In this document: one piece after another, positions 1 to 43,622 of the stretch
How positions within the stretch are numbered: position 1 is the first letter of the stretch
How the letters are laid out: every line of letters begins with the position of its first letter
Assembly (NCBI GenBank): GCA_020436125.1
Contig: JAGQYK010000026.1
Coordinates: 1 to 43,622 of the forward strand
Length of the DNA: 43,622 nucleotides
Source of the DNA: Cyclobacteriaceae bacterium
Lineage (GTDB): Bacteria; Bacteroidota; Bacteroidia; Cytophagales; Cyclobacteriaceae
Reading direction: 5' to 3'
Position numbers and translations under genes: made by a program
The notes under the pieces: generated by a model
What the model saw: only the letters and a program-made list of their open reading frames with translations
Databases searched by the model: none
What the model was told of the DNA's origin: nothing

Positions 1-1
1 A

Positions 2-169
2 ATGATGGCCCAGGATTACAAAACATTATTCACCATTGCCAGAGCAGAATCGATCGGGATGAACGCTACCTTTGCCCGAACTGATTATGAATTTGCGGGA
101 ACCCTCGTTAACAACACTTTAATAGGAGAGGACATTGAAAGTATGAATGTGTGGTATAAAAATCTTTGA
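2..169 (+). CDS. C-terminal end of an unrecognised protein (partial)
   Basis: An open frame runs from the left edge to a TGA at 167-169 and gives the last 55 or so residues of a protein, ending in MNVWYKNL. The start lies outside the window; the two ATG codons at 2 and 5 are probably internal. Composition ([21 protein letters not shown]) is that of a folded soluble domain, with no membrane segment. I do not recognise the family and no function is offered. The gene is followed by a palindromic repeat element and then by a convergent thiolase gene. Confidence 0.55.
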
Positions 170-170
170 G

Positions 171-291
171 TCAGTTGACAATTGACAATGGGCAGTTGAC
201 AATAAGCTCCCACTTTGGAAAGTTTGAGCCACTATTACGATAACTGAATTTTGTCAACTTTAATATTGTCAACTGCTCGAATGTCAACTGA
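171..291. repeat. Nested inverted repeat between convergent genes
   Basis: The outer left arm (171-203) holds TCAGTTGACA and, 12 nt on, CAGTTGACAAT (193-203). The outer right arm (265-291) holds the complements ATTGTCAACTG (265-275) and TGTCAACTGA (282-291). Between them sits a second near-palindrome at about 207-230, with GCTC/GAGC and ACTTT/AAAGT pairs around a two-base centre. Such nested palindromes are typical of small dispersed intergenic elements in Bacteroidota and could also end transcription from both sides. The 14-mer AAGCTCCCACTTTG (204-217) recurs at 16084-16097. Confidence 0.6.
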
Positions 292-293
292 TT

Positions 294-1571
294 TTACTTT
301 TCAATAATAGCTGCCACACCCATGCCTCCGGCAGTACAAACGGATACTAGACCACGACCTTTGCCTTTCTGATTTAAAAGTTTGGCCATGGTACCTACCA
401 CACGTGCACCGGTTGCACCAAAGGGGTGACCCAACGCTACACTTCCTCCTTTTACGTTCATCTTGCTTCTGTCGATTGAGCCCAGGGCTTTATCAAGACC
501 CAGTTCCTTCTTACAATATTCATTATCCTCCCATGCTTTGAGGGTACACAACACTTGTCCTGCGAAGGCTTCGTGTATTTCATAAAAGTCAAAATCCTGA
601 AGGGTTAGGTTGTTTCTTTTCAACAGCCTGGCTACCGCTAAAGTAGGAGCCATCAATAACCCAGCGCCATGTACAAAGTCGACAGCTGCAGCTTCACAAT
701 CAGCAAAGTAGGCTAGTACTTCTTGATTGTTTTGTGCAGCGTATTCTTCTGTTCCTAAAAACACTGCGGCAGCACCATCGGTAAAAATGGTACTGTTACC
801 AGCTGTTAATGTACCCGTAGCCGATTTGTCAAAGGCGGGTTTTAACTTGGTCAGTTTTTCCATACTGGTATCTTCTCTAACGATGGTATCTTTAGTGGCG
901 GTCTTGTAAGGAATAATCAGATCGTTATAAAAACCCTCCTTATAAGCTTTTATGGCATTCATATGGCTTTCATAGGCCAATTGATCTTGCTCTGCTCTTC
1001 CTACTTTCCATTCCTTCACCATTTTCTCTGTATGCTGTCCCATAGATAAACCAGTGCGCGGCTCAAAGATGGCAGGATAAGACGGCTTGAGGTCACTTAG
1101 ATTAACTTTTAAGAAGCGTCCAATCCTCTGTCCTAAACTTTTAGCGCCATTAAGGTCAATTAGCTTCCAGGCCAGCTTACGCTGGAACATGATTGGAAGA
1201 TCGCTATTGGTGTCACTTCCACCACCTACGCCTGATGCTATTTGGCCTGCTGAAATTTTTAAAGCAATGAGGTTGATGGTCTCAAGGCTAGTGCCACAGG
1301 CTCTTTGTAAGTTAAACGCTGGGGTGTTGGGATGGAGGGTAGTGCCTAACACCACTTCCCGGGAGTAGTTCCATTCGAATGAACTTTGCATTACTGCACC
1401 GAACGCAACATCTCCTAACAATTGACCAGACAGATTATGCTTATCTACTAAACCTTGTAAGGTAGCAGTCAGCATATCCTGATTGGAGGTGCGTGAATAT
1501 TGCTGGAAAGACTTGACAAACGGGATGCGAAGGCTTCCCAGTATCGCGACACGATTATTTTGGTTACGCAT
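294..1571 (-). CDS. Acetyl-CoA C-acyltransferase (thiolase, FadI-like)
   Basis: The product is a 425-aa thiolase, which cleaves 3-ketoacyl-CoA with CoA to give acetyl-CoA in beta-oxidation, or runs the reverse condensation. The nucleophilic cysteine is C92 in QRACGTSLE. The C-terminal catalytic set is H333 in EIHEAF, H382 in GHPFGATGAR and C412 in VCTAGGMG, so all active-site positions are intact. Length and the long insert between about 130 and 250 suit the FadI/trifunctional-beta subclass better than the roughly 390-aa FadA type; this is inference. No hydratase/dehydrogenase partner is adjacent, so the gene appears to stand alone. It starts at ATG 1571 and is divergent from the next gene with a 102-bp AT-rich gap. 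Confidence 0.93.
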   Translation of the reverse strand: MRNQNNRVAILGSLRIPFVKSFQQYSRTSNQDMLTATLQGLVDKHNLSGQLLGDVAFGAVMQSSFEWNYSREVVLGTTLHPNTPAFNLQRACGTSLETINLIALKISAGQIASGVGGGSDTNSDLPIMFQRKLAWKLIDLNGAKSLGQRIGRFLKVNLSDLKPSYPAIFEPRTGLSMGQHTEKMVKEWKVGRAEQDQLAYESHMNAIKAYKEGFYNDLIIPYKTATKDTIVREDTSMEKLTKLKPAFDKSATGTLTAGNSTIFTDGAAAVFLGTEEYAAQNNQEVLAYFADCEAAAVDFVHGAGLLMAPTLAVARLLKRNNLTLQDFDFYEIHEAFAGQVLCTLKAWEDNEYCKKELGLDKALGSIDRSKMNVKGGSVALGHPFGATGARVVGTMAKLLNQKGKGRGLVSVCTAGGMGVAAIIEK

Positions 1572-1673
1572 AGAGGGCTGTTATAAAAGAATCAATTTAT
1601 AGAATACAGACAAACTCTCATAAAATTTCGTTCAAGCTTATTAAGGTTATTTTATAAAACGATAACTTACGTC

Positions 1674-2336
1674 ATGGCACAGACAGTAAAACCATTAACC
1701 ATTGAAATTTCGGAAAGAACAGGTTCCGTTTCGGCTTTGGCCTTGGTTCCTAATAATGCCAGCGTCATGCTGGTGCTTGCGCATGGAGCAGGAGCTGGAA
1801 TGACGCATGCTTTTATGGAAACCATTGCAATGGAACTAAGTAATTTGGGAGTAGCTACCCTCCGATATAATTTTCCTTATATGGAAAAGGGTAGCAAGCG
1901 ACCTGATCCCCCGGCTGTAGCCGAAAAGACGGTTGCTATGGTTATGGAGTTTGCTCACAAGAAATATCCTAAGCTACTCTTGTTTGCTGGAGGCAAATCT
2001 TTTGGAGGCAGGATGACCTCACAAAGGGTAAGTAAAGAATGTCCAGCGTTTTTAAGTGGTTTAGTGTTCTTTGGATTTCCACTTCATGCTATTGGTCAAC
2101 CCGGCATGGAAAGAGCTGCACATTTAAGTGATGTACAAATCCCTATGTTGTTTTTACAGGGGACGAAAGACAAACTGGCTGAAATTGAATTGATAAAGAA
2201 GGTAACAAAGAAACTGAAGATAGCAACGCTGGAGTCATTCGAAGGAGCCGACCATTCTTTTAAAGTTTCAAAACAAAATATACTTCCTGAGTTGGCGAAT
2301 ACAGCAGCAGACTGGATGAAGGAAAAAGTATCCTGA
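1674..2336 (+). CDS. Alpha/beta hydrolase, KANL3/Tex30-like
   Basis: This 220-aa cytosolic hydrolase has a compact alpha/beta fold without a lid. The oxyanion-hole motif is LAHGAGAGM (35-43), the nucleophile is S109 in GGKSFGGR, the acidic residue is probably D166 in GTKDKLA, and the histidine is H194 in GADHSF. The HGAGAGMTH signature and GKSFGGRM elbow are characteristic of the KANL3/Tex30 (dienelactone-hydrolase-related) subfamily, whose substrate is not generally known. There is no signal peptide. It is preceded by a 102-bp gap shared with the divergent thiolase; nothing here ties it to a pathway. The hydrolase fold is certain, the substrate unknown. Confidence 0.85.
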   Translation: MAQTVKPLTIEISERTGSVSALALVPNNASVMLVLAHGAGAGMTHAFMETIAMELSNLGVATLRYNFPYMEKGSKRPDPPAVAEKTVAMVMEFAHKKYPKLLLFAGGKSFGGRMTSQRVSKECPAFLSGLVFFGFPLHAIGQPGMERAAHLSDVQIPMLFLQGTKDKLAEIELIKKVTKKLKIATLESFEGADHSFKVSKQNILPELANTAADWMKEKVS

Positions 2337-2369
2337 TTATTTCTTGTTGCTAATACAATCCTTAATGTA

Positions 2370-2870
2370 TTAGTACAAACTTACTTTGTCTTCTTTTAAT
2401 CCTTTGGAAGTAAAGTACTCTAGCAACTCTTCTGCATCCTCTTTACCTTTTTTGGCATGATGTAAAAAAGTAAAACCATGTGGACCAAGGGAATGGATGA
2501 GCTGGGGGTACGCCTCCATGATGGGTTTTACTAATTCTGTTTTACCGAGCATGGTTAATACAAATAGCGTTGGACGAGCTCCTTTATCAATAAGGAAATT
2601 GGCAATCTCTTTGTTGCCCACATGGCCACAGGCATCAATTCCCGTTTCAAAATCACCACCACCCCAATCCCATGAGCAATAGATAAGGTTAGGGAACTCC
2701 TGGTATAGTCCTTTAACAACATCAAAATTACCATGGCTGCTACCTACAAACTTAGACACCTTCTCTTGAGGTAATGGGGCTGGTTTATCTTGTCCAAATG
2801 CAGTTGCGGGAATAAGAGCAGAACCTACACTTACAAGCCCAAGTCCTTTAATGAATTCATTTCTATTCAT
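2370..2870 (-). CDS. Secreted ankyrin-repeat-type protein
   Basis: The 166-aa product begins with a signal-like segment (MNRNEFIKGLGLVSVGSAL, cleavage probably after AFG near 26). It resembles a Tat signal in layout but has NRNEF instead of the twin arginine, so export by Tat is doubtful. The mature part shows ankyrin-like periodicity: a helix-turn pattern around 50-80 (NFDVVKGLYQEFPNLI), 85-105 (GNKEIANFLIDKGARP), 106-125 (LGKTELVKPIMEAYPQLI) and a final THLHHAKK-like turn (GFTFLHHAKKG). Ankyrin repeats bind proteins; no enzyme motif is visible. It appears monocistronic and converges on the hydrolase with a 33-bp gap. Confidence 0.75.
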   Translation of the reverse strand: MNRNEFIKGLGLVSVGSALIPATAFGQDKPAPLPQEKVSKFVGSSHGNFDVVKGLYQEFPNLIYCSWDWGGGDFETGIDACGHVGNKEIANFLIDKGARPTLFVLTMLGKTELVKPIMEAYPQLIHSLGPHGFTFLHHAKKGKEDAEELLEYFTSKGLKEDKVSLY

Positions 2871-3032
2871 AACCTTAATTGCTTAATTGTTTTCACCGGT
2901 TGCCTATTACATCAGTATACGGTGAATCACAACAAGAGGATGATTTATCGTGTTTATTTTGAATCAATCTCCTTAGAATACGGCTAAATACCTATTCTTA
3001 ATAGATTTTGGGAAAAATGAAGCCTTTATTAC

Positions 3033-3527
3033 TTAATGACTAATGTTTATTGTGTTTTCAATAAACGTATGTAGAATAACCATTTGATCGTGTCCTAGTT
3101 TTTGACCGAAATGAGCTACCAGCCAAAGAGAAAGAAAGACAAGTGTAAGGACGGGGATGTACCACAATATTGTTGATGATTTGCCTAGCGATAGATAGGA
3201 GAGGCCCATTACTCCGATAAACAAAATAGCGACTCCGATAAGACTGTAAAAAAATATAAACATGGTCCAGACCACAGGTCGAGGGCCGTATAAACCACGG
3301 AGTATGCTTCCGTTTTCTGTTTCTTCCAGCGTTAAGGTTAATTGTGGCGACCAATAATGCTGATCTTTGTGAGGGATATAAATAGTGGCGTAGTGCGCGT
3401 GTACCTGACCGGTGCAAGGAGCATCTTCGTGGTGGAGTGCTTCCTTTATTTGATGTAACAGTTGCTCTGATGTGTAGGAGGTCTCTATTTTAAAACGCGG
3501 ACGAACCTGATAGCCAGCTGACGACAT
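3033..3527 (-). CDS. Small membrane protein of unknown function
   Basis: The 164-aa protein has a soluble N-terminal half of about 80 residues (RFKIETSYTSEQLLHQIKEA, then beta-rich stretches) followed by two strong hydrophobic segments at about 87-110 (FIFFYSLIGVAILFIGVMGL) and 118-140 (ILWYIPVLTLVFLSLWLV), and a short C-terminal tail. The arrangement suggests a cytoplasmic domain anchored by a helical hairpin. I do not recognise a named family. The gene stands alone between the ankyrin-type gene and the GyrI-like gene. The start at ATG 3527 is the first in frame and leaves a normal spacer. Confidence 0.65.
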   Translation of the reverse strand: MSSAGYQVRPRFKIETSYTSEQLLHQIKEALHHEDAPCTGQVHAHYATIYIPHKDQHYWSPQLTLTLEETENGSILRGLYGPRPVVWTMFIFFYSLIGVAILFIGVMGLSYLSLGKSSTILWYIPVLTLVFLSLWLVAHFGQKLGHDQMVILHTFIENTINISH

Positions 3528-3618
3528 TTGTTATTGAGTTATGGTTAGTGATTCTCAAACAAACGAATATAAGCAGTCTTTAAATTCTGTCATCATGATT
3601 TTTGTCAGTTAAGCCCAC

Positions 3619-4248
3619 TTAACTGCTCACCACCTTGAAGCGTAATACTGTTTTTAGCTGCTCTTGAGCTACCTTTCTAAAATCCGAAAGGTAGATTTCC
3701 CTATGTCTCTTCGATTCCCTGAAGAGATTGTTTTGATCAGCAAACGTTTCCATCAATTGAAAACTTGCAGGTTCATTATCATAACTACCGATGTGCATCA
3801 TTTGAATGCACTTGCCCTCTGTTATTTTTTCAAATTTTACTTTTTCCAACAGAGGATGTGGTTTCTTCTTTATCGTTAGCTCGATCATTTCTTTCACGAA
3901 AGCTTGATTAACAAAATCAGGTTGACGAATCATCAGATTGAACACCAAGTCATCTTTGTTAATGATGCCTGTAAAGTTCTTTTTCGCGGCTTCGTTGATA
4001 TCCCATACTCCCTCCAATGGGTAAACGGTATAATCTGTGTAACCCTTAGGTGGTGTCCTCTTTTTAAGGGTCATCTTAATAGCATAAGATACAGCATAGA
4101 GCGCACCTATATATTCCGAGAAGCTCTCATTATTGGGGTTGCCTTCTCCCGCTATGGTTAGGAATTGAAACGTTGGAATATGGACCAGCTCAGGTTTGTT
4201 CTTGGGTAGGTAAATGTTCTTTTCCTGTTTTCTCCACTCGTATTTCAT
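3619..4248 (-). CDS. GyrI-like small-molecule-binding domain protein
   Basis: This 209-aa protein matches the stand-alone GyrI-like (SHOCT/AraC-binding-domain relative) proteins common in Bacteroidota. Recognisable features are the N-terminal KYEWRKQEKNIYLPKNKPELV, the FLTIAGEGNPN turn at about 30, KGYTDYTVYPLEGVWD near 68-83, KKPHPLLEKVKFEKITEGKCIQMMHIGSYDNEPASF in the second half (quoted in part elsewhere as the MMHIGSYDNEP strand), and the HREIYLSDFRKV end motif. The fold binds small hydrophobic cations or ligands in related transcription factors; here there is no DNA-binding domain, so the ligand and role are unknown. It is monocistronic. Confidence 0.85.
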   Translation of the reverse strand: MKYEWRKQEKNIYLPKNKPELVHIPTFQFLTIAGEGNPNNESFSEYIGALYAVSYAIKMTLKKRTPPKGYTDYTVYPLEGVWDINEAAKKNFTGIINKDDLVFNLMIRQPDFVNQAFVKEMIELTIKKKPHPLLEKVKFEKITEGKCIQMMHIGSYDNEPASFQLMETFADQNNLFRESKRHREIYLSDFRKVAQEQLKTVLRFKVVSS

Positions 4249-4331
4249 AGTATTGTCGTTTTAGAATCAATAATAAATACTGTGTGTGACAACCCTATGT
4301 CAGCTAGAAAAAAGCGGAATGGGTATTATCG

Positions 4332-4721
4332 TTAATCCTTCACAGCAGTTCCGGTGATCTTCACCTTTCCTCCAAAGGGCAAGGCTTCTGCCTGGTAGAT
4401 GGTTCTAGCTGGTCTTTTTCCTTCTGGGAATAACTTCATGTACAGTTGATTGATGGGCGGGAGGTCTTTTAAATTATCAAAAGCAATATCAATAAAGACA
4501 ATGTCCTCTTTTTCAAAGCCAGCATTTTTGATGGCGGCAAAGAAATTAGCGAAGGCCAATTGACCTTCTTCTTTAATAGTTCCTGGAACATATTCACCAT
4601 TGGCATTTACCGCCAACTGACCGCTGACAAAGCACATGTTGTTTACCACTACTGCATGACTGATGGGGTTGGACCAATTGGGAAGGCCTTCACCTTTTGT
4701 GATGTATTTTTTGGTAGTCAT
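4332..4721 (-). CDS. RidA/YjgF-YER057c-UK114 family protein (atypical active site)
   Basis: The family is trimeric and typically hydrolyses reactive enamine/imine intermediates released by PLP enzymes. The 129-aa product from ATG 4721 shows the family landmarks: an N-terminal segment with NPISHAVVVNN, FVSGQLA, the central helix AFANFFAAIKNAGF, and RPARTIYQA with the carboxylate-binding arginine (R106 counted from this start). The C-terminal strand reads KVKITGTA, where active deaminases usually carry a glutamate (VEIEAIA-type), so the general acid appears to be threonine. A deaminase role is therefore uncertain. A TTG six bases upstream (4727) could also be read as start; ATG is preferred. 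It lies 26 bp downstream of the DUF819 gene on the same strand and may be co-transcribed. Confidence 0.85.
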   Translation of the reverse strand: MTTKKYITKGEGLPNWSNPISHAVVVNNMCFVSGQLAVNANGEYVPGTIKEEGQLAFANFFAAIKNAGFEKEDIVFIDIAFDNLKDLPPINQLYMKLFPEGKRPARTIYQAEALPFGGKVKITGTAVKD

Positions 4722-4746
4722 ATTCAATTATATCACCCCGAATTAT

Positions 4747-5889
4747 TTATAATACCCCTTGCATGATATTCCCGACTACAAGACCAAGGTAATTCCCTAC
4801 AGCATAGCCGAGTAGGCCTACGGCAATGCCGGGTAGGATTTTGTCGGTGTAGCCTCTGGCACTAGCTAAAGCCAATGCGCTGGAAGAGCCACCCACATTA
4901 GCCTGAGAGGCTACGGCCAGCGTACCAGCATCAATCTTCATCAAATAGCCCACGCCAAATAAGAATATGCCATGAAGTGCAATAGTGCCCATCGCAAAGT
5001 AAAAGACGGCAGGGCCTACAGCAATAATGTTGGCCACTACTGACTTGGCACCATTGCTAGCAAGGAATAATAATAACAGGTAGTTACCCAACATGGCGCC
5101 ACCGGAGATGCTTTTGATATAAGGAATCTGAGCGATAAGTAAAACAAAAGTGGTCAGCCATAGGATTTCCGGCAATACGGGAAACAGTTTCCCTAGCGCT
5201 TCTGAGGCCCATATCACTCCAAACACAACGGTGACCAATACCGCCATGTGCGCAATTTTCATGGAGCCATCACTTCTGTACAACGACTGCTCTATGGTAT
5301 AGGTATTGTCTTTCGGAAGTTCATCAGGGAGACCGTGTGCATCTGGATCGCTTTTTCTCGTGAGCAAAATAGGAGCAGCCAAACACACCACCAGCCATAT
5401 GGCGGTGATGATGACATCAGCAGCAATACCTGCAGTGAACAAATCCGAATTAGTATCAAAGGCTCTTCCTAGTGCCGCAAAGTTCATTCCACCACCTACA
5501 TAGGTGCCAGTAAATTGTCCGGCTAGTTTATAAGCTTCACTACCAATTGAATCTGCCAGAATATAGCTCATCGTCATGGCACCTAAAGCAGAACCCACAG
5601 CTCCCAGTAAAAATGCTTTCAACATGGTAGGCCCCGCTTTCCTGATGGAGCGGATATCAACACTTAATAAGATCAATACGATGGAGGCACTGACCCCTTG
5701 TGTCATCAGAAAGTCGTAAGCAGGGGAATCTCCAGGTAAGAATCCAGAGTTGGATAAGATGATTCCGATGATAATGGCCAAGGCACCAGCACCGAGTTTC
5801 TTGAAGGTCTTGTAACGCTTCTCTAACCAAAGCGAAGCGATCACTGAGAAAGCCAACACAAAGAAAACAGCAACCGTATTTGTAACCAT
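4747..5889 (-). CDS. DUF819 family integral membrane protein
   Basis: The 380-aa product has around ten hydrophobic helices spread over its whole length. The diagnostic conserved stretches of DUF819 (YjcL-type) proteins are present: an early GAGALAIIIGIILSNSGFLP-like helix pair, GTYVGGGMNFAALGRAF at about 128-144, GIAADVIITAIW at 154-165, a charged cytoplasmic loop rich in D/K at about 178-200, and a final half with NVGGSSSALALASARGYT near 330-345. The fold resembles secondary transporters with an inverted repeat, but the substrate is unknown. The downstream RidA-family gene may share its transcript. The divergent neighbour is a Crp/Fnr regulator 79 bp away, which might control it; that is a guess from position only. 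Confidence 0.88.
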   Translation of the reverse strand: MVTNTVAVFFVLAFSVIASLWLEKRYKTFKKLGAGALAIIIGIILSNSGFLPGDSPAYDFLMTQGVSASIVLILLSVDIRSIRKAGPTMLKAFLLGAVGSALGAMTMSYILADSIGSEAYKLAGQFTGTYVGGGMNFAALGRAFDTNSDLFTAGIAADVIITAIWLVVCLAAPILLTRKSDPDAHGLPDELPKDNTYTIEQSLYRSDGSMKIAHMAVLVTVVFGVIWASEALGKLFPVLPEILWLTTFVLLIAQIPYIKSISGGAMLGNYLLLLFLASNGAKSVVANIIAVGPAVFYFAMGTIALHGIFLFGVGYLMKIDAGTLAVASQANVGGSSSALALASARGYTDKILPGIAVGLLGYAVGNYLGLVVGNIMQGVL

Positions 5890-5968
5890 AAGGCGTAGGA
5901 TCGGAATAAGTAAAAGGATAAATTGATAAAATTTATGTAGTAATCAAAGAATAGTTACAATTAGTGAT

Positions 5969-6505
5969 ATGGACGTGATTCAGCATTTAAAAAGTAAGAT
6001 TAATGACCTTCATCTCTGGTCAAAGGAAGTGGTATTGAAAAGAAATGAATTTCTCATACGTCCTGGAGCTATTGAAAAACACATCTATTTTATTGAAGAG
6101 GGTACTATTAGGGCCTACATAGAAGATGAAGGGGAGGAGCAAGTTATTCGGTTTGCCTACCCCAATTCTATTTTTACTGCACTTGATTCCTTTTTGACAG
6201 GGAAGCCAACACTTTTTTATTTACAAGCCATAAAGCATTGCAGAGTGAAGGGGGTGGAAAAGAATGCTTTTAATGACCTGATGCAATCCAGTGAAGAAAA
6301 CGCTAGACTTTATCTTATGATGTTGCAAGAGTTAGTGGTACAACAAATGGAGCGTGAAATTGACTTACTTACTACATCTCCAATGGAACGTTACAAACGG
6401 GTATTGGAAAGAAGCCCACATTTGTTCCAGGAAATACCCAGCAAACACATTGCTTCGTATCTCAGAATGACTCCTGAAACGCTGAGTAGGGTAAAAAAAT
6501 CTTGA
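5969..6505 (+). CDS. Crp/Fnr family transcriptional regulator
   Basis: The 178-aa product carries a cyclic-nucleotide-binding-type beta-barrel (about residues 15-110: LKRNEFLIRPGAIEKHIYFIEEGTIRAYI) followed by the dimerisation helix and a short winged helix-turn-helix ending in HIASYLRMTPETLSRVKKS. No cysteine cluster for an iron-sulfur centre is present, so it is not a canonical Fnr. The RAYIEDEGEEQVIRFAYPNS pattern and ending soon after the recognition helix are usual for the many short Bacteroidota members of this family, most of which lack a known ligand. It is divergent from the DUF819 transporter-like gene and upstream of a DinB-family gene. Confidence 0.9.
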   Translation: MDVIQHLKSKINDLHLWSKEVVLKRNEFLIRPGAIEKHIYFIEEGTIRAYIEDEGEEQVIRFAYPNSIFTALDSFLTGKPTLFYLQAIKHCRVKGVEKNAFNDLMQSSEENARLYLMMLQELVVQQMEREIDLLTTSPMERYKRVLERSPHLFQEIPSKHIASYLRMTPETLSRVKKS

Positions 6506-6557
6506 TCTTAATCAATGCAAATGCCGCCCGATGCCTTCAAATTTGTATAAAAAAATA

Positions 6558-7118
6558 ATGATGCACCGTACTGATTTGATCAACGACCTTAAAACCCGTA
6601 CTGAGGAAATTCTCCTCGAAGCGACTCAATTCAATTCCTTATCTAAAGAGGACCTGAACCATCGCAATGCACCCGACAGCTGGAGCATATTGGAGTGTTT
6701 GGAGCATTTAAACAGGTATGGAGACTTCTATTTACCTGAAATTAACAGAAGAATTAAAGGAGCGCAACTCTCTAAAAATGAGGTATTTAATAGCGGTTGG
6801 TTGGGTAATTACTTTGCCATGAGTATGCTTCCCGGTGAAAACGGGAAGTTGAACAAAATGAAAACGTTCAAATCGATGAATCCGGTTCATACCCGCTTGG
6901 ACGTGGATGTCATCACCAGGTTTTTGGATCAGCAGAAACAGCTATTGGAATTGCTCACCAAAGCGCAAAGTGTTGATTTGAATAAAGTGAAAACATCGAT
7001 TAGTATTAGTAGGTGGATCAAACTCCGCTTAGGTGATACATTACGGGTAGTTATCTACCACAACCAAAGGCACATGAAACAGGCGTCAAAAGTATTAACA
7101 GCACTTCAGTTGCATTAA
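6558..7118 (+). CDS. DinB-like four-helix-bundle protein
   Basis: This is a putative metal-dependent protein of the DinB/YfiT superfamily, about 186 aa. The signature NHRNAPDSWSILECLEHLNRYGDFY gives the first metal-ligand histidine in ECLEHLNRY, and the last helix contributes VIYHNQRHMKQA, the classic H-x3-H pair. Members act as thiol transferases or have unknown roles. The longer frame begins at ATG 6531, but ATG 6558 or 6561 (MMHRTDLIND) fits the helix start better. It follows the Crp/Fnr gene by about 50 bp and may be co-transcribed. A second DinB-family gene lies at 40764. Confidence 0.85.
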   Translation: MMHRTDLINDLKTRTEEILLEATQFNSLSKEDLNHRNAPDSWSILECLEHLNRYGDFYLPEINRRIKGAQLSKNEVFNSGWLGNYFAMSMLPGENGKLNKMKTFKSMNPVHTRLDVDVITRFLDQQKQLLELLTKAQSVDLNKVKTSISISRWIKLRLGDTLRVVIYHNQRHMKQASKVLTALQLH

Positions 7119-7233
7119 TTTTTTTGTTACGTGCTTAACTATTTCATCCTTTTTAGCGTTATTGAATCTGATAGTTGTCGCTATCGGCATTTTGTTTAAC
7201 GTTCTGATTTTACAAGAGCAACAACATTATGCT

Positions 7234-7241
7234 TATGTTTC
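7234..7241 (+). promoter_or_regulatory. Possible Bacteroidota -7 element for the structured transcript
   Basis: TATGTTTC matches the TAnnTTTG -7 consensus in seven of eight positions. A transcript starting about seven bases further on would begin just before the extended Shine-Dalgarno at 7248, giving a very short leader. No clean TTTG -33 box is present at the right spacing, so the call is weak. Confidence 0.3.
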
Positions 7242-7261
7242 ACTAAAAGAAAGGAGGTACC

Positions 7262-7327
7262 ATGTCTAGTCCCATGAAAGATTTGTCAAATACTGTTACA
7301 CTAAATTCCACAGGTGTGGAGTGTTGA
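7262..7327 (+). CDS. Short ORF (21 aa) behind an extended Shine-Dalgarno
   Basis: ATG at 7262 follows AGAAAGGAGGT, which is complementary over 11 bases to the usual 16S rRNA 3' end (ACCUCCUUUCU); the GGAGG core is four bases from the ATG. Most genes in this window have no SD at all, so this site is exceptional. The peptide reads MSSPMKDLSNTVTLNSTGVEC and has no signal or membrane segment. Its last seven codons lie inside a predicted stem, which would couple translation and RNA folding. It could be a real microprotein, a leader peptide, or a ribosome-binding decoy that is not usefully translated. Confidence 0.4.
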   Translation: MSSPMKDLSNTVTLNSTGVEC

Positions 7328-7471
7328 GCAGTTGATTTGTGCCTCGTGACAATTTAGTGTATTTGATAAAATTGAATGAGGATTTCGACCGGTGAATGCT
7401 TTGAAAGCATTCGTTCCTGAAAGGGTTGATCGCAACTGACTGTGAAGCCAGTTCGTCAAGGTTTTATTAAG

Positions 7472-7501
7472 TACCCGGCCACGTTAGTGGTCGGGTATTT
7501 T
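7472..7501 (+). terminator. Intrinsic terminator of the structured transcript
   Basis: TACCCGGCCAC (7472-7482) pairs with GTGGTCGGGTA (7487-7497) through 11 pairs, one of them a G-U, around the loop GTTA. Four T follow. The stem is GC-rich and the polarity fits a plus-strand transcript. Confidence 0.85.
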
Positions 7502-7504
7502 GCA

Positions 7505-7625
7505 GGGTTGACTCAAAATGTACACGTCATTGCGAACAAAGTGAAGCAATCTCCTAAAAATCTAAATAATATTTGGGGGATCGCCACGCTCGCGATAACG
7601 ATCTAATTGATTTTTTTGTCAACCC
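7505..7625. repeat. REP/MITE-like palindromic element
   Basis: The element is bounded by a perfect inverted repeat, GGGTTGAC (7505-7512) and GTCAACCC (7618-7625), reinforced by AAAA and TTTT next to the arms. Inside are CGTCATTGCGAA and GTGAAGCAATCTCC on the left (about 7525-7554) and a diverged partner GGGGGATCGCCACGCTCGCGATAACG on the right (about 7575-7600). The 'GTCATTGCGAgC...GAAGCAATC' core is a widespread dispersed intergenic repeat in Bacteroidota. A related copy lies at about 33012-33060. Confidence 0.6.
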
Positions 7626-7632
7626 AATTGGT

Positions 7633-8052
7633 TTACAAAATATTGATGTGATATACATCAGACTCATTCCTGTTGATGTTCCTGATTTCAAAACCACCCG
7701 GTTGTGGAATCTCTTCTACCAAATCAAACTGAGTGCAAGTTTTGGGTAGCCCACCAAATACCAGCAAAAAGTTATGGGTAGCACCTTTCGGCACCAGCAG
7801 CCACTGTGGTGCAATGGTTATGTTTTCGGCATGCAAGAGCTGCGGTTTTGCGCTAGAATGATGATCAATCAGGAAAGTGGTTTTCCATATCCTTACCAAT
7901 AAATCATCTCCACGGTTGGCACATCGGCAATGCACGTAGACACACCCTTCTTCCAGCGTACGTGGGTCAATGGACGCCAACACCTCTGTGTCAACGTCCG
8001 GTTTTACCTTTACAGGAGCTTCTTTATCTGGATGGGTGTGATTCTCCATCAA
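7633..8052 (-). CDS. Cys-containing hypothetical protein next to a CDGSH protein
   Basis: The 139-aa product begins 12 bp after the stop of the CDGSH gene on the same strand, so the two are probably co-transcribed. It has a charged N-terminal tail, then a beta-rich body (VYVHCRCANRGDDLLVRIW, FLIDHHSS, PQLLHAENITIAPQWLLVPKG, NFLLVFGGLP). Cysteines C37, C42 and C44 together with H41 form a C-x4-C-x-C cluster that could bind a metal or contribute to a disulfide; C105-region adds another in PKTCTQFD. There is no signal peptide. I do not recognise a characterised family; the shared operon suggests a role around iron-sulfur or redox handling. Confidence 0.7.
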   Translation of the reverse strand: MMENHTHPDKEAPVKVKPDVDTEVLASIDPRTLEEGCVYVHCRCANRGDDLLVRIWKTTFLIDHHSSAKPQLLHAENITIAPQWLLVPKGATHNFLLVFGGLPKTCTQFDLVEEIPQPGGFEIRNINRNESDVYHINIL

Positions 8053-8064
8053 TGCAAAGTTCTG

Positions 8065-8286
8065 TTATACTTTCTTAGGTGGCAAATCGAATGCTTTAGC
8101 CTCGTGGTCAAAATTGCCCTTGTGTGATCCATCACAAAATGGTTTATTGTTTGATCTCCCGCATCGGCACAAACTAAGAACAGTTCTTCCCTGAAGTCCA
8201 TAGTTGTTTCCCTGCATGTCCACAATTTCAAAATCACCCTCAATTTTCAGTGAGCCATTGTTGTTTACTGTTATCTTAGTTGCCAT
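8065..8286 (-). CDS. CDGSH-type [2Fe-2S] iron-sulfur protein
   Basis: This 73-aa protein is a single-CDGSH-domain, mitoNEET-like iron-sulfur carrier. The three-Cys-one-His cluster ligands are C40, C42, C51 and H55 in LCRCGRSNNKPFCDGSH, which satisfies the family pattern completely. An N-terminal beta-strand segment (ITVNNNGSLKIEGDFEIVD) and the typical C-terminal LPPKK tail are present, and there is no membrane anchor. CDGSH proteins pass labile [2Fe-2S] clusters or electrons; the specific partner is unknown, but the Cys-containing gene immediately downstream is a natural candidate. Confidence 0.93.
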   Translation of the reverse strand: MATKITVNNNGSLKIEGDFEIVDMQGNNYGLQGRTVLSLCRCGRSNNKPFCDGSHKGNFDHEAKAFDLPPKKV

Positions 8287-8303
8287 CGTTATGTTCTATT
8301 GGT

Positions 8304-9431
8304 TTAATTATTAAACAAGGTACTATCTATTCCTGGAATAACCTTCATCGCATTTTTATAATAGATTTTTTCAAGTACACTATCCGGCAAGTTCAATCCA
8401 TACATTTTCCAGTGGGCGTGCCGTTTGCGATAATAATCGAAATACTCATCGTTGGTCTCCAACACACGGAAATAGGTGTAGTACTCTTCTTTTTTGTAGG
8501 TATCCTTTCCCATCATGATGCGATCCTGGTATTTGATCAACCATTCCCTGGCGGTGCGGGGTTGCCTTCCTAGTTCTGCAATCACAGCACCGATCTCGGC
8601 ATACATGTTAGGCAATTCATCCATTAGTGTTCCCAGTTTTTCTAAATCGTTGCCATACCACCCAAGATGTGCATTAATGAATTTGGTATTGGGGTGCTTG
8701 CGAAACACGTTATGTTGTTCGTTCATCACCTCATCGAAGGAAGGATTTTTACTAGGGTCCTTGTAGCGACTTGGGTACTGCTTTAGCTCCAACCATCGCT
8801 CATTGTATTTATCTTTGGGACTCCAGAAAGCGTTGGGTTCACCAGTATGAATCAATACTGGTATACCTAGTTCACCGCACTTTGCCCAAATAGGATCGAG
8901 GCGGGGATCGTCTACGGCAATTCTATTTCCTTCATTGTCGGTTTCTGTTAACCCAAGGTTTTTATACACCTTCAGTCCGTTAATGCCTAGGGCCTTGGCA
9001 TCGTCCATGAGCTTAAGAGTATTCTCCGGCCAACCTTCATCATCCAGTTCTTCAAAATCAATATTCAAAAAAATAATAAATCGGTCGCTGTACTTTTCGT
9101 TGACATTATCCAATGTCCACTCCAGGTACTTGCCCCTAAAACCACTCAGGTTCACCATTACTTTCATGTTGAGCTCATCCATTTCAGCGACCAGCTTATC
9201 CAGATTTTGAATAGGCATAGTGAACTGATGGTTGTGAACGTCTATAAATGGAAACTTCGCTTTTGTGGGTTTGTGCTCAGGCACTTTTAATGTGGAGATA
9301 GGAGAGTACTCCTCCACATCCATTACATTTAGTCTATACTGAATCTTTCCTATCAGCCAGTAAGTAAGTCCCAAAAAAATAAGAAATAGTGGAAAAGCTA
9401 TCCACCATTTCTTTTTGATAAAATTGAGCAC
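8304..9431 (-). CDS. Membrane-anchored amidohydrolase (amidohydrolase-2 family)
   Basis: The protein is a TIM-barrel metal-dependent hydrolase. The first-strand motif is FIDVHNHQF, followed by LKVYKNLGL, VLIHTGEPNAFW with the second metal histidine, FINAHLGWYGND, MYAEIGA, and the IMMGKDTY region where the catalytic aspartate falls. A single N-terminal transmembrane helix (WWIAFPLFLIFLGLTYWLIG) anchors it, probably with the barrel outside the cytoplasm. ATG 9479 would overlap the preceding gene by 43 bases; GTG 9431 starts five bases after that gene's stop and is preferred. The substrate is unknown; relatives include decarboxylases and lactonases. It is probably co-transcribed with the DUF2911 gene. 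Confidence 0.85.
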   Translation of the reverse strand: MLNFIKKKWWIAFPLFLIFLGLTYWLIGKIQYRLNVMDVEEYSPISTLKVPEHKPTKAKFPFIDVHNHQFTMPIQNLDKLVAEMDELNMKVMVNLSGFRGKYLEWTLDNVNEKYSDRFIIFLNIDFEELDDEGWPENTLKLMDDAKALGINGLKVYKNLGLTETDNEGNRIAVDDPRLDPIWAKCGELGIPVLIHTGEPNAFWSPKDKYNERWLELKQYPSRYKDPSKNPSFDEVMNEQHNVFRKHPNTKFINAHLGWYGNDLEKLGTLMDELPNMYAEIGAVIAELGRQPRTAREWLIKYQDRIMMGKDTYKKEEYYTYFRVLETNDEYFDYYRKRHAHWKMYGLNLPDSVLEKIYYKNAMKVIPGIDSTLFNN

Positions 9432-9436
9432 AGTAA

Positions 9437-9985
9437 TTATTGTATAGTAATAGGTACTGTTACTTTGGTTTTGTCCCAAACGAAATTCATAAGTGCACCT
9501 GATGCGTCACTGTCAAAAGTGATGGTGAATTGTTCTGTTTCTGGTGCACTTTGAACGGGCACTTTCACTTTCACCACATCTAAGTCATAATCAGGTTCTG
9601 TAACACCGAAGAATACTTCTGCTTCGCTATTCAAAGATACTTCCCATTCATTGGCTCCGGGTACAGCATACATACGATAGGCACCCGCTTCTACTGGTTT
9701 TCCTGCGAAATTGACATTTTTACTAAAAGTAATTTTGGTAGCGGCATTGGCACCCAGCCTCCAGTATTTGCCATAAGGTTGTAAAGCACCTTCGCTTTCC
9801 TCACCAAAAATGACCCTTCCTTTTTTGTAAGGTCTGCTGTATTCTACCGTCATAGTTAAATCTTCGTAACTGCCTTCTACTGTTGCAAGCGGGCTTGCTG
9901 GTTCAGCAATAAACAATCCGTAGACAGTCCATCCTACAAAAATTATTATAACTGCTCCTAATGCCAGAAATATTTTCTTTTTCAT
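9437..9985 (-). CDS. DUF2911 domain protein, membrane-anchored or secreted
   Basis: From ATG 9985 the product is 182 aa, starting MKKKIFLALGAVIIIFVGW, a signal or anchor helix. The rest is the DUF2911 beta-sandwich: VEGSYEDLTMTVEYSRPYKKGRVIFG, LQPYGKYWRLGANAATKITF, GAYRMYAVPGANEWEVSLN and a final MNFVWDKTKVTVPI strand. The SRPxxKGRxIFG and YGKxWRxGANxAT blocks are diagnostic. A longer frame back to 10039 adds 18 residues before the signal and is unlikely. Function of the domain is unknown. The amidohydrolase follows closely downstream. Confidence 0.88.
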   Translation of the reverse strand: MKKKIFLALGAVIIIFVGWTVYGLFIAEPASPLATVEGSYEDLTMTVEYSRPYKKGRVIFGEESEGALQPYGKYWRLGANAATKITFSKNVNFAGKPVEAGAYRMYAVPGANEWEVSLNSEAEVFFGVTEPDYDLDVVKVKVPVQSAPETEQFTITFDSDASGALMNFVWDKTKVTVPITIQ

Positions 9986-10114
9986 CTTAGTTGATTTGGT
10001 TATTGGGTTGATTGACAAGATACGGACATTATGAGACAATTGCTGATAATCATCATTTCTATGGCAATTTGCCCGTAGTTGATTACATTAGGATACCTTA
10101 AAACTTATACTGGG

Positions 10115-12232
10115 ATGAAACAACTAATTTCAAAATTCGTTCTTTTTGCATTCTTGTTTTTGAATGGCGGTTATTGGGCAAGCGCTCAGCAATTTTCATT
10201 AGAAGACATTAAGACTTATCCATTTCCAACGGAATTAACCACAGCTGGGAACAAAATCGCGTGGGCATTTGATGAGCAGGGGAAACGGAATATTTATGTG
10301 GCTGAAGGCCCTGAGTTTAATTTGAGAAAACTCACCAACTATACCCGTGATGATGGACAGGAATTAACAGGAGTTTCTATTTCTTCAGATGGAAAATGGG
10401 TAGTGTATGTACGTGGTGGAGATCACGGTTCTAACTGGGGAGACCTTGAACCCGTTAATCCTTCTTTTGACCCTCAACCTAATAAAGTCAGTGTTTGGAC
10501 TATCCCATTTTCAGGAGGTGAACCTCGCCTTTATGGTGAAGGAGATGCACCAGCTATTTCCCCCAAGGGAGATAAGGTAGTTTACCTACAGAAAGGACAA
10601 GTTTGGGTAGTTCCAACGGATGGTAGCAGTGCAACAAAAAACCTATTTACCACAAGAGGTAATGTCGGTTCACTACGATGGTCACCAGACGGAAGTCAAT
10701 TGGCATTTGTAGCGGACAGAGGAGATCATGAGTTGATAGGCGTTTATAATTTTACTTCCAATACAATCAGTTGGGTAGCTCCTTCCTTTTCAAAAGACAG
10801 CACGCCACGGTGGTCGCCTGACGGAAAACAAATTGCATTTGTGCGTACGCCAGGAGAGGGGGGTGTTCCAAAATCATTACTGGAACGCCATCACAGACCC
10901 TGGTCCATTATGGTGGCTGATGTGGCATTAGGAACAGCCAACCAAATTTGGGAATCTCCTAAAACGCTTGCTGGTTCAAGGCCTACCACACATGGTGGAG
11001 CCAATCTTCATTGGGGTGCGGGTAACCGCATTGCGTTTCTGTCTTACCACGATGGCTGGCCTCATTTGTATTCTATGTCTTCAACAGGAGGAACACCGAT
11101 GCAGCTCACCAAAGGAAACTTTATGAATGAGTATGTCAGCATGAGTGCAGATGGAAAGTGGTTGCTCGCCAGTGCGAACACAGGTAATGATCAATTGGAT
11201 ATTGACAGAAGGCATATTATCCGTGTGCCTATTGATAAAGCAGATATGAAAGTATTAACACCCGGAGAAGGGTTAGAATGGTCACCACAATTGACGAGTG
11301 ACGGATCGCATCTCATTTATATCAGTGCAACAGCGCAACGTCCACCACTACCTACTTATATGAAGTTGGATAAAGGCACACCTCAGCTTATCGGAGAGAA
11401 AAGCGTTCCTGCTCATTTTCCGCAGAATAGACTGATCATTCCAAAACAAATTACTTTCCAATCACCCGATGGCTTTACTATCCACGGACAAATGTTTGAA
11501 CCTAAGGGAGGTGGTGCAAAGAGACCGGCATTGATTTATGTGCATGGGGGACCGCCAAGACAAATGCTGTTGGGCTGGCACTATTCTGATTATTATTCCA
11601 ATGCTTATTCCATCAATCAATACCTGGCCAACCTTGGTTTTGTGGTGATTACCGTTAATTATAGATTGGGGATCGGATATGGTTATGAATTTCATCAACC
11701 GGAGAGAGCGGGTACAGCTGGTGCTTCTGAATACATTGATATAAAAGCTGCCGGAGAGTGGTTAGCCAAGCAACCGAATGTGGATCCAAAACGAATAGGA
11801 ATTTATGGCGGATCGTATGGTGGGTTTTTAACCGCCATGGCTTTGGGGAGGGACTCTCAATTGTTTGCAGCTGGAGTGGATATTCATGGTGTACATGACC
11901 GCACCGCCAGACGCACGCAAAATATGTTGATGCCCGATCAATATGAGCGAGCACCTGATGCTGAGGAAGCACTAAAGGTAGCTTGGGAGTCTTCTCCAGT
12001 TTCATCTGTTCCTACATGGGAGAGTCCTGTTTTAATTATCCATGCTGATGATGATCGCAATGTTAGGGTTTCAGAAAGCACCGATCTTGTACAACGTTTA
12101 CAAGAAAGGGGAGTGCCTATGGAAACGATGATGGTTGTTGATGACACACATCACTGGATGAAATGGTCGAATGCGGTGAAGGTGGGTAATGCCACTGCTA
12201 ATTTTTTCCAACGGCAATTCATGAAGAAGTGA
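10115..12232 (+). CDS. Prolyl-oligopeptidase family (S9) serine peptidase, secreted
   Basis: The roughly 705-aa enzyme has a signal peptide (MKQLISKFVLFAFLFLNGGY...ASA), a beta-propeller of PD40/WD40-like repeats over the first two thirds (repeated RWSPDGxQIAFV blocks) and a C-terminal alpha/beta hydrolase domain. On numbering from the upstream ATG (10079), the nucleophile is S579 in GGSYGGF, the aspartate lies in HADDDRNV (about 657-658) and the histidine is H691 or H692 in DDTHHW. The oxyanion segment is YVHGGPP. The family cleaves short peptides or acyl-peptides in the periplasm. The signal peptide favours ATG 10115 over 10079. It heads a compact operon with the two following genes. Confidence 0.93.
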   Translation: MKQLISKFVLFAFLFLNGGYWASAQQFSLEDIKTYPFPTELTTAGNKIAWAFDEQGKRNIYVAEGPEFNLRKLTNYTRDDGQELTGVSISSDGKWVVYVRGGDHGSNWGDLEPVNPSFDPQPNKVSVWTIPFSGGEPRLYGEGDAPAISPKGDKVVYLQKGQVWVVPTDGSSATKNLFTTRGNVGSLRWSPDGSQLAFVADRGDHELIGVYNFTSNTISWVAPSFSKDSTPRWSPDGKQIAFVRTPGEGGVPKSLLERHHRPWSIMVADVALGTANQIWESPKTLAGSRPTTHGGANLHWGAGNRIAFLSYHDGWPHLYSMSSTGGTPMQLTKGNFMNEYVSMSADGKWLLASANTGNDQLDIDRRHIIRVPIDKADMKVLTPGEGLEWSPQLTSDGSHLIYISATAQRPPLPTYMKLDKGTPQLIGEKSVPAHFPQNRLIIPKQITFQSPDGFTIHGQMFEPKGGGAKRPALIYVHGGPPRQMLLGWHYSDYYSNAYSINQYLANLGFVVITVNYRLGIGYGYEFHQPERAGTAGASEYIDIKAAGEWLAKQPNVDPKRIGIYGGSYGGFLTAMALGRDSQLFAAGVDIHGVHDRTARRTQNMLMPDQYERAPDAEEALKVAWESSPVSSVPTWESPVLIIHADDDRNVRVSESTDLVQRLQERGVPMETMMVVDDTHHWMKWSNAVKVGNATANFFQRQFMKK

Positions 12233-12234
12233 GT

Positions 12235-12741
12235 ATGAGGTTATTGATATTCTTTTCATTGGTAGTATTGATGATCGGTTGTGATAAGAAAGCGCCTCCA
12301 GCTGGAGATCCAAAAGCAATTTCGATGGATGAGATATCCATCCGATATGCTAGAGACTTTAACAATAAGGCGATTAAAGACAGAGATACCCTAACGATCG
12401 ATGACGCATGGATGGACAATGTGGTAGTAATCAGTTCTGCAGATAGTCAGATCAACGGGAAGGAAGCGCTGAAAAAAGTATTTCTTGATCAATTTGAATC
12501 AAGCGCAGATGCTATTTACATACGCAACCCAGTTAAAATTGAAATAATGAAACAATGGGGAATGGCATCAGAGGTAGGAACTTGGGAAGGAAGTTGGACT
12601 GCGCCTGATGGTAAAATTGAAATTGGAGGAACGTATTATGCCAAATGGCATAAAGTGCGTAGTAAATGGCTAATAAGAACTGAGGTATACACACCTACGC
12701 ATTGTATAGGAGGGGCTTATTGTAATACGATACCTGGATAA
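12235..12741 (+). CDS. NTF2-like (SnoaL/ketosteroid-isomerase-type) lipoprotein
   Basis: The product starts MRLLIFFSLVVLMIGCDKK, a lipoprotein signal with the lipobox cysteine at 16 (18 if the GTG at 12229 is used). The mature part is one NTF2-like domain: helix SIRYARDFNNKAIKDRDTLTIDDAWMD, a beta-rich core with GTWEGSWTAPDG and GGTYYAKWHKVRSKWLIRTEVY. These domains bind small molecules or act as isomerases or immunity proteins; no catalytic residues can be assigned. The GTG at 12229 overlaps the upstream stop by four bases, while ATG 12235 sits just after it; both imply tight coupling with the S9 peptidase. Confidence 0.82.
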   Translation: MRLLIFFSLVVLMIGCDKKAPPAGDPKAISMDEISIRYARDFNNKAIKDRDTLTIDDAWMDNVVVISSADSQINGKEALKKVFLDQFESSADAIYIRNPVKIEIMKQWGMASEVGTWEGSWTAPDGKIEIGGTYYAKWHKVRSKWLIRTEVYTPTHCIGGAYCNTIPG

Positions 12742-12744
12742 TTT

Positions 12745-13497
12745 ATGAGGGAAGAAGCGCATTGGAATAAGATAGCGGATAGTTATGAAGAGGAAGTGCT
12801 TAATGCTTTTGAATCTGACAAGGAGAAGAAGCTTGCACGGTATTTTAAGAAGCATAGTAACAAGAAACATAAGGCTATCGATTTCGGCTGTGGTATTGGA
12901 AACGGTTTTCACTATCTGTCTCCTAATTTTAAATCGGTATTGGCGCTTGATATTTCACGGAATTGCATAGATATCGCTAAAGAGAAACCATTTGATAATA
13001 TCAAATTCAAGAAGAAAGATCTAACGAAGCCTGACCTGAAATTGACACCTGTTGATTTTATTCTGTGCAGTAACGTAGCGATTTTCTCTGAAGTGGAGAA
13101 AAACTATGACATCTTAAAAAATGTTGCAAAAGCACTCAAGAAAAACGGAAATGCGTTGTTCGTAGTGCCCTCATTGGAGTCTACCTTGTTTTATGGATGG
13201 AGACTCATGGATTGGTACAGAAGGGATGGTGTTAAACCGGAGGAGATTCCAAAGTCTGAGTTTAACTATGTAAGGCAGGATATCAGGGACACTCTACAAG
13301 GAATTATTGATATTGATGGAAGGCCTACCAAACATTATTCTCACTCTGAGCTCCAGGTTATTTTTGCTGAGGCAGGTTTGCAAGTTACTGCGATCGAAAG
13401 ATTAGAATACGATTGGAAAACGGAATTCAGTGAACCACCCAAATGGATGAAAGAGCCTTACCCGTGGGATTGGTTGATAGAGTGCAGGAAATCTTAG
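12745..13497 (+). CDS. Class I SAM-dependent methyltransferase
   Basis: The 250-aa protein has motif I AIDFGCGIGNG at 44-54, motif II VLALDIS at about 65-71, and a post-II segment (VDFILCSNVAIFSEVE) followed by the usual amphipathic helix and strand (LKKNGNALFVVPSLES). A region rich in Tyr, Trp and basic residues after 150 (FYGWRLMDWYRRDG) probably shapes the acceptor site. The substrate cannot be read from the sequence. It starts three bases after the lipoprotein stop, so it is translated from the same operon. It ends convergently with the next gene, overlapping by four bases. Confidence 0.88.
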   Translation: MREEAHWNKIADSYEEEVLNAFESDKEKKLARYFKKHSNKKHKAIDFGCGIGNGFHYLSPNFKSVLALDISRNCIDIAKEKPFDNIKFKKKDLTKPDLKLTPVDFILCSNVAIFSEVEKNYDILKNVAKALKKNGNALFVVPSLESTLFYGWRLMDWYRRDGVKPEEIPKSEFNYVRQDIRDTLQGIIDIDGRPTKHYSHSELQVIFAEAGLQVTAIERLEYDWKTEFSEPPKWMKEPYPWDWLIECRKS

Positions 13498-13946
13498 TGA
13501 CCTTCTTCTACCAGTTTTTTGATCATCACTAAAATGGGATTCCAACCATCACCATTGTTATAGACGTCTTGATATCTTTTTTGGCCATCGGCAGCATCTT
13601 CAAAACCATCTTGTGTCACGATCAAGGTAGTTTGATTATTTTGTTCTGCTAACTGGTAGGTTACCCTTAAATGGTTTTCAGGTACGATCTCCATACCTGA
13701 GTTGGGATCAATGACACTATAGCTTAATAAATGCATGGGGTCGATAGCCAGCACATAACCTGATACTGGAATAATTTCTTTTCCCTCATGCATCATTTTC
13801 CAAATCACGGCATCGCCAACTTTCCAATCAGAAAGCGCTTTGCAGCCGAACATGTATTGCATTGTTTTTTCTGGATTCACGAGAGCGTCCCACACACGAC
13901 CTATAGGTGCATCAATGGTTATTGTATTTTCTACTTTTAGCGACAT
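13494..13946 (-). CDS. SRPBCC/AHSA1-type ligand-binding protein
   Basis: The 150-aa protein is an activator-of-Hsp90-like START-superfamily domain. It opens with ITIDAPIGRVWDALVNPEKTMQYMFG, the standard first strand and helix, then has WKVGDAVIWKM, GYVLAIDPMHLLSYS and a long C-terminal helix WNPILVMIKKLVEEG. Such proteins bind hydrophobic ligands; many in Bacteroidota are stress or polyketide-like proteins without known ligand. The gene is monocistronic and overlaps the methyltransferase end by four bases tail to tail. Confidence 0.9.
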   Translation of the reverse strand: MSLKVENTITIDAPIGRVWDALVNPEKTMQYMFGCKALSDWKVGDAVIWKMMHEGKEIIPVSGYVLAIDPMHLLSYSVIDPNSGMEIVPENHLRVTYQLAEQNNQTTLIVTQDGFEDAADGQKRYQDVYNNGDGWNPILVMIKKLVEEGH

Positions 13947-13986
13947 GTTTAAATAACCTTAACGGGTGAAAAGTAAGAAGCTTTTC

Positions 13987-16023
13987 TTACTGCTGTAAAA
14001 TCGTAAACTCAGTTCTTCGATTTAACCTTCTTCCTTCTTGTGTATCATTGGAAGCGACAGGTTTTGATTCTCCATAACCTGCTGCCGTGATCCGATCAGG
14101 AGAAATACCCAATCGCTCCAGATACTTTTTTACGGCATTGGCTCTTCGTTGACTCAAATCCTGATTGTATTCATCAGGACCATTGGCATCTGTGTGACCG
14201 CTGATTTCTACTTTCATATTGGGTGCATTTTGCATCATGGCTATAAAATCCTGAATACCATTGAAGGAAAGAGGTTCATCGCTATCATGGGCAAAATAAA
14301 TGTCAATCATTGTAGGGACATTCACTGCTAATTTTTGCATACGAATAGTATCCTTAAAAGTCATGACAGTTGAGGAGATACCGCCCAGGTACAGCGAAGC
14401 GGTCTGCGGTGCATAGCCAATGCTATTAATCTCTAACTTGTACACCTGTGGGCTGGTAGCGTTGGTTTTTACAGTAGTGTCATAGATTCCTTTCGCGCTG
14501 CTTGTAAGATCTTGCCTGGAACCATCTTTGCTTCTTAAAAACACCTGCGCATTTAAAGGTTCAAGGTTCATAGCATCTTGTATCACAAGAGAGATGAGTG
14601 CTTCGTTGACCACAGGGGTAGGTACATTCTGCACAACTGGCTGTTTTTCGATCGATGCATTTTCTGCAAATAAATCTGAATAATTTTCCCGGTGTAGTTC
14701 AACTGGTTTCCAGTTTCTCATGTCCACCTTATAGATATCTTGTTCACCTATATTTTCCTTTCTTACAGATGATATATAGGCGAAGGATTCATCTGCATTG
14801 AGTACAAAGTAGATATCATTTTCAGGTGAGTTGATAGGGTAACCTAAATTGACAGGAGCACTCCAGGTTCCATTTACTGTGTCTAAAGATGTTCTGTATA
14901 AATCCATGTCGCCCATTCCAGCGTGCCCATTGGAACTAAAGAATAAATGTTTGCCGCTGGCAGTGATGAACACGCCATCTTCATCCATTTCAGTATTAAT
15001 AAGTGGGCCTAAATTTTGAATGTTGCCCCAGCGATTTCCTTTACCCAATTCTGCCTTATAAATATCAGTACCTCCATAACCTCCAGGTCGGGTACTGGTG
15101 AAGTACACCGTTTTATTATCAGCCGATAGCGATGCTGAGTTTTCAAGGTACTCTGAATTAAGGCCTTCCATATTTTTAGGGGCAGACCATTCAAACTGAC
15201 CACTCTTATTCTTGCTGGAAACGAATAAGTCGCCTCCATTGCTATCTTGATAAAGGATCATCTCTTGTCCGTCAGGGGAAATAGCCACACTTGAATTATG
15301 ATAATTGGTATTCAATGGACCTCTCATATTTTTGGAAGGCTGCCATTTTCCATCTGCGTATTCTGAATAAAAAATATCCTCATAGTAGACAAGGTCAGCC
15401 GCTACCGTGGTATTTAAATTTCCATCTGGTCTGCGAGAGGTAAAGACCATGAGTGTCTCATTGGAATTAATGGTAGGTGCGTAGTCTGGATATTCGGAGT
15501 TTACATTTTCGCTCAAGTGCGTGATTTTTACATCTACTGGATTTTCAAGGTAAATGACAGCATTCCTGCATTCAAATATTTTTCGGTTTACCTCATTGAT
15601 CTTGTTGGACTTTTCCAGTTGAAGAGAGCGAGCCAATATTCGATTGTAGCGGTCATAAAATAGGATAGCGCTATCAAACTTTAAGTTGTGGTGATAACCT
15701 TGTCCTAAATAGTACAGCAGGTCCTCATCCACATTGGGGTCGAGTTCCCAAGCCCTGCGAAAGTATTGAAGTGATTTTTCCTTGTTCACCGTGAGCATGA
15801 TGGACTGTCCTGCCATGAATTGCGCTTTGGCGCTTTTAGGGTTCATTTGGGTAGACAGCACGAAGAGTTCTTTTGCCTGTGCCCGGTGGGTATAGTCGAA
15901 TACTTCCATACCCATTTTGTAGTATTCTTCAGAAAGTGCCAGTGAATCGGTCTGTCCATAGGAGTGAATACCAGAACATAAAAGGATTAAGAAGCCAATT
16001 AAATGCTTTTTTAAAGCCGCCAT
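13987..16023 (-). CDS. OmpA-family protein with TPR and PD40 repeats
   Basis: The envelope protein of about 678 aa begins with a signal peptide (AALKKHLIGFLILLCSGIHSYG). Then come TPR-like helices (EEYYKMGMEVFDYTHRAQAKELF onward), a PD40 beta-propeller with SEYPDYAPTINSNETLMVFTSRRP, VYFTSTRPGGYGGTDIY and HLFFSSNGHAGMGDMDLY blades, a carboxypeptidase-regulatory-like sandwich, and a C-terminal OmpA peptidoglycan-binding domain (VEISGHTDANGPDEYNQDLS, RITAAGYGESKP). The layout matches large OmpA proteins linked to gliding or type IX secretion envelopes. ATG 16023 is chosen because it starts the signal peptide; the frame extends to 16134 but that part overlaps a repeat. A perfect TAAATTTG promoter element lies just upstream. 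Confidence 0.9.
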   Translation of the reverse strand: MAALKKHLIGFLILLCSGIHSYGQTDSLALSEEYYKMGMEVFDYTHRAQAKELFVLSTQMNPKSAKAQFMAGQSIMLTVNKEKSLQYFRRAWELDPNVDEDLLYYLGQGYHHNLKFDSAILFYDRYNRILARSLQLEKSNKINEVNRKIFECRNAVIYLENPVDVKITHLSENVNSEYPDYAPTINSNETLMVFTSRRPDGNLNTTVAADLVYYEDIFYSEYADGKWQPSKNMRGPLNTNYHNSSVAISPDGQEMILYQDSNGGDLFVSSKNKSGQFEWSAPKNMEGLNSEYLENSASLSADNKTVYFTSTRPGGYGGTDIYKAELGKGNRWGNIQNLGPLINTEMDEDGVFITASGKHLFFSSNGHAGMGDMDLYRTSLDTVNGTWSAPVNLGYPINSPENDIYFVLNADESFAYISSVRKENIGEQDIYKVDMRNWKPVELHRENYSDLFAENASIEKQPVVQNVPTPVVNEALISLVIQDAMNLEPLNAQVFLRSKDGSRQDLTSSAKGIYDTTVKTNATSPQVYKLEINSIGYAPQTASLYLGGISSTVMTFKDTIRMQKLAVNVPTMIDIYFAHDSDEPLSFNGIQDFIAMMQNAPNMKVEISGHTDANGPDEYNQDLSQRRANAVKKYLERLGISPDRITAAGYGESKPVASNDTQEGRRLNRRTEFTILQQ

Positions 16024-16038
16024 AGAACTAAATTTCAC

Positions 16039-16046
16039 CAAATTTA
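16039..16046 (-). promoter_or_regulatory. TAnnTTTG -7 promoter element for the OmpA-family gene
   Basis: On the minus strand the sequence reads TAAATTTG, a perfect match to the Bacteroidota -7 consensus, 16 bases before ATG 16023. No TTTG at the usual upstream distance was found, so the match rests on one box. If used, the leader is under ten bases, which supports the shorter start. Confidence 0.45.
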
Positions 16047-16280
16047 GCAGAATATCTGCATTCTTGAGTGCCTTCCCGGGGAGAAGCTCCCACTTTGTGG
16101 GGCGACTTTTCATCTGTGGCCTACTCATCATCACTAACTTTTGCTTAATGTCGGCTGGTCAACAAGATATGGCGTCTGTGTAACCTATTTTTGGATGTTG
16201 TCAAGAGTTAGCGATTGGGATATAGAGATGTCATTGAGCAAAGCTTTTACTAAACAAGTAAAGAAGAAAACAGTAGCATA

Positions 16281-17501
16281 ATGAAACGATTAAAAACAAA
16301 ATTTACCAATAAAGAAGGGCAGGAGTTAGCGGCAAGAATGGAGTTACCTGCTAATGGTCATCCTCATAACTATGCCATATTTGCACATTGTTTCACTTGC
16401 AACAAGAACCTGAATGCTATCAGGAATGTGGTAAACAATATGACGGAGGCAGGCTTCGGTGTTTTGAGTTTTGACTTTACTGGGCTGGGCGAAAGTGAGG
16501 GTGATTTTGCGGATACTAATTTTTCTTCCAACGTAGAAGATATTGTTGCTGCGGCCAACTTCCTAGCAAAGGAGTATAGTGCACCCTCTTTGTTGATTGG
16601 ACATTCATTGGGTGGAGCAGCCGTGTTATTTGCTACTGATAAAATAGACAGTATTCAGGCTGTAGCCACCGTTGGCGCTCCTTCCAATCCCGAGCATGTG
16701 CAGCACCTTATTCAATCCAATGCGGAAGACATTGAGAAGAATGGTGTAGCCGAAGTTAATATTGGAGGTCGCAACTTTACCATAAAGAAGCAATTCGTTG
16801 ATGATCTGAAAAAACATACGTTACCTGGCATATTGAAGGGCATGCGCAAATCCTTACTGATTTTGCATTCACCTCAGGATGCCACCGTAGGTATTGAAAA
16901 TGCGGCAGAAATCTATACCGCGGCCCATCACCCTAAAAGTTTTATCTCCTTAGATGGAGCCGATCACCTGATGACCAATAAGGCAGATTCACAGTATGTG
17001 GGTAAAATGATTGCCTCATGGGCTGAAAGGTATCTACATATTGATAAAGACAACATCATCCAAAGTGAAGCGCAGACGGTGGTGAGTATAAAGGACAAAA
17101 CCAATAAGTTTCTAACGCAAATTCAAACAGGGAAGCATTCAATTCTTGCAGACGAACCTACGGACGTAGGTGGGGAAGATCTAGGTCCATCTCCTTATCA
17201 ATTGCTCACTTCAGCATTGGGGGCGTGCACGGCTATGACCATGCGCATGTATGCAGATCGAAAAGGTTGGGAAGTGGAGGAGATCAAGGTTCACCTCAAC
17301 CATGATAAGCGCTACAGTGAGGATTGTGCAGACTGTGAAAAACCAACTAGCAAGATCGATCACTTTGAACGAATCATTGAAGTGGATAGCCAGTTGGATG
17401 AGAAGCAACTACAACGCTTGCTGGAAATTGCCAATAAGTGCCCTGTTCATCGCACATTGGAGGGTGATGTCAAGGTGGTGACAACGCTAAAAGAATCTTA
17501 A
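16281..17501 (+). CDS. Alpha/beta hydrolase fused to an OsmC-family domain
   Basis: The 406-aa protein joins two enzymes. Residues 1-255 form an alpha/beta hydrolase with nucleophile S109 in IGHSLGGA, acid D200 in SPQDATV and histidine H229 in GADHLM; FAHCFTCNKN is the oxyanion region. Residues 265-406 form an OsmC domain with the peroxidatic cysteine C316 in LGACTAMT and the resolving cysteine C387 in NKCPVHRTLEGD, the pair that reduces organic hydroperoxides. An extra CADC at 349-352 lies in the loop. The architecture is known in many bacteria and suggests cleaving an ester or thioester and reducing a peroxide on one chain; the substrate is unknown. It appears monocistronic. Confidence 0.93.
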   Translation: MKRLKTKFTNKEGQELAARMELPANGHPHNYAIFAHCFTCNKNLNAIRNVVNNMTEAGFGVLSFDFTGLGESEGDFADTNFSSNVEDIVAAANFLAKEYSAPSLLIGHSLGGAAVLFATDKIDSIQAVATVGAPSNPEHVQHLIQSNAEDIEKNGVAEVNIGGRNFTIKKQFVDDLKKHTLPGILKGMRKSLLILHSPQDATVGIENAAEIYTAAHHPKSFISLDGADHLMTNKADSQYVGKMIASWAERYLHIDKDNIIQSEAQTVVSIKDKTNKFLTQIQTGKHSILADEPTDVGGEDLGPSPYQLLTSALGACTAMTMRMYADRKGWEVEEIKVHLNHDKRYSEDCADCEKPTSKIDHFERIIEVDSQLDEKQLQRLLEIANKCPVHRTLEGDVKVVTTLKES

Positions 17502-17644
17502 TACCTCTCTATCCAACCATTAAAAATCCTCGAATAGAATCCAGTTGATCCGGTTTTGATGAATCCGGAGACAATCGAGAAACTTATTTCGAAGGCATTC
17601 GTGATTAGGGTCAAACTTTAGAACCACTAATTGCTAATTGCTCT

Positions 17645-18880
17645 ATGTCCAGGTATGTTGCCTTACTTTTAATGTCTCTTTTCGTTGTTACTGGAATCAA
17701 GGCACAGAATATAAGTCGATCAGCATATTTTGCCGGCATGCCATTTTGGGAATCTCCAATTGTTCCTTTTCAAGGTGAATACCCCTTAACAAAAACTGAA
17801 GCAGAAAAGAGAATTAATACCAAGTTTGATTACGATGCACAAAATCGTATTGTTCAGGTGAGTGTACGTGTGGGCACTCAACTAAAACCGTTTGAAGGAT
17901 TTTTTGGTAACCTCTATATCAACGCGCCTTTAACCAAGGTAAGCTACGGAGAGAAGGAAGAGCGTCACCATTTTTTTGATATCCAGGGCAATCAGATTTC
18001 GGTACTCAATAGCGTATACGAGAAGGTGTATACCAAAGATCGCTATGGTAGGAATACTTCGCTGACTTATCGTACGAAAGATGGGGGTGCTGCTACAGAT
18101 CAGTTCGACATTCAGCAATTTCAATGGGTATATGAAGAGGATGGGAGTATTTCGGAAATACGAACCGATGCAAAAGGTGAGATCGTTCCTCTGAGACGTG
18201 ATTTTCAGTTTCTGCGCACAAGAATTACTTATGGGCCCGATGGTCAGGTCAACATGCTGCAGAATATTGATGAGAAAGGAAAATTGGTTAATGCTCCCTG
18301 TGGTGCTTCAACGCTAAAATATTTCTATGATCAATATGGAAGATTTGAAAGGTGGGAGGTATACAATAAAGATGGGCAAGTAGCCATCGGTCCATCATCA
18401 ACTGCTGGTGAATACAACGTGTTTGATGGTATTGAACTCACCGGAATAGTATTTTTTAATCAGCTGGGTAATCCTGCCACCCATTGGTCTGGCGCGGAGC
18501 GATGGGGTTTTACTTATGATCAGTTTGGCAATAAAACATCCCTGCGGTATTTGGACGCAGAGGGAAAACCAAAATTGGCCAACAGAGGATATGCAGGCAT
18601 TCAGTACGAATGGGATGACACAGGGCGATTTTTAAACGCTCAGATTTATATTGGTGTGGACGGTAAGCCGATGAACCATCCATCGTTGGATATCTCTACC
18701 ATAAAGTACAAACACAATGACGAAGGTTTAGTCATTGAAACCACCCACTTCAATGACAAAGGAGAGTTGACCAACAGGAAAGACAACAAAATTGCCACCG
18801 TGAAATATGTTTACGATGATCAAGGCAAGTTGATCGCTACAAAAAGTTTTAATGTAAAAGGTAAAGAGATTGTACTATGA
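17645..18880 (+). CDS. Secreted YD-repeat-like protein
   Basis: The 411-aa product has a signal peptide (MSRYVALLLMSLFVVTGIKAQ). The rest is a chain of beta-hairpin units with aromatic/Asp/Gly turns such as FDYDAQNRIVQV, FTYDQFGNKTSLRYLDAEGKP, YEWDDTGRFLNA and YVYDDQGKLIATKSFNVKGK, which resemble RHS/YD repeats but without the core or toxin end. It overlaps the following cytochrome gene by ATGA (18877-18880), so both are translated together. It may be a periplasmic or surface scaffold for the oxidoreductase downstream; that is inferred only from the operon. Confidence 0.75.
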   Translation: MSRYVALLLMSLFVVTGIKAQNISRSAYFAGMPFWESPIVPFQGEYPLTKTEAEKRINTKFDYDAQNRIVQVSVRVGTQLKPFEGFFGNLYINAPLTKVSYGEKEERHHFFDIQGNQISVLNSVYEKVYTKDRYGRNTSLTYRTKDGGAATDQFDIQQFQWVYEEDGSISEIRTDAKGEIVPLRRDFQFLRTRITYGPDGQVNMLQNIDEKGKLVNAPCGASTLKYFYDQYGRFERWEVYNKDGQVAIGPSSTAGEYNVFDGIELTGIVFFNQLGNPATHWSGAERWGFTYDQFGNKTSLRYLDAEGKPKLANRGYAGIQYEWDDTGRFLNAQIYIGVDGKPMNHPSLDISTIKYKHNDEGLVIETTHFNDKGELTNRKDNKIATVKYVYDDQGKLIATKSFNVKGKEIVL

Positions 18881-19236
18881 ACAAATACTTATTTTTGATT
18901 GCGTTTCCGCTATTTGCTGTTTACGCATGTTCCAGTTATACGAGTGAACAAAAGGCTATGCTGGAAAGAGGAAGTGAAGTGTACATCACACATTGTGTAA
19001 GCTGTCATGGTACCAATGGTGACGGCATGCAGGGTGCATACCCATCATTAATTAAGCCAGAGATTGCACAACTACATACTGAAAGGGCAGTCAAATTAAT
19101 TCGGGACGGTTCTGGGTTTGAGGGTGGAATGAAACCCATCTCACTGACAGATCAGGAATTAATTGAGGTAGTAAACTATATACAAAATACCTGGGGCAAC
19201 CGGGCTGAATTTATCGCTGACATTTCAAACAAATAG
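18877..19236 (+). CDS. Cytochrome c lipoprotein
   Basis: The 119-aa protein starts with a lipoprotein signal ending in AVYAC (C18). The mature class I cytochrome c binds haem through C40, C43 and H44 in [12 protein letters not shown], with M85 in GGMKPISL as the likely sixth ligand and the terminal helix [14 protein letters not shown]. It would take electrons on the periplasmic side. Its start overlaps the stop of the YD-repeat-like gene, and the molybdenum hydroxylase small subunit starts five bases after its stop, so it is most likely the dedicated electron acceptor of that enzyme. Confidence 0.93.
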
Positions 19237-19240
19237 AAAT

Positions 19241-19705
19241 ATGGCATCATATCAACTAACGGTCAATGGAAAGAATCATCAGGTAGAGGTGGATTCTGAT
19301 ACACCTTTGTTATGGGTATTAAGAGATACCTTAAAAATGTACGGTACCAAGTACGGTTGCGGAATAGCACAATGTGGCTCTTGTACGGTGCATGTAGACG
19401 GTACACCGATACGCTCCTGCTGTGTACCCATTGAAAAGCTTCAGGGTAAAAACATTATTACCATTGAAGGTTTGTCGGAAAACAATGACCACCCGGTCCA
19501 ATTGGCATGGAAAGAAATTGATGTGCCGCAATGTGGTTATTGTCAAACGGGACAAATCATGACAGCTGCGGCTTTGCTGGAGCGAAAGCCCAATCCCACC
19601 GATGAGGAAATTGTAAGAGCGATGAAAGGAAATCTGTGTCGTTGTGGTACTTATCCAAGAATTAAAAAAGCAATTCAAGAGGCAGTAAAAATGAAACAAG
19701 CATGA
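19241..19705 (+). CDS. (2Fe-2S) small subunit of an isoquinoline 1-oxidoreductase-type molybdenum hydroxylase
   Basis: The 154-aa subunit carries two [2Fe-2S] clusters of the xanthine-dehydrogenase family. The plant-ferredoxin-type N-terminal cluster uses C40, C45, C48 and C60 ([17 protein letters not shown]). The C-terminal four-helix cluster uses C98, C101, C133 and C135 (QCGYCQTGQ and NLCRCGTY). It has no signal of its own and would be carried out with the Tat-exported large subunit. It overlaps the large-subunit gene by four bases (ATGA at 19702). Confidence 0.95.
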
Positions 19706-21891
19706 AGACGACACGTAGAAATTTCCTCAAAGTATCAGCCTTAGCAGGCGGTGGTTTTGCTATGGCTATTGCTATGCCTGCAAGTTCTGGCATCATTAAC
19801 ACTACTTCGGCAGCTTCTTCTTTTGATTTAGGTGCTTATCTCAGTATAGATACAGAGGGTAACATCACTTTTTTGTTGACTAAACATGAGATGGGACAGG
19901 GATCCGGTACTGGTTTGCCAATGATCCTGGCTGATGAATTAGGCGCGGACTGGTCTAAGCTTACCTTAAAGCGATCTGATTATACTCCCAAATTCAGCGG
20001 ACGCGAGATGGGTACTACCGGAGGGAGCGGTACCATCACGAAAATGTGGGACGTGCTCCGACAAGCTGGTGCCACTACGCGAGAGATGTTCAAGACAGCT
20101 GCTGCTAAACGCTGGAACGTGAATGTTGAAGGTCTTCATGTTGAAAATGGTTTTGTAGTGAATACCAATGGAGAAAAATTAGGTTTCGGTGAATTGGCTG
20201 AAGAGGCATCGCAACAGGAAGTTCCGTCTGATGTGAAGTTAAAGACTCCATCTGAATTTAAATACATTGGTCAACCCGTAAAGAACCTGATCACCGATGA
20301 GGTAGTGAGTGGGAAGGCCAACTATGGTATCAATACTGAGGTAGAGGGAATGGTGTATGCAGCCATTGAACGTTGTCCTGTTTATAAGGGAAAGCTGGTT
20401 TCATTTGATGATACCGAAGCAAGAAAGATCACAGGTGTTATTGATGTGATACCGGTTCCTAATATAGAACCTGTGGAGGCAGGACAGCATGTGCAGGAGG
20501 GTGTTGCGGTCATCGCTACTTCAACATGGTCGGCTTTTAAAGCAAAGAAACTGCTTCGCATTGAATGGGATAACGGGGAAAATGGCAATGAGAGCATAGA
20601 TAGTCTTTTGGGAAGAATGGGATCCCCAGAATATACAGAAGGCTACAAAAAAGGTGAGTTTGATAAGTTGTCCACTACAGAAGGATATGAGTTGGTGGAG
20701 GCGGAATATGACAATCCTTATCAGGCGCATGCACTGATGGAACCGATTAATGCTACAGCTCATTTTAAAGGGGATAGCTGTGAGGTATGGGTAGGAACGC
20801 AGTCGGGAGAAAGGGTGGCTATGGAAGTGCAAAAGATTACAGGATTGCCCAAAGAAAAAATTACCGTCCATGTGCTCAACTCTGGCGGATCTTTTGGTAG
20901 AAGGTATTATTCTGATTCTTCCATGGAGGTAGCCTATTTGACTAAAGTGCTTAATAAGCCTGTTAAACTTACCTGGTCACGGGAAGATGAAATTGCACAT
21001 GATTACTTTCATCCATACCAAAGAAGTACCCATAAGGCCATTATCAACCCTGAGAAAAAAGTAGTAGGATGGTATGCGGGTCTTGTGAGAACGGAGGAGT
21101 ATTTTACGGGTGCTAATGCTTGGGAAATACCCTATCAATTTGATCACATTTCTACCGAAACAAATTATGCAGGTAGCATTGTGCACGTGGGTGCGTGGCG
21201 TAGTGTAGGTGAGCACTCCAGTAGTTTAGGAAAGGAGTGTTTTATAGATGAACTGGCCATAAAACTCAACAAGGATCCATTGGAGCTAAGGCTGGAATTG
21301 TTGGAAGGGGAAATTGTGCCAGAAGGGACGGATGATTTTGCTCAGCGAATAGCAGGATACCGGAAATCAGTAGGGGAAAGATACAAAGCCGTATTGAATA
21401 GGATCAAGGAAAAAGGGTTGTGGAAATCAGCCCCAGCGGGAAAAGGAATTGGACTTGCTATTGAAAATTTTTCACGCACTGTTTGCGCACACATTGTGGA
21501 AGTGTCTTTGGATAATTCCTATAATGGATTCCGGGTAGACAAAGTAACGAGTGTGGTGCATTGTGGAACGGTAGTTAATCCACATTTCGGTCGTGGTCAG
21601 ATTGAAGGAAGTGTCATTTGGGCGCTAAGTGCTGCCAAGTACGGTGGGGTAGAAGTGAAAGAGGGAAAAGTACAGCGGGATAACTTCCATGACAACCTAT
21701 TGTTGCGTATCGATGAGACTCCGGAGATGGATGTGCATTTCATTGAGAGTGATGAACCGCCAAGTGGATTGGGCGAACCGGGGACGCCACCATTGGCTCC
21801 TGCATTATTGAATGCGTTGTATAATGCTACTGGAAAGCGGATTAGGAAGATACCTGTCGTGAAAGCAGATTTGCAGGCAGCAGCAGTTTAA
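19702..21891 (+). CDS. Molybdopterin-binding large subunit, isoquinoline 1-oxidoreductase beta type
   Basis: The 729-aa subunit starts with a textbook Tat signal, [15 protein letters not shown], so the complex is folded in the cytoplasm with its cofactor and exported. The body is a xanthine-dehydrogenase-family molybdenum-binding fold: [53 protein letters not shown], and the C-terminal [14 protein letters not shown] with the likely catalytic glutamate E692. The family hydroxylates N-heterocycles or oxidises aldehydes; the true substrate is not readable here. No FAD subunit or XdhC chaperone is adjacent, which fits a cytochrome-c-coupled two-subunit enzyme. It is followed by a strong terminator. 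Confidence 0.93.
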
Positions 21892-21915
21892 GATCGTGCT
21901 TGGGATAGGTTGTGT

Positions 21916-21949
21916 AAAACCTCTTGGTACCACGGTACCAGGAGGTTTT
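21916..21949. terminator. Bidirectional hairpin terminator after the hydroxylase operon
   Basis: AAAACCTC (21916-21923) pairs with GAGGTTTT (21942-21949), and inside it TGGTAC pairs with GTACCA around CACG. A-run on one side and T-run on the other let it work for the plus-strand operon and for the convergent permease gene. Confidence 0.85.
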
Positions 21950-21960
21950 CACTAATGTAC

Positions 21961-24609
21961 TTAATTATCTCTAAGTGTCTCCGCAGGATTGATGGTGACT
22001 GCCTTAAACAAATGGTAGCTGATAGTCAATATTGTAATAATCAGAATGGCACCCATCGTGATAGCAAAGAACCAAGGAGATATGTCAATGTGATAGGCAA
22101 AATTGCTCAACCATATGTTCATCACGTACCCTACCAAAGGCCAGGATAAAATGGTGGCGATAACTACCAGTGATAAAAAGCTCTTTCCGGTAAGGAGTAT
22201 GATGGATTGAATAGGAGCACCTAATACCCTGCGAATACTGATCTGCTTTACTTTACCTGCAAGAGAGATAGCAGCAAGACTATATAGACCCAGGCATGCT
22301 ATGCCGGTGGCTAGAATAGTGAAAAACTGTATAACACTTGCGAAGAATGTTTCTTTCTGGTACAAAGATTCAAGGTAATCATCTACAAACTGAAATTCGA
22401 ATGGAACATTAGGGAAAGATTCCTTCCAGGTTGATTCTATATTGTTTAAAGTGTTGTACATATTGTTGCCCTGAAATCTGACCGCAAGTTGTCCAAGGTT
22501 AGTGAAGGGCATGATGATGGCCATGGGTGAAATAGCTTGATGCAATGAATTGAAATGGAAATCTTTGATTACCCCTATGATTTCTCTTTCAGTGCCTCCA
22601 GTGAAGATTACGCGCTTGCCCAATGGTTCGGTGAGCCCAAGTGTTTTAACTGCAGTTTCGTTGAGAATAATGGACTCAGTGGAATCCCTGTTGAAGTCTT
22701 CCGAAAAGTAACGTCCTTCTACAAGCTCGAGCCCCATGGTAGGGAGAAAGTTATAATCAGTTTGAAGGTAATTCATTTGAATAGCGTCTTCTGGATCCTG
22801 CAAGGGTAAACGAAGAGGGCTACTGCTCAATCCTTCTCCCATAATGTGACTCACCTGACTGATAGACTGAATGTTTGAATTAGTTTTTAATTGATTTTGA
22901 AGTGCTTCCGTTTTGCCCAATACCTGATCACTACCGATATTAATACTTACTATACCTTCCTTTTGGAATCCTAAGCTTTTATTGGAAAAGAATTCAATTT
23001 GTTGGCCAATGATCAGACTGACAGCAACAAGGGTTGCTGATAAGGCAAATTGAAAACCGATCAGAAAGTTGCGCAAGTAGCCTTCTTTCAATTTGAATGT
23101 TCCTTTAAGGAGTTCGAGAGAAGAGATGGAGGAAAGTCGTAAGGCTGGAAATATACCAGAAACTATTCCGATGAGGATAACAAATACTATCAATGCCAAG
23201 CTATAGATGAGCAGGGAAGGTGTATCCAGGTATAATTTGGAAGTAATGGACGTGGGTAGGAATGTTTGTCCTACCATGACTAGTGCTATTGCAAATACCA
23301 GAGACAATAGCGTGTAAAGGACAGACTCCAGAATAAACTGAAGAATAAGTTTGCTCTTAGTAGATCCAAGCACCTTGCGCATTGCAATCTCTTTGAACCT
23401 AGACATTGACATGGCAATGGAAAGGTTGATGTAGTTAAAGGAAGCAATGAGAATAATAAGAAAACCAACCACCATAAGACTGTATATGGTGGTGTAACTA
23501 TTTACCTTAAATATATTGTTTGGGTTTCCTAAAGAAGAGGAGCCAAGGTAAATATCATCCAAAGGTTGTAGAAGCACACTCATTTGTTGTTGTGCAAACC
23601 TTTCTTCACTGGCCTTATAATGGTTGATGATTTTTGTTTCTAATTCTGGGATATTTACACCTTCATGGGTTTTTACATATGTGAGAAAACCCATCCATGA
23701 CCAGCTTTGTAAATCGGCAAGATATCCATCCGGCACTACGTAGGTTTGAAATGAAATCAACATTTCAAAGTAAAAGTGAGAGTTGTGGGGTACATCTTTC
23801 GCAATTCCAGTAACCTGTAGGGGACCGACACCATCCATCATTATGATTTTATTGATGGGGTCATTATCTCCAAAATATTTTTTGGCAATACTTTCACTTA
23901 TTACCACACTATTAGGTTGGTGCAAAGCTCTCATTCGGTTACCGCGAACCAGCTCAAAATCAAAAATTTTAAGGAAGGAAGAATCTGCATAAAAAACATG
24001 GTCTTCATAGTAAGTGGCATCACCATATTGAATCAAGGGTCTGTCAGCATATCTTACTCTGGTAGCTAGCTCTACTTCTGGGAAGTTGGAGGTAAGTGCT
24101 GGTGCCAATGCAGGAGGAGCCTGCGGATAAGTTATTTCTGCTTCGCCCCGGACGAAGTGATTTAGTACTCTATAAATGCGCTGATTGTCTGTATGGAACT
24201 TGTCATAGCTTAGTTCCGAGAAAACATAAACAGAAATCATGATCACACTGGCCAAACCAAGTGCCAGTCCAATTAAATTGATGTAAGAGTGAGGTCTACT
24301 CTTGACAATATTCCTTAGCGCTACTTTAAGAAAGTTGCCAGCTAAAGACGAACTTCGTTTTGAATGTGGAGATGAATTCAGGCTTTTGGCTTTGTAATAC
24401 TCCTTGGATAGTCCTTCCAGATCGCCAATCTTCTCTTGGGTTACTTTATGGAAAGCTTTTTCTTCCGTGTATCCTTGGTTGACCAGGTCATCAATGGCAT
24501 CACTGACATGAGATATTAATTCTTCTGATGTACCAGGTTCAAAACCTTCATACTTCCTCAGGCTTTTCTTCCACTGTTCTAAAGCTTGTTCTAGATTGAA
24601 TGGACTCAT
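21961..24609 (-). CDS. ABC transporter permease, MacB/FtsX type, with N-terminal prefix domain
   Basis: The 882-aa protein has a cytoplasmic helical prefix (1-75: LEQALEQWKKSLRKYEGFEPGTSEELISHV), then two FtsX/MacB-type halves. Each half has a transmembrane helix near LIGLALGLASVIMISVYVF or FLIGFQFALSATLVAVSLI, a periplasmic MacB_PCD-like domain, and an FtsX triple helix (about 385-500 and 770-880). The final SIRRVLGAPIQSI motif is typical. Such permeases work with a MacB-type ATPase, which is not encoded here. The gene begins three bases after the PadR stop, so the two form an operon. Likely roles are lipoprotein or peptide export or envelope stress; unproven. Confidence 0.9.
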   Translation of the reverse strand: MSPFNLEQALEQWKKSLRKYEGFEPGTSEELISHVSDAIDDLVNQGYTEEKAFHKVTQEKIGDLEGLSKEYYKAKSLNSSPHSKRSSSLAGNFLKVALRNIVKSRPHSYINLIGLALGLASVIMISVYVFSELSYDKFHTDNQRIYRVLNHFVRGEAEITYPQAPPALAPALTSNFPEVELATRVRYADRPLIQYGDATYYEDHVFYADSSFLKIFDFELVRGNRMRALHQPNSVVISESIAKKYFGDNDPINKIIMMDGVGPLQVTGIAKDVPHNSHFYFEMLISFQTYVVPDGYLADLQSWSWMGFLTYVKTHEGVNIPELETKIINHYKASEERFAQQQMSVLLQPLDDIYLGSSSLGNPNNIFKVNSYTTIYSLMVVGFLIILIASFNYINLSIAMSMSRFKEIAMRKVLGSTKSKLILQFILESVLYTLLSLVFAIALVMVGQTFLPTSITSKLYLDTPSLLIYSLALIVFVILIGIVSGIFPALRLSSISSLELLKGTFKLKEGYLRNFLIGFQFALSATLVAVSLIIGQQIEFFSNKSLGFQKEGIVSINIGSDQVLGKTEALQNQLKTNSNIQSISQVSHIMGEGLSSSPLRLPLQDPEDAIQMNYLQTDYNFLPTMGLELVEGRYFSEDFNRDSTESIILNETAVKTLGLTEPLGKRVIFTGGTEREIIGVIKDFHFNSLHQAISPMAIIMPFTNLGQLAVRFQGNNMYNTLNNIESTWKESFPNVPFEFQFVDDYLESLYQKETFFASVIQFFTILATGIACLGLYSLAAISLAGKVKQISIRRVLGAPIQSIILLTGKSFLSLVVIATILSWPLVGYVMNIWLSNFAYHIDISPWFFAITMGAILIITILTISYHLFKAVTINPAETLRDN

Positions 24610-24612
24610 AGT

Positions 24613-24939
24613 TTATGCGGGTTTCCAGATTTGAACTAAGAAGGAATGCAATTGCAGCCATTCCGCTTTTTTATCTTCAAGCACTTCATGTCCGGCTTTT
24701 GTGATGTGATAGTACTTTCTCTTCTTACCACTGTCGCCTTCTACCCATCGTGATGCAATGAGCTTATTTTTTTCCATCCGTTGCAATACTGGATAGAGCA
24801 TGGCTTCACTCCATTCTAATTGACCGCCTGATTTTTCAGCCACTTCTTTGATGAGTTTGTAGCCGTAACTTTCACCTTTGGCAAGAATGGATAAAATGAC
24901 AGGTAGGGTAGAAGCAGCAATGAGCTCTTTGGAAGCCAT
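24613..24939 (-). CDS. PadR family transcriptional regulator
   Basis: The 108-aa protein is a short PadR-s1-like winged helix: ILSILAKGESYGYKLIKEVAEKSGG (helices 1-2), LEWSEAMLYPVLQRMEKNKLIASRWVEG (recognition helix and wing), KKRKYYHITKAGHEVLEDKKAEWLQL (dimer helix). PadR proteins usually repress adjacent transporter genes and are released by small hydrophobic ligands or phenolics. It is the first gene of the operon with the ABC permease, and a 25-bp palindrome lies directly upstream, so autorepression is likely. Confidence 0.92.
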   Translation of the reverse strand: MASKELIAASTLPVILSILAKGESYGYKLIKEVAEKSGGQLEWSEAMLYPVLQRMEKNKLIASRWVEGDSGKKRKYYHITKAGHEVLEDKKAEWLQLHSFLVQIWKPA

Positions 24940-24953
24940 AAGTAGTATTGGTT

Positions 24954-24978
24954 TTATACCTAATACGATTAGGTATAA
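24954..24978. promoter_or_regulatory. Candidate PadR operator palindrome
   Basis: TTATACCTAAT (24954-24964) and ATTAGGTATAA (24968-24978) are exact reverse complements, separated by ACG. The site lies 15 bases before the PadR start codon and between PadR and a divergent GNAT gene. Position and symmetry are what a PadR dimer operator overlapping its own promoter would show. Confidence 0.7.
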
Positions 24979-25028
24979 TAAAGGTTTTAACTTTTTGTGT
25001 TTTATTTACTGCTGAGGCATCATGTGAG

Positions 25029-25056
25029 TTTGAATTAGCACTTTTTACTACTTTTA
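25029..25056 (+). promoter_or_regulatory. Possible promoter of the GNAT gene
   Basis: TTTG (25029-25032) is followed after 16 bases by TACTTTTA (25049-25056), which matches TAnnTTTG in six or seven positions. It lies about 24 bases before ATG 25080. The spacing is a little short for the consensus. Confidence 0.35.
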
Positions 25057-25079
25057 GAAGTAAGTCAATATTCAATAGG

Positions 25080-25676
25080 ATGAACAAATGGTTAAATGAA
25101 ATTGAACTAGAAGGCGACCTGGTGAGGCTTGTGCCTCTACGGAAGGATTTTAGAGATAATCTTGTACTTGCTGCTACAGATGGTGAGTTATGGAAATGTT
25201 GGTATACGTCTGTTCCATCTGAAAAAACCATTGATGGTTATATTGAATTAGTATTGGATGAATTGATCAAGGATAAGGCGCTTCCTTTTGTTGTGATAGA
25301 GAAGAAGACCAATAAAGTTATAGGATCAACACGTTTTTGTAATGCCACTCCTCAGCACCGAAGAGTAGAAATAGGATACACCTGGTATGCTAAAACGTAT
25401 CAGAAAACAGGAGTCAATACTGAGTGTAAATACCTTTTACTTACTCATGCTTTTGATACATTAAATTGTATCGCTGTAGAATTTCGTACGCATTGGTATA
25501 ATACGGCATCAAGAAATGCGATAAGTAGATTGGGAGCAAAGCAGGATGGTGTGTTGCGTAATCACCAGATTGATGCTGAAGGAGCACTTAGAGATACGGT
25601 TGTTTTCTCCATCCTGCGGGAAGAATGGCCGACAGTTAGAAAATCTCTTTTGTTTAAAATGAACCAATATCAGTAA
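25080..25676 (+). CDS. GNAT family N-acetyltransferase (RimJ/RimL-like)
   Basis: The 198-aa product starts MNKWLNEIELEGDLVRLVPL. It shows the RimJ/RimL-type acetyltransferase layout: the substrate-side N-terminus, central strands VVIEKKTNKVIGSTRF, RRVEIGYTWYAKTYQKTGVNTECKYLLL (acetyl-CoA loop region), and the C-terminal FRTHWYNTASRNAISRLGAKQDGVLRNH. The Q/R-x-x-G-x-G/A loop is present as YQKTGVN, somewhat divergent. An upstream ATG at 24948 would include 44 unlikely residues and run through the PadR operator. It ends tail to tail with the FMN reductase with seven bases overlapping. Confidence 0.88.
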   Translation: MNKWLNEIELEGDLVRLVPLRKDFRDNLVLAATDGELWKCWYTSVPSEKTIDGYIELVLDELIKDKALPFVVIEKKTNKVIGSTRFCNATPQHRRVEIGYTWYAKTYQKTGVNTECKYLLLTHAFDTLNCIAVEFRTHWYNTASRNAISRLGAKQDGVLRNHQIDAEGALRDTVVFSILREEWPTVRKSLLFKMNQYQ

Positions 25677-26242
25677 GGAAGGCCCTGCTCTCGTTGTGCT
25701 TTCATTGCATTCAGGTACCATTCATACTCATCCAGAAAACGCTTACTCGACTTATTAATATAGTCTTCGTTGGGTTTTCCTTCATCGGTAAATGCCTGAC
25801 CTACTTTTGGAATGGGCTGCATGGTAGGGATACTTGGAGTACCCAACTCTGCCAGTACCACGCGCAAATGAACCGCAGATCTAACTCCTCCAAACCTGCC
25901 TGCTGAATAGGAAACAATGGCACTCGGTTTAAAAAAGTATTCTTTCTGAAAGTGATCCAACATATTTTTTAAGGCAGGTGGAATGCCGTGATTGTATTCT
26001 CCTGTTACAACCACAAAACCATCCGCCTCTCTTAACTGTGATGCGATCTTTTCCATCATTTCAGGAGCATCGTTGCTCTTGTACTCCTTATACATTTTAT
26101 CCAGTAAGGGCAGAGGAGATTCCAAGGGATCAATAAAATTGACTTTGTGACCGCGGTCTTTTAATTGCTGTTGAAAATATAAGACAGCTTTTATTCCTTG
26201 GCGAGCGGTGCGTACAGATCCATAAAGTAAAGCAGTAGTCAT
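25670..26242 (-). CDS. NADPH-dependent FMN reductase-like flavodoxin-fold protein
   Basis: The 190-aa protein has the flavin-binding loop LLYGSVRTARQG near the N-terminus, the strand FVVVTGEYNHGIPPALKNMLD (GEYNHGIPPALKN is the family signature) and SAGRFGGVRSAVHLRVVL. Members reduce FMN, quinones or chromate with NAD(P)H as dimers in the cytosol. No partner enzyme is adjacent. It is divergent from the SemiSWEET gene. Confidence 0.92.
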   Translation of the reverse strand: MTTALLYGSVRTARQGIKAVLYFQQQLKDRGHKVNFIDPLESPLPLLDKMYKEYKSNDAPEMMEKIASQLREADGFVVVTGEYNHGIPPALKNMLDHFQKEYFFKPSAIVSYSAGRFGGVRSAVHLRVVLAELGTPSIPTMQPIPKVGQAFTDEGKPNEDYINKSSKRFLDEYEWYLNAMKAQREQGLPY

Positions 26243-26265
26243 GGAAATAGGTTGAATTCGGAATA

Positions 26266-26283
26266 GTTTACGTTAGGGTAAAC
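26266..26283. promoter_or_regulatory. Short palindrome between divergent genes
   Basis: GTTTAC (26266-26271) and GTAAAC (26278-26283) are exact inverted repeats with a six-base spacer. They lie between the FMN reductase start (26242) and the SemiSWEET start (26338). A regulator site is possible but the arms are short. Confidence 0.3.
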
Positions 26284-26337
26284 AAGTATACTTGCAAAGG
26301 ATTCCCCAATCATTAAGATATTTAAACTTACTATAAT

Positions 26338-26601
26338 ATGGACTGGATTCAAATTGCCGGACACACAGGCGCATTGTTGAGTAGTATTACGTTTGTGCCG
26401 CAGGTATACAAGGTTTGGGTGAGTAAGAGCGCCAGGGACTTGAGTCTTACGATGATGGTGATTGTTTTCATCTCCACGCTTGTTTGGTTGATCTATGGTG
26501 TTGCACTTCACCTTTGGCCAGTGATCTTAGCCAATGGCTTTATTTGCCTGCTGAGTGTGATATTGATTTATTTCAAGTTGACATTCAAAGAGAAGAAATA
26601 A
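26338..26601 (+). CDS. SemiSWEET sugar transporter (PQ-loop)
   Basis: The 87-aa protein is a three-helix half-transporter that works as a dimer to move sugars such as sucrose by facilitated diffusion. Helices are at about 6-24, 36-55 and 60-80. The PQ motif is P21-Q22 in SITFVPQVYKVW, and the SARDLSLTMM segment after helix 1 with a Trp/Asn in helices 2-3 (LVWLIYG, ILANGF) is typical of the family. No sugar-metabolic gene is adjacent. Its stop codon lies inside a long inverted repeat. Confidence 0.95.
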   Translation: MDWIQIAGHTGALLSSITFVPQVYKVWVSKSARDLSLTMMVIVFISTLVWLIYGVALHLWPVILANGFICLLSVILIYFKLTFKEKK

Positions 26602-26642
26602 GAAGTAAGTAGTAAGAATTAGACGATACTACTTACTTCTTA
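26599..26642. terminator. Perfect 16-bp inverted repeat between convergent genes
   Basis: The left arm TAAGAAGTAAGTAGTA (26599-26614) includes the SemiSWEET stop codon; the right arm TACTACTTACTTCTTA (26627-26642) ends three bases before the stop of the opposing Asp-box gene. The loop is 12 bases. A bidirectional terminator is likely, although the stem is AT-rich and lacks a long T-run. Confidence 0.65.
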
Positions 26643-26645
26643 CTT

Positions 26646-29600
26646 CTAATCTTTGAACAAACTAAAGTTCGCGTCATTCACTGCTTTCTTAAACGCTTCC
26701 CAATCCTTGGAGAAGAATGCCTCTACGTCATCCATAATGGGTTTGATATTTCTCTCTGTTACAGCCAACGCTCTCTTTTGTGTCTCAGTAACAGGGTAGG
26801 CGGTGTCTTGTAAAAACCTTCTGCTGGTAGAGAGTTGCTCACTCACCAGATTAGGATCATCACTAAAGCCCTGTATGTCTTCTCTTGGGTTGATACGAAG
26901 AAGAAGTTTTGAGATTTTAGACTTTACAGAATCAGCCTGTTGCTTTAGCGAGGTGTTGGTATTTTGCTGCGACTTCAATTGCGACAATATCAAATCCACC
27001 GTCTCTTTTGAATCATTCAAGCGATCGGTCTTTGCAGTGGCTGATTCTGCGATGCTGTTGAATCGATCTATCAATGCAGCTTTTTCATTGAGCTCGTTGA
27101 CAGTCATAGGAATATTAGGATCCAGCTTCACTTCAACTTTAGTGGAATCTTTAAAACCATTGTACTGCACAACCACTTTGTAGTTACCGGGTGTTACACT
27201 TCTACCACCTCGTTCTGCAGCATCGGCTTTTGGTTTCTTAGTGTCTGTCATCCGCGTTCCTTTGATGTCGAGGTCCCACATGATTCGGTTGAAGCCCTTC
27301 TTGGGTTGTTGCTTCAGTGTCCTGATTAATTTGTTGTAGTTATCATACACCATCACTGTGGCTTTCGCTGAATCCTTTTCGTTGGTTACCTTTTTCAAAT
27401 CTTTCAGGTAGTAGGTAATCCATGCGCTTGGCTTTTTATTCTCCCCTTCATAAAGTCCATCACCTGTACTGCGATAGCCATTGGCTTCTCCTTGATTGAT
27501 GATGTAGGCGGTAGGAGTTTCAAAAGTCTTGATGTCTTTGGCCAATAAAGTATTGTATCCAGACTTCGCCAATTCACGCAACGGTCGAATGTCGTCTAAA
27601 ATCCATATGGCTCTACCAAATGTGCCTAACACTAAATCTGCATCTCTTTCCTGAATTTGCATATCCATAGTGGACACGGTTGGATAACCGCTAGTCCATT
27701 TGGTCCAGGTCTTCGCATCGTCTACTGAAATGTAGAGTCCGTATTCTGTTCCCAGAAATATAAGATTTGGCACTACCGGATCCTGCACTACCGAAAGGGC
27801 ATATCCATAGACATTCTGATCATTCGCTATTCTTGTCCACGATTTGCCCATGTCTTTGGTGCGATACAGGTAAGGACTCCAATCATTTTGTCTGTAATTA
27901 TTAATAACAACAAACGCTTCATTTACATTATGACTGGATGCCCTGATCTGAGCAACCCATCCATTTTTTGGTGCGCCTGGCAACTTGCTGATCAAGTTGG
28001 TCCACGTTTGCCCTCCGTTAGTTGTCAATTGTACATTTCCATCATCGGTACCTACCCACATAACTCCCTTTTGTAAAGAGCTTGGCGCAATAGTAAGGAT
28101 AGTAGTATGGTTTTCTGCACCGCTATTGTCCAATGAAAGCCCACCAGTAGTTGCTTGCTTTTGTTTTTCCGGATCGTTGGTGGTCAAGTCTGTCGATATC
28201 TTTTCCCATGTGGCACCTCGGTCGGTGGACTTCATTACATATTGAGTGCCCACATAGATGGTGGTTTTATCGATAGGGTCAATGGCTAGAGCAGCATTCC
28301 AGTTGAAACGTAGTTCTTCACCACTGGCAAGGAAGGGTTTGATACCCTGACGACTTCCAGTCTTTAAATCAAAACGGGATATGTTACCGCCTTGTGATAA
28401 ACTGTATCCGTATCGGTCTTCACTCATTGGATCGGGGGCTACATCAAAACCATCACCACCGCCCACGCGATCCCAGTGCATGTTGCGTATACCATATCTT
28501 CTCCACACCTGACTTGGACCCCGCCAGCTTCCGTTATCTTGTAGGCCACCATATATATTATAAGGCAGTTGGTTATCTACATTGACATGATAGAATTGAG
28601 CCAATGGCATGTTCTCCACAAAACTCCATGTCTTCCCTTGATCTCTGGAGATCACAGCACCACCATCATTACCACAAATTAAGAAGCTTGGGTCTTCAGG
28701 ATGTACATACCAGGCATGATTATCCACGTGCACAAGGGAAGGGTCAATAAGTCTTTCAAAAGTTTTACCACCATCATTACTTACATCTACAGTAGTGTGC
28801 AGGTTGTAGATTCTGTTTTCGTTTTTAGGGTCAACAAAAATGTCGGCATAATAGAAGGGGCGACCTCCGATGTTCTTGGTAGATACCAAACTCCAGTTTT
28901 CTCCACCATCTTCTGATTTGTATAAACCCGTTTTCTTAGCTTCCACTAAGGCGTAAACAATGTTGGGGCTACTTGGTGCGAAGGCTAATCCTATTCTCCC
29001 CAAATCACCTTTGGGTAATCCGTTTACTGCTGTTTTCTTTTTCCATGTTTCACCGGCATCATAAGAAATGTATAAACCTGATCCCGGTCCACCGGAATTG
29101 AAGTACCACGGCCATCTTCTGTGTTCCCACATAGCAGCTATGATTTTATTGGGATTGGAAGGATCAACCACCATATCGCCAATACCACTTTTTGTGTCTA
29201 CAAATAATGTTTTTCTCCAGGTTTTACCTCCGTCTGTTGTTTTATATACACCACGATCTTGCTGCTCTCCCCATGGAGAACCAATAGCGCCCACATATAC
29301 TATGTTGGGATTGTCGCGATGGATGATAACACGATGAATGTTGCGTGTCCCCTCAAGGCCCATGTGCATCCATGTTTTACCACCGTCAATGGATTTATAA
29401 ATACCGTTACCGCTGTTCAAGCTGTTACGGGGATTTCCTTCTCCTGTACCTATCCAGATCTCGGCTGGATTGTTTTGATTGATGGCCACTGCACCTACTG
29501 AAGCAGCCCTTTCATTTTCGAAGATGGGCTTGAAACTTGTGCCTCCATTTTCTGATTTCCACAATCCACCTGAAGCTGTTCCCAGGAAAATAATGTCGGG

Positions 29601-29759
29601 GTTGGACTCCACCACTTCAATGGCGGTTACCCGTCCACTCATACCTGCCGGTCCGATATTGCGGGGTTTGATGTCTTTGAACAATGACATGTCCAGTTGC
29701 TGGGCAAATGATATTGCAGCACCTAGCAGGAATAGGGTAAGGAATGAAAGTATTCGCAT
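26646..29759 (-). CDS. Secreted Asp-box (BNR/VPS10-like) beta-propeller protein
   Basis: The 1037-aa protein has a signal peptide (MRILSFLTLFLLGAAISFAQ) and then a long run of sialidase/sortilin-like propeller blades. At least ten Asp-box motifs are visible, for example YKSIDGGKTW, YKTTDGGKTW, ISYDAGETW, YKSEDGGENW, ISRDQGKTW, MKSTDRGATW, YRTKDMGKSW. This matches the large 'glycosyl hydrolase/VPS10' proteins of Bacteroidota, in which no catalytic activity is established. From about 770 the repeats end and a beta-rich and coiled-coil-forming tail follows (FNSIAESATAKTDRLND, LKSQQNTNTSLKQQADSVKSK). It is monocistronic; substrate unknown. Confidence 0.88.
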   Translation of the reverse strand: MRILSFLTLFLLGAAISFAQQLDMSLFKDIKPRNIGPAGMSGRVTAIEVVESNPDIIFLGTASGGLWKSENGGTSFKPIFENERAASVGAVAINQNNPAEIWIGTGEGNPRNSLNSGNGIYKSIDGGKTWMHMGLEGTRNIHRVIIHRDNPNIVYVGAIGSPWGEQQDRGVYKTTDGGKTWRKTLFVDTKSGIGDMVVDPSNPNKIIAAMWEHRRWPWYFNSGGPGSGLYISYDAGETWKKKTAVNGLPKGDLGRIGLAFAPSSPNIVYALVEAKKTGLYKSEDGGENWSLVSTKNIGGRPFYYADIFVDPKNENRIYNLHTTVDVSNDGGKTFERLIDPSLVHVDNHAWYVHPEDPSFLICGNDGGAVISRDQGKTWSFVENMPLAQFYHVNVDNQLPYNIYGGLQDNGSWRGPSQVWRRYGIRNMHWDRVGGGDGFDVAPDPMSEDRYGYSLSQGGNISRFDLKTGSRQGIKPFLASGEELRFNWNAALAIDPIDKTTIYVGTQYVMKSTDRGATWEKISTDLTTNDPEKQKQATTGGLSLDNSGAENHTTILTIAPSSLQKGVMWVGTDDGNVQLTTNGGQTWTNLISKLPGAPKNGWVAQIRASSHNVNEAFVVINNYRQNDWSPYLYRTKDMGKSWTRIANDQNVYGYALSVVQDPVVPNLIFLGTEYGLYISVDDAKTWTKWTSGYPTVSTMDMQIQERDADLVLGTFGRAIWILDDIRPLRELAKSGYNTLLAKDIKTFETPTAYIINQGEANGYRSTGDGLYEGENKKPSAWITYYLKDLKKVTNEKDSAKATVMVYDNYNKLIRTLKQQPKKGFNRIMWDLDIKGTRMTDTKKPKADAAERGGRSVTPGNYKVVVQYNGFKDSTKVEVKLDPNIPMTVNELNEKAALIDRFNSIAESATAKTDRLNDSKETVDLILSQLKSQQNTNTSLKQQADSVKSKISKLLLRINPREDIQGFSDDPNLVSEQLSTSRRFLQDTAYPVTETQKRALAVTERNIKPIMDDVEAFFSKDWEAFKKAVNDANFSLFKD

Positions 29760-29833
29760 AAGAGGTTGAGTTAAAGTCTTATATGCTAATTAGAGAAAAT
29801 TGAGCACGGGCACAAGTGAGAATATTCAGACGG

Positions 29834-31003
29834 CTAACTGTTTTTCACCCATGGCTCGTACTTGTAGGCTTTACCTGCGATGCGGTTTTCCCTTTTTGTA
29901 GCTACCAAGTAATGGCCTTCCCTGTGTTTTACCCTGTAGCCCATCAGGTGGAGGAAATCGCTGGCAAAAAAGCGGGCTATCTTCTCGTTAACTTGAATGG
30001 TGGTTTTATGGTTGTCTTTCCAATTGATACCGGGCAAGTAAGTGAGCCAGTTATCCAGTCGGGCCTCTCTTATAAGACGTGATAACTTCAGGAAGAATAA
30101 AGGGATTTTCCGAATAAGGAAGAAGCCATCATTACCTTGTTGCTGATAGAGTGGCATAAAGATCACCCCGTCCTCTCTGGCGTCTACCCAGTCACCATTA
30201 TGCGATGCGAGGTGTTGACCTTTTGTAATAAATTGAAAATTTCTGAACCCATTGCACATCGAAAATTGGTCACCTGATTGAATATGATACCGATAAGTAA
30301 TTTCATAAAAGTTATCCGTTGGAGCGTTAGATTTTGTTTTAGGCGAATCCGTGAGACCAGTGAGCTGAAGTGCTTTGATGATAAACTGTTTGTGATGGTC
30401 AATAGCATCTAATTCATCATGCTGTCCGGATTCATACCCTAAAGAAACATATCCCCATTCGTTGATGTAACTCAGCAAGGGACCCGTCAAGAATTCTTCT
30501 ATTCCGAGTATGACCGGTGTCTGGAATTGAAGTGCAAATTTTCTGTTAAGGATGGTGTCGTTAATGGTGATGAAAGGAGGAGTAGTCCCCGATGTGGTGT
30601 GCAGGTCGAAGAAATAAAAAGGGCCACTATTTTCTTTGATAACTTTACTGAGTTGTTCCATTAACTCCTGTTGCTCTTCCTTCTCTGCATAATGTTGTAT
30701 ACTTACATTCTTCATCACACCATTGGAAGTCCACATTCTGTTCAGGTCAGTATCTACATACCGAATTCCGTTGGACAAGGCTTTCATATTTCCTGTGATA
30801 CCAATGACAGTACCTTTGAGTAAACTCTTTTGCTCTTGCATTGTAGCCAATACCTCTTGTAAGGCAAATACACCAGCGGGTTCGTTGCCGTGGATACCCG
30901 CAAAGAAGATAAGGGTTGGGCCTGAGGCTTTTCCTTTTATCTGATTAATGATACGATCTACCTGAATGGTTTGCTGAAGGGCCTTGCTATAAATGTCAAT
31001 CAT
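29834..31003 (-). CDS. Succinylglutamate desuccinylase/aspartoacylase-family zinc deacylase
   Basis: The 389-aa enzyme belongs to the M14-like AstE/AspA family that hydrolyses N-acyl amino acids. Zinc ligands are H38 and E41 in GIHGNEPAG and H135 in FDLHTTSG; the catalytic glutamate is E191 in YESGQHD. R81 and the DLNR at 87-90 fit substrate binding. About 120 residues beyond the deacylase core (after 265) are extra. The start codon overlaps the stop of the GCS2-CBS gene by one base (TAATG), so translation is coupled. The likely substrate is therefore a product or substrate of that ligase-like enzyme, which is inference. Confidence 0.9.
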   Translation of the reverse strand: MIDIYSKALQQTIQVDRIINQIKGKASGPTLIFFAGIHGNEPAGVFALQEVLATMQEQKSLLKGTVIGITGNMKALSNGIRYVDTDLNRMWTSNGVMKNVSIQHYAEKEEQQELMEQLSKVIKENSGPFYFFDLHTTSGTTPPFITINDTILNRKFALQFQTPVILGIEEFLTGPLLSYINEWGYVSLGYESGQHDELDAIDHHKQFIIKALQLTGLTDSPKTKSNAPTDNFYEITYRYHIQSGDQFSMCNGFRNFQFITKGQHLASHNGDWVDAREDGVIFMPLYQQQGNDGFFLIRKIPLFFLKLSRLIREARLDNWLTYLPGINWKDNHKTTIQVNEKIARFFASDFLHLMGYRVKHREGHYLVATKRENRIAGKAYKYEPWVKNS

Positions 31004-32853
31004 TAATGGCGTGTTACAATATCATTTCTTGTGATGAGACCCACCAATTTGTCATTGTTAATGATGGGCAAACATCCGATCTTTTCATTTAGCATAATTT
31101 GGGCGGCTTTATCAGCATTCATCTCGGGTGGGGCTGTCTTCACTCTAGTTACCATAATATCTTTTACTTCTTTGTGGGTGTCAGTTTCACTTGTTATGTT
31201 TTTAGAAGTAAGTATTCCCACTAACTGATCGTGTGCATCAATTACTGGTACGTGATGGATGTTTTTCCATTGCATGATATGATAGACAAGATCTGCGTGA
31301 TCATGAGGGCTCACAGTAAATAAATTAGTCGTCATGATTTCATGAGCAAGTTTGTTATTGTACTGTGGATAATGAGAAGGTGGAGATTCTGGTACACTCC
31401 AATTAGACAAGGGTAGATCAGTAGCCTGTTGTTTGTGCATTACTTCCGTCAGTGCTTTTAATGCATCATCCTGCTTGAGTGTTTTTCTGAAGTTTCGGTA
31501 CGTGTTCACGGTCCATTGTGAACCAGTCATGCGATTGGTTCGTAATTCGATAACCTGGAGGTACCTGTTGATGTCCTGCTCATCCACTCCGGCTTTGCGC
31601 AATCCTGCATAGGCAATCGGAAGAAGTTCATTTCTAATCAACTCACTGGAAGAGATGCTTTTGCCCATCCAATGCAGTTGAATCTCTTTACCAACGCGTG
31701 CAGCGTTAATGAAATTAGCTTTGACATCACGAAAGTCCATCAACTCATCCACCTGATCATAGCGGGAGGGCCTTCCTAGCATCAAACCGATCCAAAAAGC
31801 AAAGTTGGCGATCTCATCTTCCAGCGTGGGACCGGAGGGAATGTATCTGTTTTCAATACGAAGGTGCGCCTTGCCATCTGCAACGCCATAGCACGGTCTG
31901 TTCCATCTGTACACCGTGCCGTTGTGAATTCTCAAAGCACGAAGGGCCGGTATTTCTCCTTTATTCAGCTGCTCCACCGAGTCTTCATTCAACTGGGTAG
32001 ATAAGATCATAGAATGTCGGGCGATATCGTCTTTGAATATATCAGTGATGGAGTCTTTTAACCATTCTGTTCCAAAGGAAACGCGTGCTTCTCGGTCTAC
32101 GGACAAGTCTGATGTATTACGCGTGTCCACACTTTGCTGAAACAGGGCAATGCGTGTTTCACTCCAAAGTTCTTTGCCTAACAATAGGGGAGAATTAGTG
32201 CATACTGATAGGACAGGACCCGCAATGGCTTGCGCCCAGTTATAACTGGCTACCATGTCGGAGGAATCGAGTTGAAGGTGTAATTGAAAACTGGTATTAC
32301 ATGCCTCAAATAAAATCGAATCGTGTTGTAAGGTGAGTTCGTCCACACCACGTAAGTGCAGACTAAAATCACTTCCGCGCAATTCGCGCATGACATCATT
32401 CAGTTGCTTGTAGCGTGGTATTGGGCTCAGGTAATTTAGGGCCAGCTCTTTTCTCCTTATGGTGGGCAGGATGCCCGCGAGTATAATTTTATTATCGAAT
32501 CTTTTGGCGGCTTCCTGCGCTTTGTCAAACAGATGCTTCAGTTGTTGATGGGTTTGTGTAAAGCAATCTCCCTTGATTTCCAGTGGATCCAGATTGGCTT
32601 CCAGATTGTACAACGCAAGCTCAGTAGTGAAATGGGGGTCGTTGATTTCTTCCAGTACTTCCATGGCACTGAATGCTGGACTGTAATCGGGTTTGACAAG
32701 ACAAAGTTCTTGTTCGGCACCCATGCGCCTGATGCCGGATTCGATCAAACCACGTTCAATCATTACATCCAGTGTTTGCACATCGTGGAGCAGATGTCTT
32801 ATGAACTTTGCGCGATATTCGTCATGTAGCCTATCAACCTTGTTATCTCCCAT
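31003..32853 (-). CDS. GCS2-type glutamate-cysteine-ligase-like protein fused to two CBS domains
   Basis: The 616-aa protein has an N-terminal glutamate-cysteine ligase 2 fold (about 20-460) with the ATP/metal-binding GAEQELCL (E47, E49), later NLEANLDPLEI, LHLQLDSSD, and ENRYIPSGPTLEDEIANFAF. Residues 507-556 and 567-616 are two CBS domains (IMTTNLFTVSPHD and IMVTRVKTAPPEMNADKA), which normally bind adenine nucleotides and regulate an attached enzyme. Canonical GCS2 proteins lack them. The reaction is probably ATP-dependent amide formation on glutamate or a similar acceptor, tuned by AMP/ATP; the true substrates are unknown. A deacylase is coupled directly downstream. Confidence 0.88.
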   Translation of the reverse strand: MGDNKVDRLHDEYRAKFIRHLLHDVQTLDVMIERGLIESGIRRMGAEQELCLVKPDYSPAFSAMEVLEEINDPHFTTELALYNLEANLDPLEIKGDCFTQTHQQLKHLFDKAQEAAKRFDNKIILAGILPTIRRKELALNYLSPIPRYKQLNDVMRELRGSDFSLHLRGVDELTLQHDSILFEACNTSFQLHLQLDSSDMVASYNWAQAIAGPVLSVCTNSPLLLGKELWSETRIALFQQSVDTRNTSDLSVDREARVSFGTEWLKDSITDIFKDDIARHSMILSTQLNEDSVEQLNKGEIPALRALRIHNGTVYRWNRPCYGVADGKAHLRIENRYIPSGPTLEDEIANFAFWIGLMLGRPSRYDQVDELMDFRDVKANFINAARVGKEIQLHWMGKSISSSELIRNELLPIAYAGLRKAGVDEQDINRYLQVIELRTNRMTGSQWTVNTYRNFRKTLKQDDALKALTEVMHKQQATDLPLSNWSVPESPPSHYPQYNNKLAHEIMTTNLFTVSPHDHADLVYHIMQWKNIHHVPVIDAHDQLVGILTSKNITSETDTHKEVKDIMVTRVKTAPPEMNADKAAQIMLNEKIGCLPIINNDKLVGLITRNDIVTRH

Positions 32854-33011
32854 GCTAAATAGATTATTATAGCATTAAGATAGAAGACTGTCCTTGGCAT
32901 ACGAATGACAATGGTCAGGGCAAAAACTGATCTTTTGCCATCGTTTGTGAGTTTGGATTGCAAAGAGTAGGGCCGAAGCATCCTTAATTCTGTGGTCCAG
33001 TAGCTTGAGGA

Positions 33012-33100
33012 TTGCTTCACGCTCACACGCCATTCTCCCCTTCAGTTCGCAATGATGAGACTTCTCAGCGCCTTTGCGCCTCTGCGTAAAGTTTATAAGC
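33012..33100. repeat. Diverged REP-like palindrome plus a second short repeat
   Basis: GGATTGCTTCACGCTC (about 33010-33027) and TTCGCAATGATGAGA (about 33047-33061) are the reverse-orientation halves of the 'GTCATTGCGAA...GAAGCAATC' element found at 7505-7625. It is followed by CAGCGCCTTTGCGCCTCTGCG, a second type of dispersed intergenic repeat in this phylum. No gene is visible in 32854-33101. Confidence 0.5.
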
Positions 33101-33101
33101 C

Positions 33102-35402
33102 TCATTTAATAATAGGAGCACTCAAACAACTCTCCGGAATCTTAAAGGCATCCACCAGCGGCACAGCCTCCTGACGGATTTCCCAACAGAGTTTGTTGAT
33201 CAACTTTCGGATGGCTTTGGTTTTAGCCCCTGCCATATAATCGTGCTCGAGGTACCAACCTTTGTTCTTCTCAATTTGTGACAGCGCAAACAGGTCGCAT
33301 AACTTTTTCAATACGGCCTTACAAGCTTTGTCTTGGGTACGCTCTACCTGTGCAATGAATTGTTCCAAAATGATTCGCTCTATATAGGCATGCCCCACAT
33401 TCACCAGATGGTATTGCGTTTGGTTGAAGGCATCGAACGAATCCATACCACTGTCGAGATGTTTCTTCAGTCGCCTGGCAGCGGAAGTAAGTATGTCTCT
33501 TTCTCTGTACCTGAAGGCGCTCAACTGAAACTCCGGATCCAGCAGATGATCTTCATCCGTGTTGCGGATAGTCAAAGGGTTCATCTCTTTGATGGAAGTC
33601 TTGGCTTGCGAGCCCACATAATTAAGTATACCAAAGAAATCAATGTTGCTGAACTCTTGTTTGAACTCCGTTAGTCTGCTCTTGGCGACCAGTTGCATCA
33701 GCACTGTATTGTCTCCTTCAAAAGTGGTGTAGATGTCAGAGTCGTTTTTCAGATCATCGATTCGGTTTTCTGTCAGGTAGCCTTTGCCACCACAGGCCTC
33801 ACGGCACTCTTGCAACGTGTGTGTGGTGTTCCACGTAGCAAATGATTTCATACCGGCAGCCAATGCTTCAATCTCCTGCATGTCTTCTTCCGAGCGGTTG
33901 ATGAATCGATCGGTGAGGTATTTCAAAGAAAAGTGAAGGGCGTACACATTCGCCAACAGCGGCATGAGCCTGCGCTGATGGGTTCGGTAATTCAATATCG
34001 GCACTTCGGGTGCATGCTCCGGACCAAACTGTCTGCGTTGGTCTCCATATTTAATAGCAATGGTCAGTCCGGACTTAGAGGCACTGTTACCTGATCTGGG
34101 TATGCCAATACGGCCACCGACCAAGGTTCCCAACATGGTGAAGAACCTGCGGTTGTCACTGGCGATGGGACTCGTAAACTTTCCGTCTTCGTCTACACCG
34201 GCAAAGCGATCCAGCATTTCGTCTTTGGGCACGCGCACGTTGTCAAAGTAGATCACGCCATTGTCTACACCATTAAGTCCCATCTTTCTGCCACAGTCCT
34301 TGATGGTGACACCGGGATGTAAAATACCCTGCTTGTTGCGCAACGGTACCACGAAGGCACTAACTCCATAATCTATGCCGTTGATAATCAGTTTGGCAAA
34401 CACCGTAGCAGCCTGACCGTGCAGCGCAGCGTTGCCAATGTATTCCTTGCGTGCTTCTTCACAGGGTGTATGGATGACAAAGGTTTGATCTTCGTGATCG
34501 TAGGTAGCCGTAGTGAGTATTCCTTTTACATTGGAACCGTGGCCTGTCTCCGTCATGGCAAAGCACCCCGGCAATTCCAAAGTACCAATGTCTTTTATAT
34601 ATTTCTTGTGGTGCTTTTCTGTACCCAGGAAATAGACACTCATTCCCCAGAGCCCGAATTGTACACCAAACTTGATGACCAAACTTAGGTCATGGTAACT
34701 GAGGGCTTCCATGATGGAGAAATAGTTGGCCATACTGCCACCGCCACCATATTCTTTGGGAAAGGCCATGGCTCCAAAACCCTGTTGGGCCAATAAGTGG
34801 CACCACTCCAATACTTTCTCCCTTCGTTCCTTCAGGTTGTCGGTATCGATGTATTCAAAGGCGGGGTCGGAGAGGATGGTTTTTACTTTATTAAGGATGT
34901 CAGCCTGGTCACCGTCTAGTAACGCAGCCATGGTGTTGACATCAAACGAAGCTTTCGTTTCCTGTTGGTCCGTAATGGTTTTGCGCTGAGCGGCATTGAA
35001 GATAAAAGCCGACTCACTGCTGATGACACCCAATACACTTTCAATTTCCCGCAAGGATTGCTGGGCTTCTTTATTGATTTCCTTTTTAGCCTCATGGAGG
35101 GCGGCCAATTGTAACCCAATGTCTACGAGACCATGCTTTTTGTCCGCACTGGCCTGGTCGGCCACCTTTTGTATTTCTTCGAGCCAGCTTTTGAGCTCGT
35201 CAGGAGCGGGCGGTGTAGCCGGGTTGAGTTGACTCAGCAAGAAAGTCTTCTCTTCTTCCGACAACCATTCCTGCTTGTCCACCAGCTGTTGGATGGTTTT
35301 GATTTCGCTGGGGGTGAGCACCGCATCGCACCACACGGCATAGTAGATAGGTAGGAATACGTAGAGAGAAGGGTTGTTGGTGAGTAACGGACTAGAGAGC
35401 AT
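33102..35402 (-). CDS. Acyl-CoA dehydrogenase/oxidase-family protein with long N-terminus
   Basis: The 766-aa flavoenzyme acts on acyl-CoA thioesters. Residues 1-160 are an alpha-helical extension with no match to the catalytic core. From about 170 on the acyl-CoA dehydrogenase fold is clear: LLAQQGFGAMAFPKEYGGGG, CFAMTETGHGSNVKG, GRKMGLNGVDNGVIYFDNVRVPKD, RRQFGPEHAPEVPILNYRTHQ, and CREACGGKGYLTENRI followed by YTTFEGDNTVLM, where the glutamate is the likely base. The latter motif is closer to acyl-CoA oxidases than to short-chain dehydrogenases. It is monocistronic, with a TATTTTTG promoter box about 95 bases upstream. Confidence 0.9.
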   Translation of the reverse strand: MLSSPLLTNNPSLYVFLPIYYAVWCDAVLTPSEIKTIQQLVDKQEWLSEEEKTFLLSQLNPATPPAPDELKSWLEEIQKVADQASADKKHGLVDIGLQLAALHEAKKEINKEAQQSLREIESVLGVISSESAFIFNAAQRKTITDQQETKASFDVNTMAALLDGDQADILNKVKTILSDPAFEYIDTDNLKERREKVLEWCHLLAQQGFGAMAFPKEYGGGGSMANYFSIMEALSYHDLSLVIKFGVQFGLWGMSVYFLGTEKHHKKYIKDIGTLELPGCFAMTETGHGSNVKGILTTATYDHEDQTFVIHTPCEEARKEYIGNAALHGQAATVFAKLIINGIDYGVSAFVVPLRNKQGILHPGVTIKDCGRKMGLNGVDNGVIYFDNVRVPKDEMLDRFAGVDEDGKFTSPIASDNRRFFTMLGTLVGGRIGIPRSGNSASKSGLTIAIKYGDQRRQFGPEHAPEVPILNYRTHQRRLMPLLANVYALHFSLKYLTDRFINRSEEDMQEIEALAAGMKSFATWNTTHTLQECREACGGKGYLTENRIDDLKNDSDIYTTFEGDNTVLMQLVAKSRLTEFKQEFSNIDFFGILNYVGSQAKTSIKEMNPLTIRNTDEDHLLDPEFQLSAFRYRERDILTSAARRLKKHLDSGMDSFDAFNQTQYHLVNVGHAYIERIILEQFIAQVERTQDKACKAVLKKLCDLFALSQIEKNKGWYLEHDYMAGAKTKAIRKLINKLCWEIRQEAVPLVDAFKIPESCLSAPIIK

Positions 35403-35530
35403 GGTTATCTGGTTGTTGGTTTTTTGACAATTATTTAACAGGTGATAGTTGTTGATTGTTACTTCTTATTTCTGTCTTCTTACTTCTCACAGCTATTCAA
35501 AAATACAAAGTAATCCTTGAAAGTGAGGAA
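35403..35530. other. Leader region of the acyl-CoA dehydrogenase
   Basis: This AT-rich stretch belongs to the minus-strand gene. It contains repeated CTTCTTA blocks (35463-35488) similar to the inverted repeat at 26599-26642, and a TATTTTTG -7 box at 35498-35505. Nothing coding is seen. Confidence 0.4.
35498..35505 (-). promoter_or_regulatory. TAnnTTTG -7 element upstream of the acyl-CoA dehydrogenase
   Basis: The minus strand reads TATTTTTG, a perfect consensus match, implying a leader of about 90 bases before ATG 35402. A convincing TTTG -33 box is not seen. Confidence 0.45.
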
Positions 35531-35555
35531 CGTGTAATTCAAATGCCCTGAAGGG

Positions 35556-35848
35556 GTGTATGGTTTTGCACTCGGGGTGGGTAGAATGTACCCTCGGTGT
35601 GGTTGGGAATGCTGGAGCACCACATACAATACCCCTTTGGGGTGGTCGGTTTTGCACTTGGTGTATATGGTTTTGCAGATGGGCCATATGGAAGTGCACA
35701 AGCGGTGGATGGTTTTGCACTTGGGGTGGATTGGATGTACCCTCCGTGTGGTTGGAAGTGCAGGAGCACCACACACAATACACCCTTGGTGTGGTTGGCT
35801 TTGCACTCGGGGTGGTTGGCTTTTTTGGTAGGAAAAGGTGAGGGTTGA
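35556..35848. repeat. G/T-rich imperfect tandem duplication, open in all six frames
   Basis: Two copies of a 149-bp unit begin at 35560 and 35709 with ATGGTTTTGCAC; the second is truncated after about 112 matching bases. Shared blocks include GGGGTGG, ATGTACCCTC, GTGTGGTTGG and GGAGCACCACA. The motif TTTTGCACT/TTTTGCAG recurs at about 35563, 35650, 35670 and 35712, with CTTTGCACT at about 35795. The plus strand is rich in G and T and poor in A, and none of the six frames has a stop across at least 35597-35783. I do not think it is coding; the openness follows from composition. No known repeat family is recognised. Confidence 0.75.
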
Positions 35849-35911
35849 GCCACCGTTTTAGGCTTATAAAAAAATGTGAAAAATATTTTAAAAATAATTA
35901 AGAAAAACGCA

Positions 35912-35943
35912 ACTCTTACATAGGGATTTTCCGTATTAAGAGT
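35912..35943 (+). promoter_or_regulatory. Hairpin directly before the start codon of the orphan gene
   Basis: ACTCTTA (35912-35918) pairs with TAAGAGT (35937-35943), then ATA with TAT, then GGA with TCC around TTT, with one bulged C and one G-G mismatch. The ATG at 35944 follows with no gap, so a folded RNA would block initiation there, or the real start is ATG 35971 and the hairpin is a leader structure. As DNA it could equally be an operator. Confidence 0.6.
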
Positions 35944-36687
35944 ATGTATAACAAATTAACATTTTATGTTATGTCCCATGTTAAAACCATGCAAGCCTTT
36001 GGGAAGCTCAAGGGTATCTGCACCGGGTTAGGAGGAGCCTACAATCCCGGACAACAAAACCTCCAGGTGAAAGCGTTGACCACCCTTCAGTTCAACGCAC
36101 AACAATTGATGGATGAAGTCATTGAAGCGAAGACAGCTTATGACAACATCACCAACAGACGAGAGCTGGCCTTTCGCGATGTGCGGTCTTTGGGATCACG
36201 TATCTGCTACCAGTTGAGATCCTGTGGTGCCCATCCGCTTACACTGGCCGATGCCGTGGCAAGCAACCGTAAGTTGCAGGGGCGCATGCGCTACCGCACA
36301 CCGGAGCCCATGCCACAGGAGGGAGAAGTACCAGTAAGCAAGCGCAAAGGGCATCCTAGAAACTTTGCAAGTATGGTGCAGTACTTTGCACAGCTGGTAG
36401 AGACCGCTTCTGCGGAACCGTTCTACCGCCCTGTGGCGGAAGAGCTGACCATAGAAAGTCTGGAACAAAAGGTGGTGGAGTTGAGAAGCCTCAACGAACT
36501 GGTGATGAAAGCCGAGCTGAAATTGAATCAGTTGTACAAACAGCGCAATGCGGTGTTGTATGAAGACGAGAACAGCCTGGTGAACATTGGCAGAGCGGTG
36601 AGACACCACATCAGAGCCACCTTCGGATTCAGAAGTGCTCCGCACGAGGAGTTGATTAATGTAAGTTTTACCAAATCCTACAGATGA
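35944..36687 (+). CDS. Orphan conserved-looking hypothetical protein
   Basis: The 247-aa protein is mainly helical and polar, without signal or membrane segment. It opens with HVKTMQAFGKLKGICTGLGGAYNPG, has a long helix with QQLMDEVIEAKTAYDNITNRRELAF, a basic central stretch (GRMRYRTPEPMPQEGEVPVSKRKGHPRN), a second coiled-coil-prone helix (ESLEQKVVELRSLNELVMKAELKLNQLYKQRNAVLYED) and ends GRAVRHHIRATFGFRSAPHEELINVSFTKSYR. I do not know its function; the layout suggests a nucleic-acid or protein-binding factor. The gene is visibly richer in G+C than its neighbours, has its own leader hairpin and strong terminator, and follows the tandem G/T repeat, so it may be mobile or recently gained. Confidence 0.75.
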   Translation: MYNKLTFYVMSHVKTMQAFGKLKGICTGLGGAYNPGQQNLQVKALTTLQFNAQQLMDEVIEAKTAYDNITNRRELAFRDVRSLGSRICYQLRSCGAHPLTLADAVASNRKLQGRMRYRTPEPMPQEGEVPVSKRKGHPRNFASMVQYFAQLVETASAEPFYRPVAEELTIESLEQKVVELRSLNELVMKAELKLNQLYKQRNAVLYEDENSLVNIGRAVRHHIRATFGFRSAPHEELINVSFTKSYR

Positions 36688-36705
36688 TGAAATCCATCGT
36701 AAACT

Positions 36706-36738
36706 AAAACCCCTGCAAGTCGACTGCAGGGGTTTTTT
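36706..36738 (+). terminator. Strong intrinsic terminator of the orphan gene
   Basis: AAAACCCCTGCA (36706-36717) pairs perfectly with TGCAGGGGTTTT (36725-36736) around a seven-base loop and is followed by more T. The AAAA/TTTT flanks make it potentially bidirectional. Confidence 0.92.
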
Positions 36739-37260
36739 CGTTTATGGGGAGTAGTATAGCATTTTTAGTATATGCTAGGGAAAATAATGTTGATTATGGT
36801 ATCTTGAGCAGATAGCTAACTGTATAAGATGCACCAGTGCTGTCTGAAAGCAATGGGTATACACTCACGGTCATTGTTATCACCCATCCGAAAATGTAGA
36901 TAAGATGCGGTTGGTGAAAACACCAACCACAGGTTATGCCTAAGCAGGGGGATGAAAACAAACTTTATTTTGCTGGTTAATCAATATCGGGTGGCCGCTT
37001 TTATTGATCTGGTGGGTAATTGGGGATTGGATAACTTTAATCAAATAAGGCTCGCTATGGAGTAGAGTTTCAATTCCAAATCAACATATTACAAAGCCTT
37101 TAAAGTGTTGAAAGGCGTGACACTCAAAACCTATTTCAGGAACAACGAGCTGGAAGAGCAACAAAATTAAGTGCGGATAATTTATACGTATCTTTTATTA
37201 CTTCTTTTATCAGACACTCCCGGGAGCATGTTCGTATAGTTGCAATAAAAATTTTCTTAT
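36739..37260. other. Gap with a hairpin and a decayed gene remnant
   Basis: No intact gene is seen in these 522 bases. An 8-bp perfect hairpin GGTTGGTG-AAAA-CACCAACC lies at 36909-36928, without a T-run. A broken reading frame follows at 36952-37170. The last 90 bases before the gene at 37261 hold an imperfect -7 box, TATAGTTG at 37235-37242. Confidence 0.5.
36952..37170 (+). pseudogene. Remnant of a probable outer-membrane-type protein
   Basis: Three short pieces of protein-like sequence follow each other in two frames. A 37-codon piece from ATG 36952 contains VAAFIDLVGNWGLDNFN; a second (37047-37103, another frame) reads KARYGVEFQFQINILQSL; a third (37102-37170, first frame again) reads KVLKGVTLKTYFRNNELEEQ and ends in TAA. 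Alternating polar and hydrophobic residues suggest beta-strands of a barrel. The frameshifts and stops mean nothing functional remains. Confidence 0.45.
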
Positions 37261-38166
37261 ATGCGAATACGATCAACTCTTATTGCTATACTCTATTGCA
37301 GCGTGGCTGCCGCACAATCCCAACCGGACATCACTGCGTTGGCCAATGGTTACCTTCAGGCTTTTAGAGAGGTTGACTTTGATAAGATGGGGACCTTTCT
37401 TCACGATTCGGTGGTGTTTGATGACCTTATTTCCCATGCGGAAGGAAAACCCCAAGTAGTCCAAAATTGGAAGGACGCGTTTGTGTTCAAGCCTGAATAT
37501 ATTCGTTTGGATGTGCGTGAGCAATTTACTTCTGGTCACTTTGTAGTGTCTGATGTATTCTATGAAGCACTCACAAAAATACAGGGAAAAAATGTATTGG
37601 TGAGAGCAGAAGTCTTCATGGTGCTCCAATTTGAGGGAGATAAAATTATTCTGTTGATGGACTTCCCGGATTTTGATGCCTTAGGAAGGCAAAGTCAGGC
37701 GCAATTGAAGAACGAAATTAGGGTAAAAGACAATCCTAACGTTGCAATCACCATGGCCTACATGGATGCTTATTCCCGTTGGGATACCCAAACCATGAGT
37801 ACCTTCTTTCATGATTCTATTTCCTTTAAGGATCTGACGGCCAAAGATGCATTCAAAGGAGGGAAGTTTGAGCATGAAGGCAAGCCTAATGTGGCAGGTT
37901 TTTGGAATGGAATATTTGGCGATCAGCGGCTAGAATTTGTAGATATGGTGGTACACAACACCTTTCAGGCAGGAAGTTATGTGATGTTGAATACCACTTT
38001 ATCGATGATATTACCCCAATCCTGGACTGGTAACGCTCCTGGAAAAGTGTATGTATCATTGCCCATCAAGACGGCATTAAAATTTGAAAACGGAAAAATA
38101 ATAAGTCAACGTGATTTTGCTGATTATGCGGTATATAATAAGCAAATACAAATCCAAACGAAGTAG
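37261..38166 (+). CDS. Secreted protein with two NTF2-like (SnoaL) domains
   Basis: The 301-aa product has a short signal (MRIRSTLIAILYCSVAAA) and two similar NTF2-like domains in tandem. The helix FREVDFDKMGTFLHDSVVFDDL of the first (about 34-56) matches YSRWDTQTMSTFFHDSISFKDL of the second (about 171-192), and EGKPQVVQNWKDAF matches EGKPNVAGFWNGIF. This points to an internal duplication. Each domain could bind one small ligand; no catalytic residues can be named. The gene is followed closely by a small leucine-rich secreted protein, possibly on the same transcript. Confidence 0.85.
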   Translation: MRIRSTLIAILYCSVAAAQSQPDITALANGYLQAFREVDFDKMGTFLHDSVVFDDLISHAEGKPQVVQNWKDAFVFKPEYIRLDVREQFTSGHFVVSDVFYEALTKIQGKNVLVRAEVFMVLQFEGDKIILLMDFPDFDALGRQSQAQLKNEIRVKDNPNVAITMAYMDAYSRWDTQTMSTFFHDSISFKDLTAKDAFKGGKFEHEGKPNVAGFWNGIFGDQRLEFVDMVVHNTFQAGSYVMLNTTLSMILPQSWTGNAPGKVYVSLPIKTALKFENGKIISQRDFADYAVYNKQIQIQTK

Positions 38167-38250
38167 CCTACTTAAGTCTTGTGGCCAGAATAGGTATTCG
38201 GGTATCCATTTCGTATCAAATCCGTTGCAATTTTAAACTTATCAACCAAA

Positions 38251-38586
38251 ATGAAAGGAATCCAACAGCATTTTTGTAGGGTATTGGTAGTAATCCTGTT
38301 TATCCTGCATAGCGCAAACCTATTTGGACAAGTGGATAGCGTCACCGATGTGGTAGATCTATCTGGAGAGCCTCTTTCCACTTTCCCGATGCATGTGTTA
38401 GAAAATACCGAATTGCAAAAACTTGTGCTTAATGAAACGCATCTGTCTTCACTTCCAGAAGGTATTGGAGTGTTGAAAGCCCTTAAATCACTTGAGTTCA
38501 ATCATCTTGATCAACCCAACCTAGAATTTAAACAACCGGATATACTGCTTACCAACCGAAAGGACGCTAACCATTGGATAAAGTAA
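38251..38586 (+). CDS. Small secreted leucine-rich-repeat protein
   Basis: The 111-aa product has a signal peptide (VLVVILFILHSANLFG) and then two LRR-like units: VDLSGEPLSTFPMHVLENTELQKLVLNETHLSSLPEGIGVLKALKSLEF (positions about 36-88; shown by its L-x-x-L spacing and SLPEGIG). Free-standing LRR proteins usually have many more repeats, so this may be a truncated or very short member. Function unknown. Confidence 0.65.
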   Translation: MKGIQQHFCRVLVVILFILHSANLFGQVDSVTDVVDLSGEPLSTFPMHVLENTELQKLVLNETHLSSLPEGIGVLKALKSLEFNHLDQPNLEFKQPDILLTNRKDANHWIK

Positions 38587-38631
38587 AGTGCTGCTATACC
38601 AATTAAGAATTGTGGATAATCTAAAGTGACC

Positions 38632-39128
38632 ATGCAGTATGAACTAGAAACAACGAGAACTTATTTACGGCAGTTGATGATGCACACGATCTTTATCAAC
38701 TCAACCTTGATCCGGAAGTATTAAAATATACTGGCGATAAACCCTTTGGCACTGTTGATGACGCAAAAGCATTTCTTTCAAGTTATGACCAATACAACAA
38801 GTATAATGTGGGAAGGTTGGCTGTTGTTGTCAAAGACACTGATCAATTCATTGGATGGTGTGGCTTAAAATTTGATCTGGATCAATACGATATTGGTTTC
38901 AGGTTGTTTAGGGAGTATTGGAATCAAGGCTTTGCTACAGAAGCCGCGGGGAGATGTGTTGAATATGGTTTCAATCATTTGGGTTTAAGTGAAATCATTG
39001 GCAGAGCCAGGAAAGAAAACAAAGCTTCCATCAGGGTATTGGAGAAAATAGGAATGACTTTCAAGAAGACCTTTGACTTTGATGGACAGGAGGGTGTGAT
39101 TTACTTTGCAACGAGGCTGAATTTATAA
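38632..39128 (+). pseudogene. GNAT N-acetyltransferase broken by a frameshift
   Basis: The N-terminal frame starts at ATG 38632 (MQYELETTRTYLRQ) and the rest is in another frame from about 38676 (DDAHDLYQLNLDPEVLKYTG onward), continuing without a break to the stop at 39128. Read together they give a 165-aa RimJ/RimL-type acetyltransferase with FIGWCGLKFDL, DIGFRLFREYWNQGFATEAA (acetyl-CoA loop as YWNQGFAT) and ENKASIRVLEKIGMTF. A net change of minus one base near 38671-38678 separates the parts. A GTG at 38808 could make a 106-aa fragment only. A sequencing error is possible. Confidence 0.75.
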
Positions 39129-39149
39129 TCGTGAGGTAGATTCGAAAAT

Positions 39150-39626
39150 ATGAAGTTGCTTTTATTCGTATTCGTATTCTTATTGGTTATAACAGGGCAT
39201 CATTGTTTTGGGCAACAAACGTTATTGATGCTGCAAAAAAGAAACAAGAACAAGAATGTATACTACAAGATAGGAGATGAACTTTCTTTTAGACTAGCAG
39301 ATAATAAAAGTAAAGTCTCAGGAGAGATAATTGCATTCCAAGACAGTGTTATAGTTTTCAAAGGATTTGAGGTTATAGTAAGTAAAATATCCAGTCTCTA
39401 CATTGACGAAAAGACGAGGTGGTGGCTTCGGTACAAAGTAGAACAGCTTTCGTTTATTGTGGGTGGTGGCTATTTACTGCTCGATCTTATCAATACCTGT
39501 GAATTGAATAAGGATACTTTAGTTGTAAGTGGCTCATTAATAGGAGTTGGCCTTGTGGCCAGGGCTTTGATAGGCAACAGAATAAAGATAAAAGGAAGGA
39601 CAAAATTGAGGGTGATTGAAATATGA
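39150..39626 (+). CDS. Secreted or membrane-associated hypothetical protein
   Basis: The 158-aa product starts with a signal-like helix (MKLLLFVFVFLLVITGHHCFGQ), then a small beta-rich part (YYKIGDELSFRLADNKSKVSGEIIAFQDSVIVFKGFEVIVSKISSLYID) and two hydrophobic segments near the end (FIVGGGYLLLDLI and VVSGSLIGVGLVARALIG). The pattern is common among unnamed Bacteroidota envelope proteins. I do not recognise a function. Confidence 0.65.
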   Translation: MKLLLFVFVFLLVITGHHCFGQQTLLMLQKRNKNKNVYYKIGDELSFRLADNKSKVSGEIIAFQDSVIVFKGFEVIVSKISSLYIDEKTRWWLRYKVEQLSFIVGGGYLLLDLINTCELNKDTLVVSGSLIGVGLVARALIGNRIKIKGRTKLRVIEI

Positions 39627-39784
39627 TGCTTCGATATTGCACTTGCGGTAGCAACCAAAGAGATGGGTAAAATATACTCATGATGAGAATCACTGGTTGC
39701 GGTGATGGGTATCATTACTAATTAGCGGGTTATAAAATATCTTGTTCTTGTTGAAGGATCAACATAACATAATATTTTAAACCG

Positions 39785-40525
39785 ATGAAAAACAAAACAG
39801 TAATTATAACAGGTGCCGCATCAGGTATTGGAAAATCTACCGCTCAATTGTTTGCCAAAGAAGGAGCAAATGTGGTAGTCTCTGATATTAACGAGGCCGA
39901 TGGTAATCAGGTGGTGAAAGAGATAATTGAAAAGGGTGGTAAAGCTGCTTTTTTTAAAACTGATGTTTCCAAACCGGAGGAGATGAAAGCCTTGGTTGAC
40001 TTTACACTTAAAACGTATGGCCAGTTGGATGTAGCGGTGAACAATGCCGGAGTTGGAGGTGAAATCAATCCTGTTGGGGATATGAGTATAGAAGGGTGGA
40101 ATAATATCATTGCCATCAATCTCAATAGTTTGTTTTATGGAATGAAGTACCAGATACAAGCGATGTTGAAAAATGGAAGTGGTAGTATCGTGAATATTTC
40201 TTCCATTTTAGGTGCTGTGGGTTTTGCGGGTTCTGCCGGGTATACTGCTGCCAAGCATGGTGTGGTAGGTCTTACTCAAACTGCAGCGCTCGAATACTCT
40301 GCACAAAAGATCAGGGTGAATGCCGTGGGGCCGGGCTTTATTGAAACACCGTTGCTGGATGCCTTGGATGCTGACATGAAGAAGCAATTGGTTGCCCTTC
40401 ATCCTATTGGTCGCCTTGGCAAAAGCGAAGAAGTGGCTGAGATCATTTTCTGGTTGGCCAGTGATAAAGCCTCTTTTGTAACAGGCAGTTACTACCCGGT
40501 TGATGGTGGTTATCTGGCCCGTTAG
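39785..40525 (+). CDS. Short-chain dehydrogenase/reductase (SDR)
   Basis: The 246-aa enzyme is a classical SDR. The cofactor motif is TGAASGIG (9-16), with D34 in VVSDINEA favouring NAD over NADP. NNAG is at 86-89, the catalytic serine at about 139-140 in IVNISS, and Y153 and K157 in GYTAAKHG. The C-terminal ASFVTGSYYPVDGGY is typical of glucose/3-oxoacyl-type members. The substrate is not predictable. It stands alone and has a strong terminator downstream. Confidence 0.93.
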   Translation: MKNKTVIITGAASGIGKSTAQLFAKEGANVVVSDINEADGNQVVKEIIEKGGKAAFFKTDVSKPEEMKALVDFTLKTYGQLDVAVNNAGVGGEINPVGDMSIEGWNNIIAINLNSLFYGMKYQIQAMLKNGSGSIVNISSILGAVGFAGSAGYTAAKHGVVGLTQTAALEYSAQKIRVNAVGPGFIETPLLDALDADMKKQLVALHPIGRLGKSEEVAEIIFWLASDKASFVTGSYYPVDGGYLAR

Positions 40526-40554
40526 AAGCGATATTTTAGTTTTAATTTACTATT

Positions 40555-40594
40555 CTCCCCGTATCCGATCTTGGGTTCGGGGAGTTTGTTTTTA
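40555..40594 (+). terminator. Intrinsic terminator after the SDR gene
   Basis: CTCCCCG (40555-40561) pairs with CGGGGAG (40578-40584), and after one T-T mismatch ATCC pairs with GGGT around GATCTT. TTTGTTTTTA follows. Confidence 0.88.
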
Positions 40595-40763
40595 TCCCTG
40601 AAAACCTGCCTGCTTAGCAACACTATTATCGGTCACTGTTTCCCAATAAAAAATCATAGGATTTTCACACGTTGTTACAACAAAATGAGCGCAATGCCCG
40701 TATCTTGGGTTTAGATCAGCCTATGGGAAGGGGTACATCTATTTTCTAGGTAAATTTATCGGA

Positions 40764-41204
40764 ATGAAGGAATTCTTTGTGGATATTTTTAAATACCACC
40801 ATCATTATAATCAGGAGTTAGCTGATTTGTTAATAGAGAATAAAGACAAAATTAGTGAGCGTACTGTTCCTTTATTTTCACACTGTATGAATGCTCATCA
40901 AATTTGGAATTCTCGAATTACAGGAGCCGATCCCTATACCGTGCACCAATTGCACACCCTGACAAAATGCAAGGAAATAGATAGTGATAATTACGCTATA
41001 ACCCTGAAGATTCTGGAGGAGTTTAATCTTAATACTATTATCGACTACCAAACTTCCAAGGGGGATGCGTTTAGCAATACTATTCAAGAGATACTTTTTC
41101 ATGTCGCCAATCACTTTACGCATCATAAGGGACAAATTATCTCGGACCTAAGACAAAGTGGAATTGAGCCTTTGATAACGGACTATATTTTTTACAAAAG
41201 ATAA
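40764..41204 (+). CDS. DinB-family protein
   Basis: The 146-aa four-helix-bundle protein has the metal-ligand histidines H45 (NAHQIWNSRI) and the last-helix pair H117 and H121 (HVANHFTHHKGQI). The opening KYHHHYNQELADLL and the final RQSGIEP also match the family. The role may be thiol transfer or detoxification, but it is not known. It is monocistronic. The other DinB-type protein in this window (6558) belongs to a different subgroup. Confidence 0.9.
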   Translation: MKEFFVDIFKYHHHYNQELADLLIENKDKISERTVPLFSHCMNAHQIWNSRITGADPYTVHQLHTLTKCKEIDSDNYAITLKILEEFNLNTIIDYQTSKGDAFSNTIQEILFHVANHFTHHKGQIISDLRQSGIEPLITDYIFYKR

Positions 41205-41318
41205 ATCATGGTCAATTCCTTTTTGAAGTCATGAGTAGGTAGCAAATTTTGAACCCTACGTTTCATCGGTTAATTAAGCGGCCTACAGAGGGTTGTTTTT
41301 TGCTCTGTTTTTATTCTC

Positions 41319-41326
41319 TAGCTTTG
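41319..41326 (+). promoter_or_regulatory. Promoter -7 box of the small beta-barrel gene
   Basis: TAGCTTTG is a perfect TAnnTTTG match, with TTTG at 41299-41302 sixteen bases upstream and the start codon 19 bases downstream. This is the best-formed Bacteroidota promoter seen in the window. Confidence 0.6.
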
Positions 41327-41345
41327 CAAAAAAAATCATCACGAT

Positions 41346-41936
41346 ATGAAAAAACTTATTTTAGCTGTCATTGCGGTAATGGGAGTCACCGCTTCTTATG
41401 CTCAGTTTAACCAAGGAAGCATTTTGATTGGAGGGAAGACCAATCTGTCCGGTTCTTTCAATACCAGTAAAACCAAGACAGGAAGCACTACCACTACCAA
41501 TGGAAAATTCTCTACTTTTTCCATTGAACCTCAGGCGGCCTATTTTGTAATTGATCATTTGGCGGTGGGTACAGGCCTTTCTATTAGTACTTCATCCTCA
41601 AAGGCGGATGGGTCTTCAGATAAATTTACCTCTACCAGCTTGTCTTTAACCCCTCTTGTAAGGTATTACTTTGATAACATATACGTTCAAGGGTCTTTTC
41701 AGGTGGGATCCAATAAAACCAAAAATACCTTTAACGGTAGCACCACAGAATCGACTACTAACCTTGGAGGATGGTCATTGATGGGAGGATATGCCTATTT
41801 TATCAGCGATGCCATCTCTTTGGAGCCGCAGTTAGGCTATTCACATACCACACGAAAATCAAAGGGATCGGACACGAAGCAAATTAATTCAGGAATCGTA
41901 ATTGGCATTGGCCTTTATGCTTACCTGAATAGGTAA
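41346..41936 (+). CDS. Small outer-membrane beta-barrel protein
   Basis: The 196-aa product has a signal peptide (MKKLILAVIAVMGVTASYA) and a body of alternating amphipathic strands with aromatic girdles (FSIEPQAAYFVIDHLAVGTG, SLTPLVRYYFDNIYVQGSF, LGGWSLMGGYAYFISDAIS, LEPQLGYSHTTRKS) ending in a strand with YAYLNR. It fits the eight-stranded OmpW/OprF-like porin families of Bacteroidota. The Ser/Thr-rich loops (41450-41510 and 41600-41640) would face outside. Function unknown. Confidence 0.85.
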   Translation: MKKLILAVIAVMGVTASYAQFNQGSILIGGKTNLSGSFNTSKTKTGSTTTTNGKFSTFSIEPQAAYFVIDHLAVGTGLSISTSSSKADGSSDKFTSTSLSLTPLVRYYFDNIYVQGSFQVGSNKTKNTFNGSTTESTTNLGGWSLMGGYAYFISDAISLEPQLGYSHTTRKSKGSDTKQINSGIVIGIGLYAYLNR

Positions 41937-41952
41937 TTGATTTACTCATTAG

Positions 41953-41977
41953 CCCGTTGGTAGTCTCTGCCAGCGGG
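41953..41977 (+). terminator. Probable terminator after the beta-barrel gene
   Basis: CCCGTTGG (41953-41960) pairs with CCAGCGGG (41970-41977), one pair being G-U, around nine bases. The following TATATT is a weak T-run, so the call is moderate. Confidence 0.5.
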
Positions 41978-42196
41978 TATATTCTACTTCATATTGATTG
42001 TGGGGTATTTCTCACCAATAGTTTAGGTTTTTGGGATCTACTACAGCTCATCCCAGAAAAACGCTATTCATCTCCGTTAATATCACTTCGTGTAATAGGC
42101 AACAACCAAAAAGATGGCTAGCCAGTTATTATACATGTGAATTAAGCTGGCCAGTTTAAGACATTTTACTAATGTTTTACTTAATAAATTAAGGTC

Positions 42197-42547
42197 ATGA
42201 AGAAGCTTATGTTGGTTGCAGCCGTTTGGCTGATGTCTGCGGGATTAATTTTTGCGCAGAGTGGAAATGGAATGGAGAAAATGAAGACAGTGAATCAGGA
42301 TGAGGTTCCTGCTGTAGTACAGTTTTCTCTTCAAAACGAATTTGATTTGGCTCCAGATGCAGGAACCTGGTTACTTAGATACTCCAAGGCGGCCACGGGT
42401 GTAGGAACGCCAGTTCGTTTAAAACCAATCGCTTACATATTCCATCAAAAGAAAGATGGCAACAAGATTGAAATCCAGTACAGTCCAAGTGGTGCCTTTC
42501 AACGCTCCAGAGGAATAGAAAAGCCCAGTGAAACACAGAGCAAATAG
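42197..42547 (+). CDS. Small secreted hypothetical protein
   Basis: The 116-aa product has a signal peptide (MKKLMLVAAVWLMSAGLIFAQ). The mature part (MKTVNQDEVPAVVQFSLQNEF, GTWLLRYSKAAT, RLKPIAYIFHQKKDGNKIEIQYSPSG) resembles the small PepSY-like or DUF-type periplasmic domains in which short strands flank a helix, but I cannot assign a family. A clear terminator follows. Confidence 0.7.
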   Translation: MKKLMLVAAVWLMSAGLIFAQSGNGMEKMKTVNQDEVPAVVQFSLQNEFDLAPDAGTWLLRYSKAATGVGTPVRLKPIAYIFHQKKDGNKIEIQYSPSGAFQRSRGIEKPSETQSK

Positions 42548-42575
42548 GCTAGTCTTTTCAGAGGCATTTGTTAAC

Positions 42576-42613
42576 AAAAGTAAAGGTGCAGGGTGCGTCT
42601 TTACTTTTTTTTT
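42576..42613 (+). terminator. Intrinsic terminator after the small secreted protein
   Basis: AAAAGTAAAG (42576-42585) and CTTTACTTTT (42599-42608) are exact inverted repeats with a 13-base loop, followed by a run of nine T (42605-42613). Confidence 0.88.
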
Positions 42614-42722
42614 GCCCTCTAGATACGCGTGTCGTGAGCGCTATCTATACCAATCTCATTTTCTAATGAAGATTAATTCTCTATTTTAGAGCAGCCGTTA
42701 AGTTTTTACTAAATATTAAATA

Positions 42723-43622
42723 ATGAATAGAATCGTAAAGTCATTCTTTGTGCTGCTTTTGATGGCACAAGTATCGTTTGCTCAACAAAGCGAAACCGTT
42801 AATAAAATTGTAGCAGAGGGTACTGATAACTCACAGTTAGAAAATCTTGCGCACCAGCTGATGGATGTGATAGGCCCAAGGCTGGTAGGAACACCGCAGA
42901 TGAAGGCAGCGAATGACTGGGCAGTAGCGAAATACAAGTCGTGGGGAATAGAAGCAAAGAACGAGGAGTGGGGAAAGTGGCGCGGATGGGAGCGCGGTAT
43001 TACACATATTGATTTGGTTTCGCCAAGGGTAGTAACACTACAAGGCATGCAATTGGCGTGGAGCCCTGCAACACCCAAAAACGGAACGACAGCTGCTACC
43101 ATTACCTTGCCTACAGTAAGGGATTCAATAGCCTTTAAAAATTGGTTGCCCAATGTAAAGGGAAAGTTTGTGTTGGTATCTATGCCACAACCTACTGGTA
43201 GACCTGATTACAACTGGGAAGAGTTTGCTACAGAGGAATCCTTTGCCAAAATGAAAAAGCAAAGGGATGAGTTGACAGAACAATGGGACACCAATTTGGA
43301 TAATATGGGGCAAGGGCGCGGTCTTAATAAGGCGCTTGAGAAAGCAGGTGCAGTAGGCATTGTTCAGTCCCGATGGTCAAAAGGTTTTGGTGCTAATAAA
43401 ATCTTCAGTGCTAATACCGAGAAAATTCCTGTCGTTGATGTATCGTTGGAAGATTACGGACTGTTGTACCGTATGACGGAAAAAGGGGATAAGCCAGTGA
43501 TTAAAGTGTTGGCACAATCTAAAGATTTAGGTATAGTACCTACTTTCAATACCATTGCGACTATTCCTGGTAAAGAACTGCCAAACGAATACATTGTACT
43601 TTCTGCCCATTTTGATTCATGG
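42723..43622 (+). CDS. M28-type zinc metallopeptidase, secreted (partial, N-terminal 300 codons)
   Basis: The frame is open from ATG 42723 to the end of the window. It starts with a signal peptide (MNRIVKSFFVLLLMAQVSFAQ), then NLAHQLMDVIGPRLVGTPQMKAANDWAVAKYKSWGIEA, which is the standard opening of bacterial M28 aminopeptidases, a PA-like insert (GKFVLVSMPQP, AGAVGIVQSRW, IPVVDVSLEDYG), and reaches the first zinc histidine in IVLSAHFDSW at the very end. Metal ligands beyond this are outside the window. The enzyme would remove N-terminal residues from peptides in the periplasm. Confidence 0.92.
   Translation, partial: MNRIVKSFFVLLLMAQVSFAQQSETVNKIVAEGTDNSQLENLAHQLMDVIGPRLVGTPQMKAANDWAVAKYKSWGIEAKNEEWGKWRGWERGITHIDLVSPRVVTLQGMQLAWSPATPKNGTTAATITLPTVRDSIAFKNWLPNVKGKFVLVSMPQPTGRPDYNWEEFATEESFAKMKKQRDELTEQWDTNLDNMGQGRGLNKALEKAGAVGIVQSRWSKGFGANKIFSANTEKIPVVDVSLEDYGLLYRMTEKGDKPVIKVLAQSKDLGIVPTFNTIATIPGKELPNEYIVLSAHFDSW

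Follow-up and report, generated by a model that had tools for sequence, protein, structure and literature searches.

Dual-function sRNAs such as SgrS/SgrT and RNAIII are stand-alone structured RNAs with a terminator and a small ORF. In leader peptides and attenuators, a short ORF led by a Shine–Dalgarno (SD) sequence is folded into alternative stems ahead of a terminator. Hok-like mRNAs contain a small ORF as well, and their 3′ part pairs over a long range with the start region. In Bacteroidia, the ribosomes keep their anti-SD sequestered. McNutt and colleagues report that F. johnsoniae ribosomes without bS21 have a preference for extended-SD mRNA; judging from the available parts of that article, the control exerted by such ribosomes appears limited to rpsU, and ~20% of Cytophagales, mainly Cyclobacteriaceae, harbour an exceptional rpsU SD (PMC9976891).

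Here, we describe an element found in a 4.2-Mb draft genome, on one of its contigs, in the 43,622-nt stretch of DNA hereafter called the window (positions 1 to 43,622). With extended-SD rpsU it shares an exceptionally strong SD, predicted to pair beyond −13 kcal/mol, in an SD-less phylum (PMC9976891, in its available parts). Unlike extended-SD rpsU, it encodes no bS21, it appears as a stand-alone structured RNA with a micropeptide, and it is mostly found in genomes whose rpsU has no SD. It resembles SgrS/SgrT and RNAIII as a stand-alone structured RNA with a terminator and a small ORF. In contrast with these RNAs, its conserved core helices are formed by the ORF itself, and no base-pairing target was found with rpsU, the only candidate tried. 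Like leader peptides, it combines a short SD-led ORF of arrest-peptide length with alternative stems and a terminator, but no conserved co-directional gene follows it. Its parts resemble those of all three kinds of systems, and the defining set of none of them is present in full. Among the PMC matches listed, as far as their texts were available, no paper deals with such an element.

Organization of the locus

The preliminary description of this locus placed a structured transcript at 7234..7504. The element does lie there, but it starts some 80–110 nt further upstream, with a promoter-like element at 7136–7160 and a hairpin at 7168–7187. Its sequence points to an RNA of ~335 nt, from about 7167 to 7501, that would run from its own promoter to its own terminator. 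The predicted fold of the 271-nt stretch has an energy of −85 kcal/mol, compared with −64.5 kcal/mol (sd 4.4) for shuffled sequences (z −4.67), and none of the 200 shuffles was as strong. The only full-length match to the element in its own genome is the element itself. Its features are the following:

7136..7160, + strand: promoter-like element TAAC-N16-GCGTT, with boxes in homologous upstream regions
7168..7187, + strand: 5′ hairpin CTGATAGT-TGTC-GCTATCGG, with covariation; probable 5′ end of the RNA
7231..7243, + strand: conserved GCTTATGTTTCAC segment directly before the SD (alignments A1–A3)
7248..7258, + strand: extended SD AGAAAGGAGGT, 11 nt complementary to the 16S rRNA 3′ end (sequence, duplex energy)
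7262..7327, + strand: 21-codon ORF MSSPMKDLSNTVTLNSTGVEC, stop included (open in homologues, pN/pS)
7268..7272, + strand: 5′ strand of helix P0, AGUCC, codons 3–4, pairing with 7380–7384
7280..7293, + strand: 5′ strand of helix P1, codons 7–11 (covariation)
7297..7307, + strand: 5′ strand of helix P2, the 11-bp stem of the preliminary description, with its partner at 7351–7361
7341..7348, + strand: GCCUCGUG segment, possible alternative pairing (RNAalifold, inspection)
7351..7361, + strand: 3′ strand of helix P2 (predicted fold)
7359..7370, + strand: 3′ strand of helix P1, GUAUUUGAUAAA (covariation)
7380..7384, + strand: 3′ strand of helix P0, GGAUU; GGATT found 3′ of the ORF in 55/55 listed loci
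7394..7412, + strand: 8-bp hairpin, clade-specific insert (read from the sequence)
7435..7452, + strand: GUGA-capped hairpin, clade-specific insert (read from the sequence)
7472..7501, + strand: intrinsic terminator with an 11-bp stem, a GTTA loop and a T-rich tail (fold, sequence)

The 21-codon ORF announced after the SD is present at 7262–7327 and ends with TGA. The 11-bp stem reported to bury the end of this ORF also exists (TACACTAAATT/AATTTAGTGTA, 7297–7307/7351–7361). However, the stem itself spans codons 12–16, and the end of the ORF is found inside the hairpin that it closes.

Homologues and distribution

The preliminary description proposed covariance and Rfam searches, held that compensatory changes in the stems across relatives would support the element and that homologous regions conserving neither stems nor SD would speak against it. 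The Rfam scan gave no match above the gathering threshold in the window or in 13 loci; the best sub-threshold match in 7100–7640 was YenS, at 16.8 bits against a threshold of 80. With lax thresholds, nothing credible was detected in the homologues, the best matches being to microRNA models, mostly on both strands, in L240 and L242. In these two loci, stretches downstream of the element (L240:455-526 and L242:406-502) match animal microRNA models on both strands and are presumably local palindromes. ARAGORN identified no tRNA or tmRNA in the window, and the tRNA-like domain with a tag ORF that defines tmRNA is absent.

A BLAST search of 58 genomes, including that of the window, yielded clear relatives in 3 of the 35 other genomes of the genus and in one other of the order. 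The weak match L026 turned out to be real; L015, another weak match, has no SD, and L014 and L035 are coding coincidences. Searching for an exact pattern (AAAGGAGGTA, 2–10 nt, ATGTCTAGT) identified 37/291 genomes of the order, with one occurrence each, and none with the reversed control. A looser pattern was found in 3/345 genomes of the class, all three belonging to the order. In a scan of named genomes, 29 of 31 stretches correspond to the element, the other two (L087 and L093) being chance matches in coding sequences. The element is thus present in Chryseolinea, Ohtaekwangia, Chryseosolibacter, Dawidia, Parachryseolinea, Pseudochryseolinea, Xanthocytophaga, Cesiribacter, Nafulsella and Anditalea, as well as in two other isolates and in MAGs; three of these genera were checked and are Cytophagales. 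The pattern used for that scan left out the AGTAGT type of family f13, a family that we infer to be Hymenobacteraceae.

We then used a covariance model, R1, built on 27 sequences (alignment A3), several of which come from genomes searched with it. R1 recovered homologues in 55/291 genomes of the order, one per genome, and 54 of these are credible. The remaining one, L249 (G082, family f15, 30.9 bits), is probably a chance match because it starts a 119-aa ORF. By family, R1 matched 44/44 genomes of f13, 7/8 of f5 and single genomes of f1 (that of the window), f18, f20 and f15. None of the four other genomes of the same genus in the 291-genome draw was matched. Together with the BLAST result, this indicates that the element is patchy near the window and universal in f13. 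Short forms of the element occur in four named genomes (Nafulsella, Anditalea, Cesiribacter and YIM B00369). Not used to build R1, they score 58–70 bits, and the model thus does not overlook this form. Across the homologues, the SD, the ORF and the long-range stem are all retained, the last with compensatory changes.

Outside the order, R1 matched eight genomes of the class at E up to 0.1. L251, L252/L260 and L253/L261 look like credible homologues, in which the SD is accompanied by a short ORF, by a GGA(T/A) segment and by a terminator. L254–L258 are unconvincing and look like chance matches, and L259, the sole addition from a pattern search of 22 genomes of the order of G639, is a coding coincidence. 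In viral contigs, 17 of 21 stretches begin ORFs of at least 82 codons; in the four short ones, inspection revealed no other part of the element.

Shine–Dalgarno sequence and 16S rRNA

The SD AGAAAGGAGGT sits at 7248–7258, with 11 bases complementary to the canonical 16S rRNA 3′ end, as first described. The accompanying statement that genes otherwise lack SDs agrees with the finding of an SD-like motif at only 1 of 27 hand-picked ORFs in the window. The duplex of the window SD with GAUCACCUCCUUUCU has a predicted energy of −17.7 kcal/mol, and those of 11 credible members of the covariance model range from −17.6 to −20.3 kcal/mol; the canonical 16S tail was used for all of them. These values are below −13 kcal/mol, the limit for an exceptionally strong SD. 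Nevertheless, the SD string by itself is not enriched, since the 4.2-Mb genome contains AGAAAGGAGG at 10 sites, compared with 17 for the reversed control. The SD thus derives its meaning from its conservation alone. One further site of the 10 (L131) precedes an ATG at normal spacing, followed by a 24-codon ORF.

AAAGAAAGGAGGTA and ATGTCTAGTCC show no variation in the 31 rows of alignment A1; in most of these rows, AAAGGAGGTA and ATGTCTAGT(C) are fixed by construction, as the rows were gathered with a pattern containing them. The members found with the model do vary at the SD and the start, with MSNP, MSDSP and GTG starts. The members read have an ATG or GTG at start-site spacing after the SD, and most of them keep the 11-nt complementarity. 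One exception is L239 (~160-180, G117), a member of family f5 whose SD is shortened to AAAGAAAGGTGCTATG while the ORF and the 3′ parts are kept; this copy may have decayed, or it may reflect an assembly error.

We located the 16S rRNA 3′ end in 7 of the 24 genomes searched for it, and that of the window’s own genome was not among them. The anti-SD CCTCCTTTCT is present in 16/16 rRNA copies of these seven element-bearing genomes. The sequence directly before the anti-SD varies: GGAACACCTCC is found in two of the genomes and GGATTACCTCC in a third one, instead of GGATCACCTCC (L262 and L269 in G104, L263 and L270 in the Chryseolinea serpens genome, L268 and L274 in G639). The element of the third genome, AGAAAGGAGGTA, pairs with its 16S rRNA over one extra base, which does not amount to covariation as the A in question is common in the family. 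Within the element, the SD is mostly paired in the predictions (mean unpaired 0.28 over 38 rows, of which at least 4 are mis-cut), an indicative figure only.

The putative micropeptide ORF

The ORF has 18–23 codons and is open throughout the homologues read. For 23 distinct f13 ORFs of 23 codons, taken from 41 loci, pN/pS amounts to 0.38 in frame (0.27 over codons 10–23) and to 1.28 and 1.20 when the two remaining frames are read. The SLSN motif is kept even though its second Ser codon switches between TCG/TCC and AGT. Outside f13, 21 of 30 listed peptides end with G-V-x-x-stop, including the four short forms. Together, the in-frame pN/pS, the codon switch and the shared C-terminus indicate selection on the peptide in addition to the RNA fold. 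These sequence comparisons argue that the ORF is under amino-acid selection and support its being coding.

The peptides found outside the order are very different (MSNSDKTLSVKQISNLSVVKMN and MSCSNCNLINFITINAYRR). In f13, residue 21 is E, G or V and tracks RNA pairing, since an ORF-internal hairpin compensates its pairs, as judged by inspection. With 21 codons, the ORF of the window is not bS21 (PF01165 has 55 positions). Inspection of the 18–23-residue peptides by eye revealed no obvious membrane stretch.

RNA structure

In helix P0, codons 3–4 (AGUCC) pair with GGAUU ahead of the terminator. Both strands are invariant in the 27 rows of A3, which precludes covariation, and they are partly fixed by how the rows were gathered and cut; GGATT follows the ORF in every listed locus. 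In helix P1, codons 7–9 pair with GAUAAAAUU. On A3, four of the nine P1 pairs change on both sides, in 11 cells, whereas sliding the structure along the alignment gave 0–3 both-sided pairs and 0–7 cells. RNAalifold on the earlier alignment A2 missed P1 and proposed helices without any both-sided change; P0 and P1 were tested afterwards as a named structure on the better alignment A3. Three of five measures then lay beyond all 500 shuffles, and two were reached by them, the number of both-sided pairs in 54/500 and that of further pair types in 210/500.

By inspection, the four named short forms lack the P2 partner. Their P1 strands are re-wired in sequence, and the pairing is retained. In f13, an ORF-internal hairpin of the type GU[U/C/A]CG ... 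CG[A/G/U]AC displays three compensated pair types besides wobble variants, again by inspection. The GCCUCGUG segment has several possible partners, namely the SD and AGGU near the ORF end (both by inspection only) or AUGAGG at 7376–7381. RNAalifold proposes the latter as a CCUCGU/AUGAGG helix, for which covariation is absent.

The 8-bp and GUGA-capped hairpins of the preliminary description are both present, between GGAUU and the terminator, but they are confined to near relatives. Among the listed homologues, the segment has the form seen in the window only in L085/L009 and L100. On this comparison, the two hairpins are not part of the conserved core.

Promoter-like boxes, 5′ hairpin and terminator

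Upstream of the 5′ hairpin, 50 of 61 homologous regions contain AAC, 16 nt, then CGTT or A.CTT, ending 13–20 nt before the hairpin loop; the pattern is absent from the other 11. Shuffling each region over 300 rounds gave a mean of 0.3 regions and a maximum of 3, a generous comparison because the pattern was defined after viewing the sequences. The −10 box is A.CTT in f13, and AAC-N16-..CTT is found upstream in three of the four named short forms. Housekeeping promoters of Bacteroidetes harbour TTG at −33 and TAnnTTTG at −7. This pattern partially fits f13 (TAACTTTA) and does not fit the window. The usual pattern of ECF-sigma promoters, according to the available parts of a published account, is AAC at −35 and CGT at −10 (PMC4153023), and the element shares both, except that f13 members depart from it by their A.CTT. 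Thus, two short boxes suggest that the element may be under ECF control.

A 5′ hairpin was detected by a pairing rule in 61 of 73 loci and not in the other 12, with its loop 61–90 nt before the SD. All five counted pairs change on both sides, in 38 of 165 cells (33 aligned of 47 distinct hairpins). Shuffles matched the number of pairs in 25/500 and the pair types in 12/500, and none matched the other measures. Slid by −3, the hairpin still pairs at 75%, and the figure of 100% for the hairpins themselves carries no weight, as they were selected for pairing. The RNA probably begins with this hairpin. Although a scan marked it as terminator-like in the window, it was rejected as a terminator: the listed homologues have no T run there, and the promoter-like boxes precede it.

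The terminator proper is an 11-bp stem (7472–7482/7487–7497) with one G-U pair, as the preliminary description had it. It was not flagged by the consensus scan, which demands five T in the eight bases directly after the stem. By inspection, the listed homologues have a G+C stem-loop and a T run after GGATT. Directly past the terminator, the window contains GTCATTGCGAAC...GAAGCAATCTC (7525–7600), and L010 has GTCATTCAGAGG... downstream of its element; these sequences look like dispersed intergenic repeats.

Relation to rpsU

We collected rpsU leaders from 50 genomes of the order (the 30 best rpsU matches and 20 chosen by hand), with starts located by tblastn. In the 24 element-bearing genomes of this set, no rpsU has a strong SD, all being weaker than −7 kcal/mol. 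Among the 26 element-free genomes, the rpsU SD reaches −18.6 kcal/mol or stronger in 12 and −11.5 kcal/mol in one more; 14 of the 26 likewise have no rpsU SD beyond −18 kcal/mol. In 16 of 20 named genomes with the element, rpsU is present as a single, SD-less copy. In Anditalea, the only copy is preceded by a strong SD. Cesiribacter, Nafulsella and YIM B00369 each have a pair of copies, in which a strong SD precedes one and a weaker SD or none precedes the other (L183/L203, L186/L204 and L187/L205); this suggests two versions of bS21 under different control.

In total, an extended rpsU SD is missing from 40 of the 44 element-bearing genomes examined, and the element is of the short form in the other four. 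As these four have a strong rpsU SD, the link is not strict. The genome sets are non-random, may share species and include f13, a single clade, and so this relation is a pattern rather than a test. A role of the element as a marker of genomes lacking bS21 was rejected, given that 284/291 genomes of the order have a bS21 match. No bS21 gene was found in the window’s own draft genome (G000), probably because of an assembly gap. Base pairing of the element with rpsU mRNA gained no support either, with energies of −28.6 kcal/mol for cognate and −28.4 kcal/mol for non-cognate combinations (p 0.77, 32 pairs).

Genomic context

In the window, the element is flanked by a DinB-like gene and, on the other side, by an oppositely directed gene with no Pfam match, in line with the preliminary remark that no same-strand gene follows. 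At the 29 loci of named genomes, a crude ORF caller placed the first downstream ORF on the strand of the element in 12 cases and on the other strand in 12; in five, it detected none. The adjoining gene families differ between genera. Two neighbour families recur in f13, the downstream one being encoded mostly on the opposite strand. The mix of strands and the changing neighbours are best explained by a stand-alone transcription unit. A riboswitch, which had been considered unlikely at the outset, finds no more favour here, with downstream genes on either strand that differ between genera. Elsewhere in the window, several overlapping ORFs of 80–110 aa are present on both strands of a 370-bp stretch (35480–35853). 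This is a composition oddity, at which a tandem repeat search detected nothing.

Discussion

Comparison of the homologues reveals a stand-alone locus with promoter-like boxes, hairpins, an SD, a selected ORF and a long-range helix. Based on these features, we lean, if by a modest degree, towards an mRNA of its own for a micropeptide, gated by its fold, with an SD that would favour ribosomes whose anti-SD is exposed. Several observations weigh against this reading: the patchy occurrence in the window’s own genus, the loose link with rpsU, the two P0 and P1 measures reached by shuffles, the ECF assignment from two short boxes, an SD predicted to be mostly paired, and the lack of support for rpsU mRNA as a target. 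Among the proposals made in the preliminary description, a microprotein mRNA controlled by folding is the one that fits best, given the purifying selection on the peptide and the location of the ORF within conserved helices. As a whole, that first interpretation is partly supported.

The sequence of events might be as follows. A stress or another signal would cause the RNA to be made through an ECF-type sigma factor, as its boxes suggest. The transcript would start with the 5′ hairpin, end at its own terminator and encode a conserved micropeptide of 18–23 residues. In the free RNA, P0 and the covariation-backed P1 would tie the start region of the ORF to the 3′ part. Normal Bacteroidia ribosomes, with their sequestered anti-SD, would initiate poorly, whereas ribosomes with an exposed anti-SD, such as those lacking bS21, could initiate through the 11-nt SD, by analogy with what the available parts of the F. 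johnsoniae work describe (PMC9976891). Because the 3′ segment pairs with the first half of the ORF, ribosomes must open the fold, and translation would both produce the micropeptide and melt P0, P1 and P2. Melting may free CCUCG, AUGAGG and other segments for alternative pairing, although the corresponding helix shows no covariation. Such an RNA could act in trans as a stress-controlled reporter of anti-SD-exposed ribosomes, its translated micropeptide or refolded RNA adjusting ribosome composition or the stress response; this is a tentative proposal that we would not favour at present. It would apply to lineages whose rpsU has no extended SD, in which an ECF-driven RNA might be the client of bS21-lacking ribosomes, an equally speculative notion.

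A simpler gene may be considered, whose sole product is the peptide, the SD serving strong translation and the folds mRNA stability, with no sensing of the ribosome state. The amino-acid selection on the ORF, the stand-alone locus and the GVxx-stop ends shared by 21 of the 30 listed peptides, even by the four short forms that by inspection have no P2 partner, are what one would expect of it. It hardly explains, however, an SD of −17.7 kcal/mol among the SD-less genes of the window, the peptide residues that also track RNA pairing (residue 21) or the very different peptides outside the order (MSNSDKTLSVKQISNLSVVKMN, MSCSNCNLINFITINAYRR). We regard it as a real possibility, yet one with the evidence rather against it. 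A non-coding RNA, with an incidental ORF, appears improbable to us. Its SD would titrate ribosomes or pre-30S particles with an exposed anti-SD, or another part of it would pair with mRNAs. The 16S rRNA complementarity kept in most members read is consistent with this, as is the stand-alone, strongly structured nature of the RNA, and the early suggestion of an sRNA titrating or sensing free or altered ribosomes is in keeping with the distribution of rpsU SDs and with the bS21 literature in its available parts (PMC9976891). Nevertheless, the frame and its amino acids are conserved, unlike the other two frames, an ATG or GTG is found at start-site spacing behind the SD in the members read, and rpsU is unsupported as a target.

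The last two candidates borrow their layout from known systems, and we consider both highly unlikely. The short ORF, the alternative pairings and the terminator look like those of a leader peptide and attenuator controlling a downstream gene, and the recurring neighbours in f13 might be seen in the same light. However, an attenuator is at odds with neighbours that are not conserved between genera, with the 12/12/5 split of same-strand, opposite-strand and missing downstream ORFs at the 29 named loci, and with next genes on the opposite strand, both in the window and in most f13 loci. A type I toxin mRNA inhibited by fold-back would account for the hok-like combination of a small ORF and long-range pairing between the 3′ part and the start region. 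Such a toxin is hard to reconcile with peptides of 18–23 residues with no membrane stretch obvious by inspection, and with a single-copy element present in 44/44 f13 genomes.

If the tentative role as a trans-acting reporter is borne out, the element would be a second, unannotated client of specialized ribosomes in Bacteroidota besides rpsU. More generally, a special ribosome state may be what it reports on or what allows it to be read. It adds an RNA family with no Rfam match, together with a selected micropeptide below the usual length for gene calling. As a conserved, single-copy, extended-SD RNA, it makes testable the question of what else is translated by ribosomes with an exposed anti-SD.
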